A stretch of DNA of 64,000 nt from Bacteroidota bacterium (GTDB lineage Bacteria > Bacteroidota > Ignavibacteria > Ignavibacteriales > Ignavibacteriaceae). A program made the translations under genes and the position numbers. Every line of letters starts with the position of its first letter. Positions within the stretch are counted from its first letter, which is position 1. The stretch is taken from the NCBI GenBank assembly GCA_021824145.1, contig JAKALM010000002.1, positions 124,001-188,000 of the forward strand, read 5' to 3'. Shown in pieces: positions 1 through 64,000 of this stretch. The notes under the pieces are model-generated. The model did no database searches, was not told where the DNA came from, and saw only the letters and a program-made list of their open reading frames with translations.

Positions 1-809
1 AAGCGAACATTCCATTTCAGAAATTTGGCGGGATGAAATTTATAGAAACAGCCCACGTTAAAGATGTGCTTGCTTTTTTAAGAATCGCAGCAAATCCAAA
101 AGATGTTGTTAGCTGGTACCGCGTTCTTTTGCTTCATGAAGGAGTTGGGCCAAAAACTGCGCAGCGTATTCTGGATGAATTAGCAACTGCAAAATTAACT
201 ATAAAAGCTAATCCAGATTCTATTACTTCATTTAAGTACAATGAAAAAATTGCAAACTTATTTCAACTTTTATATAAACTTCATACTGAAAAAACTCTGC
301 CGTCTGAAAAAGCTCAGCTTACTATGGATTATTATTATCCATTGTTTAAAGATAAATATGACGATTTCAACAAACGTAAAAAAGATTTAGACATATTTTT
401 AAATATTACAGAAAATTATAAATCGCTTGATTCCCTTCTTGCCGACATGGCAATCGAACCAATTATCGACAGCGTAGTTGATATTGGAAATGAAGATAAA
501 GAAAATGAATTTGTAACTCTTTCAACAATTCATTCTGCAAAAGGATTAGAATGGCATTCAGTTTTTATTATTCATTTGGTTGAAGGATTTTTTCCATCAA
601 GCCGATCCGCCGATAAGATTGAAACACTTGAAGAAGAACGCCGCTTGATGTACGTTGCTGCAACAAGAGCTAAGCAAAATCTTTTTATGACTTATCCAAT
701 GAACATGTTTGATCGTGAAGCAGGAATGACTTTATCAAAACCATCAAGATTTATTACTGAAACAAATTCCGATTTAGCAGACGGCAGATTGTTGGAAGAA
801 GAATATTAA
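1..809 (+). CDS. UvrD/PcrA-type 3'-5' DNA helicase, C-terminal part (5' end outside window)
   Basis: The reading frame is open to the window edge (codons start at base 3), so the ATG at 33 is not the start. About 268 C-terminal residues of a superfamily 1A helicase are visible. The early stretch IPFQKFGG-KF-E-A-VKD is the typical start of domain 2A. Further on come the motif V region TIHSAKGLEW and motif VI LEEERRLMYVAATRAK, which carries the arginine that senses ATP. Such enzymes unwind DNA in repair and replication restart. The family is normally 650-800 residues, so roughly two thirds of the protein is upstream. UvrD, PcrA and Rep cannot be told apart from this piece. The next gene begins 10 bases after the stop, so co-transcription is possible. 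Confidence 0.93.
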   Translation, partial: ANIPFQKFGGMKFIETAHVKDVLAFLRIAANPKDVVSWYRVLLLHEGVGPKTAQRILDELATAKLTIKANPDSITSFKYNEKIANLFQLLYKLHTEKTLPSEKAQLTMDYYYPLFKDKYDDFNKRKKDLDIFLNITENYKSLDSLLADMAIEPIIDSVVDIGNEDKENEFVTLSTIHSAKGLEWHSVFIIHLVEGFFPSSRSADKIETLEEERRLMYVAATRAKQNLFMTYPMNMFDREAGMTLSKPSRFITETNSDLADGRLLEEEY

Positions 810-819
810 AATTACTCTG

Positions 820-1905
820 ATGATTCAAATTTTTATAGCTATAATATTATTCGTAATTTTTTTTGTAATAAATCTACTTATAATCCTATTTACTAAAACC
901 AGAAACATAAATTACTCTGATAAAAAAGCAGAAAATAAAATCTCAGTTGTTGTAGCTGCTAAAAACGAAGAGAAAAACATTTCGAATTTAATCCAATCAT
1001 TAAAAGACTCGGATTTTTCTTCAGAAAATTTTGAAGTTATCATTGTAGATGATGAATCAAAAGACAATACATTTTTAAAAGCACAAAATGCTGCAAATGG
1101 ATTAAACAATTTTCAAATTCATAAATGCAAAAACAAAATTTTCCCAGCCAAAAAAGGAGCACTTAATTTTGGAATCAACTTAGCATCTAATGAATTTATA
1201 TTAATTACTGATGCTGATTGCCTTCCTTCAAAAGGATGGTTAAAATCTTATTCAAATAAGTTTAATGAAGGATTTGATTTTATTTCCGGTGCTGCTCCAT
1301 TTATTCAAAGTAATTCATTGGTAAATAAGATTTCTTGTTTTGAAAATTTGCGGAGTTCTTTACTTAACTTTACAACTGCAAATTTGAAGATTCCATATTC
1401 TGCTGCTGCAAGAAATTTTGGATTCAGAAAATCTTCATTTGAAAAAATAAAAGGATATTCCAACACAACAGAAACATTAAGCGGTGATGATGATTTGCTT
1501 TTAAGAGAAGCGATAAAAAATCATTTAAAGATTGGAACGATTTCTGGAGATAGATCAAAAGTTTATTCTAACACAAAAAAAACTTTTAAAGAATATTTGA
1601 AGCAAAAATCCCGTCATACAAAAACATCTTTTTATTATCTTCCGATTCATAAATTGTTATTAGGATTTTGGCATTTACTAAATTTATTATTTTTATTTTC
1701 CTCAATTTTTATTTTTTTCAATCCTATTTTCATTTTCCCTATTGGAATTAAATTATTTTTAGATATTATCGTTGTTTTATTTACTCAAAAGAATTTTGGG
1801 TATAAATTTAATGTGGCTGAAATAATTTACCTCCAAATTATTTATGAATGTTTTTTAATTATAAATTTTATAAATGCTATTTTTAAAAAAGATAATTGGA
1901 ATTAA
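820..1905 (+). CDS. Membrane-associated family 2 glycosyltransferase
   Basis: A 361-residue GT-A fold glycosyltransferase. An N-terminal membrane segment spans residues 2-24. The catalytic domain runs from about residue 41 (ISVVVAAKNEE), with the nucleotide-binding Asp pair at 77-78 (VDDESKDNT) and the DxD metal site at 131-133 (DADCLPS). An acidic SGDDDLLLRE motif lies near 221-230, and a KQKSRH motif near 261-266 matches the usual Q/RxxRW position. Two or three hydrophobic segments close the protein (about 275-355). It probably transfers a sugar from an NDP-sugar to a lipid or polysaccharide acceptor at the inner membrane. The substrate cannot be read. No surface-polysaccharide genes flank it, so its pathway is open. 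The ATG at 820 lies 10 bases after the helicase stop. Confidence 0.88.
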   Translation: MIQIFIAIILFVIFFVINLLIILFTKTRNINYSDKKAENKISVVVAAKNEEKNISNLIQSLKDSDFSSENFEVIIVDDESKDNTFLKAQNAANGLNNFQIHKCKNKIFPAKKGALNFGINLASNEFILITDADCLPSKGWLKSYSNKFNEGFDFISGAAPFIQSNSLVNKISCFENLRSSLLNFTTANLKIPYSAAARNFGFRKSSFEKIKGYSNTTETLSGDDDLLLREAIKNHLKIGTISGDRSKVYSNTKKTFKEYLKQKSRHTKTSFYYLPIHKLLLGFWHLLNLLFLFSSIFIFFNPIFIFPIGIKLFLDIIVVLFTQKNFGYKFNVAEIIYLQIIYECFLIINFINAIFKKDNWN

Positions 1906-2004
1906 GTTCCGCAAAACCATTTAAGATGAAATATTTATTTTGTTTTTCTTTTGATTTCAAATTCCAAAAAATTATTTTTGAACTCAAAGTTAGGGAAAGG
2001 ATAT

Positions 2005-2397
2005 ATGGATTATAAGTTTCTTGCAGATAAAGCTATTGAAGCAAAGGGGATTTCGCATCCACCATATTCAAATTTTCACGTGGGCGCTGCACTTCTTACA
2101 GAAGAAAATAAAATTTACCTTGGCGGAAATATTGAAACTTCATCTTATAGTTTAACAATTTGCGCTGAAAGAACAGCAGTGTTCAAAGCATTTTCTGAAG
2201 GTGAAAGAAAATTTAAAGCTGTTGCAATTGCAAGTGACTCACCGGATTTTTGCCCGCCATGCGGATCTTGCAGGCAAGTGCTAATGGATCTTTGCGGTGA
2301 TATTGATGTTGTAATGATTAACCACAAAGAAGAATTAAAAACTTTGAAGTTATCTCAGTTGCTGCCATTCGCTTTTGGAGATAAAGATTTAAAATAA
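2005..2397 (+). CDS. cdd: Cytidine deaminase
   Basis: Converts cytidine and deoxycytidine to uridine and deoxyuridine in pyrimidine salvage. The protein is 130 residues, the normal size of the small tetrameric class. It has the catalytic zinc site: Cys53-Ala-Glu55 (CAERTA) and Cys86-x2-Cys89 (PCGSCRQ), with Glu55 as the proton shuttle. YSNFHVGAAL (21-30) and GGNIETSSYSL (40-50) are substrate-binding blocks. I chose ATG 2005 because a GGGAAAGG ribosome site lies about 7 bases upstream and the family starts here. An in-frame TTG at 1951 would add 18 unrelated residues. It is the first gene of a salvage operon with tdk, nupC and pnp. Confidence 0.96.
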   Translation: MDYKFLADKAIEAKGISHPPYSNFHVGAALLTEENKIYLGGNIETSSYSLTICAERTAVFKAFSEGERKFKAVAIASDSPDFCPPCGSCRQVLMDLCGDIDVVMINHKEELKTLKLSQLLPFAFGDKDLK

Positions 2398-2422
2398 ATT
2401 TTAATAAAGGTATTATTTAATT

Positions 2423-3001
2423 ATGATGGAAAGAGCTCCACACTCAATGCCAAAAGAAACCGGCTGGATAGAAGTTATTGCCGGCTGTATGTTCAGTGGA
2501 AAAACTGAAGAACTTATCCGCCGGTTAAGAAGAGCAAAAATTGCAAAACAAAAAGTGCAAATTTTTAAACCAAGAATTGATACAAGATATTCAATTTCAG
2601 ATATTGTCTCGCACAGTGAACAATCACTTCCGTCAATTTTAATTGATGACATAAATGAAGTTTTAAATTATTCTAAAGAAGCAGAAGTTATCGGAATTGA
2701 TGAAGCACAATTTTTTTCAAATGATATTGTAAGCGTCTGTAACAAATTAGCAGATCAAGGTAAACGGGTAATTGTTGCCGGACTTGATCAAGATTATAGA
2801 GGAATTCCTTTTGAACCAATGCCGCAGCTTTTAGCTATTTCAGAATACATTACAAAAACTTTGGCAATTTGTGTTGTGTGCGGAAATCCTGCTGACAAAA
2901 CTCAAAGAAAAACAACAACCGCAGAAAGAGTTGTCGTCGGTGCAGCGGATATATATGAAGCACGCTGCCGAAAATGTCATTATATCCCACAAGAAAGTTA
3001 G
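2423..3001 (+). CDS. tdk: Thymidine kinase (type II)
   Basis: Phosphorylates thymidine with ATP to give dTMP. At 192 residues it matches the short bacterial/vaccinia TK1-like class. Visible are the P-loop [10 protein letters not shown] (21-30), the DEAQ motif (93-96) holding the catalytic acid, the GLDQDYRG lid region (120-127), and four zinc-binding cysteines at 150, 153, 182 and 185. The start is ATG 2423 with an AAAGG ribosome site upstream. The gene sits 25 bases after cdd and 9 bases before nupC, so the three are almost certainly co-transcribed. cdd and tdk together handle deoxynucleosides brought in by the transporter. Confidence 0.97.
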
Positions 3002-3010
3002 AGAAAAATT

Positions 3011-4360
3011 ATGGATCCAATTTCGATTTTGAGGGGAATAATTGGGCTTGTTGTAATTATTGGTATTGCATTTCTTTTTTCAAATAATAAAAGAAAAGTA
3101 GACTGGCGAATGGTAGGTATTGGTCTTGTCATTCAATTTGTTATTGCAATTTTTATTATTCAAGGTGAAGCACTGCGCTCCTTTTTCTTTCCGCTTGGCT
3201 GGGTTAAGGATGCAGTAAATTGGCTGGGAAATGCCGTGGTTGCCGTTTTAGGATTTACAATTGAAGGAAGCCAATTCGTTTTTGGAAAACTAGCAAACAG
3301 CAATACTTCAGATAGTCTCGGCTTCTTTTTTGCATTCCAAGTTTTACCAACAATAATATTTGTCTCCACACTTTCGGCAATACTTTATTATTTTGGAATT
3401 TTGCAATTGGTTGTAAAAGGAATGGCATATGTTATGTCTAAACTATTAAAAACCAGTGGAGCAGAATCTCTTTCAAACACAGCAAACATTTTTCTTGGAC
3501 AAACTGAAGCGCCGTTATTAATCAGGCCATATATTGCTAAAATGACTAACTCCGAATTATTAACAATTATGATTGGAGGCATGGCAACAATCTCTGCAGC
3601 TTTAATTGCAAGTTATAGCCAAGTGCTTGGGCAAGCTTATGCTGAGGCATTAAAAATTCCTCTTCAAGCTGCTCAGTTAAAATTTGCAGTTGAATTATTA
3701 GCTGCTAGCACAATGGCAGCGCCAGCTTCGCTTGTAGTTGCAAAAATACTTTTTCCTGAAACAGATGAACCGGTAACAAAAGGCACTGTAAAAATTAAAG
3801 TTGAAAAAACTTCATCAAATGTTATTGAAGCTGCGGCTACTGGAGCTTCTGATGGGCTTTGGCTTGCTTTAAATGTTGCCGGAATGCTTATAGCATTTAT
3901 AGCTTTGATAGCAATGTTAAATTATATTCTTTTCGGAATTGGAAATTTATTTAATCTTAATTCAATTTTAACAGCAAATTTTGGGCATCCATTATCAATG
4001 CAATTAATTTTTGGAATACTATTAAAATATTTAGCAATTGGAATTGGTGTCCCTGCAAAAGATGCATTTCAATTCGGAAGTTTAATTGGAACCAAAACAG
4101 TATTAAATGAGTTTGTTGCTTATGTAGATTTATCTAATCTAATCAAAGCTGGGCAACTTAGCGAAAAAGGAATTACTATGGCAACATATGCATTATGCGG
4201 ATTTGCAAACTTTTCGTCCATTGCAATACAAATTGGTGGAATTAGTCCCATGGCGCCAAATCGTAAAAAAGATATTGCTGCATTTGGATTAAAAGCTGTA
4301 CTTGGCGGCGCTCTTGCAACCTTAATGACAGCAACTTTAGCAGGAATTTTAGTTCATTAA
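3011..4360 (+). CDS. nupC: Concentrative nucleoside transporter (NupC/CNT family)
   Basis: A 449-residue polytopic inner-membrane protein of the concentrative nucleoside transporter family, which couples nucleoside uptake to H+ or Na+. Family landmarks include the Gate domain QTEAPLLIRPY (about 170-180), followed by MTNSELLTIMIGGMATISA. The C-terminal nucleobase/ribose-binding region has GTKTVLNEFVAY and ALCGFANFSSIAIQIGG. These motifs identify the family strongly; the cation used and substrate preference are not decided. It lies between tdk and pnp (9 and 4 base gaps), which fits import of nucleosides for the neighbouring salvage enzymes. Confidence 0.95.
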   Translation: MDPISILRGIIGLVVIIGIAFLFSNNKRKVDWRMVGIGLVIQFVIAIFIIQGEALRSFFFPLGWVKDAVNWLGNAVVAVLGFTIEGSQFVFGKLANSNTSDSLGFFFAFQVLPTIIFVSTLSAILYYFGILQLVVKGMAYVMSKLLKTSGAESLSNTANIFLGQTEAPLLIRPYIAKMTNSELLTIMIGGMATISAALIASYSQVLGQAYAEALKIPLQAAQLKFAVELLAASTMAAPASLVVAKILFPETDEPVTKGTVKIKVEKTSSNVIEAAATGASDGLWLALNVAGMLIAFIALIAMLNYILFGIGNLFNLNSILTANFGHPLSMQLIFGILLKYLAIGIGVPAKDAFQFGSLIGTKTVLNEFVAYVDLSNLIKAGQLSEKGITMATYALCGFANFSSIAIQIGGISPMAPNRKKDIAAFGLKAVLGGALATLMTATLAGILVH

Positions 4361-4364
4361 AAAA

Positions 4365-5186
4365 ATGGTTAATCTAAATTCAAAATATCAAGAACTGATC
4401 GATCAGCTTAAAAGAGAAATTCCCGCCCACCCAGATCTTTCAATTATTTTAGGCAGTGGCTTAGGCGATTTTGTTAATGAAATTAAACTTATAAAATCAA
4501 TTCCAACATCATCAATAAAAAATTATCCTCCATCAACTATAAAAGGACACGAAGGCAAAATCCACTTTGGTGAATATTCGGGCAAAAATATTTTAATTTT
4601 TCAAGGAAGAATTCACTTTTATGAAGGTTACAATATTTCTGAATGCGTTCTTCCTGTTTTTATTTCGCACAAATTAAATAGCAAGAAAATAATCCTTACA
4701 AATGCTGCTGGAGGTATTAATCCGTTATTTACTCCTGGTGACTTAATGTTGATTGAATCTGTTAACGGAATTGCAATTAAAAAAGAACTTTCTGATTTAA
4801 TCGGTATTCCAACAATCGATGGTAAAAACAATTTAATTAATTTCCCATCGCCAAAGTTAAATGAGATTATTAAAAAGGCGGCTCTATTGGAAAAAATTGA
4901 TCTTAAAGAAGGAGTTTATTGGTACGTTAAAGGACCAAGCTATGAGACTCCATCCGAAATTAAAATGATAAAAAAATTTGGTGGAGATGCAGTAGGTATG
5001 TCAACTGTTCATGAATCAATTTTTGCTGCATATCTTGGTTTAGAAACTGCTTCCATTTCCTGCATCACTAATTTTGCTGCTGGTATTTCTGGTAAAAAAT
5101 TAAACCATGAGGAAGTAACCGAAACCGCCAATAAAGTTAAATATAAATTTGAAAGATTAGTAAAAAAAATCATCTCGCTAATTTGA
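4365..5186 (+). CDS. Purine nucleoside phosphorylase (trimeric type)
   Basis: Phosphorolyses purine nucleosides such as inosine and guanosine to the base and ribose-1-phosphate. The 273-residue length and motifs fit the trimeric low-molecular-mass PNP/MTAP family. They include a phosphate-binding loop GSGLGDFV near the start, GRIHFYEGY, LTNAAGGINPLFTPGDLMLI, and the purine-site block GPSYETPSEIKMIK followed by VGMSTVHE. A late TNFAAG supplies the Asn that recognises 6-oxopurines, which suggests PNP rather than methylthioadenosine phosphorylase. It is last in the cdd-tdk-nupC-pnp operon, 4 bases after nupC. No terminator is obvious in the 153 bases that follow. Confidence 0.93.
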   Translation: MVNLNSKYQELIDQLKREIPAHPDLSIILGSGLGDFVNEIKLIKSIPTSSIKNYPPSTIKGHEGKIHFGEYSGKNILIFQGRIHFYEGYNISECVLPVFISHKLNSKKIILTNAAGGINPLFTPGDLMLIESVNGIAIKKELSDLIGIPTIDGKNNLINFPSPKLNEIIKKAALLEKIDLKEGVYWYVKGPSYETPSEIKMIKKFGGDAVGMSTVHESIFAAYLGLETASISCITNFAAGISGKKLNHEEVTETANKVKYKFERLVKKIISLI

Positions 5187-5267
5187 AATACTCACCTTTT
5201 TTGAACTTTTCATTGGCTTTTTATTTTTTTATTTAAAATGATTAATAAAGAAGTATTGTTAAATTTA

Positions 5268-5298
5268 TTGACTTTATAGCACTTATCAGGTAATTTTG
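5268..5298 (+). promoter_or_regulatory. Candidate promoter for secD-secF
   Basis: TTGACT at 5268-5273 is followed after 17 bases by TAATTTTG at 5291-5298. This reads both as a sigma-70 -35/-10 pair and as the Bacteroidota TTG ... TAnnTTTG pattern (exact TAnnTTTG). It would start transcription near 5305, about 35 bases before the secD ATG. This is motif matching only. Confidence 0.5.
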
Positions 5299-5339
5299 AC
5301 TTTTAATTTTTAAAAATTCACTATAAGAAATATTCAGAT

Positions 5340-7274
5340 ATGAAAGAACTCAGATTCAGATTAATTTTGATCCTCGGTGCAGTCGTATTATCAGTTTACC
5401 TCTTATATCCGACCTACGTAAATTATCAAAACAATAAAAAGATTGATAAAATATTAGCTCAGAAAAGAGAAATTATTAAAACTGATAATCCGCATATTAC
5501 AAATGATGCACTAGATGATAAATTAAAAATGATTGAAGACAGTATAAAAGCTGTTGATCCTTCAATCAATAGAGATAAACTCAAAAGTTTAAAGCTTGGG
5601 TTGGATCTTCAAGGTGGTATGCGAGTCGTTCTTGAAGTAAACACCGGTAAACTTCTTGAAAAGCTAGCTAAGTCACCCGACGATGTAATAAAGCAAGTTT
5701 TAGCTGAAGCAGAAAAAGAAGCAACTCTTTCTAATGCATCCGTTGTTGATATAGTTGCAAATAAACTAAAAGCCAGAGGAATTCGATTAAGCAGATATTA
5801 TGGCAATATTAGAGAAGATGATAGTCAAATTATAAGTGATTTGAAAAAAAATACTGAAGATGCGGTTAGCCGAGCAATGGAAATTATTCGAAACAGAGTT
5901 GATCAATACGGAGTGTCCGAACCAACTATTCAGCGTGAGGGTACAAGAAGAATAATTGTTGAATTGCCCGGTGTTGCAAGGGAAGAAGAAGCAAAACAGC
6001 TTTTGCAAGGAACTGCTTTACTTGAATTCAAAATTGTAAAAGATCCAGAGTTCACTGTATCAGTAATGAAAAAAATTGATGATGTTTTAGCCGGAAATGT
6101 TTCATTAGATTCAACACAAACCGACACAACACAGGCAGCAAATAAAACTCAAACTAAAAAAGAATCTGCTTCTAAATCAGATACATCAACTAAACAATTA
6201 ACCGCTGAAGAATTTGCAAAAAAACATCCATTCTTTTCGGTTGCCATTTTAAATCAAAGATCGCAAACAGCAGATGCTTATGTTAAAGCTGAAGATAGAG
6301 ATAAATTAAAATTATGGCTCTCCAGGCCTGATGTCCAAAAAGTAATCCCCGATAATTGCCAGTTTGTTTTTTCAGCTAAACCTTTCGGGTATCAAAACGG
6401 ACAAGCATTTTATGTTTTATATTGTGTTGATAAAAACCCTGAACTTACCGGCGGTGTAATTACAAACGCAGTTGCTACTATTAGCCCCGAAACTTCTGCA
6501 CCAATTGTAAATATGGAAATGAATTCTGAAGGTGCTTCAGATTGGGCAAGAATTACTGGCGCAAATATTCATAAAAGAATTGCGATTATCTTAGATGGTG
6601 TTGTTTATTCTGCACCGGTTGTTAATCAAAAAATTACAGGCGGCCGTTCACAAATAGAAGGAATGGCTGATTTACAAGAAGCTCAGCTTCTTGCCATAGT
6701 TCTTAAAGCAGGTGCACTTCCAGCTCCAGTTGATATTATTGAAGAAAGAACTGTTGGACCATCACTAGGACAGGATTCAATTAACGATGGTGTTAATTCA
6801 ACAGTAATCGGTTTTCTTGTAGTCAGTTTCTTTATGATAATATACTATCAAAGAGCCGGAACAATTGCAGCAGCTTCACTAATATTTACAATCCTATTTA
6901 TTTTAGGTGCATTAGCTGGATTTAAAGCAACTTTAACTTTGCCTGGTATTGCAGGTATTATATTAACTATAGGAATGGCTGTGGACGCAAACGTTCTTAT
7001 CTATGAAAGAATTAGAGAAGAACTTGAAACCGGTAAAACAATGAAAGCTTCTGTTGACAGCGGTTTCTCTAAAGCTTATTCAGCTATTATTGACTCGAAT
7101 ATAACAACTTTTATTACCGGCGTCATTCTTTATCAATTTGGAACCGGTCCTGTTCAAGGATTTGCTTTAACATTGATGATAGGATTGATTGCCAGTTTAT
7201 TCAGCGCATTAATTATTGCTCGTGTTGTATTCGATTATATGGTTCAAAAAGGATTAAAAATTACACTTGGATAA
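5340..7274 (+). CDS. secD: Protein translocase subunit SecD
   Basis: Membrane subunit of the SecDF complex, which uses the proton gradient to pull exported proteins off SecYEG on the periplasmic side. It has 644 residues, near the usual length. There is an N-terminal membrane segment (about 7-25), the SecD signature LGLDLQGG (about 85-92), a large periplasmic P1 region, and five C-terminal membrane segments with the conserved GIAGIILTIGMAVDANVLI and ERIREEL motifs that carry the proton-relay aspartate. A Thr/Lys/Ser/Gln-rich stretch at about 260-290 looks like a flexible linker inside the periplasmic part. secF follows after 48 bases. Confidence 0.97.
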   Translation: MKELRFRLILILGAVVLSVYLLYPTYVNYQNNKKIDKILAQKREIIKTDNPHITNDALDDKLKMIEDSIKAVDPSINRDKLKSLKLGLDLQGGMRVVLEVNTGKLLEKLAKSPDDVIKQVLAEAEKEATLSNASVVDIVANKLKARGIRLSRYYGNIREDDSQIISDLKKNTEDAVSRAMEIIRNRVDQYGVSEPTIQREGTRRIIVELPGVAREEEAKQLLQGTALLEFKIVKDPEFTVSVMKKIDDVLAGNVSLDSTQTDTTQAANKTQTKKESASKSDTSTKQLTAEEFAKKHPFFSVAILNQRSQTADAYVKAEDRDKLKLWLSRPDVQKVIPDNCQFVFSAKPFGYQNGQAFYVLYCVDKNPELTGGVITNAVATISPETSAPIVNMEMNSEGASDWARITGANIHKRIAIILDGVVYSAPVVNQKITGGRSQIEGMADLQEAQLLAIVLKAGALPAPVDIIEERTVGPSLGQDSINDGVNSTVIGFLVVSFFMIIYYQRAGTIAAASLIFTILFILGALAGFKATLTLPGIAGIILTIGMAVDANVLIYERIREELETGKTMKASVDSGFSKAYSAIIDSNITTFITGVILYQFGTGPVQGFALTLMIGLIASLFSALIIARVVFDYMVQKGLKITLG

Positions 7275-7285
7275 ATTAACTTTAA

Positions 7286-7301
7286 CCTTTGCTTACAAAG
7301 G
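7286..7301 (+). other. Short hairpin between secD and secF
   Basis: CCTTTG and CAAAGG form a perfect 6-bp inverted repeat with a CTTA loop in the 48-base secD-secF gap. It has no U tract and sits just ahead of the secF ribosome site (AAGGAATT), so it could tune secF translation or mRNA processing. It may also be chance. Confidence 0.3.
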
Positions 7302-7322
7302 CTAAATAGAAGGAATTATTAA

Positions 7323-8462
7323 ATGAGAATTTTCGAACATATTCAAATAGATTGGTTAGGAAAAAGAAAAATTTTCTATGCTGTATCTTTAAGTTTATTT
7401 ATTATTGGCTGGGCAACCGTTTTTATTCGCGGGCTGCATTTCGGTATTGATTTCAAAGGCGGTACTGAAATTGTTCTCGAATTTCAAAAACCTGTTAATG
7501 TCAGTTCACTTAGAGATTATCTTAGTAATATTGGTTTAGGAAATGTTGAGTTAAAAACTTTCGGAAGCCAAACAGGAGTTCTTGTTAGAACTGAAATGCA
7601 GCAGCTTCCAAAATCTCTTTTCCCAAATGTTATAAACAGTGTAAATGCATCTATAGAAAAAACTTTGCCAGGTTTGCCATTTAAAGTTATTGACACTACT
7701 GGTGCTTCAGTCACTTATCAATTTGCAAATGCAGATACTACAAATATTTTGGTTTCAAGTTTGTTTGCACAAGGTTTCCAAACAGGCAAAGTTTCTGAGG
7801 AACCTACCAATACTCAAATGATTGTAAGAGTTGGAATTGCTGACTGGTTAAAGGAAAATCTTTCAACAAAATTGAGTGATAATCCATTCAAAGTAGTAAA
7901 AGAAGATCATGTTGGTCCAAAGGTTGGAAATGAATTAAAAACAAATGCAATTCTCGCAATATTTTTATCGCTTGTTGGAATTTTGATATACTTAGCATTT
8001 AGATTCAAATTCATTTTTGCTCTTGGAGCAGTTGTTGCTCTTTTCCATGATGTTCTTATTACAATCGGATTATATGCTGCATTATATGGAGTTATTCCAG
8101 GATTAAATCTTGAGATTGATCTAACTGTAGTTGCAGCATTCTTAACTCTTATCGGTTATTCGGTTAACGACACTGTTATTGTATTTGATAGAGTTAGAGA
8201 AAATTTGAAAATTCATAAAACTATGGATTTAGAAGAATTAATAAATCAAAGTGTTAACAGAACGATGAGCAGAACTATTCTTACTGCGGGTACGGTTTTA
8301 TTAGCTGTTTTAGTACTGCTAATCTTTGGCGGTGAAGTGCTAAGAGCATTTTCTTTCACATTGTTCTTTGGTACAATCACCGGTACTTACTCATCAATTT
8401 TTATTGCAAGTGCTTTAGTACTTGAATACGCAAATAAATTTGGTAAAAAAGTTCAATTCTAA
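7323..8462 (+). CDS. secF: Protein translocase subunit SecF
   Basis: Partner of SecD in the SecDF motor that assists late steps of Sec export. The protein is 379 residues. It has a first membrane segment at about 19-37, then the SecF signature GIDFKGGTEI (about 42-51), a periplasmic domain somewhat larger than in E. coli, and a C-terminal bundle of five membrane segments. The bundle contains LTLIGYSVNDTVIVFDRVREN, the classic SecF motif with the conserved Asp and Arg. The start at 7323 follows a GAAGGAATTATT ribosome region. A strong terminator lies 22 bases after the stop, so secD-secF end together. Confidence 0.97.
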   Translation: MRIFEHIQIDWLGKRKIFYAVSLSLFIIGWATVFIRGLHFGIDFKGGTEIVLEFQKPVNVSSLRDYLSNIGLGNVELKTFGSQTGVLVRTEMQQLPKSLFPNVINSVNASIEKTLPGLPFKVIDTTGASVTYQFANADTTNILVSSLFAQGFQTGKVSEEPTNTQMIVRVGIADWLKENLSTKLSDNPFKVVKEDHVGPKVGNELKTNAILAIFLSLVGILIYLAFRFKFIFALGAVVALFHDVLITIGLYAALYGVIPGLNLEIDLTVVAAFLTLIGYSVNDTVIVFDRVRENLKIHKTMDLEELINQSVNRTMSRTILTAGTVLLAVLVLLIFGGEVLRAFSFTLFFGTITGTYSSIFIASALVLEYANKFGKKVQF

Positions 8463-8484
8463 AATTAATCTTCGGTAATTTTTG

Positions 8485-8512
8485 AAGCCGGTATTTTTAC
8501 CGGCTTTTTTTT
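8485..8512 (+). terminator. Rho-independent terminator after secF
   Basis: AAGCCGGTA (8485-8493) and TACCGGCTT (8498-8506) form a perfect 9-bp stem around a TTTT loop, followed by a run of T. This is a textbook intrinsic terminator at the end of secDF. Confidence 0.92.
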
Positions 8513-8543
8513 GCTTCTTCTTTCCAATCATATCAATTTTATA

Positions 8544-8572
8544 TTGAACATAAAAATTTAAATTTATATTTT
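8544..8572 (+). promoter_or_regulatory. Candidate promoter for the bTHX gene
   Basis: TTGAAC (8544-8549), 17 bases, then TATTTT (8567-8572). Shifted by two bases, the downstream box also reads TATATTTT, one step from TAnnTTTG. It lies just after the secF terminator and about 36 bases before the bTHX ATG. Confidence 0.4.
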
Positions 8573-8607
8573 AACTGCAAATAATTTATTAACTATCAGG
8601 AGTTTAC

Positions 8608-8730
8608 ATGGGTAAAGGTGATAGAAAATCTAAGAGAGGAAAAATTTGGAGGGGAAGCCACGGTAAAACAAGACCGAAACATTCTAAGAAAATTACAATT
8701 GATAAAAGTAAAAAAGAGAAAGCGGAATAA
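8608..8730 (+). CDS. 30S ribosomal protein bTHX
   Basis: A 40-residue, very basic protein beginning MGKGDRKSKRGKIWRGSHGK and rich in Lys and Arg throughout. The start MGKGD-K--RGKI--GS-G--RP is the recognisable pattern of ribosomal protein THX (also called S31), first known from Thermus and common in Bacteroidota and Chlorobi. There it sits in a cavity in the head of the 30S subunit and stabilises rRNA. The ATG at 8608 follows an AGGAG ribosome site at 8599-8603. It has its own promoter-like sequence and no neighbour in the same transcript, so it looks monocistronic. It is short enough to be missed by length-filtered gene finding. Confidence 0.88.
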   Translation: MGKGDRKSKRGKIWRGSHGKTRPKHSKKITIDKSKKEKAE

Positions 8731-9082
8731 AGCTTTATAAGTAATGACTACTCTTCAAACTTTACTTAAAGAAATTGAATAATACCTTTAACATTTCAAA
8801 ATATTTTGTATAATTAAGTATTGTAAATTCAATCATTTGGGAAAAGGGTTCGTTAAATGGATGTTCACTTGAAAGTTACAAACTGCAAAAACAAATTCAG
8901 TGTTTAAAGAACTAATTGCAAGCCACCAATGTAAATGCCGCATATTGTTGTGCAAGATTTAATTAGTTAAAGGGGCAATTGGTTCTGAAATATTCGACTA
9001 TCTGACAATCTATCCGACTGTAATTTTATTTACCGGTTACTAATAAAACATTTATTATAATTTTAAAAAGATATGAGGAATT
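8731..9082 (+). other. Non-coding region ahead of the 165-residue protein; possible long structured leader
   Basis: I see no credible gene in these 352 bases. A TATAAT box at 8809-8814, with a weak TTTAAC 16 bases upstream, could start transcription near 8821 and give a leader of about 260 bases. Within it, AACTAATT (8910-8917) and AATTAGTT (8961-8968) can pair, enclosing about 43 bases that include several GC-containing segments. This could be a structured leader, a separate small RNA, or a decayed repeat. No known riboswitch class is recognised. Confidence 0.4.
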
Positions 9083-9580
9083 ATGATTAACAATTTAGTC
9101 TCCTTCCAGCTTACCGAACAGGAATTAACGGCTTTAAGGGAAGCCAATAGCACAATAAACACAATATTAAAACCCAAGTTAATATCAGTGCCTGATGATC
9201 GTCGACAATCAATGCCCAAAATGGGTGATAAGAATGTTCCTTTTGTAAGCAAGTCGCTCGAATATGCAGATAAGAATCCCCAATTTGTTCCGGCATTCTT
9301 AAATGTTCCAGAATTAAAGACAGACTTTAATGCCGTAACAATTCTTTCTGAATTCTATAATTCATTATTTCCTATTGTAAGCTTAATCAGCGATACTATG
9401 ATGGAAAGCGGCAGCGAAGCTTACTCTGCGTCATTGTTATTTTATGAATCTGCAAAGCTTGGCACAAAGATGAACGTACCCGGCGCTAAAGAAATAGCTG
9501 ATGATCTTGGAAAGCGTTTTAAGAGTCAGGGTAACTCCAGCGGCGGTGATGGAAACAATCCACCTGCAAATCCACAATAA
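9083..9580 (+). CDS. Uncharacterised 165-residue helical protein
   Basis: I do not recognise a named family. The protein has no signal peptide or membrane segment, so it is probably cytoplasmic. The body is predicted mostly helical. It starts with FQLTEQELTALREA, passes a central PKMGDKNVPFVSKSLEYA and NPQFVPAFLNVPELKTDF, and ends in a flexible tail rich in Gly, Asn and Pro (about 148-165). My impression, from memory and unverified, is that similar proteins recur in Bacteroidota and Chlorobi genomes without known function. The ATG at 9083 follows a GAGGAATT ribosome site. Its surroundings are unusual: a possible long leader upstream and a dense set of inverted repeats directly downstream. No functional neighbour points to a role. 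Confidence 0.8.
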   Translation: MINNLVSFQLTEQELTALREANSTINTILKPKLISVPDDRRQSMPKMGDKNVPFVSKSLEYADKNPQFVPAFLNVPELKTDFNAVTILSEFYNSLFPIVSLISDTMMESGSEAYSASLLFYESAKLGTKMNVPGAKEIADDLGKRFKSQGNSSGGDGNNPPANPQ

Positions 9581-9631
9581 TCAGTTTATTTAGATGCCCA
9601 ACGTCTTTAAGATATTGGATATCTAGGATAA

Positions 9632-9666
9632 AACATTGAAGGTTGCTTCCTAAAACCTTCAATGTT
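9632..9666 (+). repeat. Perfect 13-bp inverted repeat after the 165-residue gene
   Basis: AACATTGAAGGTT (9632-9644) and AACCTTCAATGTT (9654-9666) pair perfectly around a 9-base loop. It starts 51 bases after the stop codon. There is no U tract, so it is not a standard terminator; it could protect the mRNA 3' end. Confidence 0.7.
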
Positions 9667-9680
9667 GCTAAGCAATTCAG

Positions 9681-9717
9681 TATCCTTCAAGGTCTAACAC
9701 AGTGACCTTGGAGGATA
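9681..9717 (+). repeat. 14-bp inverted repeat, second hairpin
   Basis: TATCCTTCAAGGTC (9681-9694) pairs with GACCTTGGAGGATA (9704-9717) over 14 bp, with one G-U step and a 9-base loop. The loop length equals that of the hairpin 15 bases upstream. No U tract follows. Confidence 0.7.
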
Positions 9718-9944
9718 GTGTGTAAGGTGAGTTACGGAATATGCTTTACCATGTAACTCTGGCTTTGGAGTTCGGAAATAAATGCAATTTAGTTATTATG
9801 TGCGGTGTCGAACATATTTTCTAAAATGATATTTGTTAATAGCTCATGCATTGAAGTTTAGAACAGAATATAATTGAGTTATTAAGTGACGTAACGGAGT
9901 AAATAGGCAATATGAATTGTGATAGGAACACAGGTTAATTTAGT

Positions 9945-9985
9945 TCAGAACTCCGATTTCGGAGATCAGAACTCCGATTTCGGAG
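9945..9985 (+). repeat. Tandem 21-bp-period repeat, each copy a small hairpin
   Basis: TCAGAACTCCGATTTCGGAG occurs at 9945-9964 and again, identical, at 9966-9985. Each copy contains CTCCGA-TT-TCGGAG, a perfect 6-bp palindrome. A third palindrome of the same shape, GTGCGT-GA-ACGCAC, follows at 9992-10005. The purpose is unknown; two copies only, so this is not a CRISPR array. Confidence 0.8.
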
Positions 9986-10087
9986 TAATAGGTGCGTGAA
10001 CGCACAAAATGTCATGATTGGTTAAGCTTACAAATGTTTAACAGACAAGAAAGGAGATAAAAAGCAAAAAAAAATGTTTCAGAAAAA

Positions 10088-10112
10088 TCCCCGGCGCAGG
10101 CAGCACCGGGGA
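10088..10112 (+). repeat. GC-rich hairpin
   Basis: TCCCCGG (10088-10094) pairs with CCGGGGA (10106-10112) around an 11-base loop. This is one of the most GC-rich stretches in the window. It stands 124 bases before the next start codon, so it could be in that gene's leader. Confidence 0.6.
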
Positions 10113-10235
10113 CAAAGCAAACAAATAAAGTGATCTGGTGACCACAACAGCCTTGCGAGCTGTTAAGAAATTTGTTTGCGTAGTAAATATAAATATTCCG
10201 CCATAAATGTAAATAACATTTTATGGAGTAAAACC

Positions 10236-11216
10236 ATGAAAAAGATTTTCTTTATTTTGTTTTTAACCGTCACATCTTTAGCATATAGCGCAAATGTGTA
10301 TTTTGATTATGATCCTTCGGATCATCAACCACTTGATGGACTTTCATACTATTCACAGTCTTATGGCCGTGCATGTATGAGTTACCATATACTTACAGTT
10401 TCATCATTTTTTGTAGTCGATTCTTATTGTGCCAAAGTACAATACCCAGATGGTCATTGGAGCGATTGGCAATGTTCCCAAAGTGGAGGCTGGTGCTTTA
10501 CACAAGCTGGAACTTATCATATTGAAGGTTGTGTTCATGTTGTATATGATATGAACGGACAAAATAACTACTATATGTACTCCAATATTTTAACTTTTTA
10601 TGTAATTGACAATTTAGTTCCTGCAACAACTCAGAATTTAAGTATTGGTGCAAATCCAGGTAATAATTTAGTAAAATTAACATGGACTGCGAATTCTGAA
10701 TATGATTTATCCCTTTATGAAATATGGAGAGAGGTCGATGAATTTGGAACTGGATATGTTAGTCTTGCAACAACAACAAATACATCTTATGTAGATCAAG
10801 AAATGTATTATGCCCCTGGAGCGGGACTTGTTAATAGTCGTTATAAAGTTAGAGCATTAGATATTAATAGCAATTATTCAGGTTACAGCTCGGAAGTATC
10901 TTCAAGAACAGAACCAATGAACAAACAATCTTTTATGAACATTAATGCTAGTAATTATGATTATGATCTTAAGAACTTCCCAAATCCTTTCAATCCACAA
11001 ACAAATATTACTTATTCAATAAAAGAAACTGGATTAATTCAACTAAAGGTATATAATATGCTGGGGAAAGAAATCGTGACATTAGTAAATGAAGATAAAA
11101 ACCCTGGTATATATTCTGTTTCCTTTGATGGCACAAATTTACCAAGTGGAATTTATATATGTACCATGAAAGCAGATAACAATACTAAAAATCAAAAACT
11201 ACTATTAATGAAATAG
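10236..11216 (+). CDS. Secreted protein with fibronectin-like domain and T9SS sorting domain
   Basis: A 326-residue exported protein. The signal peptide is MKKIFFILFLTVTSLAYSA. The first half (about 20-125) is rich in aromatic residues and cysteine and is not recognised. A fibronectin type III-like domain follows (about 130-220, including VKLTWTANSEYDLSLYEIWR). The C-terminal 75 residues form a type A sorting domain for type IX secretion, with FPNPFNPQTNITYSI and LKVYNMLGKEIVTLVNE. The protein should cross the outer membrane by T9SS and be attached or released. I chose ATG 10236, not the upstream TTG at 10176, because it begins the signal peptide and follows GGAG at 10225. The ligand or activity is unknown. 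Confidence 0.85.
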   Translation: MKKIFFILFLTVTSLAYSANVYFDYDPSDHQPLDGLSYYSQSYGRACMSYHILTVSSFFVVDSYCAKVQYPDGHWSDWQCSQSGGWCFTQAGTYHIEGCVHVVYDMNGQNNYYMYSNILTFYVIDNLVPATTQNLSIGANPGNNLVKLTWTANSEYDLSLYEIWREVDEFGTGYVSLATTTNTSYVDQEMYYAPGAGLVNSRYKVRALDINSNYSGYSSEVSSRTEPMNKQSFMNINASNYDYDLKNFPNPFNPQTNITYSIKETGLIQLKVYNMLGKEIVTLVNEDKNPGIYSVSFDGTNLPSGIYICTMKADNNTKNQKLLLMK

Positions 11217-11236
11217 TATTATTCTATAATAAATAT

Positions 11237-11281
11237 TGGGCAATCCCTTAACAATTGCCATATAGATTTGGGGATTGCCCA
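11237..11281 (+). terminator. Hairpin between the T9SS gene and the barrel gene
   Basis: TGGGCAATCCC (11237-11247) pairs perfectly with GGGATTGCCCA (11271-11281) over 11 bp with a 23-base loop. Only TTT follows, so it is an imperfect terminator; it could also be an mRNA-stabilising or attenuating hairpin ahead of the gene at 11302. Confidence 0.5.
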
Positions 11282-11301
11282 TTTAAAAAACTGAGGTTAA
11301 T

Positions 11302-11958
11302 ATGAAAAAAATAATTGTTTTAATAATAGTTTTATTCAGCTTCTGTTCATTCTCCCAAGTAAATGATAAGTCCGAAATTTTTTCAAGCTTTAAGTTCGGA
11401 GCTCTTGCCGGGGTGAATTTGTCTAATCTAATAGGCGGTGTTTTTACTATTGAAGGCAAAACAAATCTAACTTCAAATCTTAACATTAAATTATCGGCGG
11501 GATATTCAACCATAAATAAAAAGGAAGGTTATAATGTAAAAACTTATGGCCCTGTCGTTGTCAATAATGTAACCACATATCAAATTTCATCATATAATGT
11601 TGATAAAATATTATATGATGTTTTTCCGGTGTCTGTGGGGTTTGAATATGTTTTTCTCCATAATAATTTTTCTCCTTATGGAATAGTCGAAACTGGTTAT
11701 AATTTCTATACTTTCCACACTCAAGTTTCATATAATATAATTCCAAACGGGCGTTCTTATAATTCAGCAGAAGAAGTGCCATCAGAATATAAAGGTACGC
11801 CGCCTGTTATTACTAAAGCGGCTTCGTATAGATTCGCGCTAGGATTAGGTACAACTTATAAAATATCCAACGGAATAAATTTGGATATAAGATATTTGTT
11901 TCAAGCTAACAAATACATCGAAAATACGCACCAGATTTTATTTGGCATCAATTTTTAA
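11302..11958 (+). CDS. Outer-membrane beta-barrel protein (porin-like family)
   Basis: A 218-residue protein with the signal peptide MKKIIVLIIVLFSFCSFSQ. The rest shows alternating polar/aromatic strands typical of a small eight-strand outer-membrane barrel: FGALAGVNLSNLIGG, LSAGYSTINKKEGY, VSVGFEYVF, YGIVETGYNFY, FALGLGTTYKI. It ends in LFGINF, with the terminal Phe recognised by the BAM machinery. It resembles the PF13568-type barrels common in Bacteroidota. The specific function is unknown. The start at 11302 follows GAGG. It lies between two T9SS cargo genes, which may or may not be meaningful. Confidence 0.82.
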   Translation: MKKIIVLIIVLFSFCSFSQVNDKSEIFSSFKFGALAGVNLSNLIGGVFTIEGKTNLTSNLNIKLSAGYSTINKKEGYNVKTYGPVVVNNVTTYQISSYNVDKILYDVFPVSVGFEYVFLHNNFSPYGIVETGYNFYTFHTQVSYNIIPNGRSYNSAEEVPSEYKGTPPVITKAASYRFALGLGTTYKISNGINLDIRYLFQANKYIENTHQILFGINF

Positions 11959-12003
11959 TAATATAATGAAAAGAAGTAATCCATAAAAAAGTGGCATAAT
12001 ATA

Positions 12004-13350
12004 ATGGATAAGTTAATGATAAAGTACTGTTGTGTCTTTTTATATTTGGTTCTCACAAATAATGTAGTTGCTCAATCAATTGATTCAGAATCTTTTTCCA
12101 AAGGCAAAAAGGCTAATGTATCTTTTAAAAATTTCATCGATAAAAAATTCCCTTATACCTATTCTAATAATGTTTTGCAATCTATTAAAATGGAGATTTA
12201 TAAAAAGGAATCAGATAATATTAGGATGGACAGTTTAACTGCGATTTCATTGAACGGTGCAAGATCAAAACATTCCTTACAGTACAATCAAAATGGAATG
12301 TTATCAATATGGCTTGTTAAAACTAATACTGGCTCTGGATGGTACAATAATTTTCTTACTACATTTATTTACGATATTAATAATAATTTAATAATCAAAG
12401 CACAACTTAGTTGGAACATTAGCAAATGGGACAGCTCCAACAGTATTATTTATTATTATAATGAACAGGGAAAACTTTTCCAAGAATTATATCAAACATA
12501 TACTGGAACTGATTGGCTGAATTCATACAGAACAACATATAGATATTATGATATAAGTGGAGATATTGATACGGCAATAATTGAAACCTGGGTAAATAAT
12601 CAATGGCAAAAAAGCGAGCTTATACATTATTTCTACTCCGAACAAAATAGAAAAGATTCTATTTTATTTTATATATGGAACGGCAGCGGATGGCAGTATG
12701 ATAGGAAAACAAATTTTTATTATAATAATTCCAGCACAAGTCCGGATTCAATGCTTGCAACATACTGGGGCGGCGGTGACTTGTGGATGAATTATTTTAA
12801 AAGTGTAATGACAAACGATTCAAACAATAATAAAATTGAACAAACGGACCAGACCTGGCAGGCTTTTTACTGGCAGAATTTCCAAAGTTGGTTTTTGACT
12901 TATAACAATTTTAACTTTGTTACATCGGCATATTGCAAATTATGGGATGGTAAAAATTGGGTAGATGGGGACGGCAATTTCACTATAAGTAATCCAAATG
13001 GATTCATGGCTGGTTTTGTAACAAATAGGATCGATATTTATTATTCAAATATTACTGGTATAGCTGACGAAAAGGAATCGCAAGAGTTTAATTTTTATTT
13101 ATCTCAAAATTATCCTAATCCATTTAATCCAACTACCATAATAAATTATTATATTCCAAAAACATGCTTAGTAACCCTTAAGGTATATAATATTTTAGGG
13201 AAAGAAGTAGCTTCATTAGTTAACGAAGAAAAAGCACCAGGTAATCATCAAGTACAATTTAATGCAGCGGGTCTTGCAAGCGGGATTTATATTTATAGAA
13301 TTAATGCAGGTGCGTTTACAAAATCTAAGCTTATGATTTTGGAAAAATAG
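12004..13350 (+). CDS. Secreted Trp/Tyr-rich repeat protein with T9SS sorting domain
   Basis: A 448-residue exported protein with a signal peptide near 1-24 (ending VVAQ). Residues of about 90-340 form imperfect repeats of 35-40 residues, each with a Trp-containing turn (SGWYNN, SKWDSS, TDWLNS, NQWQKS, SGWQYD, GKNWVDG) next to Y-Y or N-N pairs and strand-like segments. This looks like a repetitive beta structure of the YD/RHS-like or propeller kind. The last 75 residues are a clear type A sorting domain: LSQNYPNPFNPTTIINYYIP and LKVYNILGKEVASLVNEEKA. A T9SS route to the cell surface is well supported, but the function of the repeats is not. An alternative ATG four codons in (12016) is possible. 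Confidence 0.83.
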   Translation: MDKLMIKYCCVFLYLVLTNNVVAQSIDSESFSKGKKANVSFKNFIDKKFPYTYSNNVLQSIKMEIYKKESDNIRMDSLTAISLNGARSKHSLQYNQNGMLSIWLVKTNTGSGWYNNFLTTFIYDINNNLIIKAQLSWNISKWDSSNSIIYYYNEQGKLFQELYQTYTGTDWLNSYRTTYRYYDISGDIDTAIIETWVNNQWQKSELIHYFYSEQNRKDSILFYIWNGSGWQYDRKTNFYYNNSSTSPDSMLATYWGGGDLWMNYFKSVMTNDSNNNKIEQTDQTWQAFYWQNFQSWFLTYNNFNFVTSAYCKLWDGKNWVDGDGNFTISNPNGFMAGFVTNRIDIYYSNITGIADEKESQEFNFYLSQNYPNPFNPTTIINYYIPKTCLVTLKVYNILGKEVASLVNEEKAPGNHQVQFNAAGLASGIYIYRINAGAFTKSKLMILEK

Positions 13351-13371
13351 AAATGAAAGTGTTACAAAATA

Positions 13372-13731
13372 TTATTCACCTGCTTTTTTACTCGTAACAT
13401 ATTTTATTATCTCAGCTTTTTCCATCGTAATCAATCCGCCGCTATTTGCGCGTTCAAAAATATCGTTAAGTATCGATAAGAAGGAATCTATCTTACTAAC
13501 TTCATCCACAATTTCAATTACTATCGGCATGTCTTCAGACAATCTTAATATTTTTGAAGTGTGTATTCTGCTTGTCCTGCCAAACCCCATAATACCTTTA
13601 AAGACTGTGGTGCCTGCAAGCCCGGCTTTTCTGGCTTCATTAACAATCTTTTCATAAACGGGGATATGATCAATATGATCAGACTCGCCGATGAAGATCC
13701 GAATTAATTTTGCATCACCTTTTAATTCCAT
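13372..13731 (-). CDS. DUF190 family protein, partner of the fluoride channel
   Basis: A 119-residue soluble protein of the DUF190 family (PF02641). It has KLIRIFIGESDHIDHIPVYEKIVNEARKAG-style beginnings and the core GLAGTTVFKGIMGFG, followed by LSEDMPIVIEIVDE. The fold resembles PII-like ferredoxin-fold regulators. These proteins are repeatedly found beside crcB and are presumed to assist or regulate fluoride export; the biochemical role is not established. I chose ATG 13731 because GGAGG lies just upstream; a TTG at 13758 would add nine residues overlapping crcB. Its start is one base from the crcB stop, so the two are translated from one mRNA. Confidence 0.9.
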   Translation of the reverse strand: MELKGDAKLIRIFIGESDHIDHIPVYEKIVNEARKAGLAGTTVFKGIMGFGRTSRIHTSKILRLSEDMPIVIEIVDEVSKIDSFLSILNDIFERANSGGLITMEKAEIIKYVTSKKAGE

Positions 13732-13732
13732 T

Positions 13733-14116
13733 TTATCCTCCGGATATAATTTTCCCAATTAAATATGCAATGAACACCGCGCCAATCGAAAGCACTACGT
13801 TCAAAATAATATTTGTTCCCGCTAAAAGAAATTCCGAATCTCTCATCAAATTTATAGTTTCAAAAGAAAAGGTTGAAAATGTTGTTAAGCTTCCACAGAA
13901 GCCGGTAGTCAGCAAGATCCTCATTTGCGGACTTATTAATTCATTTTTGTCCAAATAAAACATTACAAATCCAATTATAAAGCTGCCTACAATATTTACA
14001 GCAAGGGTTCCATAAGGCAGAGTTGAAGGAAGAAATTTATAAACAACGTTTGTAACCCAGTATCTTGCAGCACCTCCAACAGCCGCTCCAATTGTAACTA
14101 TGATATAATTTTGCAA
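13733..14116 (-). CDS. crcB: Fluoride channel CrcB/FluC
   Basis: A 127-residue, four-helix membrane protein that forms dual-topology dimers and lets toxic fluoride leave the cell. Hallmarks are GAAVGGAARYW near the start, the conserved Asn41 in LAVNIVGSFIIG, and the TM3 break GFCGSLTTFSTFS (72-84), which carries the pore Phe residues and the central Na+ site. The start is TTG 14116, supported by AGGAGT eight bases upstream; no ATG fits. The leader on the same strand holds a fluoride-riboswitch-like motif. DUF190 follows at once. Symbols crcB and fluC are used for the same protein. Confidence 0.95.
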   Translation of the reverse strand: MQNYIIVTIGAAVGGAARYWVTNVVYKFLPSTLPYGTLAVNIVGSFIIGFVMFYLDKNELISPQMRILLTTGFCGSLTTFSTFSFETINLMRDSEFLLAGTNIILNVVLSIGAVFIAYLIGKIISGG

Positions 14117-14189
14117 TTTGATTACTCCTAAAATTATTTATTATTGTTACAAGGTATGAGTTATTAGTCCAAGAATTTAAGGACGGTTT

Positions 14190-14249
14190 CTGCAAAAGCA
14201 GTATCATCAAAAAATTTGCTATTAAGATGATAAGGCGAACTCCATCGCC
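14190..14249 (-). promoter_or_regulatory. Fluoride-riboswitch-like element upstream of crcB (5' half only)
   Basis: Reading the minus strand from 14249, the sequence GGCGATGGAGTTCGCC matches the 5' stem-loop of the crcB (fluoride) riboswitch class. It is identical, as I recall, to the block in known Bacillus examples. Next come a TATCATC/GATGATA hairpin (14202-14232) and a small CTGC-TTTT-GCAG hairpin (14190-14201). The usual 3' part with a GATGACTCC-type strand that closes the pseudoknot is not seen, so this may be a divergent or decayed aptamer. The element lies 117 bases before the crcB start, on the correct strand. Confidence 0.42.
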
Positions 14250-14306
14250 GGTACAAAATATTTAAATGAATATCCTAAATCAATATTAGGTTTATGAATG
14301 ATTTAT

Positions 14307-16853
14307 TTATTTTACCTTCACAATCACCATCGTCATATCATCATTTTGCACTGCACCGCTGCGGAAATTGTTTAGTGAATCCCAAATTTCACTCATTATT
14401 TCATTTGATGTTTTCTGAGTTTTATTTTTTAAGATTTCCGAAAGTTTATCTTCACCGAATAAATCAAGATTGTTGTTCATCGCTTCTGTAATTCCGTCAG
14501 AAAAGAAAGCAAAGGTTTGTCCGGATTTTAATTCTACTTCTTCTTCAATTAATGTTTTTTCAAAAATTATTCCCTTTTCTAAGCCCACACCAATTCCTTT
14601 TGTTCTGTAGGAATGAACCGTGCCATTAGCAGCAATTAGTAGCGGCAAATGTCCAGCACGGCAAAACGTAACTTTTTTCTTTTCAATATCAAACAAAGCA
14701 AGTGTTATTGTTACAAAGGAATTTCTTTCAATTGAATCATAAAATTTTCTATTCAAATCAATTAAAATATCTTTTGGAGATTTATCTGCTGAGCAAGAAA
14801 GTTGAATCATTGTTTGAAGCTTTGTCATATAAAGAGAAGCTGAAAGACCTTTCCCGGAAACATCTCCAATAATGACAAATAATTTATTATCAGATACTTG
14901 TATAAGGTCATAGTAATCACCGCCTACTTGCATAGCTGGAATCATTTCACCGCAAATATCTAGGCCGCTAATGTTTGGAATGCATTTGGGCAGCAGCCCT
15001 TGCTGAATTTTTCTTGCTAACGAAAGATCTCTTTCCATCTTAAGCTTTTCTGCTTCTGATTCATAAAGCCTAGCATTCTCAATTGATATTGCAGCTTGAT
15101 TTGCAGTAGCATTTAATAGTTCCAAATCTTTGCCAGCAAACTGCGAACCAGAATGTTTTAAACCAAATAAGAGAAGGCCAATAATTTTTGATTTAATCAT
15201 CATCGGTATTATAGTAAAAATTCCCTCTTCAATTAAGCTTGATGATAATTCCGGGAATACAGATGCAAATTCATTTTGTTCGATAATTACATTTTTAGAA
15301 ATCAATAATTTTTTTTCAACAACTTGCTGAAGTTTTTTAATATTTACAATTAGATCTTTATGTGAAATACCAACGCTTCTTACAAGATGAAATTCTTCAT
15401 CAGTTTTAGTACCGATTATAATTCCAAACCGGTCTATCTTCAAAGCTTCAACAAAAATTGATTTCATTGAATCAAGAATATTATCCAAACCAACAAGTAT
15501 AGCAACATCATTACTAAATTTGATTAACACTCTTTGATAAGCAAATTGTTCCGGATAAAATTGTGCAGTTAGAAAATCTTGTATCCTATCTTTAGTAGAT
15601 TGGAACACAACTGCAAAACCAATAAAAATAACTCCGGCAATTATACTTTGAAATTCAGTTCCAATAGCCTCACTAATGCCCTGCCCTAAAACGTAAATAA
15701 CTAAAAAATAAATTACTGCTAATGTTACAGTTGCAATACCGTATAACAAAGTATTCTTAATAACAACGCTTACATCCATTAGCTGATATTTGAAAATTGA
15801 GTACGCAAATCCAATTGGTACTAATATTATTAAAATAATAGGAGTGTAATATTGCGGTGAATTAAATATTGTATCTGAAATAATTGGAGCAATAGTAGCA
15901 GTATATAAGACTGCTACAATTGCAATGGCAAACGCAATTAAAATAATTAATACCGGTTTTTTTTCTTCTTTAGTTTTTAATCTTCTATAATTTATAACAA
16001 GAGAAATGAAGGCGATGATTTCGACCACAGATGACATAGTTCCCAAATATTTACTCAAAATATTAATATCTGAGATTTTTCCTACTATGGTTCTATTGAT
16101 AATAGCCGCAACAAATAGTAGTGCTAAAAGTGCCGGAATAATAAATAATAACCGATTTACAAATTTCTTTTCTATTAACTTGAAGGGTTTGGGAAAAGTC
16201 CAGAACAAAGAAAGGAATAAAAATGGAGTAGAGCATATACCTATTGCAGCTAATAATATTGCTATTATATATGGAATTGGATTATTTAAGATTATTTCTT
16301 GTGTAACAGTGGTTGGAATAAATAATGAAACAGAACTTAAAACAAAAGCTACCCCAATTCCATAAAATAGCTTCTGAACCCTTCCATTTGGTTTTGCCAT
16401 AAATACAATAAATCCAATTAGCATTTGCATAAAAGCAAACAATACATTCGCAAGGTTTCCAATTTGAATTAATTTCTTAATATAAACCCTGGTATTAATA
16501 AATTTTCCGTCTTTTATAATAGTATAGTCTGCATAGTCTCCAGATTTAACTTTATTTAAAATTAATTGCGCAGCTGATGGATTTGGCAGATCGACATTAT
16601 TTATTTTTACAAGTTGATCTCCGTTCCTTATCCCAGCATTCCATGTAACGCCTCCAACTTTAACGCTTTCAAAAAATATTTTTCCCTTATTTGGCTCGGA
16701 TTCTTTTTGCACCCACAAACATTCATCATTAGATTGGACTCGAACTTCAATTACAAAGTATAATTGAATTACCGCAGTTAATAATAAGATGGCGGAGAGT
16801 GCCACAATTAGTTTTGATTTATTCTTTAAATAAAATTCTTTTACTTTATCCAT
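14307..16853 (-). CDS. Membrane PDZ-GAF-SpoIIE serine phosphatase (RsbU-like)
   Basis: An 848-residue PP2C-type phosphatase that should dephosphorylate STAS-domain antagonists in a partner-switching pathway. Domain order: membrane segment (about 15-35); an extracytoplasmic PDZ-like domain (about 55-125) with GIRNGDQLVKINN; about eight membrane helices (130-430); a GAF domain (about 450-600); and a SpoIIE phosphatase (about 635-848). The phosphatase has the metal-binding aspartates in GGDYYD, IGDVSGKG, FSDGITEA and DDMTMV. The PDZ plus multi-helix input suggests sensing at the envelope, but the signal is unknown. It has its own ATG at 16853, 105 bases beyond the stop of the next phosphatase gene, so it may be the last gene of the same operon. 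Confidence 0.92.
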   Translation of the reverse strand: MDKVKEFYLKNKSKLIVALSAILLLTAVIQLYFVIEVRVQSNDECLWVQKESEPNKGKIFFESVKVGGVTWNAGIRNGDQLVKINNVDLPNPSAAQLILNKVKSGDYADYTIIKDGKFINTRVYIKKLIQIGNLANVLFAFMQMLIGFIVFMAKPNGRVQKLFYGIGVAFVLSSVSLFIPTTVTQEIILNNPIPYIIAILLAAIGICSTPFLFLSLFWTFPKPFKLIEKKFVNRLLFIIPALLALLFVAAIINRTIVGKISDINILSKYLGTMSSVVEIIAFISLVINYRRLKTKEEKKPVLIILIAFAIAIVAVLYTATIAPIISDTIFNSPQYYTPIILIILVPIGFAYSIFKYQLMDVSVVIKNTLLYGIATVTLAVIYFLVIYVLGQGISEAIGTEFQSIIAGVIFIGFAVVFQSTKDRIQDFLTAQFYPEQFAYQRVLIKFSNDVAILVGLDNILDSMKSIFVEALKIDRFGIIIGTKTDEEFHLVRSVGISHKDLIVNIKKLQQVVEKKLLISKNVIIEQNEFASVFPELSSSLIEEGIFTIIPMMIKSKIIGLLLFGLKHSGSQFAGKDLELLNATANQAAISIENARLYESEAEKLKMERDLSLARKIQQGLLPKCIPNISGLDICGEMIPAMQVGGDYYDLIQVSDNKLFVIIGDVSGKGLSASLYMTKLQTMIQLSCSADKSPKDILIDLNRKFYDSIERNSFVTITLALFDIEKKKVTFCRAGHLPLLIAANGTVHSYRTKGIGVGLEKGIIFEKTLIEEEVELKSGQTFAFFSDGITEAMNNNLDLFGEDKLSEILKNKTQKTSNEIMSEIWDSLNNFRSGAVQNDDMTMVIVKVK

Positions 16854-16958
16854 CTGATGTTTAGTTAAATTAAATTAAAATTTTAGGATAATTTCTGCTG
16901 CGTAAGATTAAACCTTGAAAATAAAACTAACCAATTTTCTGTAAACAAAAAAATGAAA

Positions 16959-18638
16959 CTATCTAACTCTAATTACTAATAAAGTCATATCATCAGACTG
17001 CATTGCTCCATGTGCAAACATTTGAACTTCTTCTTTAATCTTATTCATAATTTCTTGAGCTGTCAAACCTTCAAGATTTTCTGCTATACTCTCAAGCCGT
17101 TCATCTCCAAAATCATCATCATTCACATTTTTAGCTTCAGTAATACCGTCAGTAAATAAAATAATTATATCATCTTTTTGTAAAACGATTTCTTCCGAAA
17201 GATATGGGGAAATCGTTTTCATAACGCCAAAGATTATTCCACCTTTTTCAAGTTTTTGAATTTTCCCGTTTCTAATTAACAGCGGTGGGTTATGACCAGC
17301 ATTTACATAACGAATTTTTCTTTTTTCATTTTCAAACAGTGCCCAAAAAAAAGTAATAAATTTTCCATCCGAAGTATTTTCTGTTACCAAATCATTAATA
17401 AGTGCAGTTGCTTCGACGATCTCCATTTCTTGTCTGCAAATTGTTTTTAAGAATGCCTGTAAATTTGCCATTAATAGTGCTGCCGGAACGCCTTTGCCGG
17501 AAACATCACCAATCGCAATACAAAAGGAGTTATCATTTAATGAAATTATATCATAATAATCGCCGCCAACTTGCTGTGAAGTAAGATTAAAAACTGCTAT
17601 ATCGAAGTTTGAAAATTCAGGGATTTTTCCTGGCAAAAGATTAGTTTGAATTCCTCTTGCAATCTCAAGCTCTTCTTCCATTTTCTGTTTTTCTAAGGCT
17701 TCCTTAAACAACCTCCTATTTTCAAGTGAAATAATTGCAAGACTTCCAATTGAATAAATGAATTCAATATCAGCTTCGGAATATTTCTGATTGTTAATCC
17801 TTTTACCAAGAATAATTAAACCTTTCACCTGGCTTTGAATTTGCATGGGAACAACGAGTTCAATTCCAATATTAAATAATTCGGGAAATTTATTTTCAAT
17901 ATCAGATTCAATTAAAGGATTATCTAATTTTGACAAATCAGTTGAAGTAAGGCTAGATAATAATTGATCCTCAGAAAATTTTGAATCTATAATTTGCACT
18001 TTGCCATCTAAAAAAGTTACAACAGCAAACTTTGAAACTAGAAATTGTCCAATTACTGAATAAACTAATAATTTCACAACTCGTGAAGATTCTGAAAACA
18101 ACCCGAACTCTTTGCTTAACTCAAAAAGCGAGTTTAACCTTTGCACTCTTGAATCTAAAGTTCTGTTGACAATTTTTATTTCGTTTACTGTTAAAGAGTT
18201 TTGTATTGCTGAGGCAGAAATATTAAGAATTGTTTTTAAGAATTCTATGTCATCTTCAGTAAATGGTAATTTATTTAGCTTTTCGCCAAGACAAACAATT
18301 CCAAGACATTCATCAGATGAGCTAATTTTTTCTACTGCCTGGAACTTATAATCATTAATAAATTTTTGAAGATCAATATTATTTTCAAAATCATTTTGAA
18401 CAGTTAACTGTGGAAAATTTCTTTTTTGTTCTTCCGAAATTCCTTTGGATGATTTTAAAATCAGTTTCCCTTCTTTGCAAATAGCGATCAATCCTTTTGT
18501 CGATAAAAATTTTCCCATGCAAGTTAGGAGAACATTATTTAATATAAAATCGAGATCTAAGCTGCTATTTATTATTCTGCTGAACTCAACTAACGCAGTT
18601 AGATTTCTTTTAACTTTAATGTTTTCAGAATTGTTCAT
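16959..18638 (-). CDS. Cytoplasmic GAF-GAF-SpoIIE phosphatase
   Basis: A 559-residue soluble phosphatase. Two GAF-like sensor domains (about 10-150 and 165-310) are followed by a coiled linker (RRLFKEALEKQKMEEELEIA) and a C-terminal SpoIIE domain (about 340-559). The catalytic aspartates are in QQVGGDYYD, IGDVSGKG, FTDGITEA and SDDMTLLV. It should remove phosphate from RsbV-like STAS proteins when a small molecule or partner acts on the GAF part. Its ATG at 18638 is one base from the stop of the RsbW-like kinase gene, so it belongs to the phosphatase-antagonist-kinase operon. This gives the operon both a membrane input and a cytosolic input. Confidence 0.92.
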   Translation of the reverse strand: MNNSENIKVKRNLTALVEFSRIINSSLDLDFILNNVLLTCMGKFLSTKGLIAICKEGKLILKSSKGISEEQKRNFPQLTVQNDFENNIDLQKFINDYKFQAVEKISSSDECLGIVCLGEKLNKLPFTEDDIEFLKTILNISASAIQNSLTVNEIKIVNRTLDSRVQRLNSLFELSKEFGLFSESSRVVKLLVYSVIGQFLVSKFAVVTFLDGKVQIIDSKFSEDQLLSSLTSTDLSKLDNPLIESDIENKFPELFNIGIELVVPMQIQSQVKGLIILGKRINNQKYSEADIEFIYSIGSLAIISLENRRLFKEALEKQKMEEELEIARGIQTNLLPGKIPEFSNFDIAVFNLTSQQVGGDYYDIISLNDNSFCIAIGDVSGKGVPAALLMANLQAFLKTICRQEMEIVEATALINDLVTENTSDGKFITFFWALFENEKRKIRYVNAGHNPPLLIRNGKIQKLEKGGIIFGVMKTISPYLSEEIVLQKDDIIILFTDGITEAKNVNDDDFGDERLESIAENLEGLTAQEIMNKIKEEVQMFAHGAMQSDDMTLLVIRVR

Positions 18639-18639
18639 T

Positions 18640-19101
18640 CTAATGAGTGGTATTTAAATTCTTTGAAAGCAAAACCTGATTGTATTTCCCTGGAACTGAA
18701 ACATATTTCACTTCATCCATTAATGATTTCATCAAATACATACCTAAGCCGCCAACTCTGTGCTGCCTATAATATTTCTGTAGGTCTGGATCTGGAATGG
18801 TATCTGGATTAAATGGAATTCCATGATCAATAATTACAATTGTAAATTTTTTATTGTTGTATTTCAATTTAATAGTGATCTCACCCTCTGGAAAAGACTT
18901 ATAAGCATGCTTAATAATATTTGTGCAGGCTTCATCTACTGCAAGAATAATATTATCAACAACTTCGGAACTAAAGCCAATTTCTAAAGCAGTAGCGTAT
19001 ACAAAGTCTCTAATTGAAGAGAGATTAGTTGTATTGCTTTTAACTACTAATTCTTTTTCCCGTATTTTTTTATTATCTGTTTTCAAGTTTCTTAGTCTCA
19101 C
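18640..19101 (-). CDS. rsbW: RsbW-like anti-sigma serine kinase
   Basis: A 153-residue GHKL-fold kinase of the RsbW/SpoIIAB group, which binds a sigma factor or other target and phosphorylates a STAS antagonist. The N box is DEACTNIIKHAY (about 56-67), the G1 box DHGIPFNP (about 114-121), and the G2 region GGLGMYLMKS. The start is GTG 19101, lying 29 bases inside the 3' end of the antagonist gene, so translation is coupled. A shorter start is possible since the first 15 residues are not family-like. The sigma factor it might hold is not encoded as a SigB-type gene here, so its target is open. Confidence 0.9.
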   Translation of the reverse strand: MRLRNLKTDNKKIREKELVVKSNTTNLSSIRDFVYATALEIGFSSEVVDNIILAVDEACTNIIKHAYKSFPEGEITIKLKYNNKKFTIVIIDHGIPFNPDTIPDPDLQKYYRQHRVGGLGMYLMKSLMDEVKYVSVPGKYNQVLLSKNLNTTH

Positions 19102-19441
19102 TAAATTTATTTATGGCCTCTTCTTCAGATTTATAAATCTCATATAAAAGAGGAAATCCAAGCAAATCAAAAATGTTAAAGACTTTATCGCTCATAGTGG
19201 TAAGTTTAATATCGCCGCTATTGTCTCTTATCTTTTCAATAAATGCCATAAAAACACCTAAACCAGCGCTGCTGATATAAGACAAATCCTTAAAGTTTAC
19301 CACAATTGAATATTTGCTTTTTTCGATAAGATTTGAAAAAGTATTTTCAAGGATTGGCGCAGTATGAGCATCCAAATAACCTTTTAAATAAACAACATTA
19401 ACATCACCTGCATCTTTAATTGAGGTGCTGAATTCAGCCAT
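19073..19441 (-). CDS. rsbV: RsbV-like STAS anti-sigma antagonist
   Basis: A 122-residue STAS-domain protein, likely substrate of both the neighbouring kinase and phosphatases. The key loop LSYISSAGLGVFMAF places the phosphorylatable Ser at about residue 58. In the unphosphorylated state such proteins bind the RsbW kinase and release its target. The ATG at 19441 is preceded by GGAG at about seven bases, and it overlaps the phosphatase gene upstream by eight bases and the kinase gene downstream by 29 bases. A gene order of phosphatase, antagonist, kinase, phosphatase is classic partner switching. Confidence 0.92.
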   Translation of the reverse strand: MAEFSTSIKDAGDVNVVYLKGYLDAHTAPILENTFSNLIEKSKYSIVVNFKDLSYISSAGLGVFMAFIEKIRDNSGDIKLTTMSDKVFNIFDLLGFPLLYEIYKSEEEAINKFSETKKLENR

Positions 19442-21581
19442 TATCTAACTCCATTCCGTCAAGGCTCGGTACCTCGCCGAGGTTGACATTTATTAATTTT
19501 TTTTGTTTCCACTTTAATATAACTAAAGTAATATCATCATGTTGTGAATTATTTTGTGAAAATAAAGTTACCTCTTTTATAACTTTATTTGAAATTTCAT
19601 CAGCATTAAGGCTGCAATTTTCTATTAGGATTTTCTCAAATTGTTTTTCGCCAAAATCTTCTAAATTTTTATTTTTAGCTTCTGTAATTCCATCAGTATA
19701 TAAAACAATTGTGTCTTCATCTTTTAAATTTATTTCTACTTCTTCTAACGAATTTATAAATTGTTGCCCAAAATTTAATCCTAAACCAATTCCAGATGGC
19801 TTAAGATTTTCAATAATATTATCCCTTATTAAAACAATTGGACAATGCCCTGCTCTAGAAATAAACAGCTTTTCTTTTTTAATATCAATTAATCCATAAG
19901 CTGCACTTACAAAATTTTTTCTATCTAATGTTCTTTCAAGAATTTCATTTGCTTTGATTAAAATTTCTTTAGGCCGTTCAATTGTTTTTGCAAGAGATTC
20001 AAAAATACCTTTGATTTCAGCCATTATAAATGCAGCTGAAATCCCTTTGCCAGAAACGTCGGCAATTATAAAACCAAGTTTGTTTTCGCTAATTTTAAAG
20101 AAATCATAATAATCGCCGCCAACTTCAAAAGCAGGAATAAACACAGAAGAAATATTTATTTTATCAAACTTCGGATTTTCAGCAGGCAGAATTTTCCTTT
20201 GAATCTCCCTTGCTACATCAAGTTCTTTTTCCAGTCTCTCCTTTTCAATTGATTCTTCTAACAATATTGAATTTTCAATTGCAACTGATGCGTAATCAGA
20301 AAAGGTATCAATCGCATTTTTATCTTCATCGTCAAAGGAAATATCGTTTTTCTTTGCGGCAAAAAGATAACCTTTAATCTCGTTATGCGCTTTTAATGGA
20401 GCTGCAGTAAGGAAGAATAATTCTTCACTTAGTTCAAGACGAGTAAAATATTTTTTTAAATTAATAATAAATGAATCATCAGAAATTTTTCCAAGGTTAT
20501 TATCAAAAACAAATTTAGTTAAATTGTTGGCGTCATAATAACCAATGTTTTTGTTTGCTAAAGATTTAAATTCATTACCTTCTTTCCAAGCTATCCAAGC
20601 TGCATTCGCATTACAAACTTTAATAGCAATTTCAGTAACAGTATCAGCTAATTCTTTGAAATCTACTGATTCCATTATCAACTTACTGAAATACTGTAAA
20701 AAATTTACTTCTTGAGCTTTTCTATCAAATGCTTCTGCAGTTGGTAAGTGGAAAAGAGTTGTAAAAAACAAAATACTAAAGTAAATAGCTCCATATGTCA
20801 TCATAACTTTAAAGAAATGACTGAGCGCCGGAGAAAATTCTAACATTACCTGTGAATGATTACTTGAAGAAGAGCCATTTGCTAGGTTAACAACGAATAA
20901 AATGGAAATAATAACTGATAGAATTAAAAGAGAAATTTTTTCTTTTTTAACTAAAAATGCTATCCAAGAAATTCTAATTGAGTTTATGAAAATTAATAAA
21001 ATTGAAATGATGAAGAATGTATCTTTAATATAACTTAAATCGGGAATGTTTTTTAATGTTCCCGAAAAGCTAGCAAGAAAAAAGAAGACAATCATTGTAT
21101 TAAAATAAGTGCTTACATTTTTCTTTTGCCTGTAAAAATACAATTCTTTAAATGCAAGTAATATTATGGCAAGCGAACTTAAAATTTCAAAAGAATAAAT
21201 AAACGAAATTAAATTGTACAAAATACCGGGGTTAGAAATTTGCGCCTCTGCTTGATTGTACCAAAGCCCAAAAATTGCCTTTGAAAATGTAAGAAGAAAA
21301 AACATTATTGCATTTAAAATTCCAACGTTTATAACAAGTGCAAGTGGATCAATAGGTTTGGAATGGATTAAATCCAGCAGGTAAAAGAAAAGAGATAGAA
21401 ATGTAAATGTTAGAAGAGTTTCGTTTATTATTTCAGATACAATTGAATTTTGTGTTGAAATAAAAACGCGGAAAATGAAAAAGAATAAAGCAATTATCCA
21501 AAATAATTGAAATTTAAAATTAGATTTTATCTCTACGCCATTAATTTTTAAGAAATTTAGCTTTATCAATTTAATTTCCAA
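19434..21581 (-). CDS. Membrane GAF-SpoIIE phosphatase (RsbU-like), first gene of the switch operon
   Basis: A 715-residue protein. Seven or eight membrane helices (about 25-275) are followed by a GAF domain (about 290-440), a short coiled linker and a SpoIIE phosphatase (about 470-690). The catalytic motifs are FEVGGDYYDFF, IADVSGKG, YTDGITEA and QHDDITLVIL. It should dephosphorylate the STAS protein encoded next. The start is uncertain: TTG 21581 is the longest, but a second TTG four codons later (21569) has a GGA about seven bases upstream; there is no early ATG. A short C-terminal extension of about 20 residues follows the domain. It leads an operon continuing through 16959 and perhaps to 14307. 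Confidence 0.9.
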   Translation of the reverse strand: MEIKLIKLNFLKINGVEIKSNFKFQLFWIIALFFFIFRVFISTQNSIVSEIINETLLTFTFLSLFFYLLDLIHSKPIDPLALVINVGILNAIMFFLLTFSKAIFGLWYNQAEAQISNPGILYNLISFIYSFEILSSLAIILLAFKELYFYRQKKNVSTYFNTMIVFFFLASFSGTLKNIPDLSYIKDTFFIISILLIFINSIRISWIAFLVKKEKISLLILSVIISILFVVNLANGSSSSNHSQVMLEFSPALSHFFKVMMTYGAIYFSILFFTTLFHLPTAEAFDRKAQEVNFLQYFSKLIMESVDFKELADTVTEIAIKVCNANAAWIAWKEGNEFKSLANKNIGYYDANNLTKFVFDNNLGKISDDSFIINLKKYFTRLELSEELFFLTAAPLKAHNEIKGYLFAAKKNDISFDDEDKNAIDTFSDYASVAIENSILLEESIEKERLEKELDVAREIQRKILPAENPKFDKINISSVFIPAFEVGGDYYDFFKISENKLGFIIADVSGKGISAAFIMAEIKGIFESLAKTIERPKEILIKANEILERTLDRKNFVSAAYGLIDIKKEKLFISRAGHCPIVLIRDNIIENLKPSGIGLGLNFGQQFINSLEEVEINLKDEDTIVLYTDGITEAKNKNLEDFGEKQFEKILIENCSLNADEISNKVIKEVTLFSQNNSQHDDITLVILKWKQKKLINVNLGEVPSLDGMELDNG

Positions 21582-21771
21582 TTAAAAATTTAAATCTGCA
21601 AATAAAATTATTATAACAGATTACAAAATAATAATTTTATGTATTCCTTTGGAGATTAAATTACATCAAAAATCCATTTTTGTAAAGATAAGATGGGATA
21701 GACGGGCAATTTTTAGGATAGAAGATATTTTTTTACTGTTCTATTAAATCAAGATTTTAGAATAAATTGCC

Positions 21772-23331
21772 TTAAATCTCAACAGATTTTTTTGTTGGTT
21801 TGGATGGAACATTTTTCTTCAATTCCTTTTGCATTTGTTCCATTTCTTTTTGAAACATTTCCATTTGTTTTTGAAATTCTTTCATTTGTCTTTGTATATT
21901 TTGCTGACGGTCATAATTTGTCGAATCGTTCATAAAAAATTTGAAGATTGATGCAAGAGAATCTGGATTCATTTTAAAACCAAAATTCTTAAATCTTTTT
22001 TTCAAAATAGAATCCATTTTAGGGTTTCCAAATGTATAAGTTGAATCGAAACCGTAAGCTCTGAAATTAAAACCTTTTGATGAATCACTGTAAAAATATT
22101 TATAATTCTTTCCTGGGTGGGAAGGAAAACGAAATGAAAATGATCTGAGATAATTTGTTAGGCTATCTAAATTAATATTCAATTCGTTCATTTCGGGTAA
22201 ATTAATTTGAGGTATTTCAACTTTAGGAATATGAACTCTGCAAATATTACTGTCAATATAAACTTCAAAATTTTTATCCCAAGAAGAATCCTTCTTTAAC
22301 TTTGCAAAACCTTGGCCAAATTGAATGTTAAAATTTGAAAATTGCTTCCCAAATTCTTGCATATTTTTCTGCATTTCTTTAGACCATCTTTGCATCTCTT
22401 TATTAAATTCTTGCTGATTGAATGAATATTGATCAGAAAATATTGAATCCGGAGTTAAGAAAATATACTTATTAGTTTTTGTCGATTTTATATCGTTTAT
22501 AATTTGAGCAACTTTTTGGGCATTATAAAGTTTTTCATAATTCGGAGGAATTACTTTTTGTAAATTATATCTATCCACATTAGTAGCAAATGAAATTAAA
22601 TCTGCTGCAAGTGCTTTATTATAATTCCAGATATTAGGATTTATTGCAACAGTATTTTTATCATTAACAAGTACTTGAGACTGCAGATCAGAAACATGAG
22701 ACGTCAATATTGAATCTAATTGTTTCTGCTGTTTTACATTTAGGTTCAATCCCTTTATAAAATTCTCTAAGTTGCTGCTATTTGGAGTTAAACCTGCTGT
22801 TTTAATTTCAAAAAATTGATTCCCGTTTTTATCGGAACCAAGCTGTAAATATTGCTTCCTATCATTATTAAGCGGAAGCCGATTATAAAAAGCAAAATTG
22901 AAAATATCTTCATTAGTTAAATCAGCCGCAAACAAAAGTGGTTTTAAATTTTGTTTATAGAAAGCTGTTATGTTAGATTTTTGCTGTTCAACAACTTTAT
23001 CAATTAACAGAGGATTATATTTCAGAACAATCATAAGAATAATGCTAAGTGCAATAATTCCATAAACCGGAGAGTATTTTTTATATTTTTGATACCAAGG
23101 ACTTTTTACTCTTAAATTTGAAGCAAGCCGGGTTTCAAAAAAGGGATTTTCTGGGATTGGCTTAACAGAAGAATAAGTCAATTGTTTTATTTTTTTTAAC
23201 TCTGCAAGTTTTTCTTGTAATTGTTTAGAAAATTTTAATTCTTCTTCTAATTTCTTAATATCTTCTTCAGACAACTCATTATCAATGTATGCTGAAAGCT
23301 GTTCATATTTTTTATTGTACAAACGTTTCAT
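21772..23331 (-). CDS. Membrane anti-sigma factor with large periplasmic domain
   Basis: A 519-residue protein with a single membrane helix (about 88-105). The cytoplasmic N-terminus (YEQLSAYIDNELSEEDIKKLEEEL) has the shape of an anti-sigma domain but lacks the His and two Cys of the zinc-binding ZAS motif. The periplasmic part (about 106-519) is unrecognised. It contains repeated short Phe/Pro/Asp/Ser segments and ends in a Met/Gln/Lys/Glu-rich coiled coil (about 480-510). The gene starts inside the stop of the ECF sigma gene (ATGA overlap), the standard pairing. I infer that it binds the sigma factor and releases it upon envelope stress. It could also be called a hypothetical protein. Confidence 0.75.
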   Translation of the reverse strand: MKRLYNKKYEQLSAYIDNELSEEDIKKLEEELKFSKQLQEKLAELKKIKQLTYSSVKPIPENPFFETRLASNLRVKSPWYQKYKKYSPVYGIIALSIILMIVLKYNPLLIDKVVEQQKSNITAFYKQNLKPLLFAADLTNEDIFNFAFYNRLPLNNDRKQYLQLGSDKNGNQFFEIKTAGLTPNSSNLENFIKGLNLNVKQQKQLDSILTSHVSDLQSQVLVNDKNTVAINPNIWNYNKALAADLISFATNVDRYNLQKVIPPNYEKLYNAQKVAQIINDIKSTKTNKYIFLTPDSIFSDQYSFNQQEFNKEMQRWSKEMQKNMQEFGKQFSNFNIQFGQGFAKLKKDSSWDKNFEVYIDSNICRVHIPKVEIPQINLPEMNELNINLDSLTNYLRSFSFRFPSHPGKNYKYFYSDSSKGFNFRAYGFDSTYTFGNPKMDSILKKRFKNFGFKMNPDSLASIFKFFMNDSTNYDRQQNIQRQMKEFQKQMEMFQKEMEQMQKELKKNVPSKPTKKSVEI

Positions 23332-23924
23332 AACATTAACTCCCGCTCATAAGGTTTTAATAGGTTCCTTAAACCTTCTCGTGCTCTAAATATCCTTGAC
23401 TTTACCGTGCCAATCTCACATTGAATAGACTCAGAAATTTCTTGATAACTTAAGCCTTCAATATCTTTAAGCATAAGTGGAATTCTTAACTTATCTGGTA
23501 ATTTGGAAATAGCTTTATGAACAATTTCTTTTATGTCTGTATCTTCAGAATTAGGATTATATCCTAAATCATTTTCATTATCTTTAATTGGGGTGAAAAT
23601 ATTTCTAATTTTAATTTTTCTTAGATAATCTTTGCATTTATTTACTGTAATTCTATATAACCAAGTTGTAAATTGCGATTCAAAACGAAAACCGCCAAGA
23701 TTTTTATAAACCGTTAGAAACACTTCTTGAGCAATATCATCTACTTGATCATTATTTCCTAAAGTCAGATAAATAATATTTCTTACTTTTTCTTTGTGTC
23801 TTTGTACTAAAGTATTGAAAGTTGATTCATCACCTTCAATAAATCTTTTTATAAGCGAAAAATCGTCATCCAAATTTAATATTTGTGGTAACGGCAAATC
23901 TTCTTTCTCTTTTTTAATTTTCAT
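23328..23924 (-). CDS. ECF-family RNA polymerase sigma factor
   Basis: A 198-residue sigma-70 family factor with only regions 2 and 4. Region 2 includes DDIAQEVFLTVYKNLGGF and FTTWLYRITVNKCKDYLRK (about 65-115). Region 4 includes LPDKLRIPLMLKDIEGLSY and the helix-turn-helix IGTVKSRIFRAREGLRN (about 140-190). It directs RNA polymerase to alternative promoters, probably for envelope functions. The membrane anti-sigma gene overlaps it by four bases. The region just upstream has a GGAAC-N17-CGTC element, the expected ECF promoter, so it probably activates itself. With that promoter, the mRNA would be leaderless or nearly so. Confidence 0.94.
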   Translation of the reverse strand: MKIKKEKEDLPLPQILNLDDDFSLIKRFIEGDESTFNTLVQRHKEKVRNIIYLTLGNNDQVDDIAQEVFLTVYKNLGGFRFESQFTTWLYRITVNKCKDYLRKIKIRNIFTPIKDNENDLGYNPNSEDTDIKEIVHKAISKLPDKLRIPLMLKDIEGLSYQEISESIQCEIGTVKSRIFRAREGLRNLLKPYERELML

Positions 23925-24242
23925 TTTTTTAGACGCAAATATTGAAATGATTGTTCCCTAAAATGAACTAATATTGGTTATAATCAAATTTTTAATTATA
24001 GTCGATTTATTATTATGATAAACGAAACAAAACAAGGATAATAAATATTGTTTGTTAAGTTGCTAAATAGTTATTTTTTTAATTAAAATCATTTTTATAA
24101 TGTGATTAAAAAATTAATTTCAATGTTTAAAGTTATTATAAAATTCTAAATATTTGTTGTGATCTAATTTTTTTTATAATAAAATCTATTGCAAAAATTG
24201 CTACATCTAATTAAATTGATAATAAAATTTTAGGAGTTATTC
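23925..24242. other. Divergent AT-rich control region between ECF sigma and STAS genes
   Basis: These 318 bases are very AT-rich and contain no frame that looks coding. Besides the ECF-type element near the sigma gene, there is an AGGAG ribosome site at 24231-24235 ahead of the STAS gene. I see no clear terminator or operator. Confidence 0.6.
23932..23957 (-). promoter_or_regulatory. Candidate ECF autoregulatory promoter
   Basis: On the minus strand GGAAC (23957-23953) is followed after 17 bases by CGTC (23935-23932), the ECF -35/-10 pattern. The sigma gene ATG is only seven bases after CGTC, so transcription would begin at or next to the start codon. There is no ribosome site in the gap, consistent with a leaderless mRNA. 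Confidence 0.5.
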
Positions 24243-24584
24243 ATGAAGCAAAAATATCACGAGCAGTATAATGCCGTTGTCATCGAACTAAAAGGAAATG
24301 TAATGGGCGGTGATGATACAAAAGAATTTAATGAACTTCTTCACAAAATTTTGGATGAAGGCAAGAAAAATGTTGTTGTAGATTTATCTGAAGTAAAATT
24401 TATGAATAGCTCCGGTTTAGGTATGTTGATTGGCGGGCTAACTACAATGAAAAAAGGAAATGGAACTTTAAAACTTGCCAGAACAACTGAGAAAATTGAG
24501 AGCTTATTACTTATAACAAAATTGAGTACTATCTTCGAATCCTTTGAGACAGTTGAAGAAGCAATAAAAAGCTTTGGTAATTAA
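24243..24584 (+). CDS. Stand-alone STAS anti-sigma antagonist
   Basis: A 113-residue STAS protein of the RsbV/SpoIIAA type. The strand-loop VDLSEVKFMNSSGLGML gives the phosphorylatable Ser at about residue 56. It is transcribed alone, away from the ECF pair, with a clear AGGAG ribosome site and its own terminator. It is a second possible client of the three phosphatases and the RsbW-like kinase encoded at 14.3-21.6 kb. Sequence alone does not tell which kinase it pairs with. Confidence 0.9.
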   Translation: MKQKYHEQYNAVVIELKGNVMGGDDTKEFNELLHKILDEGKKNVVVDLSEVKFMNSSGLGMLIGGLTTMKKGNGTLKLARTTEKIESLLLITKLSTIFESFETVEEAIKSFGN

Positions 24585-24609
24585 TTTTTTTTGATATAAG
24601 TTTTTATTT

Positions 24610-24640
24610 AAAACTCCGGATTTAAATATTCGGAGTTTTT
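24610..24640 (+). terminator. Rho-independent terminator after the STAS gene
   Basis: AAAACTCCG (24610-24618) and CGGAGTTTT (24631-24639) form a perfect 9-bp stem with a 12-base loop, and the T-rich strand continues. It separates the STAS gene from purA. Confidence 0.85.
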
Positions 24641-24692
24641 ATTTTGTTTAACCAATTTTTTTACAATTTATTATCTTTTTAGGAATTATTAA

Positions 24693-25961
<1,269 letters not shown>

Positions 25962-26059
25962 ATTTTATATTTAATCGGTTTATACCTTTTATACGCCATT
26001 AATGTTTCTTAAGTTATACTGCTCAAAAATTCTTATAGCATAATAGAGGAATTCCACTT

Positions 26060-27277
26060 ATGAAAATGTCCGGAGGTCCTGCTTCAATTAATTTCAAAAT
26101 TACATTAATTATTATTGCAGTATTTATTGCTAGTGGAACGCTTTATTACACTCAAAAACTTGTTCAGGAATTACAAACAAAAGAAAGGCAAATTGTTCAG
26201 CTATACGCTAAAGGAATTCAGTATGTAGCCAATACAACAAGCACTGATGTTGATATTACTTTTTTATTTGAAAATATTTTAAAACCAATTGATTTCCCCC
26301 TTATTAACAGTGACCCGAATAATAAAGTTACAATTTTAAATAAGGCAGATATTAAAGATGTACGTAATATTAATTACGATACAACATTATCTAAAGAAAA
26401 ACTTGAAAAGTTCTTTGAGGAAAAAATAAAGGAGATGGATCAAGTTCATAAACCAATTGAAGTTACTTACAAAGATTCTGTCGTACTCCAAAAAATCCAT
26501 TACGGTGATTCTGATTTAATTATACAATTAAAATATTATCCCTATCTGCAAATCTTAATTGCAGCATTATTTATAATAATTGGTTACATAGGTTTTAGTA
26601 ATATTAAAAGAAGCGAGCAAAGCAATATTTGGGTAGGAATGGCAAAAGAAACTGCTCATCAATTTGGAACTCCAATATCGAGTTTAATGGGTTGGGTTGA
26701 AATGTTAAAACTAAGTTACTCAAATCCAGATAAAGTTTTAGACATTACCGAAGAAATAAATAATGATGTAGAAAAACTAAATAAGATAACATATCGTTTT
26801 TCTAAAATTGGCGCCACTCCCGAATTAAAAGTAAAAATTATTTATGATGAAATAAAAAAAGTTGTAGATTATTATCAACGAAGACTTCCGCAAACAGGAA
26901 GAAATATTGAAATTTCAATTGAAGGAGATAAAGAAGTTTGTTCCGAATTAAATTCAGAATTATTTGAGTGGGTGATTGAAAATCTTATTAAAAATGCTTT
27001 GGATGCAATTGAAATAAAAGAAGGAAAAATTAATTTCTTAATAAAGACATTAAAAAGTAATGTTGAAATTGAAGTTACAGATAATGGAAAAGGCATTGAG
27101 ATGAAAAGGAGAAAAGATATTTTTCGTCCTGGATATAGTACTAAGAGACGCGGCTGGGGACTTGGTTTAAGCTTATCAAAAAGAATTGTTGAAACTTATC
27201 ATAATGGAAAAATATTTGTTAAATCTTCTACACAAAATCAAGGCACAACATTCAAAATTATTTTGAAAAAAGTTTAA
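26060..27277 (+). CDS. Orphan membrane sensor histidine kinase
   Basis: A 405-residue kinase. Two membrane helices (about 13-30 and 163-180) frame a periplasmic sensor of about 130 residues without a recognised fold. The cytoplasmic part starts directly with the phospho-acceptor helix [18 protein letters not shown] (His200) and has no HAMP or PAS domain. The ATP-binding domain shows the N box [15 protein letters not shown]1 VTDNGKGI, an F box [12 protein letters not shown] and G2 [11 protein letters not shown]. No response regulator gene adjoins it, so its partner lies elsewhere. The start at 26060 follows GAGGAATT. Its 3' end overlaps the convergent nadA by four bases. Confidence 0.92.
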
Positions 27278-28218
27278 CTCATTTCAAGCATTTTTTCTAT
27301 CGGTTTTAATGCTTTTTCAATTGTATCTTCAGGTAATATAATTTCGGGAACTTTGTTTTTCATGCAAAGGTATAACTTTTCTAATGTATTTAATTTCATG
27401 TAAGGGCATTCATTGCAATTACAATTATTCTCTGGTGGTGCAGCTATAAATATTTTTTCTGGAACGGCTTTTTCCATTTGATGAAGAATTCCAGATTCAG
27501 TAGCCACAATATATTTCTTACCATTATCTTCAATTACAAATTTTAAAAGCTTGGTTGTTGAACCGATAAAATCCGCACGAGCTAAAACCGCTTCTTCACA
27601 TTCTGGATGTGCTATTATTTTTGCATCCGGAAATTTTATTTTAAGATCTATTATTTTACGTTCACTAAAAGTTTCATGAACAATACATGAACCATCCCAT
27701 AAAAGCATTTCCCTTCCAGTTTTTTTCATCAAATATTTACCAAGATTTCTGTCTGGAGAAAATAAAATTGGTTTATCTTTCGGAATTTGGTTGATAATTT
27801 TTTCAGCGTTGCTTGAAGTACATATAATATCACTTAATGCTTTAACATCTGCAGAACAATTAATATATGAAATGGCTAAATGATTAGGATATTTTTCTCT
27901 AAATGATTTAAATATTTCTGCCGGACAGCTATCTGCTAAAGAACATCCTGCTTCTAAATCCGGTAATAAAACTTGTTTGTTTGGGTTTAATATTTTAGCT
28001 GTCTCTGCCATAAAATGAACACCTGCAAAAACAATTACATCAGCATCGGTAGATTTTGCTTTCCTAGCTAATTCCAAACTATCGCCTACAAAATCAGCTA
28101 AATCTTGAATCTCTGATTCTTGATAATAATGAGCAAGAATAACTGCGTTCATATCTTTTTTCAAACGGTTTATTTCAACTTCAAAATCAATATCCGTATT
28201 AATATTCGAACTAATCAT
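27274..28218 (-). CDS. nadA: Quinolinate synthase A
   Basis: Condenses iminoaspartate with dihydroxyacetone phosphate to quinolinate in NAD synthesis; it is a [4Fe-4S] enzyme of the cytosol. The 314 residues have the family start [24 protein letters not shown]. Three iron-sulfur cysteines lie in the expected regions: [25 protein letters not shown], and the [10 protein letters not shown] cluster near the C-terminus. Other landmarks are [14 protein letters not shown] and [15 protein letters not shown] precedes ATG 28218. nadB and nadC are not in this window, so nadA is separate here. Confidence 0.97.
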
Positions 28219-28246
28219 TTTATAGCTCCTAAATAAATTTCACACT

Positions 28247-28254
28247 CAAAGTTA
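28247..28254 (-). promoter_or_regulatory. Candidate -7 box for nadA
   Basis: TAACTTTG on the minus strand is an exact TAnnTTTG, the Bacteroidota primary-sigma -7 box, about 29 bases before the nadA ATG. A TTTG lies upstream, but the spacing of 24 bases is longer than usual, so support is weak. Confidence 0.35.
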
Positions 28255-28358
28255 ACAAAAAATTGAAAAAATTTGTCTCAAATTAATTGATTAAAACAAG
28301 GATTCTTAAAAATACACAATTAAAGAGTTTATATTTTTTAAAATTCCAAACATTTTGT

Positions 28359-28373
28359 TGGCATATTAATTGT
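28359..28373 (+). promoter_or_regulatory. Sigma-54-type promoter of candidate small RNA 1
   Basis: TGGCATATTAATTGT matches the -24/-12 consensus TGGCAC-N5-TTGC at the invariant GG and at TTG with the correct spacing. Only the final C of TTGC and one base after TGGCA differ. Expected start of transcription is near 28385. No rpoN gene is in this window. Confidence 0.55.
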
Positions 28374-28384
28374 GAAATCACTTA

Positions 28385-28462
28385 TGAAATAGTTTTAAGC
28401 ACATTCCCTCATAATTTTCAATCTATACTGGCGAGTTGATAAAATACTCGCCAGTCCCACTT
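28385..28462 (+). ncRNA. Candidate sigma-54-driven small RNA 1
   Basis: A predicted transcript of about 75 bases begins about 12 bases after the -12 box. It carries AAATAGTTTTAAGCA (28387-28401), which is repeated in the second unit, then an unpaired TTCCCTC (28404-28410). It closes with a perfect 10-bp hairpin: ACTGGCGAGT (28427-28436) with ACTCGCCAGT (28446-28455), 9-base loop. The bases after the hairpin are CCCACTTT, a weak tail, so some read-through is likely. The only frame is ATG-AAA-stop at 28384. I infer a regulatory RNA; the C-rich motif could pair with ribosome sites. Confidence 0.5.
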
Positions 28463-28572
28463 TAAATAGACAATTTAATAAGTAGAATTGTTCCACAAAG
28501 TAAAATTTACCTGTAACCTTGAAAAGTTATGATAAGAAAGGCTTAAAAAAATAAAAAATCAAAGATTATTAA

Positions 28573-28587
28573 TGGCACACCAATTGA
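28573..28587 (+). promoter_or_regulatory. Sigma-54-type promoter of candidate small RNA 2
   Basis: TGGCACACCAATTGA has a perfect TGGCAC -24 half and TTG at the -12 position with exact spacing; only the final C of TTGC is replaced by A. Expected start is near 28599. Confidence 0.6.
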
Positions 28588-28598
28588 AACATAAATAG

Positions 28599-28688
28599 TG
28601 AAAATAGAAAATAGTTTTAAGCATAGCATCCCTCCACAAGAATGTCACTCAAACTGCCGGATAATCCCTCATCCGGCAGTCCTTTTTT
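28599..28688 (+). ncRNA. Candidate sigma-54-driven small RNA 2
   Basis: A predicted transcript of about 90 bases, related to the unit 214 bases upstream. It has the same AAATAGTTTTAAGCA (28609-28623), then CATCCCTCCAC with CCCTCC at 28630-28635, an unpaired stretch, and a perfect terminator. The terminator is ACTGCCGGAT (28653-28662) with ATCCGGCAGT (28671-28680), followed by CCTTTTTT (28681-28688). The terminator loop itself carries a second CCCTC (28666-28670). No start codon with a usable frame is present. Promoter, transcript and terminator all agree on the plus strand, opposite to nadA and aroB. I infer a trans-acting RNA with C-rich seeds. Confidence 0.6.
28653..28688 (+). terminator. 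Rho-independent terminator of candidate small RNA 2
   Basis: A perfect 10-bp GC-rich stem with an 8-base loop is followed by CCTTTTTT. The T run is on the plus strand only, which sets the direction of transcription. It also sits 69 bases from the 3' end of aroB, which runs the other way. Confidence 0.85.
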
Positions 28689-28756
28689 AAACAGAAAATT
28701 TTTTTGATTTTAATTTTAAGATTTGATGATGGTTAATATTATTCAAATGAGTGATA

Positions 28757-29851
28757 TTATGAAATTAGATCAAGCATTACATTGATACTTGAAATTATTT
28801 CACTTTTTCCTGCTTCAACATCTACTAAAATTTTGCCTATATCAGAAATCAAAACAAATTTTATCTTTTCATTTCTATTCTTTTTATCATGCAGCATTAT
28901 GTCGATCAAAACCTCTTTATTCATCTCTTTCAATTTATTTGAAAGCTTTATTTTTAATGGCAAGTTAATCAGCTTATCAAATTTACTGTTTTTTAGTAAT
29001 CCAATTTTGTTAGATAAAATAAGTGCACATATAATTCCAGCCGTTACAGCTTCGCCATGTTTTATATTAAAATTTAAGTTTGTTTCAAAAGCATGAGCAA
29101 AAGTATGACCTAAATTTAAAATTTTTCTTAATCCAGATTCTTTTTCATCTTGCGATACAACTGCGGCTTTGACTGATGCAGATATTGCAATAACATCTAT
29201 TAATATTTTATCATTCAACTCATAAATATTTTCTAAATTCTTTTCTAAAAAAGAAAAAAATTTTGGTTCGGTTAAATAAGCATACTTAATTATCTCTCCC
29301 AAACCAGATTTCAATTCACTATGCGGCAATGATTTTAAAAAATCTGTATCAATTAAAACAAATTTAGGCTGATAAAAAGCGCCAATCATATTTTTTTTCT
29401 TTTCGAAATTTATTCCAGTTTTACCTCCGATTGAGCTATCGACTGCAGCTAAAAGAGTTGTAGGAATGTGGATTAATTGAATTCCTCTCATAAAAGTAGC
29501 AGCTACATATCCGGCTAAATCACCAGTTACTCCTCCTCCAATTGCAATTATTGCAGAATCTCTTCCAAAATTATTATTTATCATATATGCATAAATCTTA
29601 TTCAATTCAATATAAGATTTAGATTCTTCACCAGATTTTAAAGTATAATAATTTACTTTGAAATAATTAGAATTTATTTCACTTCTAATAATATTGGAGT
29701 ATATCTTTTCGACCTTTTCATCGACTATAACAAGAAGATGTTTATTAATTTTATATTTTTTTAATAACTCGTTTAAATTACTTACAATAGATTTTCCAAT
29801 TAAAATGGGATAAGAATTTTCTTTCAAATCAACAATAACTTTTTTTGCCAT
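28757..29851 (-). CDS. aroB: 3-dehydroquinate synthase
   Basis: Converts DAHP to 3-dehydroquinate, the second step of the shikimate pathway; it uses NAD+ and a divalent metal. The 364 residues include the NAD-binding block GGGVTGDLAGYVAATFMRGI and PTTLLAAVDSSIGGKTGIN. The metal-binding residues lie in SGLGEIIKYA, LNLGHTFAHAFE and HGEAVTAGI (Glu and two His). It follows aroK by 23 bases on the same strand, so the two are one transcript. The start is ATG 29851, with GGAATTC just before it on the coding strand. Confidence 0.97.
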   Translation of the reverse strand: MAKKVIVDLKENSYPILIGKSIVSNLNELLKKYKINKHLLVIVDEKVEKIYSNIIRSEINSNYFKVNYYTLKSGEESKSYIELNKIYAYMINNNFGRDSAIIAIGGGVTGDLAGYVAATFMRGIQLIHIPTTLLAAVDSSIGGKTGINFEKKKNMIGAFYQPKFVLIDTDFLKSLPHSELKSGLGEIIKYAYLTEPKFFSFLEKNLENIYELNDKILIDVIAISASVKAAVVSQDEKESGLRKILNLGHTFAHAFETNLNFNIKHGEAVTAGIICALILSNKIGLLKNSKFDKLINLPLKIKLSNKLKEMNKEVLIDIMLHDKKNRNEKIKFVLISDIGKILVDVEAGKSEIISSINVMLDLIS

Positions 29852-29874
29852 AATGAATTCCTTAATTGAAAAAA

Positions 29875-30411
29875 TTATTTATTAAATTGTATAAGCTTAG
29901 CAAGCTTATCAACTAAAATGCCCATAGGTATATTATTTGTTTCAATAGTAATATCAGCTTGTTCATAAAATTTTTTTCTTTTATTTAATAACTCATCTAT
30001 TTTTTTTATAAATTCATCTTTTTCTAAATTGACAGTATTATCTCTTGTTAATACTGGTCTGTCTCTTTTAAATCTTAATCTCTTATATGCAGATTCTGGT
30101 GAAATCTTAAGATAAATTATTTTCCCTTTTTTTTTCATTAAATCAATATTGCTTTGACTTGTAACAGTACCGCCGCCAAGGGCAATAATTAAATTATCTT
30201 TTTCAGATAATTCTAATAATGTTTCATTTTCTAATTTTCTAAAATATTCCTCACCTTTTTCCTCAAATATTTTTGAAACTTTTTTACCTTCTTTTTTTTC
30301 AATTACAAAATCTAGGTCATAAAAATCCCACCCTAATGTATTTGCCAGAATTGGTCCAATTGTGCTTTTGCCAGACCCCATAAATCCAGTCAAATATATT
30401 TTATTTATCAT
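29875..30411 (-). CDS. aroK: Shikimate kinase
   Basis: Phosphorylates shikimate with ATP to shikimate-3-phosphate, step five of the pathway. The 178 residues show the Walker A loop GFMGSGKSTIG (8-18), the shikimate-binding DLDFVIEKKEGKKVSKIFE, the GGG loop IALGGGTV, and the lid KRDRPVLTRDN. The length is normal. It is the upstream partner of aroB. Lysine and glutamate codon runs of A make the gene AT-rich like its neighbours. The upstream gap of 99 bases may hold its promoter, but no strong box is visible. Confidence 0.96.
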   Translation of the reverse strand: MINKIYLTGFMGSGKSTIGPILANTLGWDFYDLDFVIEKKEGKKVSKIFEEKGEEYFRKLENETLLELSEKDNLIIALGGGTVTSQSNIDLMKKKGKIIYLKISPESAYKRLRFKRDRPVLTRDNTVNLEKDEFIKKIDELLNKRKKFYEQADITIETNNIPMGILVDKLAKLIQFNK

Positions 30412-30510
30412 TTTTAATTTTCAACTTCATTATGATTATCAACATTACTTACAAAAATAGTTTTCTAAAATTTAAGAACATAAAGTTGAGTTTATTTATA
30501 GAAGAGATTT

Positions 30511-31221
30511 TTAAAATGAATATGCAATACCTAAATCAAATGCAACACCATCAACATTAATTTTGGAAACAAATGAATTCTGAGAAAGATCAAGCAGGTT
30601 TCCATTATAATTTACTACTTGCTTGGTGTATGTATTTTTTACTGTAAATTGAGGATCTCTAAATTTCATTCCACCATGAATAATGATATCATTAGTAAGC
30701 AGATAATCCATTGACACCGAAACATGAATTCCATAAGCAAGTTGTGTTTCGGTACTGTTCACAGATGCATCACCAAAATTCCTAATGTGTTTGCCATAAT
30801 AAAGTGCTGCTCCTCCACCCATCAAAAATTTATATCTTTCCAGAGAAAGAGGAAGTAAATAATAAATTGAAAATTCTAATGGAACGAGCATAAATCCATC
30901 TGTTACATTAATTGTTACAGTTTTATTTCCGGAAAAAACCGTAAGATTAGGCCCAACATCTGTTTTTGTCATCATCTCTGTGTTAAAACCTAAAATAATA
31001 TCATCACTTAATTTGTATTTAAAATAAACTCCAGGATTAACAATTCCCTGCAAAGGTAAGGCTGTATTTCTTAAAACAACATCAGAAGAATTAGGGTATA
31101 AATAAATTTTTGCCGAAGTGGTATATACTGCATTTACCCCAATCATAAACTTGCTACCATTATATTGGGCAAATAGCGAAGAAGAAATTAAAATTAAAAT
31201 TGTAAAAAATTTTTTAACCAT
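30511..31221 (-). CDS. Small outer-membrane barrel protein, function unknown
   Basis: A 236-residue exported protein with the signal peptide MVKKFFTILILISSSLFAQ. The mature part has alternating strands with many Tyr, Phe and Gly residues (FKYKLSDDIILGFNTEM, EFSIYYLLPLSL, FLMGGGAALYYGKHI, YGIHVSVSMDYLLT) and ends in FDLGIAYSF, a terminal Phe suited to BAM-mediated insertion. An eight- to ten-strand barrel is likely, but I recognise no family closely. It stands 99 bases from aroK on the same strand and may be co-transcribed with it by chance. The terminator at 31287-31314 isolates it from ppiD. Confidence 0.72.
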   Translation of the reverse strand: MVKKFFTILILISSSLFAQYNGSKFMIGVNAVYTTSAKIYLYPNSSDVVLRNTALPLQGIVNPGVYFKYKLSDDIILGFNTEMMTKTDVGPNLTVFSGNKTVTINVTDGFMLVPLEFSIYYLLPLSLERYKFLMGGGAALYYGKHIRNFGDASVNSTETQLAYGIHVSVSMDYLLTNDIIIHGGMKFRDPQFTVKNTYTKQVVNYNGNLLDLSQNSFVSKINVDGVAFDLGIAYSF

Positions 31222-31286
31222 ATTTTTACAATTATTATCTGTTTAAATTCATATAACAATTTGATCATTTCCTTTTAAAAATCAAA

Positions 31287-31314
31287 ACCCCCGATTAAGT
31301 ACTTAACCGGGGGT
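31287..31314 (-). terminator. Terminator after ppiD
   Basis: ACCCCCG (31287-31293) and CGGGGGT (31308-31314) form a GC-rich 7-bp stem, extended inside by the TTAAG/CTTAA pair. On the minus strand the stem is followed by TTTTGATTTTT, so it terminates ppiD, whose stop lies about 22 bases before. The plus strand also has GTTTTT after it. Confidence 0.82.
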
Positions 31315-31335
31315 GTTTTTCAAATCAAATAAAAC

Positions 31336-33423
31336 TTATTGACCATAAAATTGAGAACGGTTATCAACTATATCAGCATCTTTTTTCAACTTTGCCAGCC
31401 ATTCAGAAAAGAAAGAATTTTTCATTTGCTGAATAATGTTATCTCGAATCGAATTTCTTTGAATATTATATGCTGAAGAATCGAACGGTGTACGAGATAA
31501 TACTTTAATTAAATAATATCCGCGTTCGCCTTTAATAGGTTCTGATATTTTATTTATTGGAAGTTCTAAAGATTTCGAAGAAAAACTATAGTCAACTCCA
31601 ATTGTTGGAATAGAACCTGAATTTGTAAATTCACCAGTTTGGTTAACAATTGCTTTTGGATCAATCGATGTTGCTTGAGTTAAATCTCCGTTAATTTTCG
31701 ATTTAATTTGCTCAGCAACTTTCTTAGCAAGCTCATATTTCTTTTCTTTTATAACTTCAGGTTTAATTTGGTTTTTAACTTGATCAAAAGATTTAACACC
31801 TTCATTTATAACATCAGAAACTTCCACAACAACATAGCCAGAAGAACTTCTTAAAGCATCGCTAATAGAATTCAAGCTATTGTTAAAGGCAAAATCTGTA
31901 ATGCTTTTCCCTACACCTATTCCAGGCACAAAATAAGCATCTTTAGTAAATGTTGGAGTTTCTCTTACTATGTAGTTCATCAATTTAGCTTCTTTATCAA
32001 AACCATCTTTTTTGGCTAAATAAGAAAAATCTTTTGCATTGCTAAGTAATTGATCTTTAGTTCCAGCAGATGCTTTAATTGGATTAACAAGCTTTTCAAC
32101 AATATATTTTGTATCCGATTTACCAGTTACTTTAATTATATGATATCCATAATTTGTTTTAACCGGTTTTTGAACTACGCCTATCTTACCGCTAAATGCC
32201 GCCTTCTCAAACTCTGGAACCATTTGTCCTTTTCCAAACCAACCTAAATCTCCACCTTTAATTGCACTCCCTGGATCTTTTGAATATTCTTTTGCTAGCG
32301 TTGAAAAATCAGCTCCTTTTTGAAGCTGATCATAAATTTTCATTGCTTCTTCAAGATTTTTAGCATCATCGCCATATTGATTAATTAAAATATGAGAAGC
32401 TCTAACCATTTCTTCTTTAGAAGGAACAGATCCAATTACATGATACAATACATATCCTTCATTCGATGCTGCTGGTCCAACTATGGAGCCTGGCTTTGCA
32501 GAAGCAATCTGATTTGATATTGATGCTGGAAAAGCTGAGATTGATAATGTATCAACTGAATAAGGCATTGATGAAAATTGTTCAACTAATGTTTTAAATG
32601 TTGTTGTATCGTTATCAGTTTGCTCAATTATATTTTCAAGATTCATTTTAATGTTAGATGAATCTTCAGATGATGGAACCGTTGGGAATAAAACATATTT
32701 TAATTTTCTTTGGGGCTTAATTTCGAACTTATCAAGATGTTGATTATAATAATTTTTTAATTCATCATCAGAAACTTTTATGTTAGCATCTGGAAATTCG
32801 GATAAACTTACTAAAGCATATTGATCATTCATTTTTACAGTTTGATCGATAAATTGTCTTTTTATTTGGGCTTCGCTTACAGTAATTGAAGCTAACAACA
32901 TACTTTGTAGTTTTTGTGTTAATTGATTTTGACGGATATAATCTTCTGCTTGAATTAATGCCTGTGAATTTTTAGGATCATATAAAGCATTTAAATAAAG
33001 CTGGCGATTAAATTTACCTGTTGAATCTATAAAACTTCTTTTCAAAAATTCAGGTGGATTGGGACTTAAAATTATATCCCTTATTTCCTGATCAGATACG
33101 GAAATACCGTATTTTTTAATTTCTTGTGAAAGCAATGTTTGAGTAACTAAAGCATCCCAAACTTGATCACGAAATTGATCATTATCTTCATCTGGTACAT
33201 CTTTTCCAGATTGTTGCTTTAAATTTTCACGTTCATTTTCCATTGCCTTGTTGAATTCTTGATAAGTGATTTTTACACCATTTATTGAACCAACATTATT
33301 TGTCCTTAACCCGAATACTTCCATTATATTTGAATCAGAAATAATCATAAAAAGAACAAAAATAACACCAACTCCTATTATAAAGGCCGGTGCTAAACTC
33401 CTCATTTTGGCCATCATAGCCAT
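31336..33423 (-). CDS. ppiD: Membrane-anchored peptidyl-prolyl isomerase (PpiD/SurA type)
   Basis: A 695-residue periplasmic chaperone anchored by one N-terminal helix (about 13-29). A SurA/PpiD-like N-terminal domain follows (about 42-200, starting [15 protein letters not shown]). A parvulin domain occupies about 340-440 and has the full signature [43 protein letters not shown] and YGYHIIKV. A second, degenerate parvulin-like region may lie at 500-620. It helps fold proteins leaving the Sec translocon, fitting SecDF and the many exported proteins here. The start is ATG 33423, preceded by CTGGAG; an ATG two codons in is possible. Confidence 0.93.
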
Positions 33424-33641
33424 GCTGTATCATCTCCAGAAGTTAATTAAAAAATTAAGAAGTCAAAAATAGACACATATGAACATAAAAGCAATTTAAT
33501 TTTATATTGGTAATATTTAATTTAAGAATGAAAAAGCTATTAATATTTGTAAATAATTATCTCAATAGTTATGATTATAAATTTTAATATTAAATTTCCT
33601 GTTAGAATAATAAAATATTCTATTTTGGTACTTTAAGTAAG

Positions 33642-33672
33642 TTGACTTTCTTAATCTTCCAGTATATATTTC
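33642..33672 (+). promoter_or_regulatory. Candidate promoter of the Crp/Fnr gene
   Basis: TTGACT (33642-33647), 17 bases, then TATATT (33665-33670). The downstream box read as TATATTTC is one base from TAnnTTTG. Transcription would begin near 33678, 26 bases before ATG 33704. No Crp-type palindrome is obvious next to it. Confidence 0.5.
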
Positions 33673-33703
33673 TTAATAAACTATAATTAAAGAGGGTTAT
33701 AAA

Positions 33704-34387
33704 ATGATAGAAAATAATGATTTTCTGAAATATGTTCCTATTTTCTCTGAGTTAGATGATAGTACTCTTGATCAAATATCAAAATTAGGAGTAAGAAAAA
33801 GCTTCACAAAGGACTCAGTTGTGCTTTTTGAACATGAAACTGGTTCTGCTCTATTTGTTATCATCGATGGAAAAGTAAAAGTTTCTAGAGTTAGCGACGA
33901 TGGAAAAGAAGTTATCCTAACAATTCTTGGAGAATCTGATTTTTTTGGTGAAATGGCAATTTTAGACGGTCAATCACGTTCGGCTAATGTAACCGCAATG
34001 GAAGATTCCGAATTATTTATTATTCAAAGAAGTGAATTCTTAAATCTACTTCACATCCACCCAGAAATAGCTGTTGCTTTACTTCAGGAATTGACACAAA
34101 GATTACGTTCTGCCGATATGAAAATTAAATCTTTATCATTAAAAGATGCAGAAGGTAAAGTTGCTACTGTTATACTTCAGCTTGCAGATGATATAGGAAA
34201 AATCAAACAAGGAACTGTTGAAATTGAAAAACTTCCATATCAACATGACTTAGCTAATATGGCTGGAACTTCTAGAGAAACAATTTCTAGAACTTTACAT
34301 TCCTTTGCTAAAAAAGGAATGGTAGAACTTGATGGATCCAGGTTACGAATTCTTGACTATGAAAAATTTAAAGAGATGTATAGTTAG
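33704..34387 (+). CDS. Crp/Fnr-family transcription regulator
   Basis: A 227-residue DNA-binding regulator. The cyclic-nucleotide-type sensor domain (about 10-125) contains FGEMAILDGQSRSANVTA, close to the phosphate-binding cassette of cAMP receptors, so a cyclic nucleotide ligand is plausible. A long dimer helix (about 125-150) leads to the winged helix-turn-helix (about 165-225), whose recognition part is LANMAGTSRETISRTLHSF. No FNR-type cysteine cluster is present, so it is not an oxygen sensor of that kind. It may be in one transcript with the PHP protein 24 bases downstream. Confidence 0.93.
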   Translation: MIENNDFLKYVPIFSELDDSTLDQISKLGVRKSFTKDSVVLFEHETGSALFVIIDGKVKVSRVSDDGKEVILTILGESDFFGEMAILDGQSRSANVTAMEDSELFIIQRSEFLNLLHIHPEIAVALLQELTQRLRSADMKIKSLSLKDAEGKVATVILQLADDIGKIKQGTVEIEKLPYQHDLANMAGTSRETISRTLHSFAKKGMVELDGSRLRILDYEKFKEMYS

Positions 34388-34411
34388 TAATAATCTATTA
34401 GAAAGAAATAA

Positions 34412-35245
34412 GTGATGACAGGGAAAGTTGATCTTCACACTCATACATCTTATTCTGATGGATTTTATTCACCCAATGAACTTATATTAAAAGCTAAAAA
34501 TTCCGGCATAGACATTATTAGCATAACAGATCACGATAATGTTGCCGGAATTCTTGAAGCTATCGAAATTGGGAAAAAATTTGGAATAGAAGTTATTCCT
34601 GGACTAGAAATCAGTTCAGATATAAAAGATAGAGAGATACATATATTAGCTTATTTTTTTGAGCCGGAGAATCCCGAACTTGAAAGATATTTAGCTTTTT
34701 TTAGAGAAGAAAGATTAAAAAGAGCAATTAGAATTGTTAATAAGCTAAAATCTATCGGATTTAATATCAAAATTGAAGATGTACTTGAAAGATCTCAAAA
34801 CTCTGCGGTTGGAAGACCGCACATAGCGCAAACATTGCTAGATATGGGATTAATCTCATCCTATTATGAAGCGTTTAATAAGTATATTGGCAATGGCTGC
34901 CCTGCTTATGAAAAGAAGGTTCATCTTTCTCCACAAAGTGCATTTAAAATTATTAATGACGCGAGCGGGCTCAGCTTTATTGCTCATCCTGGATATATGA
35001 CTGAATCCTTATTGAAAGAATTAATAACTGCAGGAGTAGATGGAATTGAAGTGATACATCCATCTCATACACCACAGCAAATAAAATTTTATAGAGGAAT
35101 TGTAAACGAATATTTTCTTTTAGAATCCGGTGGATCTGATTTCCATGGCGGGAAACGAGAAGATGAAAATAATTTAGGAAAATATTTTGTTAGCACAACC
35201 GTTGTAGATGCAATGAGACGAAGATTGCTTAAAAATACAGCATAA
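34412..35245 (+). CDS. PHP-domain phosphoesterase (RNase AM / TrpH-like)
   Basis: A 277-residue metal-dependent phosphoesterase. All PHP metal ligands are visible: DLHTHTSYSDG near the start, ITDHDNV, PGLEISSD, the insert with GRPHIAQTL, FIAHPGY, and SGGSDFHG near the end. This order matches the TrpH/RNase AM group, which acts on 3',5'-nucleoside bisphosphates (pAp) and short 5'-end RNA. The exact substrate is inferred from the family. The start could be GTG 34412 or ATG 34415; the difference is one residue. It follows the Crp/Fnr gene by 24 bases and precedes ribH by 27. Confidence 0.9.
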   Translation: MMTGKVDLHTHTSYSDGFYSPNELILKAKNSGIDIISITDHDNVAGILEAIEIGKKFGIEVIPGLEISSDIKDREIHILAYFFEPENPELERYLAFFREERLKRAIRIVNKLKSIGFNIKIEDVLERSQNSAVGRPHIAQTLLDMGLISSYYEAFNKYIGNGCPAYEKKVHLSPQSAFKIINDASGLSFIAHPGYMTESLLKELITAGVDGIEVIHPSHTPQQIKFYRGIVNEYFLLESGGSDFHGGKREDENNLGKYFVSTTVVDAMRRRLLKNTA

Positions 35246-35272
35246 ATTTTTTAAAGATAAACCATAATATAT

Positions 35273-35734
35273 ATGAATATAATTGAAGGAAATTTTTCAA
35301 CTTCGAATAATAAATTTGCAATTATTGTTAGCAGATTTAATGAATTTATTGGGCAAAATTTATTGGAAGGAGCATTAGACTGTTTGAAAAAACATAATTG
35401 CTCTGAAGAAAATATCGATATTATTAAAGTCCCTGGTGCTTTTGAGATTCCATTTGCGGCCCAAAAATTAGCTGAACAAAAAAAATATAATGCAATAATA
35501 TGTTTAGGCGCTGTAATAAGAGGAGCTACGCCACATTTTGACTTTGTTGCAAATTCTGCTAGTAATGGTATTTCTCAAGTTTCACTTAAATATAACATTC
35601 CAATTGCGTTTGGAGTTTTGACAACAGACAATATTGAGCAAGCAATTGAAAGATCTGGAACAAAATCTGGCAATAAAGGATGGGATGCTGCACTTACTGC
35701 AATTGAAATGGCAGATTTAGCAAATAAAATTTAG
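35273..35734 (+). CDS. ribH: 6,7-dimethyl-8-ribityllumazine synthase
   Basis: Forms lumazine, the precursor of riboflavin, from the ribityl pyrimidine and the butanone phosphate; assembles as large hollow capsids or pentamers. The 153 residues have the signature blocks [45 protein letters not shown] with the catalytic His, [20 protein letters not shown], and [14 protein letters not shown]. The rest of the rib genes are not nearby. The gene may share a transcript with the two genes upstream. Confidence 0.97.
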
Positions 35735-35940
35735 TTAGCATTCACCTTCCCTAATTATGTTTCAACTTATGCACAAAATTAGAACCTCATATTAATTATG
35801 AACTTTTATTTTATATTTGATTAAACTAAAAAAATTTTTTTGAATTGAAGCATTACCAACAATATTTTGCTCACAATTAAATTTAGGAGAGATGAAATAA
35901 TAATTTTGATACTTTTTTACTTTAAACTATAGGAATTTAA

Positions 35941-38172
35941 ATGAAGATATTGAACAGTATCTTTTTCATTCTCCTAATTACATTTTCAGCATTATCTCAA
36001 CAGACTTCAAATTGGAGAAATTATACTGACATGAAAAATGTTCAGTCAATTATTTCATCTGCAAATAATATTTGGGCAGCAACAAGCGGTGGAGGCTTTC
36101 AATATTCAATTACAGAAAATAATTATAAAACTTTACATAAATCTGATGGATTAAATGGCATAAATTTAACAGCTGTAACGGTTGATAATGAAGGTAAAAT
36201 TTGGTTTGGTAGTGCAGAAGGAGTTATAGATGTTTATGACCCAACTAATAACTCTATAAAATCTGTTTTAGATATATATAATTCAAATCAAACAGCGAAA
36301 CAAATAAATGAATTAAAATCTTCTGGTGATACTATTTTTGTTTCAACAAGCTTTGGAATTTCGTTGATCAATTCTAAAAACTTATTCTTCTACGATACTT
36401 TCTTTAAGTTTGGAAATTTCCCATCGAATATACAAGTAAATAGTACTACCAAATTAAATTTGCTTTATGCTTGTACTTCAGAAGGAGTTGCAATTCAGAA
36501 ACAAGGCGCTACAAATTTATCAGCTCCAGAATCTTGGAATAATTATACTACATCGGATGGACTACCTTCTAACTATGTTAATAAATTAATTCAATATAAA
36601 GATACAATACTTGCAGCAACATCTTCTGGAATTGCTTCTTTTAATGGAAGTAAATGGAATTATTTTATTCCAAGTTTAAAAGGAAATATAAATGATATTC
36701 TAGCTTTAAACGATACACTTTTTATTCTTTCTAGCAATTCAATTTATGTTTATCTGAATGGAACAATTGTAAAAACTTATTCAATTAGTTCTCCCGCAGT
36801 TGAAATTTCTTATTCAAATTTAGGCCTATTAGCAGCAAGCTCAAATGGAATAATAGAAGTTTATAACAATTCTACTGCAAACACATTAGCGCCAAATAGC
36901 CCTGAAACAAATCAATTTCCTTCTTTATCAATTGATAATAATGATGTTTTATGGTGTGCAAGCGGAACAGATGTAACAGGAAAAGGATTTTATAAATTTA
37001 ATAATAATACATGGACAAATTACAATATTTCTAATACACCAGAGCTTTTATCCAATTCATTCCATTTCGTTTATTCTTCTCCAGATAACTCTACTTATTT
37101 CGGTAATTGGGGAAAAGGTTTTATCAAAATACAAAACAATTCAATTAATACTTTTTATTCCAATACTGGAATGCAGGGAATTTTAAAAGATACAATGTTT
37201 ATTGTTACTACTGGAATATCTGTTGACTCAAAAAATAATTTATGGATTTTAAACTATAGTGCTGCCGATTTAAAACCACTAAATATGCTATCAACCGATA
37301 GCACTTGGTATCACTTCCACGTCCCTTCTACCGGAAATCAGTACATAGAAAAATTTTATAATCTTGCAATTGATCAAAATGACACGAAATGGTTTTGCAG
37401 TACAGATCCGAACAGAACCGGTTTATATTATTTTAATGAAAATAAAACATATACCGATCCTTCTGATGACAAATATGGATATTTGACTACTTCGGATGGA
37501 TTGAATAGCAATACTATAAATTGTATTGTTGTTGATGAAAGAGGTGATTTGTGGGTAGGCACAAATCTAGGCGTCAACGTAATTTCAAATACTTTGAGCA
37601 TAACACAAAATGCGACTCCACAATTTAGTATAACAAGTGTATTTACTCTTAGGCAGCAAACAATTAATTGTATTGCAGTAGATCCAATAAATGAAAAATG
37701 GATTGGGACAAACCAAGGTTTGCTTTTAGTAAACTCGGATGGTTCTGAATTGCTTGCAGCTTATAATACAAAAAACAGCCCATTATTAAGCGATCAAATT
37801 ACTAGCATTACTGTTGATAAAAACAATGGAACTGTATACGTCGGAACTGATCAAGGCTTAACTTCATTTCAAACACCAGCAATAAAACCGCAGGATACTT
37901 TTACAAAACTTTTCATATATCCAAGTCCATTTGTTTTGAAAAGCCAAAACAATAACTTGACGATAGACGGCTTAATTAAAGATTCAGAAATTAAAATATT
38001 ATCTATTACTGGAAAGCTTATAAAAGACTTTTCTTCTCCTGGTGGTAGGGTTGCATATTGGGATGGAACAGATTCAAACGGTAACTTAGTGAACTCAGGA
38101 ATATATTTAATTGTAGCATTCGATAAAGATGGCAACAATGTTTTTACCGGTAAAATTGCAGTGTTACGATGA
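35941..38172 (+). CDS. Secreted beta-propeller protein with T9SS-type C-terminal domain
   Basis: A 743-residue exported protein with signal peptide MKILNSIFFILLITFSALSQ. The bulk is a set of two-component-regulator-propeller repeats with the D-GL----I--I--D--G-IW-GT--G signature, for example VDNEGKIWFGSAEGV, DGLPSNYVNKLIQY and VDERGDLWVGTNLGV. These build a seven-bladed or double propeller. The C-terminal 85 residues are an Ig-like sorting domain (FIYPSPFVL, ILSITGKLIKDFSS, GTDSNGNLVNSGIYLIVAF) that resembles FlgD/T9SS type A tails. There is no kinase part, so it is a free surface or secreted sensor or adhesin. An exact TAATTTTG box lies at 35901. Confidence 0.85.
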   Translation: MKILNSIFFILLITFSALSQQTSNWRNYTDMKNVQSIISSANNIWAATSGGGFQYSITENNYKTLHKSDGLNGINLTAVTVDNEGKIWFGSAEGVIDVYDPTNNSIKSVLDIYNSNQTAKQINELKSSGDTIFVSTSFGISLINSKNLFFYDTFFKFGNFPSNIQVNSTTKLNLLYACTSEGVAIQKQGATNLSAPESWNNYTTSDGLPSNYVNKLIQYKDTILAATSSGIASFNGSKWNYFIPSLKGNINDILALNDTLFILSSNSIYVYLNGTIVKTYSISSPAVEISYSNLGLLAASSNGIIEVYNNSTANTLAPNSPETNQFPSLSIDNNDVLWCASGTDVTGKGFYKFNNNTWTNYNISNTPELLSNSFHFVYSSPDNSTYFGNWGKGFIKIQNNSINTFYSNTGMQGILKDTMFIVTTGISVDSKNNLWILNYSAADLKPLNMLSTDSTWYHFHVPSTGNQYIEKFYNLAIDQNDTKWFCSTDPNRTGLYYFNENKTYTDPSDDKYGYLTTSDGLNSNTINCIVVDERGDLWVGTNLGVNVISNTLSITQNATPQFSITSVFTLRQQTINCIAVDPINEKWIGTNQGLLLVNSDGSELLAAYNTKNSPLLSDQITSITVDKNNGTVYVGTDQGLTSFQTPAIKPQDTFTKLFIYPSPFVLKSQNNNLTIDGLIKDSEIKILSITGKLIKDFSSPGGRVAYWDGTDSNGNLVNSGIYLIVAFDKDGNNVFTGKIAVLR

Positions 38173-38221
38173 TCAAAAGCCTGATATTTAAAAACATATT
38201 AAAATGAAACTATTCTAGTTA

Positions 38222-40171
38222 ATGATAGACCTCTCCAATATCTCTTTACAATTCAATGGCAAGTATCTCTTCAAGGATGTAAATTATAAAATTAATTCTG
38301 GAGATAGGATTTCGCTAGTTGGGGCAAACGGCACTGGAAAATCTTCTTTATTAAAAATCATTTGTGGCGAAATTCAGCCAGAATCCGGCAAGATTTTTAA
38401 ACGAAAAGATATAAGCATAGGATACCTGCCACAAGAAAATGTTACATTTAAAGGGAAAACATTAATTAAAGAAGCACATTTAGCGCTAACTGATATTCTT
38501 TATTTGCATGAAAAAGAAAATGAAATAACAAAAGAGCTTTCAAGTGAAAACATTTCAGAAGAAAAGCGTGAAGATCTTATCAATCAATTAGGCGAAGTTC
38601 ACCATCGATTAGAAGAATTAGATTCTTACAGCGCTTCATCAAAAGTTGAAAAAATTCTTTTGGGCCTTGGATTTGAAGAAGATGACTTTGAAAGGATGAC
38701 AGACGAATTTTCCGGCGGATGGCAAATGCGAATTGCTCTTTCAAAAATTTTGATTTCACAAAATGACATATTATTGATGGATGAGCCAACTAATCATTTG
38801 GATTTAGATTCTCTTGAATGGTTAGTAAATTTTTTGAAAACTTATAAAGGAGCATTATTAATCGTTTCGCACGATAAATTCTTCATAAATACTGTTACAA
38901 GAAAAACTCTTGAAATTTATCTTGGTAAGTTCAATACTTTTAACGGCGACTATGATGCTTATCTGAAATTCAAAGAAGAAAGAGACCAGCAGGTTGCGAA
39001 TCAATATATTTTGCAGCAGAAAAAAATTAAAGAAACCGAAAAGTTTATTGAAAGATTTAAATACAAAGCTACAAAAGCAAAACAAGTTCAAAGCAGAATC
39101 AAACAACTTGAAAAAATATCATTAGTAGAACTGCCAGACTTTAAAGATGATATTTCTATTAAATTCCCCGATCCCCCACAAAGTGGCAAAATAGTTTTAG
39201 AATTAAAATCTGTTTCTAAATCTTATGGACCAAAAATAATTTTTGATAATCTCAATTTTCTAATTGAACGTGGAGATAAAATTGCATTTGTCGGTCCTAA
39301 TGGCGCAGGTAAAACAACTTTAGCGAAAATTATTGCAAATGTTGTTAATATAGATGGCGGAGAACGTTTAATAGGACATAATACCATAATTTCTTATTAT
39401 GCTCAAGATGTTGCTGATAATCTGAACCCGGATTTAGATATTTTAGAAACCATTGAAACGATTTCTGAAAATCAAACAATAGGTCAGCTTCGGTCGCTTC
39501 TTGGATCATTTTTATTTTCAGGTGATGATGTTTTCAAAAAAGTTGGTATACTTTCCGGCGGTGAGAAGAGCCGCGTGGCATTAGCTAAAATTCTTCTAAC
39601 AAAATCTAACTTAATTATACTTGATGAACCCACAAACCATCTTGATATTTCGTCTAAACTTATTCTCCAAAAAGCGCTCCAAGAATTTCAAGGTTCATTA
39701 ATTCTTGTTTCACATGATATAAATTTTTTAGAACCAGTTGTTAATAAAGTTATTGAGATTAGAAAAAGATCAGTAAAATCTTTTATTGGAGGAATTGATT
39801 ACTATATTCAGAAAAGAGAAGATTTTCTTTTTAAAGAAGACAATAGTTTACCATTAAAAAAAAGTGACCAAGAAAATATTTCAAGAAAAGAGAAAAAAAG
39901 AATTGAAGCTGAACAAAGACAAAAAAAATACGAGGCAACTAAAGATTTAGTAAAAATGATTCAAAAACTTGAAGAAGAAATTGGAATACTTGAAAAAAAA
40001 GAAAAAGAACTTGAGAATGACTTACTGCAATCAGAAACTTATAATAATCCGATTAAAGCCAGAGAAATGACAATTGAATTTAATAAAGTTAAAGAAATTC
40101 TTGAAAAAAATATTTCTGAATGGGAAAAGCTAACAGAAAAACTTTTATTGATTGAACAAAAATTTAACTAG
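38222..40171 (+). CDS. ABC-F family ATPase (ribosome-associated type)
   Basis: A 649-residue soluble protein with two ABC ATPase domains in tandem and no membrane part. Domain 1 has Walker A GANGTGKSS (34-42), signature SGGWQMRIALSKIL and Walker B LLMDEPTNHLD. Domain 2 has GPNGAGKTT, SGGEKSRVALAKIL and LIILDEPTNHLD. A charged linker (about 240-300, YKATKAKQVQSRIKQLEK) reaches toward the peptidyl-transferase region in this family, and a C-terminal coiled coil (about 560-645) resembles Uup/EttA-type proteins. The likely role is translation rescue or regulation. It ends in a four-base overlap with a convergent gene. Confidence 0.94.
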   Translation: MIDLSNISLQFNGKYLFKDVNYKINSGDRISLVGANGTGKSSLLKIICGEIQPESGKIFKRKDISIGYLPQENVTFKGKTLIKEAHLALTDILYLHEKENEITKELSSENISEEKREDLINQLGEVHHRLEELDSYSASSKVEKILLGLGFEEDDFERMTDEFSGGWQMRIALSKILISQNDILLMDEPTNHLDLDSLEWLVNFLKTYKGALLIVSHDKFFINTVTRKTLEIYLGKFNTFNGDYDAYLKFKEERDQQVANQYILQQKKIKETEKFIERFKYKATKAKQVQSRIKQLEKISLVELPDFKDDISIKFPDPPQSGKIVLELKSVSKSYGPKIIFDNLNFLIERGDKIAFVGPNGAGKTTLAKIIANVVNIDGGERLIGHNTIISYYAQDVADNLNPDLDILETIETISENQTIGQLRSLLGSFLFSGDDVFKKVGILSGGEKSRVALAKILLTKSNLIILDEPTNHLDISSKLILQKALQEFQGSLILVSHDINFLEPVVNKVIEIRKRSVKSFIGGIDYYIQKREDFLFKEDNSLPLKKSDQENISRKEKKRIEAEQRQKKYEATKDLVKMIQKLEEEIGILEKKEKELENDLLQSETYNNPIKAREMTIEFNKVKEILEKNISEWEKLTEKLLLIEQKFN

Positions 40172-41142
40172 ACTTTTATACTCAAAAATTCTTCAGCAAG
40201 TGCAATGCCTCCATAAAGCGCCGCATCATCGCCCAAATCATTTGAAACAATTTCAACATGTTTGGCAATATCTTTTAAAACATTTTCATTAAAAGATTTT
40301 TTAATAATCGGAAGCATAAATTTATCTAATGCTTCAATTAGTCCGCCGCCAAGAACTATTGTATCGAAATTCATTAAGTTAGCAACATTGGCAAGTACCT
40401 GGCCAATTACTTCGCATGCTTTTGAAATGTGTTTAATAGTAAGTTTATCATTTGCTTTCACTGCCTGCGAAAGGATTCTGCTTTTAACTGGTTTATTTGG
40501 AAATGATAGTTTTTTAATAATACTTTTTTTATTTGATTTGATGTCTTCTAAAATATCTCTTACTATTGATGCCCGGCTGGCAACTGCTTCGAAACATCCT
40601 TTTTTTCCGCACCCGCAAATTGGCCCTTCTCTATTAATAATCATATGACCAATTTCTCCAGCAGCATAACTTGTACCTCGATAGATTTTTCCATCTAAAA
40701 TTATTGCGCCGCCTATTCCTGTGCCTATAAAGACTGCAAGCATATTTTTAGCTTTTTTTGCAATACCAAATTTTTTTAATCCAAGTGCTCCCATATTAAC
40801 ATCATTTTCTATCAATACCGGGAAAGGAATTTTTTCTTGAAGCTTTTCACTTACATGAAATTTTTTTAATCCTAAGTTTGGAGCCAATCCAACTACTCCC
40901 GAATATGGATTTAATGAGCCGGGAATTCCTAAGCATACAGCTTTGATATTTTTAGATTTTATTCCAGCTTCCTTAATCAACGAATTAATTATTTTTACTA
41001 AGCTGATGATATATTCTTTTTGGCTTCCCCCCGCTATGGTTGGGTTCTTAACTCTTGCTATTATGCCTTCTTCGGAATTAATTAAACCGGCAAGAATTTT
41101 TGTCCCTCCCATATCGATGCTAATAATATATTTTTTTTCCAA
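40168..41142 (-). CDS. ROK-family sugar kinase (probable glucokinase)
   Basis: A 324-residue kinase of the ROK family. The ATP-binding loop DMGGTKILAGL is near residue 10, the catalytic ENDVNMGALG (with Asp as base) near 113, and FIGTGIGGAIIL follows. The ROK zinc site is GHMIINREGPICGCGKKGCFE, with one His and three Cys. Without an N-terminal helix-turn-helix it is a kinase rather than a repressor, and glucose is the most likely substrate. The start is TTG 41142, supported by GAGGG four bases upstream; the next ATG is too far inside. Confidence 0.92.
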   Translation of the reverse strand: MEKKYIISIDMGGTKILAGLINSEEGIIARVKNPTIAGGSQKEYIISLVKIINSLIKEAGIKSKNIKAVCLGIPGSLNPYSGVVGLAPNLGLKKFHVSEKLQEKIPFPVLIENDVNMGALGLKKFGIAKKAKNMLAVFIGTGIGGAIILDGKIYRGTSYAAGEIGHMIINREGPICGCGKKGCFEAVASRASIVRDILEDIKSNKKSIIKKLSFPNKPVKSRILSQAVKANDKLTIKHISKACEVIGQVLANVANLMNFDTIVLGGGLIEALDKFMLPIIKKSFNENVLKDIAKHVEIVSNDLGDDAALYGGIALAEEFLSIKV

Positions 41143-41289
41143 AATACCCTCAGCTATAAATTTTAATATAGATTAACTAGTTGAATATAATTTATAAGTT
41201 TTTAAAATCTTAATTATAATTTAAGATTTGAATTCCAATGAACAAAATTTTGCTTAAATTGTTTTTATAATTGAAAATTTTATATAAAA

Positions 41290-42099
41290 ATGTTAAAGAT
41301 AAAACCATTAAAAAAATTCGGGCAAAATTATTTAACTGATAATAATATTTTGAACAAAATTGTTAAAGAAATTTCACCTTCTTTAGATGACAATTTGATT
41401 GAGATCGGTCCAGGTTTAGGAGCATTAACCGGAAGGCTAATCTCATTTACACCAAATATGACAGCTATTGAAATAGATACACGAGTTGTTGAAGATCTTG
41501 CCCTCAAGTTTCCAGAATTAAGGTTAATTCATTCTGATTTTCTTAAGATTAATCTAAAAGACTTGTTTCAGAATAAAAATAAAAAACTTAGAATTGTAGG
41601 AAACATTCCATATAATTTAACCTCGCCAATTTTATTCAAAATGATAAATGCATCTGAATTAATTTATGATTCTATTTTGATGGTTCAGTTAGAAGTAGCT
41701 AAACGTATGATAGCAAAAAAAGGAGTGAAAGATTATGGAATTCTTGCAGTTCTAATTCAGCACTTTGCAGAAGTGAATTTATGCTTTAAAGTTTCCGCAA
41801 ATGTTTTTTATCCAAAACCAAAGGTAGATTCTGCGGTTATCCATTTAAATTTTAAGGAAGAATTTATCGATAAAAACAAAAAAGAAATTTTCATTCAAAT
41901 TGTAAAAGCTGCATTCGGAAATAGAAGAAAAACTTTAAAAAATTCGCTCAGCAATAGTATATTTGCTGGCATAAATTTTTCGGATTCAAATATTGATCTT
42001 TCACTACGTGCTGAACAATTAGATGAAAAGGATTTTATCAAACTTGCAGATTTTGCTTTAGATAAAATCCAAAATGAAAATTTTACAATTAATTATTAA
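41290..42099 (+). CDS. rsmA: 16S rRNA dimethyladenosine transferase
   Basis: Adds four methyl groups to the two adjacent adenines in helix 45 of 16S rRNA (also called KsgA). The 269 residues show KKFGQNYLTDNNILNKIV at the start, the SAM-binding EIGPGLGALTGRL, IEIDTRVVEDL, the target-base motif NIPYNLTSPILFK, and MVQLEVAKRMIAKKGVKDYGIL. The length is normal. The gene stands at the head of a plus-strand run with the PAP2 and methyltransferase genes. Confidence 0.97.
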   Translation: MLKIKPLKKFGQNYLTDNNILNKIVKEISPSLDDNLIEIGPGLGALTGRLISFTPNMTAIEIDTRVVEDLALKFPELRLIHSDFLKINLKDLFQNKNKKLRIVGNIPYNLTSPILFKMINASELIYDSILMVQLEVAKRMIAKKGVKDYGILAVLIQHFAEVNLCFKVSANVFYPKPKVDSAVIHLNFKEEFIDKNKKEIFIQIVKAAFGNRRKTLKNSLSNSIFAGINFSDSNIDLSLRAEQLDEKDFIKLADFALDKIQNENFTINY

Positions 42100-42117
42100 T
42101 TAGCTGCTTTCTGCTGA

Positions 42118-43071
42118 ATGGAAATTATCAAAACTTTTATAGTAAAATTAAAAGCCTATGATTTGGTAGTCGTAGTTTTTTACTTCTTTCTAACATTAAT
42201 AAATTTAATTTTTAATTACGACATTAAACACTGGCTTATATGGACAATTATTAATCTTGGAATAATTACTTTCACGTTTACTATTGCTTATTTTGAAAAT
42301 AAAAGTGACAATAAAATCTGGAGAATAATTCATTACTGGTATATCGCACCTTTAATTCTCTTAACTTTTAAAGAACTTTATTACCAGATTGCACCAATTC
42401 GCCAACAGGATTTTGACTGGCTTTTCATCGAAATAGATAGATGGATGTTCGGAACTGATCCGACAAAATGTTTGATGAATATTGCATTTCCAGCATTGAC
42501 AGAATTACTACAGATTGTTTACAGCATGTTTTATTTCTTGCCAGTAATACTTTCATTAGCTTTATTAAGAAAAAAAAGATATGAAGATCTTGACTTTGCA
42601 GTATTTATGATCATTTATGGTTTCTATCTAAGCTATTTAGGATATTTTATTTTGCCTGCTATAGGGCCAAGGTTTACTTTACATAATTTTTCTAAGATAG
42701 ACCAGTTGCTGCCAGGTGTATTCTTAACACCTATTCTAAGAAACATGATTGATTTCGGGGAATCAATTCCACATGGTACAATTCACCCAGCAGCAATTGT
42801 GCAAAGAGACGCTTTCCCCAGCGGTCATACAATGATTACGCTAATTGTTATGTATCTATCTGTAAAACTAAAAAGCCGTACTAGATACTTTTTTATACCT
42901 ATTGGAACATTACTAATATTCTCTACGGTTTATCTTTGGTATCATTATGTAATTGATTTATTAGGCGGCTTAGCATTTATGATTTTTGCTGTTTGGAGCG
43001 GAAAAATAATTTTTAACTGGTGGAAGCGAATTCACGGAGAAGAAGAATTTAAGTATGGAAGAAGTGATTAG
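42118..43071 (+). CDS. Membrane PAP2-family phosphatase
   Basis: A 317-residue inner-membrane protein with about six helices. The PAP2 active-site motifs are FPSGHTMITLIVMYLSVK (motif 2, with catalytic His) and STVYLWYHYVIDLLGGL (motif 3, with the nucleophile His and supporting Asp); motif 1 (the K----RP box) is not clear. Members remove phosphate from lipid phosphates such as undecaprenyl pyrophosphate or phosphatidate; the substrate here is unknown. It lies 18 bases after rsmA and six before the methyltransferase gene, so all three are probably co-transcribed. Confidence 0.87.
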   Translation: MEIIKTFIVKLKAYDLVVVVFYFFLTLINLIFNYDIKHWLIWTIINLGIITFTFTIAYFENKSDNKIWRIIHYWYIAPLILLTFKELYYQIAPIRQQDFDWLFIEIDRWMFGTDPTKCLMNIAFPALTELLQIVYSMFYFLPVILSLALLRKKRYEDLDFAVFMIIYGFYLSYLGYFILPAIGPRFTLHNFSKIDQLLPGVFLTPILRNMIDFGESIPHGTIHPAAIVQRDAFPSGHTMITLIVMYLSVKLKSRTRYFFIPIGTLLIFSTVYLWYHYVIDLLGGLAFMIFAVWSGKIIFNWWKRIHGEEEFKYGRSD

Positions 43072-43076
43072 TTATT

Positions 43077-43760
43077 ATGGCTGATAAAAAAACACAAGTA
43101 AAACGTATTTTTGAATCAATTGCTTTTAAATATGATTTATTAAATCACCTGCTCAGTTTTGGTACTGATTTTTACTGGCGAAAAGCTGCATTGAGATTAA
43201 CTAAAATTACTCCCGAATCAATTCTTCTTGATGTTGCTTGCGGTACCGGAGATTTTGCTATTGCTGCAAGAAAGTTAGGTGTTAAAAAAATTTTTGGCGC
43301 AGATTTTTCTTTTAATATGCTTAAGCTGTTTAACACAAAAAGCAACTGGATTGTTGGTAAAAATGTCCAAATGGTTGCCGAAAAAATTCCGATTAAAAAT
43401 AATTCTGTTACAAACATTACTGTAGCATTTGGAGTAAGAAATTTCTACAACATACAGGAAGGTTTCAATTCTTTCTTCAATGCTTTGAAAGAAAATGGGA
43501 AAGCAACTATACTTGAATTCCGGATGCCGACAAATCCGATTTTCAAATTTCTTTACAAATTTTATTTTAAAAAAATATTACCAATTGTGGGCGGAATAAT
43601 TTCAGGTGATAAAGAAGCTTATAAATATCTTCCCCGTTCTGTTGAAGAGTTTGATGAGAAAATAGATTTGCCCGAACTTTTGAAAAATTCGGGCTTCAGA
43701 AAAATTGAAAAATATAACTTAACTCTGGGAATTGTCCAGGTTATAATTGCCGTTAAATAA
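43077..43760 (+). CDS. menG: Demethylmenaquinone methyltransferase
   Basis: The last step of menaquinone synthesis: C-methylation of demethylmenaquinone with SAM (UbiE/MenG family). The 227 residues contain the family start VKRIFESIAFKYDLLNHLLS, then FYWRKAAL, the SAM loop LDVACGTGDFAIAARKLG, VAFGVRNFYNIQEGF, and the closing SGDKEAYKYLPRSVEEF. No ubiquinone genes are seen, so the menaquinone role is favoured, as expected for this group of bacteria. It ends 22 bases from a convergent lipoprotein gene. Confidence 0.94.
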   Translation: MADKKTQVKRIFESIAFKYDLLNHLLSFGTDFYWRKAALRLTKITPESILLDVACGTGDFAIAARKLGVKKIFGADFSFNMLKLFNTKSNWIVGKNVQMVAEKIPIKNNSVTNITVAFGVRNFYNIQEGFNSFFNALKENGKATILEFRMPTNPIFKFLYKFYFKKILPIVGGIISGDKEAYKYLPRSVEEFDEKIDLPELLKNSGFRKIEKYNLTLGIVQVIIAVK

Positions 43761-43781
43761 ATATTACCAAAATAGTAAAGC

Positions 43782-44576
43782 TTATTTAACGTTATAACTA
43801 ATTAAGCTTTGCGACACAGTACTTGTCGTGTCTGAAAAATTAATTCCGCCGCCGCTAAATGCATCAAGTATAGTTCCATTACCTTGCATCTGAACTACTC
43901 CAATATTATCAACTAACCAAGCATAAGCTGTAAAATTTGATGTAGTTGCCGGTGCAAAGGGATTACTTAAGTTAGGAATTGAAAGTGTTAAAATATATTG
44001 AACTTTTGCTGCAGATTTTGTTACTGTTCCGGTAGTTAGATTTAATGGGATCTGCTCAATTCCTTTATAATAAGCCACTACTTTTACAAGATTAAAAGTT
44101 ATGGCTCCTAATTTTAACGATAGATTAAATACTGGCCAAGACCCTCCATCTTGAAAAGGAAATTGAAAAGCAGTTAATTGTGCATCTATTTGGATGTACT
44201 GTAATAATGAATCTGGAATTGTTTGAGATAGGCCCGAAGTATCAATAGCAAAATAAACACCATTATTATTTTTTAAAAATAACGATGTTGATGTTGTAGT
44301 AAAGCTTCCAAATGTAATTGTATCAATTTCATTTTGATATGTTGTTGAACCATAAGTTGTAGTTCCATTATAAGTTGCAGATCTTGTTCCAGATTGCTGT
44401 GTTCCGTTTGAATCGGTTCTTACAACAGAATATTTATAATATGTTCCATCGCTGTTTGGGAAATAACTGCTTCCAGGGCTATTTGTAGTTTGCGGTGATG
44501 TTGAATTGGATTTACATGCATTAAATAAAAATGCAAATAAAAACAAGCTTACAATTACTAGCATCTTCCTTTTCAT
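43782..44576 (-). CDS. Lipoprotein of unknown function
   Basis: A 264-residue lipoprotein. The signal peptide ends in the lipobox LFNAC with Cys21 as the lipidated residue. A short Ser/Thr/Pro linker (about 23-36) follows, then a beta-rich body with Thr- and Ser-rich strands (YYKYSVVRTDSNGTQQSG, RSATYNGTTTYGSTTYQ). I recognise no domain. The start ATG overlaps the rdgB stop (ATGA), so the two are translated together, though a shared role is not obvious. Probably anchored in the inner leaflet of the outer membrane or exposed on the surface. Confidence 0.82.
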   Translation of the reverse strand: MKRKMLVIVSLFLFAFLFNACKSNSTSPQTTNSPGSSYFPNSDGTYYKYSVVRTDSNGTQQSGTRSATYNGTTTYGSTTYQNEIDTITFGSFTTTSTSLFLKNNNGVYFAIDTSGLSQTIPDSLLQYIQIDAQLTAFQFPFQDGGSWPVFNLSLKLGAITFNLVKVVAYYKGIEQIPLNLTTGTVTKSAAKVQYILTLSIPNLSNPFAPATTSNFTAYAWLVDNIGVVQMQGNGTILDAFSGGGINFSDTTSTVSQSLISYNVK

Positions 44577-45187
44577 AATTGCTCCGTTTGTTGTATAATT
44601 AAATTGATTAATTTCTTGAAAGCTTTGGCTCTATGACTTATTTCATTTTTTTCATTCATATTTAATTCAGCTGATGTAACATCATAACCATCTGGAATAA
44701 ATAAAGGATCATATCCAAATCCATTTGTACCACGCGGCGTTGAGATAATTTTACCTTTAACTTCTCCACTTGAAGTTAAAAAATTCTTTCCGTTATAATA
44801 TACTGCCGAACAAATAAATTTAGCAAGGTGGGGTTCTGGTAGTGTCTTTAGATCATATAAAAGTTTTTTATTATTTTCTTCATCAGTCGCATTTTCTCCA
44901 GCATATCTTGCAGAATAAACTCCAGGCTTTCCATTCAGTTGATCAACTGAAATACCTGAATCATCACTCATTGTTGGAATTTTATACTTATCAAAAATGA
45001 TTTTTGCTTTTATTTTTGCGTTTTCTTCAAATGTGCTTCCATCCTCAACAATAGTTGGTACATCATTTATATCAAGCAGTGAAATAAGCTGAATATCTCT
45101 ACCGAAAATTAAATGACTAACTTCTTTTATCTTTCCTTTATTTTGAGTAGCAAAAATAATTTTTCTCATTTCAATTTTTTTTTGCAT
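44573..45187 (-). CDS. rdgB: Non-canonical purine NTP pyrophosphatase (RdgB/HAM1)
   Basis: Hydrolyses dITP, ITP and XTP to monophosphates, keeping deaminated purines out of nucleic acids. Motifs are FATQNKGKIKEV near the start, DDSGISVDQLNGKPGVYSAR, GTNGFGYDPLFIP and SHRAKAF. The 204-residue form starts at ATG 45187 and overlaps the upstream gene by 17 bases. The family usually starts at the second Met (MRKIIFATQ, 45169), giving 198 residues; neither has a good ribosome site, so the start is unsettled. Confidence 0.95.
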   Translation of the reverse strand: MQKKIEMRKIIFATQNKGKIKEVSHLIFGRDIQLISLLDINDVPTIVEDGSTFEENAKIKAKIIFDKYKIPTMSDDSGISVDQLNGKPGVYSARYAGENATDEENNKKLLYDLKTLPEPHLAKFICSAVYYNGKNFLTSSGEVKGKIISTPRGTNGFGYDPLFIPDGYDVTSAELNMNEKNEISHRAKAFKKLINLIIQQTEQL

Positions 45188-45419
45188 TGAATTTATAATA
45201 GAAATTTATAATTGCACCGATTGCAGTCATTGAATTTAATATTGAGAAAACTAAATCATTAAGTATAAAAGCATATACCATCAATGAAAAACTACCAATA
45301 AAATTAAGAATCAAAAATTGCATATTAGCTTTACAATCTTTCTCTTTTATCGTTTGATATGTTTGCGGTATCCAGCCGGAAGCTACAGCCGCAAGTCCAA
45401 TATAACCCATAATGTGCAT
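45171..45419 (-). CDS. SemiSWEET / PQ-loop small membrane protein
   Basis: An 82-residue protein made of three hydrophobic helices with the PQ motif in helix 1 (ASGWIPQTYQTIKEKD) and Asn-rich helix 3 (NSMTAIGAIINFYY). This matches SemiSWEET-type transporters, which work as dimers to pass sugars or similar small molecules across the inner membrane. The substrate is not readable. It overlaps rdgB by 17 bases, so expression is linked. ATG 45410 (three codons in) is an alternative start. Confidence 0.8.
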   Translation of the reverse strand: MHIMGYIGLAAVASGWIPQTYQTIKEKDCKANMQFLILNFIGSFSLMVYAFILNDLVFSILNSMTAIGAIINFYYKFNAKKN

Positions 45420-45460
45420 AAATTTCTTGTAATTCCTTATTTAATTTTTAAAATAAATTT

Positions 45461-45823
45461 TTATTTGTTATTATCAGATGTCTCATTAAAAATTTCTTCC
45501 ATCACTTCAAAAGCATATCTTAAATGTGGTATAACGATCGATCCTCCAACGATCAAAGCTATATTAAAACTTTCCATAAGTTCTTCCTTAGTCGCTCCTT
45601 CTTGAATTGATCTATCGATATGATAAAAAATGCAGTCATTGCATCTTAAAACCATAGATGCAACTAATCCCATCAATTCTTTTACTTTAGCATTTAGTGC
45701 ACCATTTATATAAGCTTTATTATCTAGCGCAAAAAATTTATTAAAATCTCTGAAACCCGAATTTAGAATTTTATCATTCATATCTAATCTATATTTCCGG
45801 GTTTCTGTAGTGCTTTTTTTCAT
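45461..45823 (-). CDS. Carboxymuconolactone decarboxylase family (AhpD-like) protein
   Basis: A 120-residue, all-helical protein of PF02627. The AhpD-type active site is present: CNDCIFYH (Cys-x2-Cys-x3-His) in helix form, followed by GATKEELMESFNIALIVGG. Such proteins are small disulfide reductases or gamma-carboxymuconolactone decarboxylases; with the CxxC motif and no aromatic-degradation genes here, a thiol-peroxidase reductant role is more likely. The start is ATG 45823, with AAAGGGAATT before it. Confidence 0.9.
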   Translation of the reverse strand: MKKSTTETRKYRLDMNDKILNSGFRDFNKFFALDNKAYINGALNAKVKELMGLVASMVLRCNDCIFYHIDRSIQEGATKEELMESFNIALIVGGSIVIPHLRYAFEVMEEIFNETSDNNK

Positions 45824-46183
45824 ATAATTCCCTTTTATTATTTGTTAAACATTTTGAAAATTTTTGGGAAGCAATATAAGTAATATTGTTTTTGATAAAA
45901 ATAATTTTGTAAATCAACTGAAAATCAGCAATTATTAAGTATTCCGAATCACAGAAAAAGTTAAACTTTTACCGCCGAGATTCTGTCTTAATCAATATAA
46001 AAGATAGAGTTAAACGAATTAATTCCATTGATGTAATAATTTTTCTATAAGCTTCAAAAATCAGTCTTTGTGATTTTATAGATAAAAATTTCGATGATTC
46101 TGAATTAATTTTTAAACTGAATTTATTCTAATTGTTTTGATAAGAATAAATTTGAATTTTAGTTTCACCAACAAAAAAAAATT
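45824..46183. other. AT-rich spacer ahead of the barrel peptidase
   Basis: No credible frame in these 360 bases. An exact TAAATTTG box at 46147-46154 could be the -7 element of the plus-strand gene at 46184, although no clear -33 TTTG sits at the usual distance. I see no hairpin worth reporting. Confidence 0.5.
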
Positions 46184-49100
46184 ATGAAAATCCCACTAAA
46201 AAAACTTTATAAAATTTTATTTGCTTCAGCAGCAATAATAATTTTATTTTCAACTAAAATAGAAGCACAATATTTTGGCCGAAATAAAGTAATGTACGAT
46301 GATTTTAATTTTAAAGTGCTCCATACAAAACATTTTAAAATTTTATATTATCCCGAAGAAAAAGATGCGGTTGATTATGCTGCAAGAATGGCTGAACGCT
46401 GGTATGAAAGGCATTCTGAAATATTGGATGATACTCTAAAAGGGCCTCAGTTGATGATTTTATATGATGGGTTCCCACAATTTGCCGAAACAAATGTAAC
46501 TCAAGAAATGATTGGACAAGGAACTGGCGGATTTACTGAACCGACTGAAAGAAGAATAGTATTGCCATTTGCCGGACCACTTTCAGAAACTGATCATGTA
46601 ATTGGACATGAATTGGTTCATGCTTTCCAATTTGATATTACCAGCAAAAATAATCTGTCTAAACAAGGTATGCCTGCAGCAGCCCAAATGCCTCTTTGGT
46701 TTATTGAAGGTATGGCAGAATATTTTTCCATCGGTCCGAATGATCCAAATACTGCAATGTGGATGAGAGAAGCTTCGCTAAAAAAACTTCCTGATATTTC
46801 TGATCTAGAAAATCCAAAATATTTTCCTTATCGCTATGGGCAATCATTGCTCGCATTCATCGGTGGTAAATACGGCAACGATAAAATTGGCGAATTGTTA
46901 AGAACATGGGCTTACATTGGAAATGAAAAGAAAGCTATTGAAAAAGTTTTTGGAATTTCTCCAGATTCTCTTTCTAACCAATGGCATGCAGCTATTCATG
47001 CCCAATATGATTCTCTTGCCAAAATAACCGATAAACCTGAAAAATATGGAAATGTTTTAATCTCCACGAAGAACGGTGGTGATATGAATATTTCTCCTGT
47101 ACTTAGTCCAGATGGAAAACATTTAATATTCTTTTCTTCAAAAGATCTTTTTTCAATCGATCTATTTCTTGCAGATGCAAAGACTGGAAAAATTGAAAGG
47201 AATGTTTTTAAAACAGAATTTAACACTCACCTAGAAAATTTAGAATTCATTAGTTCCGCAGGTGCATGGGATCCTTCTGGTAAAAAATTTGTTTTTGCAG
47301 CAGTAGAAGATGGGCGTCCTGTATTGACTATTCTTGATGTGGATGACGCAAGCGTTAAACAAGTTATTCGATTCCCTAAACTAGCCGAAATTTTTAACCC
47401 ATCATGGTCGCCAGACGGAAGATATATTGTATTTTCTGCTTTAGCAAATGGTCTATCAAATCTTTTTGTTTATGATTTAGAAACTCAAACCTCACGTCAG
47501 TTAACAGATGATGCTTATGCAGAACTTCAACCTGCTTGGTCGCCGGATGGAAAAGAAATTTTGTATTCAACAGATAGATTTACCACTCGTCTATCTAATT
47601 TAGATTATGGAAAATATCAATTAGCAATTATGAATTTTGAAACCGGAAAAATTGAAAGGCTCCCAGGTTTTTCTGATGCAAAGGAAATAAATCCGCAATG
47701 GTCTAGTGATGGGAAAAGTATTTATTTCATTTCCGATCATAATGGAATAAATAATTTATATAGACTTGATCTTGCAAATAATAAAACTTATCAGATTACA
47801 AATTTATTTGGCGGAGTTAGCGGAATAACTGATTTAAGTCCTGCTTTATCAGTTGCGGCAAATTCAAATGAATTAGTTTATAGCGTTTTCCAAAATGACA
47901 AATATGAAATTTATAAAATCGATTCTACTGAAATTTTAAATGGTAAAGATGTACAACCTGCATTTGCTGGCAATAATCCTGGAGTATTGCCACCTTCACA
48001 TCAAGTGAATAATACATTTTTAACTAACTTAAATAATCCTTATTTAGGTTTGCCAACAGATAGTACAAATTTTAAAATTACTGATTACAGTCCTTCACTT
48101 CGTTTAGTTGGAGTTGGCCAGCCATCTTTAGCTGCAGGTGTAGATGCCTTTGGAACTTATATCGGCGGCGGTGTTGCATTATTTTGGAGTGATATGTTAG
48201 GTAATTATAACCTTGCTACTGCTCTGCAAATTTCAAGTGGAAATGGATTCACAAATATTTCAGGTTTAGTCGGTTATATGAATACTGAACATCGTTTAAA
48301 TTGGGGCGGAGCGATTCAGCAAATACCGTATTATATGATGGGATATGCTGCCGGTTATGATTCGGTGAATGGGCAGCTTGCTTACGTTCAGCAGCAATAC
48401 TTGTACAAGGAAACTGACAGAGAAATAAATGGAATTTTAGCTTATCCGTTTAGTGATGTTTCGCGTGTTGAATTTTCATTAGGCTATACTAATATATCGT
48501 TTACTAATCAAGTTACAACTCAAGCAGTCTCATTAGATAATGGGAATGTCTTAATAAATCAAACTGACAATTTACCAGCTCCTGCATCTTTAAGTATTGG
48601 AACCATTAGTACAGCTTTAGTTTTTGATAACAGCTATTATGGCGCCACTGGACCTTTATTGGGTTCACGTTATCGATTTGAAGTTTCTCCTGCATTTGGA
48701 AATTTAGATTGGGTAAATATTCTTGCTGATTATAGGCAATATTTTATGCCGGTTCGTCCGTTTACAATTGCTTTTCGGGCTCTTCATTTTGGAAGATATG
48801 GCAAAAGTGCCGATGACCCAAGATTAACACCAGAATACCTTGGTTATCCTGGATTAGTTCGTGGTTATGATTTTAATTCTTACAGTTCTAGCGAACCTTA
48901 TGATTATCTACTTGGCAGTAAAATGCTAATCGGTAATGCAGAACTTCGTTTTCCACTGCTTGGCGCTTTGGGAATTGGTCCCGGATTTTACGGATACTTC
49001 CCAGTTGAATTTGCTGCATTTTATGATGCTGGTGTTGCATGGTTTAATGATGAGAAACCATCATTCATGGGCGGTGATAGAAAACCTGTAACAAGTTATG

Positions 49101-49219
49101 GTGTAGCTTTAAGAGCAAATTTGTTTGGCTATGCTGTTGGTGAAGTTGATTTTGTTCATCCGAATAATCATCCTGGTACTGGTTGGATTTGGGAATTTAA
49201 TCTTACTGAAGGTTTCTAA
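46184..49219 (+). CDS. Metallopeptidase / TolB-propeller / outer-membrane barrel protein
   Basis: A 1011-residue exported protein with three parts. After the signal peptide (cleaved near residue 29) comes a gluzincin peptidase (about 40-290). It has the zinc motif GHELVHAFQFD (His142, Glu143, His146) and a third ligand in IEGMAEYFS. Next is a PD40/TolB-like propeller (about 300-620), with repeated W-PDG--I-F-S blocks such as NPSWSPDGRYIVFSA and QPAWSPDGKEILYST. The C-terminal third (about 650-1011) is a surface-antigen/BamA-like barrel that ends in NLTEGF. The protein should sit in the outer membrane with peptidase and propeller in the periplasm. Its substrate is unknown. The architecture recurs in this phylum as far as I recall. 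Confidence 0.85.
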   Translation: MKIPLKKLYKILFASAAIIILFSTKIEAQYFGRNKVMYDDFNFKVLHTKHFKILYYPEEKDAVDYAARMAERWYERHSEILDDTLKGPQLMILYDGFPQFAETNVTQEMIGQGTGGFTEPTERRIVLPFAGPLSETDHVIGHELVHAFQFDITSKNNLSKQGMPAAAQMPLWFIEGMAEYFSIGPNDPNTAMWMREASLKKLPDISDLENPKYFPYRYGQSLLAFIGGKYGNDKIGELLRTWAYIGNEKKAIEKVFGISPDSLSNQWHAAIHAQYDSLAKITDKPEKYGNVLISTKNGGDMNISPVLSPDGKHLIFFSSKDLFSIDLFLADAKTGKIERNVFKTEFNTHLENLEFISSAGAWDPSGKKFVFAAVEDGRPVLTILDVDDASVKQVIRFPKLAEIFNPSWSPDGRYIVFSALANGLSNLFVYDLETQTSRQLTDDAYAELQPAWSPDGKEILYSTDRFTTRLSNLDYGKYQLAIMNFETGKIERLPGFSDAKEINPQWSSDGKSIYFISDHNGINNLYRLDLANNKTYQITNLFGGVSGITDLSPALSVAANSNELVYSVFQNDKYEIYKIDSTEILNGKDVQPAFAGNNPGVLPPSHQVNNTFLTNLNNPYLGLPTDSTNFKITDYSPSLRLVGVGQPSLAAGVDAFGTYIGGGVALFWSDMLGNYNLATALQISSGNGFTNISGLVGYMNTEHRLNWGGAIQQIPYYMMGYAAGYDSVNGQLAYVQQQYLYKETDREINGILAYPFSDVSRVEFSLGYTNISFTNQVTTQAVSLDNGNVLINQTDNLPAPASLSIGTISTALVFDNSYYGATGPLLGSRYRFEVSPAFGNLDWVNILADYRQYFMPVRPFTIAFRALHFGRYGKSADDPRLTPEYLGYPGLVRGYDFNSYSSSEPYDYLLGSKMLIGNAELRFPLLGALGIGPGFYGYFPVEFAAFYDAGVAWFNDEKPSFMGGDRKPVTSYGVALRANLFGYAVGEVDFVHPNNHPGTGWIWEFNLTEGF

Positions 49220-49230
49220 ACAAATCATTA

Positions 49231-49264
49231 TCGGTAGGGACGTTGAATGCAACGTCTCTACCGA
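49231..49264. repeat. Palindromic intergenic repeat between convergent genes
   Basis: A 15-bp stem (49231-49245 with 49250-49264, one G-U step) around a 4-base loop, built on TAGGGACGTTG and CAACGTCTCTA. I recall a near-identical palindrome recurring in many cyanobacterial and Bacteroidota genomes, so this may be one copy of a mobile palindromic element. It also sits where a two-way terminator would be useful, but it has no U tract. Confidence 0.6.
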
Positions 49265-49275
49265 GACATTTATTT

Positions 49276-50193
49276 TTACTCTCCAACTAATTTAACTTTT
49301 GCCCAAAAACTTATTGGTTCCATAGCAGATGAATTGAAATTTCCTCTGCCGCCGCCTCTACCGCCAAATCCACTTCTACGGCCGCCGCTCCTCATACCAC
49401 CGCCGCCAAAATCATCTCCGCCTTCGCCTCCTATGCCGCCTTCCGGAGGTTGAAATCCTCCTCCTTCTCCTCCGCCGCTAAATCCTTCACCACCGCTGTT
49501 TCTTCTTGCTTCAAAAGAGCCGGTTTCTAAGCCAACACTAATAGTACTGCCAGTATCTGCATTTATAGCATAGTTAGCACCATTTTTGAATGAAAGCGGA
49601 ATTTTCATTTCATAGACCATTCTTCCTTCATTCAAACCAATTTTTAATTGCATCCCTTTCAACTCAGAAAGATTTACTCTAGTTGATTCATTGTTTGGCC
49701 CTACAATTTCCATTTCTCTCTGATTATTAATTATTCTTTCTTTCATTTCATCTTGATTAGGCCTCTCACCTTGCTGCATATTCGATCCATCTCTTTGGAA
49801 ATTCCCTCGATTCATTCCTAAGAAACCAAGAGGAAATCTAATTCCAAATTTCTTATCATCGCTTCCTGTCCTATCAATCCAAACGGTTAAACCCATTCTT
49901 AATATTTTCATTTGAAGATCGTTATCGGAAGTTACAAAGCACAGATATAAATTATCGTTATCATTTTGTACGCCGACGAGTGCATTCAGTTTATCCATCA
50001 TTACTAAAGAATTTCCCCAATCGTTGTCATTTCCATCAATTGTAATATTTTGTGTTCTCCATTTACTGGTTAATTCTGTATCGCCGCAGCCTGTAAAAAT
50101 TAGAACCAATGTAATAACAAGTAGAGACGGGATATATTTCGTCCTTACAAAATTTAACCAGGCACGATATAATACGTTGTTTAATTTTTTCAA
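49276..50193 (-). CDS. Lipoprotein with carbohydrate-binding-like domain and glycine/arginine-rich tail
   Basis: A 305-residue lipoprotein. Residues 1-36 form a long signal with lipobox IFTGC (Cys36). Residues of about 45-235 look like a CBM9/DOMON-like beta-sandwich (ITIDGNDNDWGN, LYLCFVTSDNDLQ, LTVWIDRTG, VYEMKIPLSF). The tail (about 240-290) is almost all Gly with Glu, Asp, Phe and Arg, in GGGEGGGF and RSGFGGRGGGRG repeats, then a final strand ending KVKLVGE. The start is TTG 50193, chosen for its exact GGAGG ribosome site; no ATG is available. The function is unknown; similar glycine-rich lipoproteins occur in this phylum, as I recall. Confidence 0.75.
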   Translation of the reverse strand: MKKLNNVLYRAWLNFVRTKYIPSLLVITLVLIFTGCGDTELTSKWRTQNITIDGNDNDWGNSLVMMDKLNALVGVQNDNDNLYLCFVTSDNDLQMKILRMGLTVWIDRTGSDDKKFGIRFPLGFLGMNRGNFQRDGSNMQQGERPNQDEMKERIINNQREMEIVGPNNESTRVNLSELKGMQLKIGLNEGRMVYEMKIPLSFKNGANYAINADTGSTISVGLETGSFEARRNSGGEGFSGGGEGGGFQPPEGGIGGEGGDDFGGGGMRSGGRRSGFGGRGGGRGNFNSSAMEPISFWAKVKLVGE

Positions 50194-50332
50194 TTTAATC
50201 CTCCGTGAATTGATAATATTTATGCTGGAAATTTGACAAATAAATATAAGAAAGGTTTTAACCGGGGATATATTTTTGACCTGAATCAATGTTATAGAAG
50301 CGCATTGCTATGAGTCTCTATATTAAAACAAT

Positions 50333-51613
50333 TTACGAAACTTTGTTCTGTTCAACAACCGGTGCGGGTTTTAATATTTCTTCTGATGATTTATTAGAAG
50401 AATTATTCCACAATGTAATAAATCCAAAAACTCCAGCAGCAATTGCGGCAATTCCACTGGTTGCTAAGCTCCAGCGCGGACTAGCATATTCACCAATCCA
50501 TCCTATTATCGGTCCCCCGATTGGTGTTGAACCTATAAACGCAACAGACCATAAAGCAACAACTCGGCTGCGCATACTTGGTTCGCTCTCAAGTTGAAGA
50601 AGTGTATCTCCTTGAGAAGTAAATATTATTGAGAAAACTCCAACAACTACCATCGCAACTAATGCGATATGAAAAGTTGGTGAAAGTGATGCGATTACGA
50701 TAGCAATTCCAAATGCAATTGCAGTTTTAATCAAGCCTTTAACAGAAGTTTTTTTTCTGCTTGCCGTAGCTAAACCGCCCACTACTGCTCCTATTCCCAT
50801 CGCAGAATTTAAAAATGCAAAATAGCTTGCGTTGCCATTAAAAGTAAATTTAGCTACAAGGGGAAGGTTTACCTGAAATTCATAAGTTAATGTTCCGATA
50901 ATTGCCATCATCAGCAAAACATTCCGTAATAGCGCAGTATTCTTAACATATCTAAAACCTTCACGAAGCTGGCCTTTGGCTTTCTTAACTGGTTCAACAA
51001 CTAGCAGCTCTTCTTTTCGCATCATAAAAAGGCAAATAATTATTGCAGCATATGAAGCAGCATTTATTAAAAAGCACGGTGCAAGCCCGAAAGCTGCGAT
51101 TAATACGCCGGCAATTGCAGGACCAATAACTCTACTTAGATTAAACTCCGTTGAAAATAGAGTAATAGCATTTCTTAATTCTTGGCTTCCTACCATTTCA
51201 AGAATAAAAGTTCTGCGTGTTGGATTGTCTATTGCATTGATAAACCCAAGCCCGCCTGCGAGGATATAAATCATCCACAATTTAATTGCATTAACAGCGA
51301 CAAGAATTCCTAAAATTAAGGCAAGCAATCCGGAAAGGCCTTGAGTATAATAAAGTATTTTTATTTTTTGAACGCGATCCGCAATTACTCCGCCCATTGC
51401 ACCAAATAATAAAACAGGTAAAAACTGAAGAGCAGTTACTAATCCCAAAGCAGTTCCGGAATTTGTCAATTTCAATACTAGCCATGCTTGCCCAATGGTT
51501 TGCATCCATATTCCGGGTAATGAAATACTTTGCCCAATAATATATAAACGAAAATTTCTATTCTTAAGCGAAGAGAAAGTATTGCTGCTAAAATTTTTAA
51601 TATAATTATTCAT
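50333..51613 (-). CDS. Major facilitator superfamily exporter (EntS/MFS_3 type)
   Basis: A 426-residue inner-membrane transporter with 12 predicted helices. The start SLKNRNFRLYIIGQSIS and the GxxxDR loop GAMGGVIADRVQKIK place it in the MFS_3 group that includes the enterobactin exporter EntS and many drug efflux pumps. A second domain border (KTSVKGLIKTA) separates the halves. The substrate cannot be told. It stands alone between a lipoprotein and the phosphate transporter; no siderophore or regulator gene adjoins. Confidence 0.9.
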   Translation of the reverse strand: MNNYIKNFSSNTFSSLKNRNFRLYIIGQSISLPGIWMQTIGQAWLVLKLTNSGTALGLVTALQFLPVLLFGAMGGVIADRVQKIKILYYTQGLSGLLALILGILVAVNAIKLWMIYILAGGLGFINAIDNPTRRTFILEMVGSQELRNAITLFSTEFNLSRVIGPAIAGVLIAAFGLAPCFLINAASYAAIIICLFMMRKEELLVVEPVKKAKGQLREGFRYVKNTALLRNVLLMMAIIGTLTYEFQVNLPLVAKFTFNGNASYFAFLNSAMGIGAVVGGLATASRKKTSVKGLIKTAIAFGIAIVIASLSPTFHIALVAMVVVGVFSIIFTSQGDTLLQLESEPSMRSRVVALWSVAFIGSTPIGGPIIGWIGEYASPRWSLATSGIAAIAAGVFGFITLWNNSSNKSSEEILKPAPVVEQNKVS

Positions 51614-51741
51614 TGAAAAGCTGAATAAACTTTTTGAAGAAATTTGATTGTAGGATACGTCCTATTTACAAAAAAATATTAATGAATTATTTCTGAAAAA
51701 TTAGCTAATACTAATCGATTTAGAACAAACAAAAACAATTA

Positions 51742-52725
51742 CTAAATCAATCGTGTTAACAAATAAGCTGCCGCTGCAATTGCAGCAGATAAAGGAATTG
51801 TAAGAATCCAAGCCCAAATAATTCTTCCTGCAACTCCCCATCTTACCGCTGTTAATCTTTTTATCGAACCGACGCCTGTAATTGAACCTGTTATTGTGTG
51901 AGTTGTACTAACAGGAATTCCCATTGCGGTTGACATAAACAAAGTTGAAGCTGCACCAAGTTCAGCACAAAATCCATCAACCGGCTTAAGCTTTGCAACG
52001 CGCTGCCCAAGTGTTTTAACAATTCTCCAGCCGCCAAAAATAGTACCTAAAGCCATTGCAATATGACAAGCTATTACAACCCAGAATGGGATATAAAATT
52101 TATCAATTAAATGTGTACTGAAAAGTAAACCGGCAATAATTCCCATAGTTTTTTGAGCATCGTTTCCACCATGACCTAGGCTATAAAGGGAAGCAGAAAT
52201 TAATTGTCCTTTTCTAAAAATATGATCAACTTTTTGAGGGACGCTTTTGCTAAATAATCTGTAAATTAATATACCAAATCCAACTCCAAGAATTAAACCG
52301 AGAATAGGAGAAATAAAAATAAAAAGAACAGTTTTTATAATTCCGCTAGCAACTAATGAAGATGCGCCTGCTTTAACCATTGCCGCCCCCATCAGTCCGC
52401 CAATTAATGCGTGCGAGGAGCTTGTTGGTAATCCAAAGTACCAAGTAATAATATTCCAAATACTTGCACCGGCTAATGATGCAAATACAATAGATTGATC
52501 AACAATTCGAATATCAACAATTCCCTTTCCAATTGTGCCAGCAACATGCAAACCAAAAAACAAGAAAGCTATAAAATTGAAAAATGCAGCCCAAGCTACT
52601 GCAAGTTTTGGTGATAGAACTCTAGTTGAAACAACAGTAGCAACAGAGTTTGCGGCATCATGAAAGCCATTTAAGAAGTCAAAAATTAATGCTAATAGAA
52701 TGATGAGGATTATTGAAATAGTCAC
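51742..52725 (-). CDS. pit: Low-affinity inorganic phosphate transporter (Pit family)
   Basis: A 327-residue inner-membrane phosphate/cation symporter. The two signature blocks of the Pit family are present: DFLNGFHDAANSVATVVSTR near the start and the related late block in VSTTHTITGSITGVG, with ILALLIGG-style membrane segments and the SLGHGGNDAQKTMG loop between. The start is GTG 52725, just after the stop of the DUF47 gene (2-base gap). DUF47 proteins regularly accompany Pit, so this pair acts as a phosphate uptake unit. No Pho regulator is present. Confidence 0.93.
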   Translation of the reverse strand: MTISIILIILLALIFDFLNGFHDAANSVATVVSTRVLSPKLAVAWAAFFNFIAFLFFGLHVAGTIGKGIVDIRIVDQSIVFASLAGASIWNIITWYFGLPTSSSHALIGGLMGAAMVKAGASSLVASGIIKTVLFIFISPILGLILGVGFGILIYRLFSKSVPQKVDHIFRKGQLISASLYSLGHGGNDAQKTMGIIAGLLFSTHLIDKFYIPFWVVIACHIAMALGTIFGGWRIVKTLGQRVAKLKPVDGFCAELGAASTLFMSTAMGIPVSTTHTITGSITGVGSIKRLTAVRWGVAGRIIWAWILTIPLSAAIAAAAYLLTRLI

Positions 52726-52727
52726 TG

Positions 52728-53354
52728 CTAAGCCTGCTTAACAATTATTGATTCAATAATTTTTGCAACGTCTTCGCATTGATCAAGCAATTTTTCAGTA
52801 TTTAGGAAAATATCTTTCCACTTCATAATATAAATTGCGTCAAAACCGCCGCTGAACAATTCTGCAATAGCCTCATTGCGTAGTTGGTCACCTAAATTTT
52901 CTAAATTATTTACTTGGCGGCAATATTCATGGATTGAATTGCCTTTTTTAAGATTTCTCAAACCATTCACTGCTTTTGTAATATAATCTATTGAAGTATC
53001 TATTAATTTCAGAACTTCTAAAAATTTCTTGTTTACCTTATCAACATTATAAATAGTCATCATATTAGATATTTTTAGAATCAGATCTACAATATTATCA
53101 AGTTCGTGAGCAAGTGAATGTATATCTTCTCTATCGATTGGAGTAATAAATGTATTATTAAGTTTCTCAAATATTTCGTAAGTAATTTTATCTGCAGCAT
53201 GTTCAATGTTTTTAATTTTCTGGACTTCACTTCCAGTAAAATTTTCAGAACTAACGCTATCTTGTATTTGTTTTGATGCGCTTACACAATAATTTGCAAG
53301 GTTATCAAACATATCGAAGAATTCATACTCTTTAGGTAAAAAACTTAAACCCAT
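52728..53354 (-). CDS. DUF47 family PhoU-like protein
   Basis: A 208-residue all-helical cytosolic protein of the DUF47 (TIGR00153) family. The PhoU-like three-helix repeats are seen at about 15-110 (EHAADKITYEIFEKLN, TPIDREDIHSLAHELDNIVD) and 115-205 (NLENLGDQLRNEAIAELF). It binds metals through E---D motifs in known relatives and is thought to regulate the linked phosphate transporter. It precedes pit by 2 bases, giving a two-gene operon. The start is ATG 53354. Confidence 0.92.
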   Translation of the reverse strand: MGLSFLPKEYEFFDMFDNLANYCVSASKQIQDSVSSENFTGSEVQKIKNIEHAADKITYEIFEKLNNTFITPIDREDIHSLAHELDNIVDLILKISNMMTIYNVDKVNKKFLEVLKLIDTSIDYITKAVNGLRNLKKGNSIHEYCRQVNNLENLGDQLRNEAIAELFSGGFDAIYIMKWKDIFLNTEKLLDQCEDVAKIIESIIVKQA

Positions 53355-53531
53355 CTTTAACCTTCTTTAATAAAATTTACTTGTTAAAAATACGAGTAAT
53401 TTTTCTTCTGAAAAAATAAAATGTTGAATAAAGTTTTTAATGAAAATTTCTTTTAATAAAAAATTTAAATGAATTGGTGAGATAAACTTATTGTTAATGT
53501 GCAAATGAATTTTTTCTACAAGCAGATTTGA

Positions 53532-54662
53532 TTATTCCAATCTCTTCTTAAATCTTAACGAGCTTGCAAATAAGATCACTACTCCGAAAAGCAAAAGCAT
53601 TGTTGTTTCTGGAATCAATTCAATGAATGACGCACCTTTTAAAATAACTGCACGTAAAATTACGATATAATAACGCAGCGGAATTAAATAAGTAATGTAT
53701 TGAATTATTTTGGGCATATTTTCAATTGGGAAAGCAAAACCGGATAAATAAATCATCGGCATCATTATTCCGAATTGTGCAACCATCATAGCTTGCTGTT
53801 GAGTTTTTGAAACAGTAGAGATAAATAGTCCAATACCTAAAGTAGTAAGCACAAAAAGGAATGAAGAGAAAACTAAAAATATAAAGCTTCCTCTAATTCC
53901 AATATCAAACCAAAAAACCATAACGCATATTACAATTAGTACATCGATAAAACCTAAAATAATAAATGGTACAACTTTTCCAATTATCAATTGAAAAGGT
54001 TTTATTGGAGTAACAATTAATTGTTCAAGAGTTCCAATCTCTCTTTCTTTAACTATTGCCATGGACATTAAGATTGTTGTAATTACCATAAGAATTAATC
54101 CCATTATGCTTGGAACCATAAATACTCTTGTTTTCAGATCTGGGTTATACCAGACACGAATTACAGGAGAAATATTTCCTGCAATTGGATTTTTCATTCC
54201 AGTTTTATTAGCAGTTTGCAGCAAAATATTTTTAGAATAACTATTAACAATTCCTTGAACATATCCAAATGCAATTAAAGTTTTATTTCCGTCAGAACCA
54301 TCAAACACAGCTTGTACGGGAACTGTTTGCATTCTATTTATTTTTTTTTCAAAATCTTTTGGAATTACCAAAGCCCATAAAACTTTACCTTTATTAATAT
54401 CCTCAGTAATTTGACTATAGCTATTAACGTAATCATCAATTTCAAAATAACCTGAGCGTTCAAATTTTTCAATGAAATCTCTGCTGGTTACAGATTTATC
54501 CTGATCATAAATTGCAGTGTGAACTGTATTCACATCCATATTTGCAGCATAGCCAAGTACTAAAAGCTGAATCACCGGTGCGAGAAAAACAATTCCGAAT
54601 AACCTTGGATCTCTCTTTAATTGAAGAAACTCTTTAATAATAATTTTTAATATTACTTTCAT
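53532..54662 (-). CDS. ABC-2 type export permease (YbhR-like)
   Basis: A 376-residue permease of the ABC2_membrane_3 class. After a cytoplasmic start (EFLQLKRDPRLFG) and one helix comes a periplasmic domain of about 130 residues (FIEKFERSGYFEI onward), then five helices, including TILMSMAIVKEREIGTLEQL and the coupling helix TPIKPFQLIIGK. It pairs with the permease upstream to form the membrane pore of the exporter. It is last of the seven-gene efflux operon. The two permeases are similar along their length and probably arose by duplication. Confidence 0.92.
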   Translation of the reverse strand: MKVILKIIIKEFLQLKRDPRLFGIVFLAPVIQLLVLGYAANMDVNTVHTAIYDQDKSVTSRDFIEKFERSGYFEIDDYVNSYSQITEDINKGKVLWALVIPKDFEKKINRMQTVPVQAVFDGSDGNKTLIAFGYVQGIVNSYSKNILLQTANKTGMKNPIAGNISPVIRVWYNPDLKTRVFMVPSIMGLILMVITTILMSMAIVKEREIGTLEQLIVTPIKPFQLIIGKVVPFIILGFIDVLIVICVMVFWFDIGIRGSFIFLVFSSFLFVLTTLGIGLFISTVSKTQQQAMMVAQFGIMMPMIYLSGFAFPIENMPKIIQYITYLIPLRYYIVILRAVILKGASFIELIPETTMLLLFGVVILFASSLRFKKRLE

Positions 54663-54693
54663 TTTAGCCTATTTTAAATTTTGTAATTAATCA

Positions 54694-55824
54694 TTAAGCA
54701 GTTTTTGATTTCTTATTTATTAAAGATGAAAGAGTAAGCATTACTAATGCAAAGATTAATAAGTAAATAAGCTGCGGCCAAAACGCTTCAAGGCCTGCTC
54801 CTTTTAATAAAACCGCCCTAAGAATTATAAGAAAAAATTTTGCCGGAGTAATGTTTGAAAGAATTTGTACAAAGCCAGGCATACTTTCTATCGGAAATAT
54901 GTAACCGGACAATAACATCGAAGGAAGCATAGACACCAGCGTTGCAATTTGGAAAGCTACTTGCTGTGTATCTGCAATACTTGATACGAATATGCCAAGG
55001 TTCAGTGTTGCAAATAGGAAAAGCAAAGTTGAAAAGAAAAGAAGGATAATATTTCCTTTTATTGTAATTCCAAAAAGAATATATCCGGCAATAAGAATAA
55101 AGGCGGCAATCATCAAAGCAATAATTGTATAAGGTATTGTTTTGCCGATAAGAAGTTCGAACGAAGTAAGCGGCGATACATTTATTTGTTCAATTGTTCC
55201 CCTTTCTTTTTCACGCACAATAGATAGTGAAATAGAAACAACGGCAGTTATAATCAAAATCATTGCTATCAAGCCTGGAATTAGAAAATAAGTTGAATTG
55301 AGTTCGGGATTAAACCAGAATGCAGGCCTTAAATCAATTGGTATATAAGATTTTCTTCCAATTACTGCCAGAACTCTGTTTTGAATTTTTTGAGAATAAA
55401 AAGCTGTTGCTGCATTTATGTAACTTATAATTATTGATGCTGAATTAGCGTCAACGCCATCAATTAAAATTTGAAGATCTGCAGTTTGCTTAGAATATAT
55501 TTTCTTCGAAAAATCTTCAGGAAATACAATAACACATTGTGCTTCTTTTGTATCGAGCACTTCTTTAATTTTATTTTCGTCATGGATATAACCGACAAGG
55601 TCAAAATAGTCTGAGCTAGTTAATGACTTTACAAAGTTTCTGCTGTCTGTCGATTTATCTCTGTCATAAATAATCATTTTAATATGATGAACATCGAAAT
55701 TAATTGCGTATCCAAATATCACGAGAAGAAGAATTGGAAAAACAAAAAGTACGTATAGCATCCTTTTATCTCGCTTAAGCTGTCGAACTTCTTTTTTTGC
55801 TATTGCTTTAATTCTATTCAACAT
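54694..55824 (-). CDS. ABC-2 type export permease (YbhS-like)
   Basis: A 376-residue permease with the same plan as its neighbour: RQLKRDKRMLYVLFVFPIL first helix, a large periplasmic loop, then five helices, with VREKERGTIEQI and SPLTSFELLIGK coupling motifs. I chose ATG 55824, which overlaps the ATPase stop by 11 bases and gives the family start MLNRIKAIAKKEVRQL; a start at 55890 would add 22 residues read from the ATPase end. It forms a heterodimer with the last gene product of the operon. Confidence 0.92.
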   Translation of the reverse strand: MLNRIKAIAKKEVRQLKRDKRMLYVLFVFPILLLVIFGYAINFDVHHIKMIIYDRDKSTDSRNFVKSLTSSDYFDLVGYIHDENKIKEVLDTKEAQCVIVFPEDFSKKIYSKQTADLQILIDGVDANSASIIISYINAATAFYSQKIQNRVLAVIGRKSYIPIDLRPAFWFNPELNSTYFLIPGLIAMILIITAVVSISLSIVREKERGTIEQINVSPLTSFELLIGKTIPYTIIALMIAAFILIAGYILFGITIKGNIILLFFSTLLFLFATLNLGIFVSSIADTQQVAFQIATLVSMLPSMLLSGYIFPIESMPGFVQILSNITPAKFFLIILRAVLLKGAGLEAFWPQLIYLLIFALVMLTLSSLINKKSKTA

Positions 55825-56755
55825 TTTTTTTTGAATCCTTTTCCAAAAGGTAGATGAATACATCTTCCAGAGTGGGTACAATTTTATCAATTCTCAAAAC
55901 ATTAATTGATCTTTCATCAGTCAATATTTTTTTAATCAATCTGCGTCCTTCAATTTCATCTTCTACACTTATGTGAATATAATTTCCAAAGATGGAGGTT
56001 TCCCTAACCCAGGGTTCTTTTGATAAAATGTCTAAGGCATCCACAACTCTATTACATTCAATTTCTAAAATTGAATTTGTAAGATATTTTGTTTTTAATT
56101 CCTGAGAGTTTCCGCTGGCAATAATGCCGCCTGCATTAATTAAAGTAATTGTATTACAGAACTCAGCTTCATCTAGATAGTGAGTTGTAACAAATACAGT
56201 AACGCCGCTTTGTGAAAGCTCATTAATCAAATCCCAAAAATTTCTTCTCGAAATCGGATCAACACCGCCGGTAGGCTCATCAAGAAAGACAATTTTTGGT
56301 TCATGAATTACTGCAATAGCAAGTGCGAGTCTTTGTTTTATTCCACCAGGCAATGAGCCGGTAAGAAATTTTTCTTTCCCTTCTAGAAAAGCAACTTTTA
56401 AAACCCACTTTTTTCTTTCCGCAAGCTTGCGTTTATAAAGCCCATAAACACCACCATAAAAATTAATATTTTCTTCAACTGTAAGATCATTATAAAGAGA
56501 AAATCTTTGAGACATATAACCAATGTTGGCTTTAACTTTATCAGGTTGTTTCATAACGCTGAAACCGCCAACAATTGCATCGCCAGAAGTTGGTTCTAGA
56601 ATTCCACAAAGCATCTTTATAGCGGTTGATTTTCCAGCTCCGTTAGCTCCTAGAAAGCCAAAAATTTCTCCTTGCTTTACGTTGAAAGAAATTTCGTTTA
56701 CAGCAGTAAAGCTTCCAAATTTTTTTGTTAATGCAGTTACTTCTATTGAGTTCAT
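55814..56755 (-). CDS. ABC exporter ATPase 2
   Basis: A 313-residue ATP-binding subunit. Walker A is FLGANGAGKST, the signature SLPGGIKQRLALAIAV (Pro-Gly-Gly in place of the usual Ser-Gly-Gly), Walker B IVFLDEPTGGVD, and the H-loop VFVTTHYLDEAEF. A C-terminal domain (about 225-310) with Leu-rich strands is typical of the drug-efflux group. It powers the two permeases encoded next. In E. coli this function and that of the second ATPase are fused in YbhF; here they are separate genes with tolC between them. Confidence 0.94.
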   Translation of the reverse strand: MNSIEVTALTKKFGSFTAVNEISFNVKQGEIFGFLGANGAGKSTAIKMLCGILEPTSGDAIVGGFSVMKQPDKVKANIGYMSQRFSLYNDLTVEENINFYGGVYGLYKRKLAERKKWVLKVAFLEGKEKFLTGSLPGGIKQRLALAIAVIHEPKIVFLDEPTGGVDPISRRNFWDLINELSQSGVTVFVTTHYLDEAEFCNTITLINAGGIIASGNSQELKTKYLTNSILEIECNRVVDALDILSKEPWVRETSIFGNYIHISVEDEIEGRRLIKKILTDERSINVLRIDKIVPTLEDVFIYLLEKDSKKNVE

Positions 56756-56769
56756 TACATCCCAGTTAA

Positions 56770-58083
56770 TTAATAGATTTTCTTTCCAACTGATTTATCT
56801 AGCCTTACTTTTGACATTTCATAATCGACTAACGAATTTACATAGTTGGTTTTAGCTGCCAATAATGCTGTTTCGGCATCTATTAAATCGGTGCTCGAAG
56901 CAATTTGGTTATTATATTTGTCTTTTATCATTCTATAATTTTCTTCAGCTTGTTCCACGCCAAGTTTTGAAACTTTCACTTTATCATAAGATCTTTTAAA
57001 AGTTAAGTAATTTTGATAAACTTCTATTTCAACAGCATCTTTCAACTGAGAAAGTGAAACTTCAGCTTGAATTTTATTCTGTTCGGCTATTGTTGTTTGA
57101 GATGAAGTTAAACCCCAATTCCACAACGACCAACTTAACTGAACACCAACGTCCCATGTGTTTTTAAATTCATCAACTGCAGGAAGATAACGTGAATTAG
57201 GTTTGCTGTAATAATAATCGCCAATAAGAAATAATGATGGGAACCATGATGATTGCGAAGCAGTTATATTCTTATTACTTGCATCAACTCTGTATTGCAA
57301 AGACTTTAATTCATTTCTATTGTTTTTCGCTTCAGAGATTAGATTATTCAGATTATATTCAACTATTGCTGTCGAAATATCACCAACTTCAATTTCTGTT
57401 TTTGAATCAAGAGGTAAACCAATTGATTGGTTAAATGTCATTCTTGCAATGTCAAGCAAATTATCCGCCTCAATTTTTTGAAGTTGAATTGAAGAATATT
57501 GAACTTCAATTTTTAAAACATCATTCTTAGTTGCCAATCCATTAGCAGCAAAATTTTTTGTGTCATCTAAATGTTGTTTCATTTGTTGTAAGTTTTCTTC
57601 GAGTACTTTATCATTTTGTTGTGCTTTATAATAATTCCAAAATCCACTTAGAATTTTTAATGCTTCATCATTTTTATTACCATTAAAATCAGACTCTGCA
57701 GCTTTTAAATTTAATTGAGCTATATCTTTCAAAGAAGTTAGTCTAAAACCAGTAAATAATGGTTGCTGCAGACTTAGCTTTAAAGAATAATTATCCAAAA
57801 TTACAGGAGAGATTTGGATTGGTTTAGGTAAAATTGGCAAAGATACTTCAAACGGAGGAATATCGCTTAAGCGCATATAGCCAGCAGAAAAACCTAGTTG
57901 AGGTAATAACTGTGAGTTTGCAGAAGTTACTTGAGCAGTTGCGCTAATCAATTTGGAATGTGAAATTTTCAGCTCCTTACTATTTTTCATACCAATTTCA
58001 AGACTTTCTCTTAACGTTAATTTAGTTACTTGAGAAAATAAACTCGAAATAGATATTAAAGTTATTATCAATATTTTTTTCAT
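56770..58083 (-). CDS. TolC-family outer-membrane efflux protein
   Basis: A 437-residue protein with the signal peptide MKKILIITLISISSLFSQ. Two repeats of the outer membrane efflux domain are visible, with long amphipathic helices forming the periplasmic tunnel (SLEIGMKNSKELKISHSKLI, TSSQTTIAEQNKIQAEVSLS) and barrel strands such as YSLKLSLQQPLFTGFRL and WDVGVQLSWSLWNWG. It provides the outer-membrane exit duct for the exporter. Lying between the two ATPase genes is an unusual position. It ends 14 bases before the next start. Confidence 0.93.
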   Translation of the reverse strand: MKKILIITLISISSLFSQVTKLTLRESLEIGMKNSKELKISHSKLISATAQVTSANSQLLPQLGFSAGYMRLSDIPPFEVSLPILPKPIQISPVILDNYSLKLSLQQPLFTGFRLTSLKDIAQLNLKAAESDFNGNKNDEALKILSGFWNYYKAQQNDKVLEENLQQMKQHLDDTKNFAANGLATKNDVLKIEVQYSSIQLQKIEADNLLDIARMTFNQSIGLPLDSKTEIEVGDISTAIVEYNLNNLISEAKNNRNELKSLQYRVDASNKNITASQSSWFPSLFLIGDYYYSKPNSRYLPAVDEFKNTWDVGVQLSWSLWNWGLTSSQTTIAEQNKIQAEVSLSQLKDAVEIEVYQNYLTFKRSYDKVKVSKLGVEQAEENYRMIKDKYNNQIASSTDLIDAETALLAAKTNYVNSLVDYEMSKVRLDKSVGKKIY

Positions 58084-58120
58084 ATAATTTCCTTAAAATT
58101 CTTTTAGATAAGAGCAAAAT

Positions 58121-59050
58121 TCATTTAGATGAAGGTTGTTTTGATTCATTAATTAAATGAATGAAAACATTTTCAAGTGATGTTGGGATAATTCTATGAT
58201 CAATCATTTGAATATTATTATCTGCAATTAATTTCTCTATTGGAGGAAGATCTTTATGATAATCATCCAATGCTATATTTAATCTATCTCCAAACATCTG
58301 AACTTCATAATTACTTTTTTCTTTCAATAATTTGTAAGCTTTTATTATTGGGGCGCAAACTATTTCAACAATAGTTTTTTTAATTGACGCCTTTACATTT
58401 TTAGGAGTGTCAAAGCTTAAAACTTCTCCATTATTGAGCAATACAACCCGGTTGCATCTCTCAGCTTCGTCCAAATATGGAGTTGACATAAAAATTGTAA
58501 CTCCGTCTTTTTGCAAGTTAGAAAGTATCTTCCAAAAATCTCTTCGCGAAACTGGATCAACACCAGTTGTAGGTTCATCTAAAAAAATTATTTTGGGTTT
58601 ATGAATTAATGTGCATGCAAGTGCAAGCTTCTGTTTCATACCTCCAGAAAGATTGTCAGCTAAACGTGATCGGAATGGGGAAAGTCTTGTAAATTCTAAC
58701 AATTCATCTCTTCTCGATTTATAATCTTTAACTCCGTGAAGGTTAGCGAAGAACTCAATATTTTCATCAATTGTCAGATCACCATACAAGCTAAATTTTT
58801 GTGAAAGATAGCCAATTTCTTTTTGAATTTTATTTCTGTCTTTTGCTAAATCTAATCCAAAAAGCTCTGCTGAGCCGCTATTAGGTGTTAGTAATCCACA
58901 AAGCAACCTAATGCTTGTAGTTTTACCAGCTCCATCCGGTCCTACTAATCCAAACATTTCAGCATTATTTACATCAAATGAAATTCCATTTAGTGCGCGA
59001 ACATTTCCATAATTTTTGACAATATTATTTACATTTATTGCTGTATCCAT
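58121..59050 (-). CDS. ABC exporter ATPase 1
   Basis: A 309-residue ATP-binding subunit with Walker A LVGPDGAGKTT, signature DNLSGGMKQKLALACTLI, Walker B IIFLDEPTTGVD and an H-loop position TIFMSTPYLDEAERCN, where the expected His is replaced by Pro. It could be a degenerate partner site in a heterodimer with ATPase 2, as in the fused YbhF. It follows the adaptor gene by 53 bases. Its C-terminal domain again resembles the drug-efflux group. Confidence 0.93.
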   Translation of the reverse strand: MDTAINVNNIVKNYGNVRALNGISFDVNNAEMFGLVGPDGAGKTTSIRLLCGLLTPNSGSAELFGLDLAKDRNKIQKEIGYLSQKFSLYGDLTIDENIEFFANLHGVKDYKSRRDELLEFTRLSPFRSRLADNLSGGMKQKLALACTLIHKPKIIFLDEPTTGVDPVSRRDFWKILSNLQKDGVTIFMSTPYLDEAERCNRVVLLNNGEVLSFDTPKNVKASIKKTIVEIVCAPIIKAYKLLKEKSNYEVQMFGDRLNIALDDYHKDLPPIEKLIADNNIQMIDHRIIPTSLENVFIHLINESKQPSSK

Positions 59051-59103
59051 TTTGATTTCCTAATTTCAGATATTCTGATCCAATATATTTTTTTTTATAA
59101 ATT

Positions 59104-60072
59104 TTATTTTATCAGAATTTCTGCATCAGCAGGCATTCCATCTTTCAATGAAAAATCTGAATTGTGTATATGAATTTTTACTGCATATACTAGTTTAGTA
59201 CGTTCATCTTTAGTTTGAATATTTTTGGGTGTGAACTCAGCATCTGGTGAAATGTAAATAACTTTTCCATTGAAATTTTTATTTGGATAAGAATCAACTT
59301 GAACATTAGCTTTTTGGCCAAGCTTTACTTTGCCTAATTCAGTCTCAGGAATATATATGACTAAATCAACGTAACTCAAATCAGAAATCATAACCAAAGA
59401 TGAAAGTGGCGCAACACTTTCGCCAGCTTCAATAAACTTTTTAACTACAAATCCACTAATTGGTGCTGTAACATATGAATCGCTAATATTTTTTTTGAGA
59501 AGACTAACTGATGCTATTTGTCTATTTAAGTTTGCTTCGGCTTGTTTTATTTCTTCTGGACGCGCTAAATTTTTAATTTTCTTAAAATTTTCTTTAGATG
59601 AATTTAATTGTGCGCTTGCAATATCGTATTTAGCAAGTATGTCGTCCCATTGCTGTTTAGTTATTGATTTTGAATTATATAACTTTTCATTTCTCTTCAT
59701 AGTTGATTCGGCAAGTTCAAAATTTGCCTTAGCTTGTTTAACAGCATCTTCAGCTTGCTTAATATCTTCAGCTCTTGCCCCTTGTTTCAAAAGTGTTAAT
59801 TGAGCTTGGGCTGCATCAGCGCCCGCCTCAGCTTGCTGTAATTGAATTGACAACAAGTCATGATCTATTGTCATTAACGTATCACCAGCACTTACTTTAT
59901 CGCCTTCATTAAAATTTAATTTTTTAATTTGTCCGCTAACTTTTGCAGATACTGTAACATTCGTAGCTTCAATGGTTCCAGAAGCAATTATTTTATTATG
60001 ATTGCTTCCATCTCCACATCCGATTCCAATTACTAATAATGATAAAATTGTGAGATGAAAAATAATTTTCAT
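59104..60072 (-). CDS. Periplasmic adaptor lipoprotein (HlyD/membrane-fusion family)
   Basis: A 322-residue adaptor linking the inner-membrane permeases to TolC. The lipobox IGIGC puts the lipid on Cys19. It has the split lipoyl domain (ATNVTVSAKVSGQIKKLNF and YVTAPISGFVVKKF), a long alpha-hairpin coiled coil (about 80-200, rich in Ala, Gln, Lys and Glu), and beta-barrel parts (LSYVDLVIYIPETEL, LGQKANVQVDSYPN). The start overlaps the TetR stop by four bases (ATGA), so regulator and adaptor are translated from one message. Confidence 0.94.
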   Translation of the reverse strand: MKIIFHLTILSLLVIGIGCGDGSNHNKIIASGTIEATNVTVSAKVSGQIKKLNFNEGDKVSAGDTLMTIDHDLLSIQLQQAEAGADAAQAQLTLLKQGARAEDIKQAEDAVKQAKANFELAESTMKRNEKLYNSKSITKQQWDDILAKYDIASAQLNSSKENFKKIKNLARPEEIKQAEANLNRQIASVSLLKKNISDSYVTAPISGFVVKKFIEAGESVAPLSSLVMISDLSYVDLVIYIPETELGKVKLGQKANVQVDSYPNKNFNGKVIYISPDAEFTPKNIQTKDERTKLVYAVKIHIHNSDFSLKDGMPADAEILIK

Positions 60073-60680
60073 TGGATAACTCCATGATTTAATTTATTAA
60101 ATTCTTTTTTGCCCTTGTCGGTTGTAATACCATAAATTATAAGCTCAATAGTTTCCTTTAAAGCTTCAAGCATTGTAAAACGATTGTTTATAATGAACGT
60201 TGGATTTACAACTGCCCGAATAGAGGCAATAAATAAAGTAACAATAATTTCGGGTTTCTTTTTTACAAAATAACCTTCTTTTTGCCCTTGGCTTATTATG
60301 CTTGTTAAAAAAGATGTCATTTTTTTTGTTCTGAAATCGTCAATCTCCCTCCAAATATCTGGAGCGTAATGGTGAATATCTTTAATAACGTCAAAATTCA
60401 TTTTTAACATAATTTCGCCAACTGTTTCAAAGATTTTAAATAATTTCAGAACAGCATTCCCTTTTGTACCTAATGCTTCATCAACTAGTTTAGAATTTTT
60501 AAGCAAAAACCTATTTGCTATTTCTCTAATCAATTCTTCTTTGGATGAAAAATTTCTGTAGATTGTTTTTTTACTAACATGCATTTCTGCAGCAATTTGG
60601 TCAATTGTTGTTCTATAAAATCCGCCATTCATGAACTTTTGAGTGGCAAATTCTATAATTTTTTCTTTATCATCGTTCAT
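60069..60680 (-). CDS. TetR/AcrR-family repressor of the efflux operon
   Basis: A 203-residue regulator. The N-terminal helix-turn-helix (about 7-52) is IIEFATQKFMNGGFYRTTIDQ and IAAEMHVSKKTIYRNFSSKEELI, the standard TetR recognition unit. The remaining helices form a ligand-binding and dimer domain that is not specific enough to name the inducer. It opens the operon, overlapping the adaptor gene, and an inverted repeat just upstream is a likely operator. The expected behaviour is self-repression, relieved by an exported compound. Confidence 0.94.
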   Translation of the reverse strand: MNDDKEKIIEFATQKFMNGGFYRTTIDQIAAEMHVSKKTIYRNFSSKEELIREIANRFLLKNSKLVDEALGTKGNAVLKLFKIFETVGEIMLKMNFDVIKDIHHYAPDIWREIDDFRTKKMTSFLTSIISQGQKEGYFVKKKPEIIVTLFIASIRAVVNPTFIINNRFTMLEALKETIELIIYGITTDKGKKEFNKLNHGVIQ

Positions 60681-60713
60681 TTTAATACGTTGGGAACTTT
60701 ATTTGTTTTTTAC

Positions 60714-60760
60714 GTTTCCAAAATAAATAATGGAAACTATTTTGTCAACATTTAGTTTCC
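60714..60760 (-). promoter_or_regulatory. Candidate TetR operator
   Basis: Three half sites: GTTTCC (60714-60719), GGAAACTA (60732-60739) and TAGTTTCC (60753-60760). The outer two of the last pair form a perfect 8-bp inverted repeat with 13 bases between, and the first pair a perfect 6-bp repeat with 12 between. The region begins 34 bases before the repressor ATG, so bound repressor would block the promoter. No unambiguous -10 box was picked. Confidence 0.55.
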
Positions 60761-60834
60761 GTTAAAATTGATTTTTTTTATTAAGGACAATAATCAAAGA
60801 TGACTAAAATTAAGTTGAATATTAATTTTACAAT

Positions 60835-62286
60835 CTAATTCCGGTTCAACTCAAATCTGTTTGCAATCAAATCTATTTCATTTAATAAATCGATAAGATC
60901 ATTTATAGTAGTAAAAGGATTCATCAAACTTGTGCGAAGATAAGTTTTATTTTTTACTTCTGTTTGAACAATGAAAAACTTTCCTTCTTCTATAATTGTT
61001 TTTCTTATGTAACGGTTTATCAAATTAAGTTCATCTTCGCTCTTTAACTTGTCTATAAATCTAAAGCAAATAATATTACTTTCCGGTTCAACTGCTAATT
61101 CGTAATTTTTTCTGTCCTTTATTACCTCTGCAAACTGCTTTCCTAAATCGAAAAGAGAAGTAATAATTTCATCAAATATTTTTAAACCGTAAGTTCTAAT
61201 AATAGAATAAACTTTTAAACTCATCGTATTTTTGGTACATTCAAAAGTTCTTTTGCCTAAATTGTACCAATCTTTTTCTTCTTTTTGATCCCATAGATAG
61301 GAAGCTTTTTGTGAAAATGTTTCGTAAGATTGTTGCCCATCTTTAAATATTACAGCAGTAACAAGTGAAGGATGCATTAAAGTTTTGTGAAAATCGATAA
61401 TTACCGAATCTGCTTTTTCAATTCCTTTTACAAGATATTTATATTTTTCGGAAAATACCGCTGGACCGCCATGTGCTGCATCTACATGAAGCCAAAGATT
61501 TTTTCTTTCACAAAAATCTGCTAATTCTTCTAATGGATCAAAAAGGCCTAATGATGTTGAACAAGAATTTGCCACAACTCCAATTATTTCTATTCCGCTA
61601 TTAATATTTTCTTCAAAAGCTTTATTCAAATTTTGCGAATCTAGTTTGAATTTTTTATTAACTGGAACTTTAATAATTCCTTCATCACCCCAACCCATAA
61701 TTCTAACAGAACGATCTATTGAATAATGAGATTCTTCCGACACAAGAATTGCTGTTTTATATTTTGATCCTTCCTTCCAAATATTATAATTTGTTTTAGC
61801 TTGTCTTAATGCTAACAATGCAGTCAGATTTCCCAAAGTTCCACCTGAAGTTAAAACACCTTCAGCAAAATCATTCATACCAATCGATTTTGCCAAAATT
61901 TTTATAATCAATTTTTCAAGAGATATACCAACAGAACCCATTTCATAAACGCCTGTTGCATTGTTCATAAATGAACTAATAAAATCAGATAAAGCAGCAA
62001 TTGGCAATGCTGGTGGAACTTGATGACCTAAATATTTTGGCATGTGTAAATGAATGGAATTGTCAATCACTTTAGAAAAATATTCATTTATTTTTAGATT
62101 AGGCGAATCTGAATAATCTTTTTCCCAAAAATTATATGTCTCATCTGGTTGTTTATATGGAAGCACTTTCATTATCGAATTATTATTAATCGATTCAATT
62201 AGATAATCAGATAAATCATCGACTAATTTGTGCGCAATATTTCTAAAAGAATTTATATCAAAAGCATTTTCAATTAAATTTTTCAT
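60835..62286 (-). CDS. PLP-dependent group II decarboxylase
   Basis: A 483-residue fold type I enzyme of the group II amino-acid decarboxylase family (related to glutamate, diaminobutyrate, aromatic and tyrosine decarboxylases). PLP contacts are LTSGGTLGNLTALLALR (about 145-161), the His-Val-Asp-Ala-Ala at 267-271 with Asp269 pairing the pyridine N, and the Schiff-base Lys301 in IIDFHKTLMHP. The N-terminus HMPKYLGHQVPPALPIAAL is also typical. The substrate is not decided by the sequence. It is transcribed away from the Tat-type gene and is not linked to the efflux operon by overlap (154-base gap). Confidence 0.9.
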   Translation of the reverse strand: MKNLIENAFDINSFRNIAHKLVDDLSDYLIESINNNSIMKVLPYKQPDETYNFWEKDYSDSPNLKINEYFSKVIDNSIHLHMPKYLGHQVPPALPIAALSDFISSFMNNATGVYEMGSVGISLEKLIIKILAKSIGMNDFAEGVLTSGGTLGNLTALLALRQAKTNYNIWKEGSKYKTAILVSEESHYSIDRSVRIMGWGDEGIIKVPVNKKFKLDSQNLNKAFEENINSGIEIIGVVANSCSTSLGLFDPLEELADFCERKNLWLHVDAAHGGPAVFSEKYKYLVKGIEKADSVIIDFHKTLMHPSLVTAVIFKDGQQSYETFSQKASYLWDQKEEKDWYNLGKRTFECTKNTMSLKVYSIIRTYGLKIFDEIITSLFDLGKQFAEVIKDRKNYELAVEPESNIICFRFIDKLKSEDELNLINRYIRKTIIEEGKFFIVQTEVKNKTYLRTSLMNPFTTINDLIDLLNEIDLIANRFELNRN

Positions 62287-62491
62287 ACTTCAATCCGTTA
62301 ATTTTTCTATAAAGCTAAACTATTTAAAATCATTATCATAAATTTCTAATAATATTAATAAATTTGATGACACTGTAATTTACTTCTTTTAGTAATTAAA
62401 ATTTTTGCCTCTCAAAAAACAAAATTGTAATTTTAATACGAGCTTTATTAAGTGATAAATATTATCTAAATAATTTGAAATGGGGTGCTAC

Positions 62492-63412
62492 ATGAAAAGA
62501 AGAGAATTTATAAAATCAAGTTCTACTGCAGCAATAGCTTTTGGATCTTCTGTTTACATAGGAAATTTTTCAAAACTCTTTCCAAAAAATTTAAACTTTG
62601 CCGAAAATTATGATTTAGTTGCTGTTAAAGGCAGCGAACCAGATTTAATGTTTGATAAAGCTATGGAATCATTTGGCGGGTTAAAAACTTTTGTTAAAAA
62701 AGGTCAAACTGTTGTAATTAAACCCAATATTGGCTGGGATACTTCTCCTGAAAGAGCCGCAAATACAAATCCAAAATTAGTAAAAAGAATTATCGAACAT
62801 TGTTTCAACGCTGGTGCGAAAGAAATTTTTGTATTTGATCATACTTGCGATAATTGGACACGTTGCTATGCCAACAGTGGCATTGAAAAATATGCAAAAG
62901 AAGCTGGTGCAAAAGTTGTTTCGGGTGCTAGCGAAAATTATTATCATGAAGTTCAGATTAAATCTGGTAAGAATTTAAAATCCGCAAAAGTTCATGAATT
63001 AATTTTAAGTTCGGATGTTTTTATAAATGTACCTGTTTTAAAAAACCATGGCAGCGGAAGAATAACTTCTGGAATGAAAAATTTAATGGGAATTGTTTGG
63101 GACAGAGGCTATTGGCATCAAAACAATCTTCATCAATGTATTGCCGATTTTGTTACATTCAGAAAACCAGATTTGACAATAGTAGATGCCTATAATGTTA
63201 TGATGCGAAATGGACCTCGTGGTTCTTCAGTAAATGATTTGGCATTAATGAAATCATTAATTGTTTCTAGAGATATTTTAGCTGCTGATGCAGCTTCAGC
63301 TAAATTATTTGGAATAAATCCGGAAGATGTTCCTTATATAAATTATGCAGATGAATTAAAAATTGGAATTAAGGATTTATCAAAATTAAAAATCAATAGA
63401 ATTAAGATGTAA
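62492..63412 (+). CDS. Tat-signal DUF362 protein
   Basis: A 306-residue protein. The N-terminus MKRREFIKSSSTAAIAFG has the RR-x-F pattern of a Tat signal, so it may be exported folded. The body matches DUF362: VVIKPNIGWDTSPERAANTNP, GAKEIFVFDHTC, FINVPVLKNHGSGRITSGMK and PDLTIVDAYNVMMRNGPRG. The family function is not known, although it often occurs with Fe-S redox proteins, as here. I chose ATG 62492 because GGGGTG lies five bases upstream; an ATG at 62480 adds four residues. The next gene follows after 31 bases. Confidence 0.88.
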   Translation: MKRREFIKSSSTAAIAFGSSVYIGNFSKLFPKNLNFAENYDLVAVKGSEPDLMFDKAMESFGGLKTFVKKGQTVVIKPNIGWDTSPERAANTNPKLVKRIIEHCFNAGAKEIFVFDHTCDNWTRCYANSGIEKYAKEAGAKVVSGASENYYHEVQIKSGKNLKSAKVHELILSSDVFINVPVLKNHGSGRITSGMKNLMGIVWDRGYWHQNNLHQCIADFVTFRKPDLTIVDAYNVMMRNGPRGSSVNDLALMKSLIVSRDILAADAASAKLFGINPEDVPYINYADELKIGIKDLSKLKINRIKM

Positions 63413-63443
63413 GATTTAATTTTCTTGAGGGGAAAACTCTTAT

Positions 63444-64000
63444 ATGAAATTATCTCGCCTTAAAATATTACGAATTATAATTTCACTAATATTTTTTATC
63501 TTATTATCAGCTTTGTTTTTAGATTTTAAGAATTTTTTTTCACCAAAGTTCACAAACTATTTTACATATCTTCAATTTTTTCCATCTTTATTAAAATTCT
63601 TAAACCACCAAGGAATTGCAGCTGCCGGCTTCATCTTTATTTTAATAATAACAATAATATTTGGCAGAATATATTGTTCAAGTCTTTGTCCTCTTGGAAC
63701 TTTACAAGATATTTTTTCAAGAATATCAAAAATTATTTTTAAGAAAAAACACTTTCATCATAGAAAGCCGCAAAGTTTATTGAGATATTCATTACTAAGT
63801 TTTTCTATTCTGTCGTGGATTTTGGGCAGTTTAATTGTAATTATTTTACTTGACCCATATAGCAATTTTGGTAGAATCTTTACTCAAATTTTTAAGCAAA
63901 TTTTATTATTATTAAATAATCTGCTAGCTGAATTACTTACAAAGTTCGATATTTATTTACTATACACAATTGAATTTAATAAAATAAATCCAAGTTTGAT
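63444..64000 (+). CDS. NapH-like 4Fe-4S membrane protein, 3' part outside window
   Basis: The frame is open to the window end, giving about 185 residues of an incomplete protein. There are hydrophobic helices near 10-27, 59-77 and 119-141. After the second comes GRIYCSSLCPLGTLQDIF, the Cys-x3-Cys-Pro cytoplasmic motif of NapH-type quinol dehydrogenase proteins. A basic stretch rich in Lys and His follows (about 100-112). Ferredoxin-type cluster motifs would be expected further on. The start at 63444 follows GAGGGG at 63427-63432. It pairs with the DUF362 gene, a common combination in which electrons could pass from the membrane to a periplasmic partner. Confidence 0.85.
   Translation, partial: MKLSRLKILRIIISLIFFILLSALFLDFKNFFSPKFTNYFTYLQFFPSLLKFLNHQGIAAAGFIFILIITIIFGRIYCSSLCPLGTLQDIFSRISKIIFKKKHFHHRKPQSLLRYSLLSFSILSWILGSLIVIILLDPYSNFGRIFTQIFKQILLLLNNLLAELLTKFDIYLLYTIEFNKINPSL

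What the first reader, a model, noticed from the sequence alone, without database searches (positions are those of the whole stretch)
28359..28688. Two tandem, related transcription units with sigma-54 promoters and C-rich motifs: candidate paired small RNAs
Seen: two -24/-12 matches (TGGCATATTAATTGT at 28359 and TGGCACACCAATTGA at 28573) with exact spacing. Each is followed by the same 15-base block AAATAGTTTTAAGCA, then CCCTC or CCCTCC, then a perfect 10-bp hairpin. The second hairpin has a full U tract and a further CCCTC in its loop. Hairpin sequences differ while layout is kept, as expected for diverged duplicates under selection. No frame codes for a protein. Known: UCCC/CCUCC seeds in bacterial small RNAs (for example in Staphylococcus) pair with ribosome sites. 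Inference: sister RNAs induced by an RpoN activator that bind GGAGG sites of target mRNAs. Redundant tandem RNAs driven by sigma-54 echo the Qrr and GlmY/GlmZ logic but I know of none described for this group.
Basis: partly seen in the sequence, partly recalled or inferred. Interest (0 to 1): 0.85.

Follow-up and report, generated by a model that had tools for sequence, protein, structure and literature searches.

The report
Conserved sigma-54-driven C-rich small RNA family
Between two ordinary genes of an uncultured Ignavibacteria bacterium lie two tandem genes for short regulatory RNAs with a rare, activator-dependent type of promoter; the same RNA, with its promoter, its folded end and its C-rich motifs, sits beside the same sensor kinase gene throughout its bacterial order, and it is not in the Rfam catalogue of RNA families.

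Summary
The two units at 28359-28691 belong to an undescribed small-RNA family. A search seeded only on the RNA body found 28 contigs, all Ignavibacteriales or unnamed Bacteroidetes MAGs. A covariance model found it in all three sampled families of the order and in one further family of the class. Sigma-54 -24/-12 boxes precede 62 of 68 units (1% of control windows). The terminator hairpin has compensatory changes in 11 of 11 pairs, and a CCCUC motif is kept both in a single-stranded stretch and in the hairpin loop. Most Ignavibacteriaceae units carry a palindromic enhancer 72-76 bp upstream of the -24 box. The RNA is syntenic with an orphan histidine kinase. The genome has rpoN and 20 strong sigma-54 activator genes but no Hfq. 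Rfam has no match. Best explanation: a two-component/sigma-54-induced, Hfq-independent sRNA that represses mRNAs by pairing CCCUC with GAGG(G) near ribosome sites, like LhrC and sX13. Promoter, RNA and conservation are well supported by sequence. Targets, inducing signal, partner activator and expression are not shown. A protein-decoy role is not excluded.

The parts
28359..28372 (+). Unit A sigma-54 -24/-12 promoter TGGCATATTAATTG
   Evidence: strict sigma-54 box in 62/68 family members vs 1% of controls
28385..28466 (+). Unit A small RNA (predicted start about 28385): block AAATAGTTTTAAGCA 28387-28401, CCCTC 28406-28410, hairpin 28427-28455, weak U tract
   Evidence: R1 finds unit A genome-wide at E=3.6e-6 although not in its training set; R2 at 1.9e-8; fold
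28499..28516 (.). Putative enhancer-binding-protein site: AGTAAAATTTACC core (28499-28511) overlapping TTACCTGTAA (28507-28516), 74 bp upstream of unit B's -24 box and downstream of unit A
   Evidence: core palindrome GGTAAWNWTTACC at 72-76 bp upstream of -24 in 32 of 75 listed units and at 84-85 bp in 3 more; palindrome-plus-promoter pattern hits only this locus in 13 genus genomes
28573..28586 (+). Unit B sigma-54 -24/-12 promoter TGGCACACCAATTG
28599..28687 (+). Unit B small RNA (predicted start about 28599): block AAATAGTTTTAAGCA 28609-28623, single-stranded CCCTCC 28630-28635, ATGTCAC 28642-28648, terminator hairpin 28653-28680 with CCCTC in the loop (28666-28670), U tract
   Evidence: R1 75 bits, E=1.4e-13 genome-wide; covariation; fold; conserved sequence starts where the sigma-54 start site is predicted
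26060..27277 (+). Orphan membrane histidine kinase (weak HisKA below Pfam cut-off, plus HATPase_c), syntenic partner of the sRNA; likely input sensor (inferred)
   Evidence: Pfam; kinase next to the sRNA in families f1, f2, f3 and f13; synteny recovered the sRNA in three f2 genomes missed by the genome-wide scans
27274..28218 (-). nadA (quinolinate synthase), divergent from the sRNAs; lies between kinase and sRNA in some relatives and absent there in others, so a neighbour, not a part
28757..29851 (-). aroB (3-dehydroquinate synthase), convergent with the sRNAs; shows that no same-strand gene follows the hairpin (not a leader or attenuator)

Best explanation
Units A and B are tandem paralogues of an sRNA family of Ignavibacteria. 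A signal sensed by a two-component system, probably the adjacent orphan membrane histidine kinase, activates a NtrC-type activator. It binds the palindrome at 28499-28516 and switches on RNA polymerase-sigma-54 at the -24/-12 promoters. The 80-90-nt transcripts start at the conserved UGAAAAUAG block and end in an intrinsic terminator. [quoted passage not shown] Without Hfq, these C-rich seeds pair with GAGG(G)-containing translation-start regions of selected mRNAs and block ribosome binding. Shown from sequence: promoter, RNA architecture, covariation, conservation, rpoN present, no Hfq, kinase synteny. Inferred: start sites, the palindrome as enhancer, the kinase as sensor, base-pairing repression.
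For: RNA-body-only search returns 28 contigs, all Ignavibacteriales or unnamed Bacteroidetes MAGs. 62/68 members have a strict sigma-54 box vs 1% of control windows. Helix compensatory changes in 11/11 pairs, 97.1% of cells paired, 0/500 shuffles, slid controls collapse (independent MAFFT alignment). Palindrome at 72-76 bp, exclusive to this locus in the genus when combined with the promoter. rpoN E=3.4e-60, 20 strong activator genes, no Hfq. Kinase synteny across four families, and synteny-directed recovery of the RNA in three f2 genomes. C-rich motif in the hairpin loop of 62/68 and in the single-stranded part of 60/68. [quoted passage not shown] sX13 with C-rich loops, Hfq-independent, G-rich motifs near starts (PMC3771888). 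Shine-Dalgarno use is partial but real: GAGG in 37 of 346 genes vs 2 in the control interval.
Against: No transcript evidence. Duplex predictions in 346 genes are only marginally better than shuffles. GGAGG, GAGGG and GGAGGG near starts occur in only 14, 3 and 1 of 346 genes. The palindrome is absent directly upstream of unit A and of f2, f3 and f13 members, so unit A would need activation from the downstream enhancer or by another route. The kinase is phylum-wide and occurs without the sRNA elsewhere, so the kinase-sRNA link is by synteny only. The activator is not identified. Unit A in the window has lost the loop CCCUC.
Confidence: 0.7

Rival explanations
1. Protein decoy: repeated CCCUC motifs, presented in loops, titrate an RNA-binding protein (as CsrB/RsmZ do for CsrA with GGA), for example the single RRM protein of this genome.
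For: Motif repeated in exposed positions while the stems drift; in f3 the first CCCUCC also sits in a hairpin loop, and f13 members carry extra ACCCUUAU repeats; one RRM protein present; no target clearly better than shuffles.
Against: No protein of bacteria known to me recognises CCCUC; only two motifs in most members; unit A often keeps one; flanking single-stranded sequence (25 nt in Ignavibacterium-type members) is conserved far beyond a short protein motif. CsrA is present, but the conserved repeated motif is CCCUC, not GGA (one GGA in B, none in A).
Confidence: 0.2
2. Only transcription terminators: the hairpins end aroB (minus strand) or other read-through transcription, and the promoters are chance.
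For: Hairpin B lies about 76 bp beyond the aroB stop and could act on both strands.
Against: Sigma-54 boxes in 62/68 members vs 1%; loop and upstream single-stranded motifs conserved while stems change; U tract is on the plus-strand side; found beside kinase or nadA in many relatives, several without aroB in the fetched stretch.
Confidence: 0.03
3. Minus-strand small-protein gene: GGAGGGATG reads as a ribosome site plus start on the other strand.
For: GGAGGGATGCTATGCTTAAA on the minus strand.
Against: Frame broken by indels between relatives (TTTAAGC vs TTTTAAGC vs TTTTTAAGC); ribosome site would abut the ATG; the first motif is not followed by ATG on that strand in many members; no minus-strand promoter or reading frame is conserved.
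Confidence: 0.01
4. A real sigma-54 sRNA, but regulating by another route: pairing outside ribosome sites, sponging another sRNA, or modulating CsrA.
For: Targets unknown; CsrA present.
Against: C-rich motifs elsewhere mostly act at translation starts (PMC4132741, PMC3771888); no conserved repeated GGA.
Confidence: 0.06

Closest known systems
LhrC1-5 (Listeria monocytogenes)
   Same: Multicopy sRNA; [quoted passage not shown] controlled by a two-component system; Hfq dispensable (PMC4132741)
   Different: No sequence homology shown (Rfam scan without match); LhrC is controlled by LisRK, with no sigma-54 promoter reported in the passages read; here 1-2 copies beside a histidine kinase
sX13 (Xanthomonas)
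   Same: Hfq-independent; C-rich loops; targets with G-rich motifs near starts in a group lacking a consensus ribosome site (PMC3771888)
   Different: Three-stem RNA with 4C/5C loops; different lineage; no sigma-54 control stated in the passages read
GlmY with QseE/QseF (Enterobacterales)
   Same: sRNA gene next to a histidine-kinase gene; QseF sites and an overlapped sigma-70/sigma-54 promoter upstream (PMC8745638)
   Different: GlmY is a decoy for the adaptor RapZ that protects GlmZ (abstract of PMC7073468); here the activator gene is not in the locus and the RNA is unrelated by Rfam
Qrr sRNAs (Vibrio)
   Same: sigma-54-dependent, activator-controlled sRNAs, sometimes redundant (PMC10162802; general knowledge)
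   Different: Hfq-dependent, different sequence, quorum sensing; no Rfam Qrr match here
FopS/GibS sRNAs and RbpB (Bacteroides)
   Same: Same phylum; multicopy sRNA family with single-stranded seed and terminator in a group described as using RRM proteins (PMC11697453)
   Different: Canonical housekeeping promoters for FopS; 5' seed R1; no sigma-54; no Rfam match of our RNA to any family

Membership tests
sigma-54-dependent transcription unit | GG(-24)/GC(-12)-type box TGGCAYN5TTG at fixed position before the RNA | tested here: met
   62/68 strict vs 1% of controls; both window units exact
sigma-54-dependent transcription unit | rpoN and AAA+ activators in the genome | tested here: met
sigma-54-dependent transcription unit | Upstream activator-binding site | tested here: met
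   phased palindrome in most Ignavibacteriaceae single/B units; not found upstream of unit A or of f2/f3/f13; binding itself untested
trans-acting base-pairing sRNA | Independent promoter, non-coding, intrinsic terminator | tested here: met
trans-acting base-pairing sRNA | Expressed transcript | not testable with these tools
   no RNA-seq available
trans-acting base-pairing sRNA | Conserved mRNA targets with complementarity | tested here: inconclusive
Hfq-dependent sRNAs (Qrr, GlmZ class) | Hfq in the genome | tested here: not met
   no PF17209 match, controls ring in 5 of 14
Any Rfam 15 family (Qrr, GlmY/Z, LhrC, FopS etc. where present) | Covariance-model match | tested here: not met
   window, diverged members, and relaxed threshold
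CsrB/RsmZ decoys | Repeated GGA in loops | tested here: not met
   one GGA in B, none in A; conserved repeat is CCCUC
LhrC-like architecture (works like) | Redundant C-rich motifs in single strand and terminator loop | tested here: met
   62/68 loop, 60/68 single strand
Coding leader / attenuator | Same-strand gene downstream of the terminator | tested here: not met
   aroB is convergent

The most novel reading that the evidence does not exclude
The RNA is a sigma-54-induced molecular decoy whose looped CCCUC motifs sequester an unknown C-rich-binding RNA-binding protein (for instance the genome's single RRM protein): a Csr-like regulatory circuit with a new motif, order-wide in Ignavibacteria and wired to an orphan histidine kinase.
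Probability: 0.15. Interest if true: 0.85.

Novelty: new variant of a known kind. Interest (0 to 1): 0.66.

Why it matters
I found no published sRNA for Ignavibacteria in the searches made. The family is nearly universal in its order, which is strong selection, and it occurs in a genome without Hfq. It joins two designs usually seen apart: enhancer-driven sigma-54 induction and multi-motif C-rich targeting. Because promoter, putative enhancer and kinase are defined to the base, the questions of what signal these bacteria sense and how sRNAs act without Hfq in this phylum become directly testable. One 3.30-Mb single-contig genome carrying it (G180, f2) has about the size I recall for the cultured Melioribacter roseus; this identity is from memory and unverified.

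Tried and rejected
Promoter matches alone: not beyond chance in the window. Early Shine-Dalgarno estimate (0/86 GGAGG) was too small a sample and is corrected by 346 genes. Extended antisense target: of the matches listed, the only exact 12-mer complements are the sRNA gene itself (the list was cut). Duplex-energy target ranking: only marginally better than shuffles. Activator partner: the candidate L071 turned out to lie beside a hybrid kinase and kdp genes, so not an orphan; L073 (near pseudopilin genes) is an orphan receiver-type activator but nothing links it to this promoter. Model hits outside the class (G535, G568, G605, G646) and in f24 (G150) have no promoter, kinase or CCCUC: chance terminators, at about the number expected. 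In-class weak hits G182 and G201 rejected. G317 (L135), G037 (L189) and G246 (L199) lack a promoter and are doubtful. Regions after the kinase in other families of the class and in other classes hold no sRNA. One Pfam call failed on wrong coordinates. No structure prediction was run: nothing here is a protein question.

Full report
1. The observation. Two -24/-12 boxes in 64 kb are not unusual in themselves (1.4 expected), so the case rests on comparison. The two units share an exact 15-base block that occurs only there on the + strand of the window. Their RNAs fold better than shuffles (z -3.6 and -2.4).

2. Relatives. DNA similarity in 40 related genomes recovered the locus, often with two tandem units, in most genomes of the genus and several of the family. 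An RNA-body-only pattern (no promoter letters) in 84,980 species genomes returned 28 contigs, all labelled Ignavibacteriales, Ignavibacterium or unnamed Bacteroidetes MAGs. Of 30 distinct units, 25 had a strict TGGCAN6TT at 16-17 or 24 bp upstream, and the other five had variants of the box at the same place. Conserved sequence begins where a sigma-54 start would lie, about 13 nt after the -12 element.

3. Structure. In an ordinary MAFFT alignment of 27 members the terminator hairpin has compensatory changes in 10 of 11 pairs, 95.9% of cells paired, 0/500 shuffles and sharply lower values on sliding. In the wider, model-fitted alignment of 65 members it is 11 of 11 pairs, 165 double changes, 97.1% paired (a model-fitted alignment leans towards the structure). 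The loop mostly stays GCCCUC or UCCCUC while stems change. The single-stranded CCCUCC and a following AUGACACAC / AGUAACACAC / AUGUCAC element are also conserved. Many diverged members have in addition a 5' hairpin of unrelated sequence.

4. Range. Model R1 hit 54 of 391 genomes of the class. The wider R2 hit 39 of 396 genomes of the phylum, and its hits outside the class were at chance level and lacked every other feature. Real members were confirmed in families f1, f2 and f3 of the order and f13 of the class by promoter and/or synteny. Directed by synteny, the RNA was also found in all three f2 genomes examined because the scans had missed them, but not after the kinase in other families of the class or in other classes. 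Over 68 units, 62 have the strict sigma-54 box within 135 bp, against 0.97% of 2,793 control windows.

5. Control. The genome has rpoN and 20 strong sigma-54 activator genes. A palindrome with core GGTAAWNWTTACC, overlapping TTACNNGTAA, lies 72-76 bp upstream of the -24 box in 32 of 75 listed units and one helical turn further in three more, nearly all Ignavibacteriaceae single or downstream (B) units. Combined with the promoter it matches only this locus in 13 genomes of the genus. It lies between A and B, and nothing like it precedes A. Members in f2, f3 and f13 lack it, so they may use a different or diverged activator.

6. Neighbours. The constant neighbour is a histidine kinase (HATPase_c, weak HisKA), in the same orientation in the window and in the f2 loci. 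nadA is present between them in some genomes and absent in others. The kinase is a single-copy, phylum-wide protein (155 of 198 genomes), probably older than the sRNA. A kinase-activator-sRNA pathway, as in QseE/QseF/GlmY (PMC8745638), is the natural inference, but the activator was not identified.

7. Function. No Hfq; one RRM protein and CsrA are present. Shine-Dalgarno signals are used by a minority of genes: GAGG in 37 and GGAGG in 14 of 346, against 2 and 0 in a control interval. CCCUC seeds could therefore pick out a limited set of mRNAs, as the C-rich loops of LhrC and sX13 do (PMC4132741, PMC3771888). Direct target prediction was inconclusive. A protein-decoy role remains possible.

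8. Verdict. A genuine, undescribed, order-wide sRNA family under sigma-54 control. The promoter and RNA are about as certain as sequence can make them; mechanism and targets are inferred. No Rfam family matches, and literature searches found no description in this group (only open-licence papers are held).

Noticed in passing
window 14148-14258 (-): Fluoride riboswitch (RF01734, just above its gathering score) upstream of a crcB-like fluoride channel gene (13733-14116 -) and a small neighbouring ORF (13372-13758 -).
   Followed up: partly
window 26060-27277: Orphan histidine kinase that is single-copy and found in 155 of 198 sampled genomes of the phylum; next to the sRNA in Ignavibacteria, present without it elsewhere.
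   Followed up: partly
L122, L132, L113, L123, L124, L130 (family f13): Longer sRNA versions (about 125-165 nt) with repeated (U)ACCCUUAU elements before CCCUCC and, in L122/L132, a long 5' stem whose sequence differs between the two.
   Followed up: partly
L125-L127, L133 (family f3): First CCCUCC motif is itself enclosed in a perfect stem-loop (AUAGUUU...AAACUAU), so both motifs are loop-presented there.
   Followed up: no
window 33704-34387 (+): Crp/Fnr-type regulator with AGAGGG at its ribosome site, also in relative L032 (AAGAGGGATT): a possible sRNA target, not conserved further out.
   Followed up: partly
L042, L096, L098, L103, L106: Tandem sRNA copies also in other genera, some nearly identical to each other (L042), suggesting repeated duplication rather than one old event.
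   Followed up: no
G000 C27 565849-566004 (L248) and C26 222483-222692 (L247): CsrA and a single RRM-domain protein present, Hfq absent: unusual set of RNA regulators for testing sRNA chaperones.
   Followed up: no
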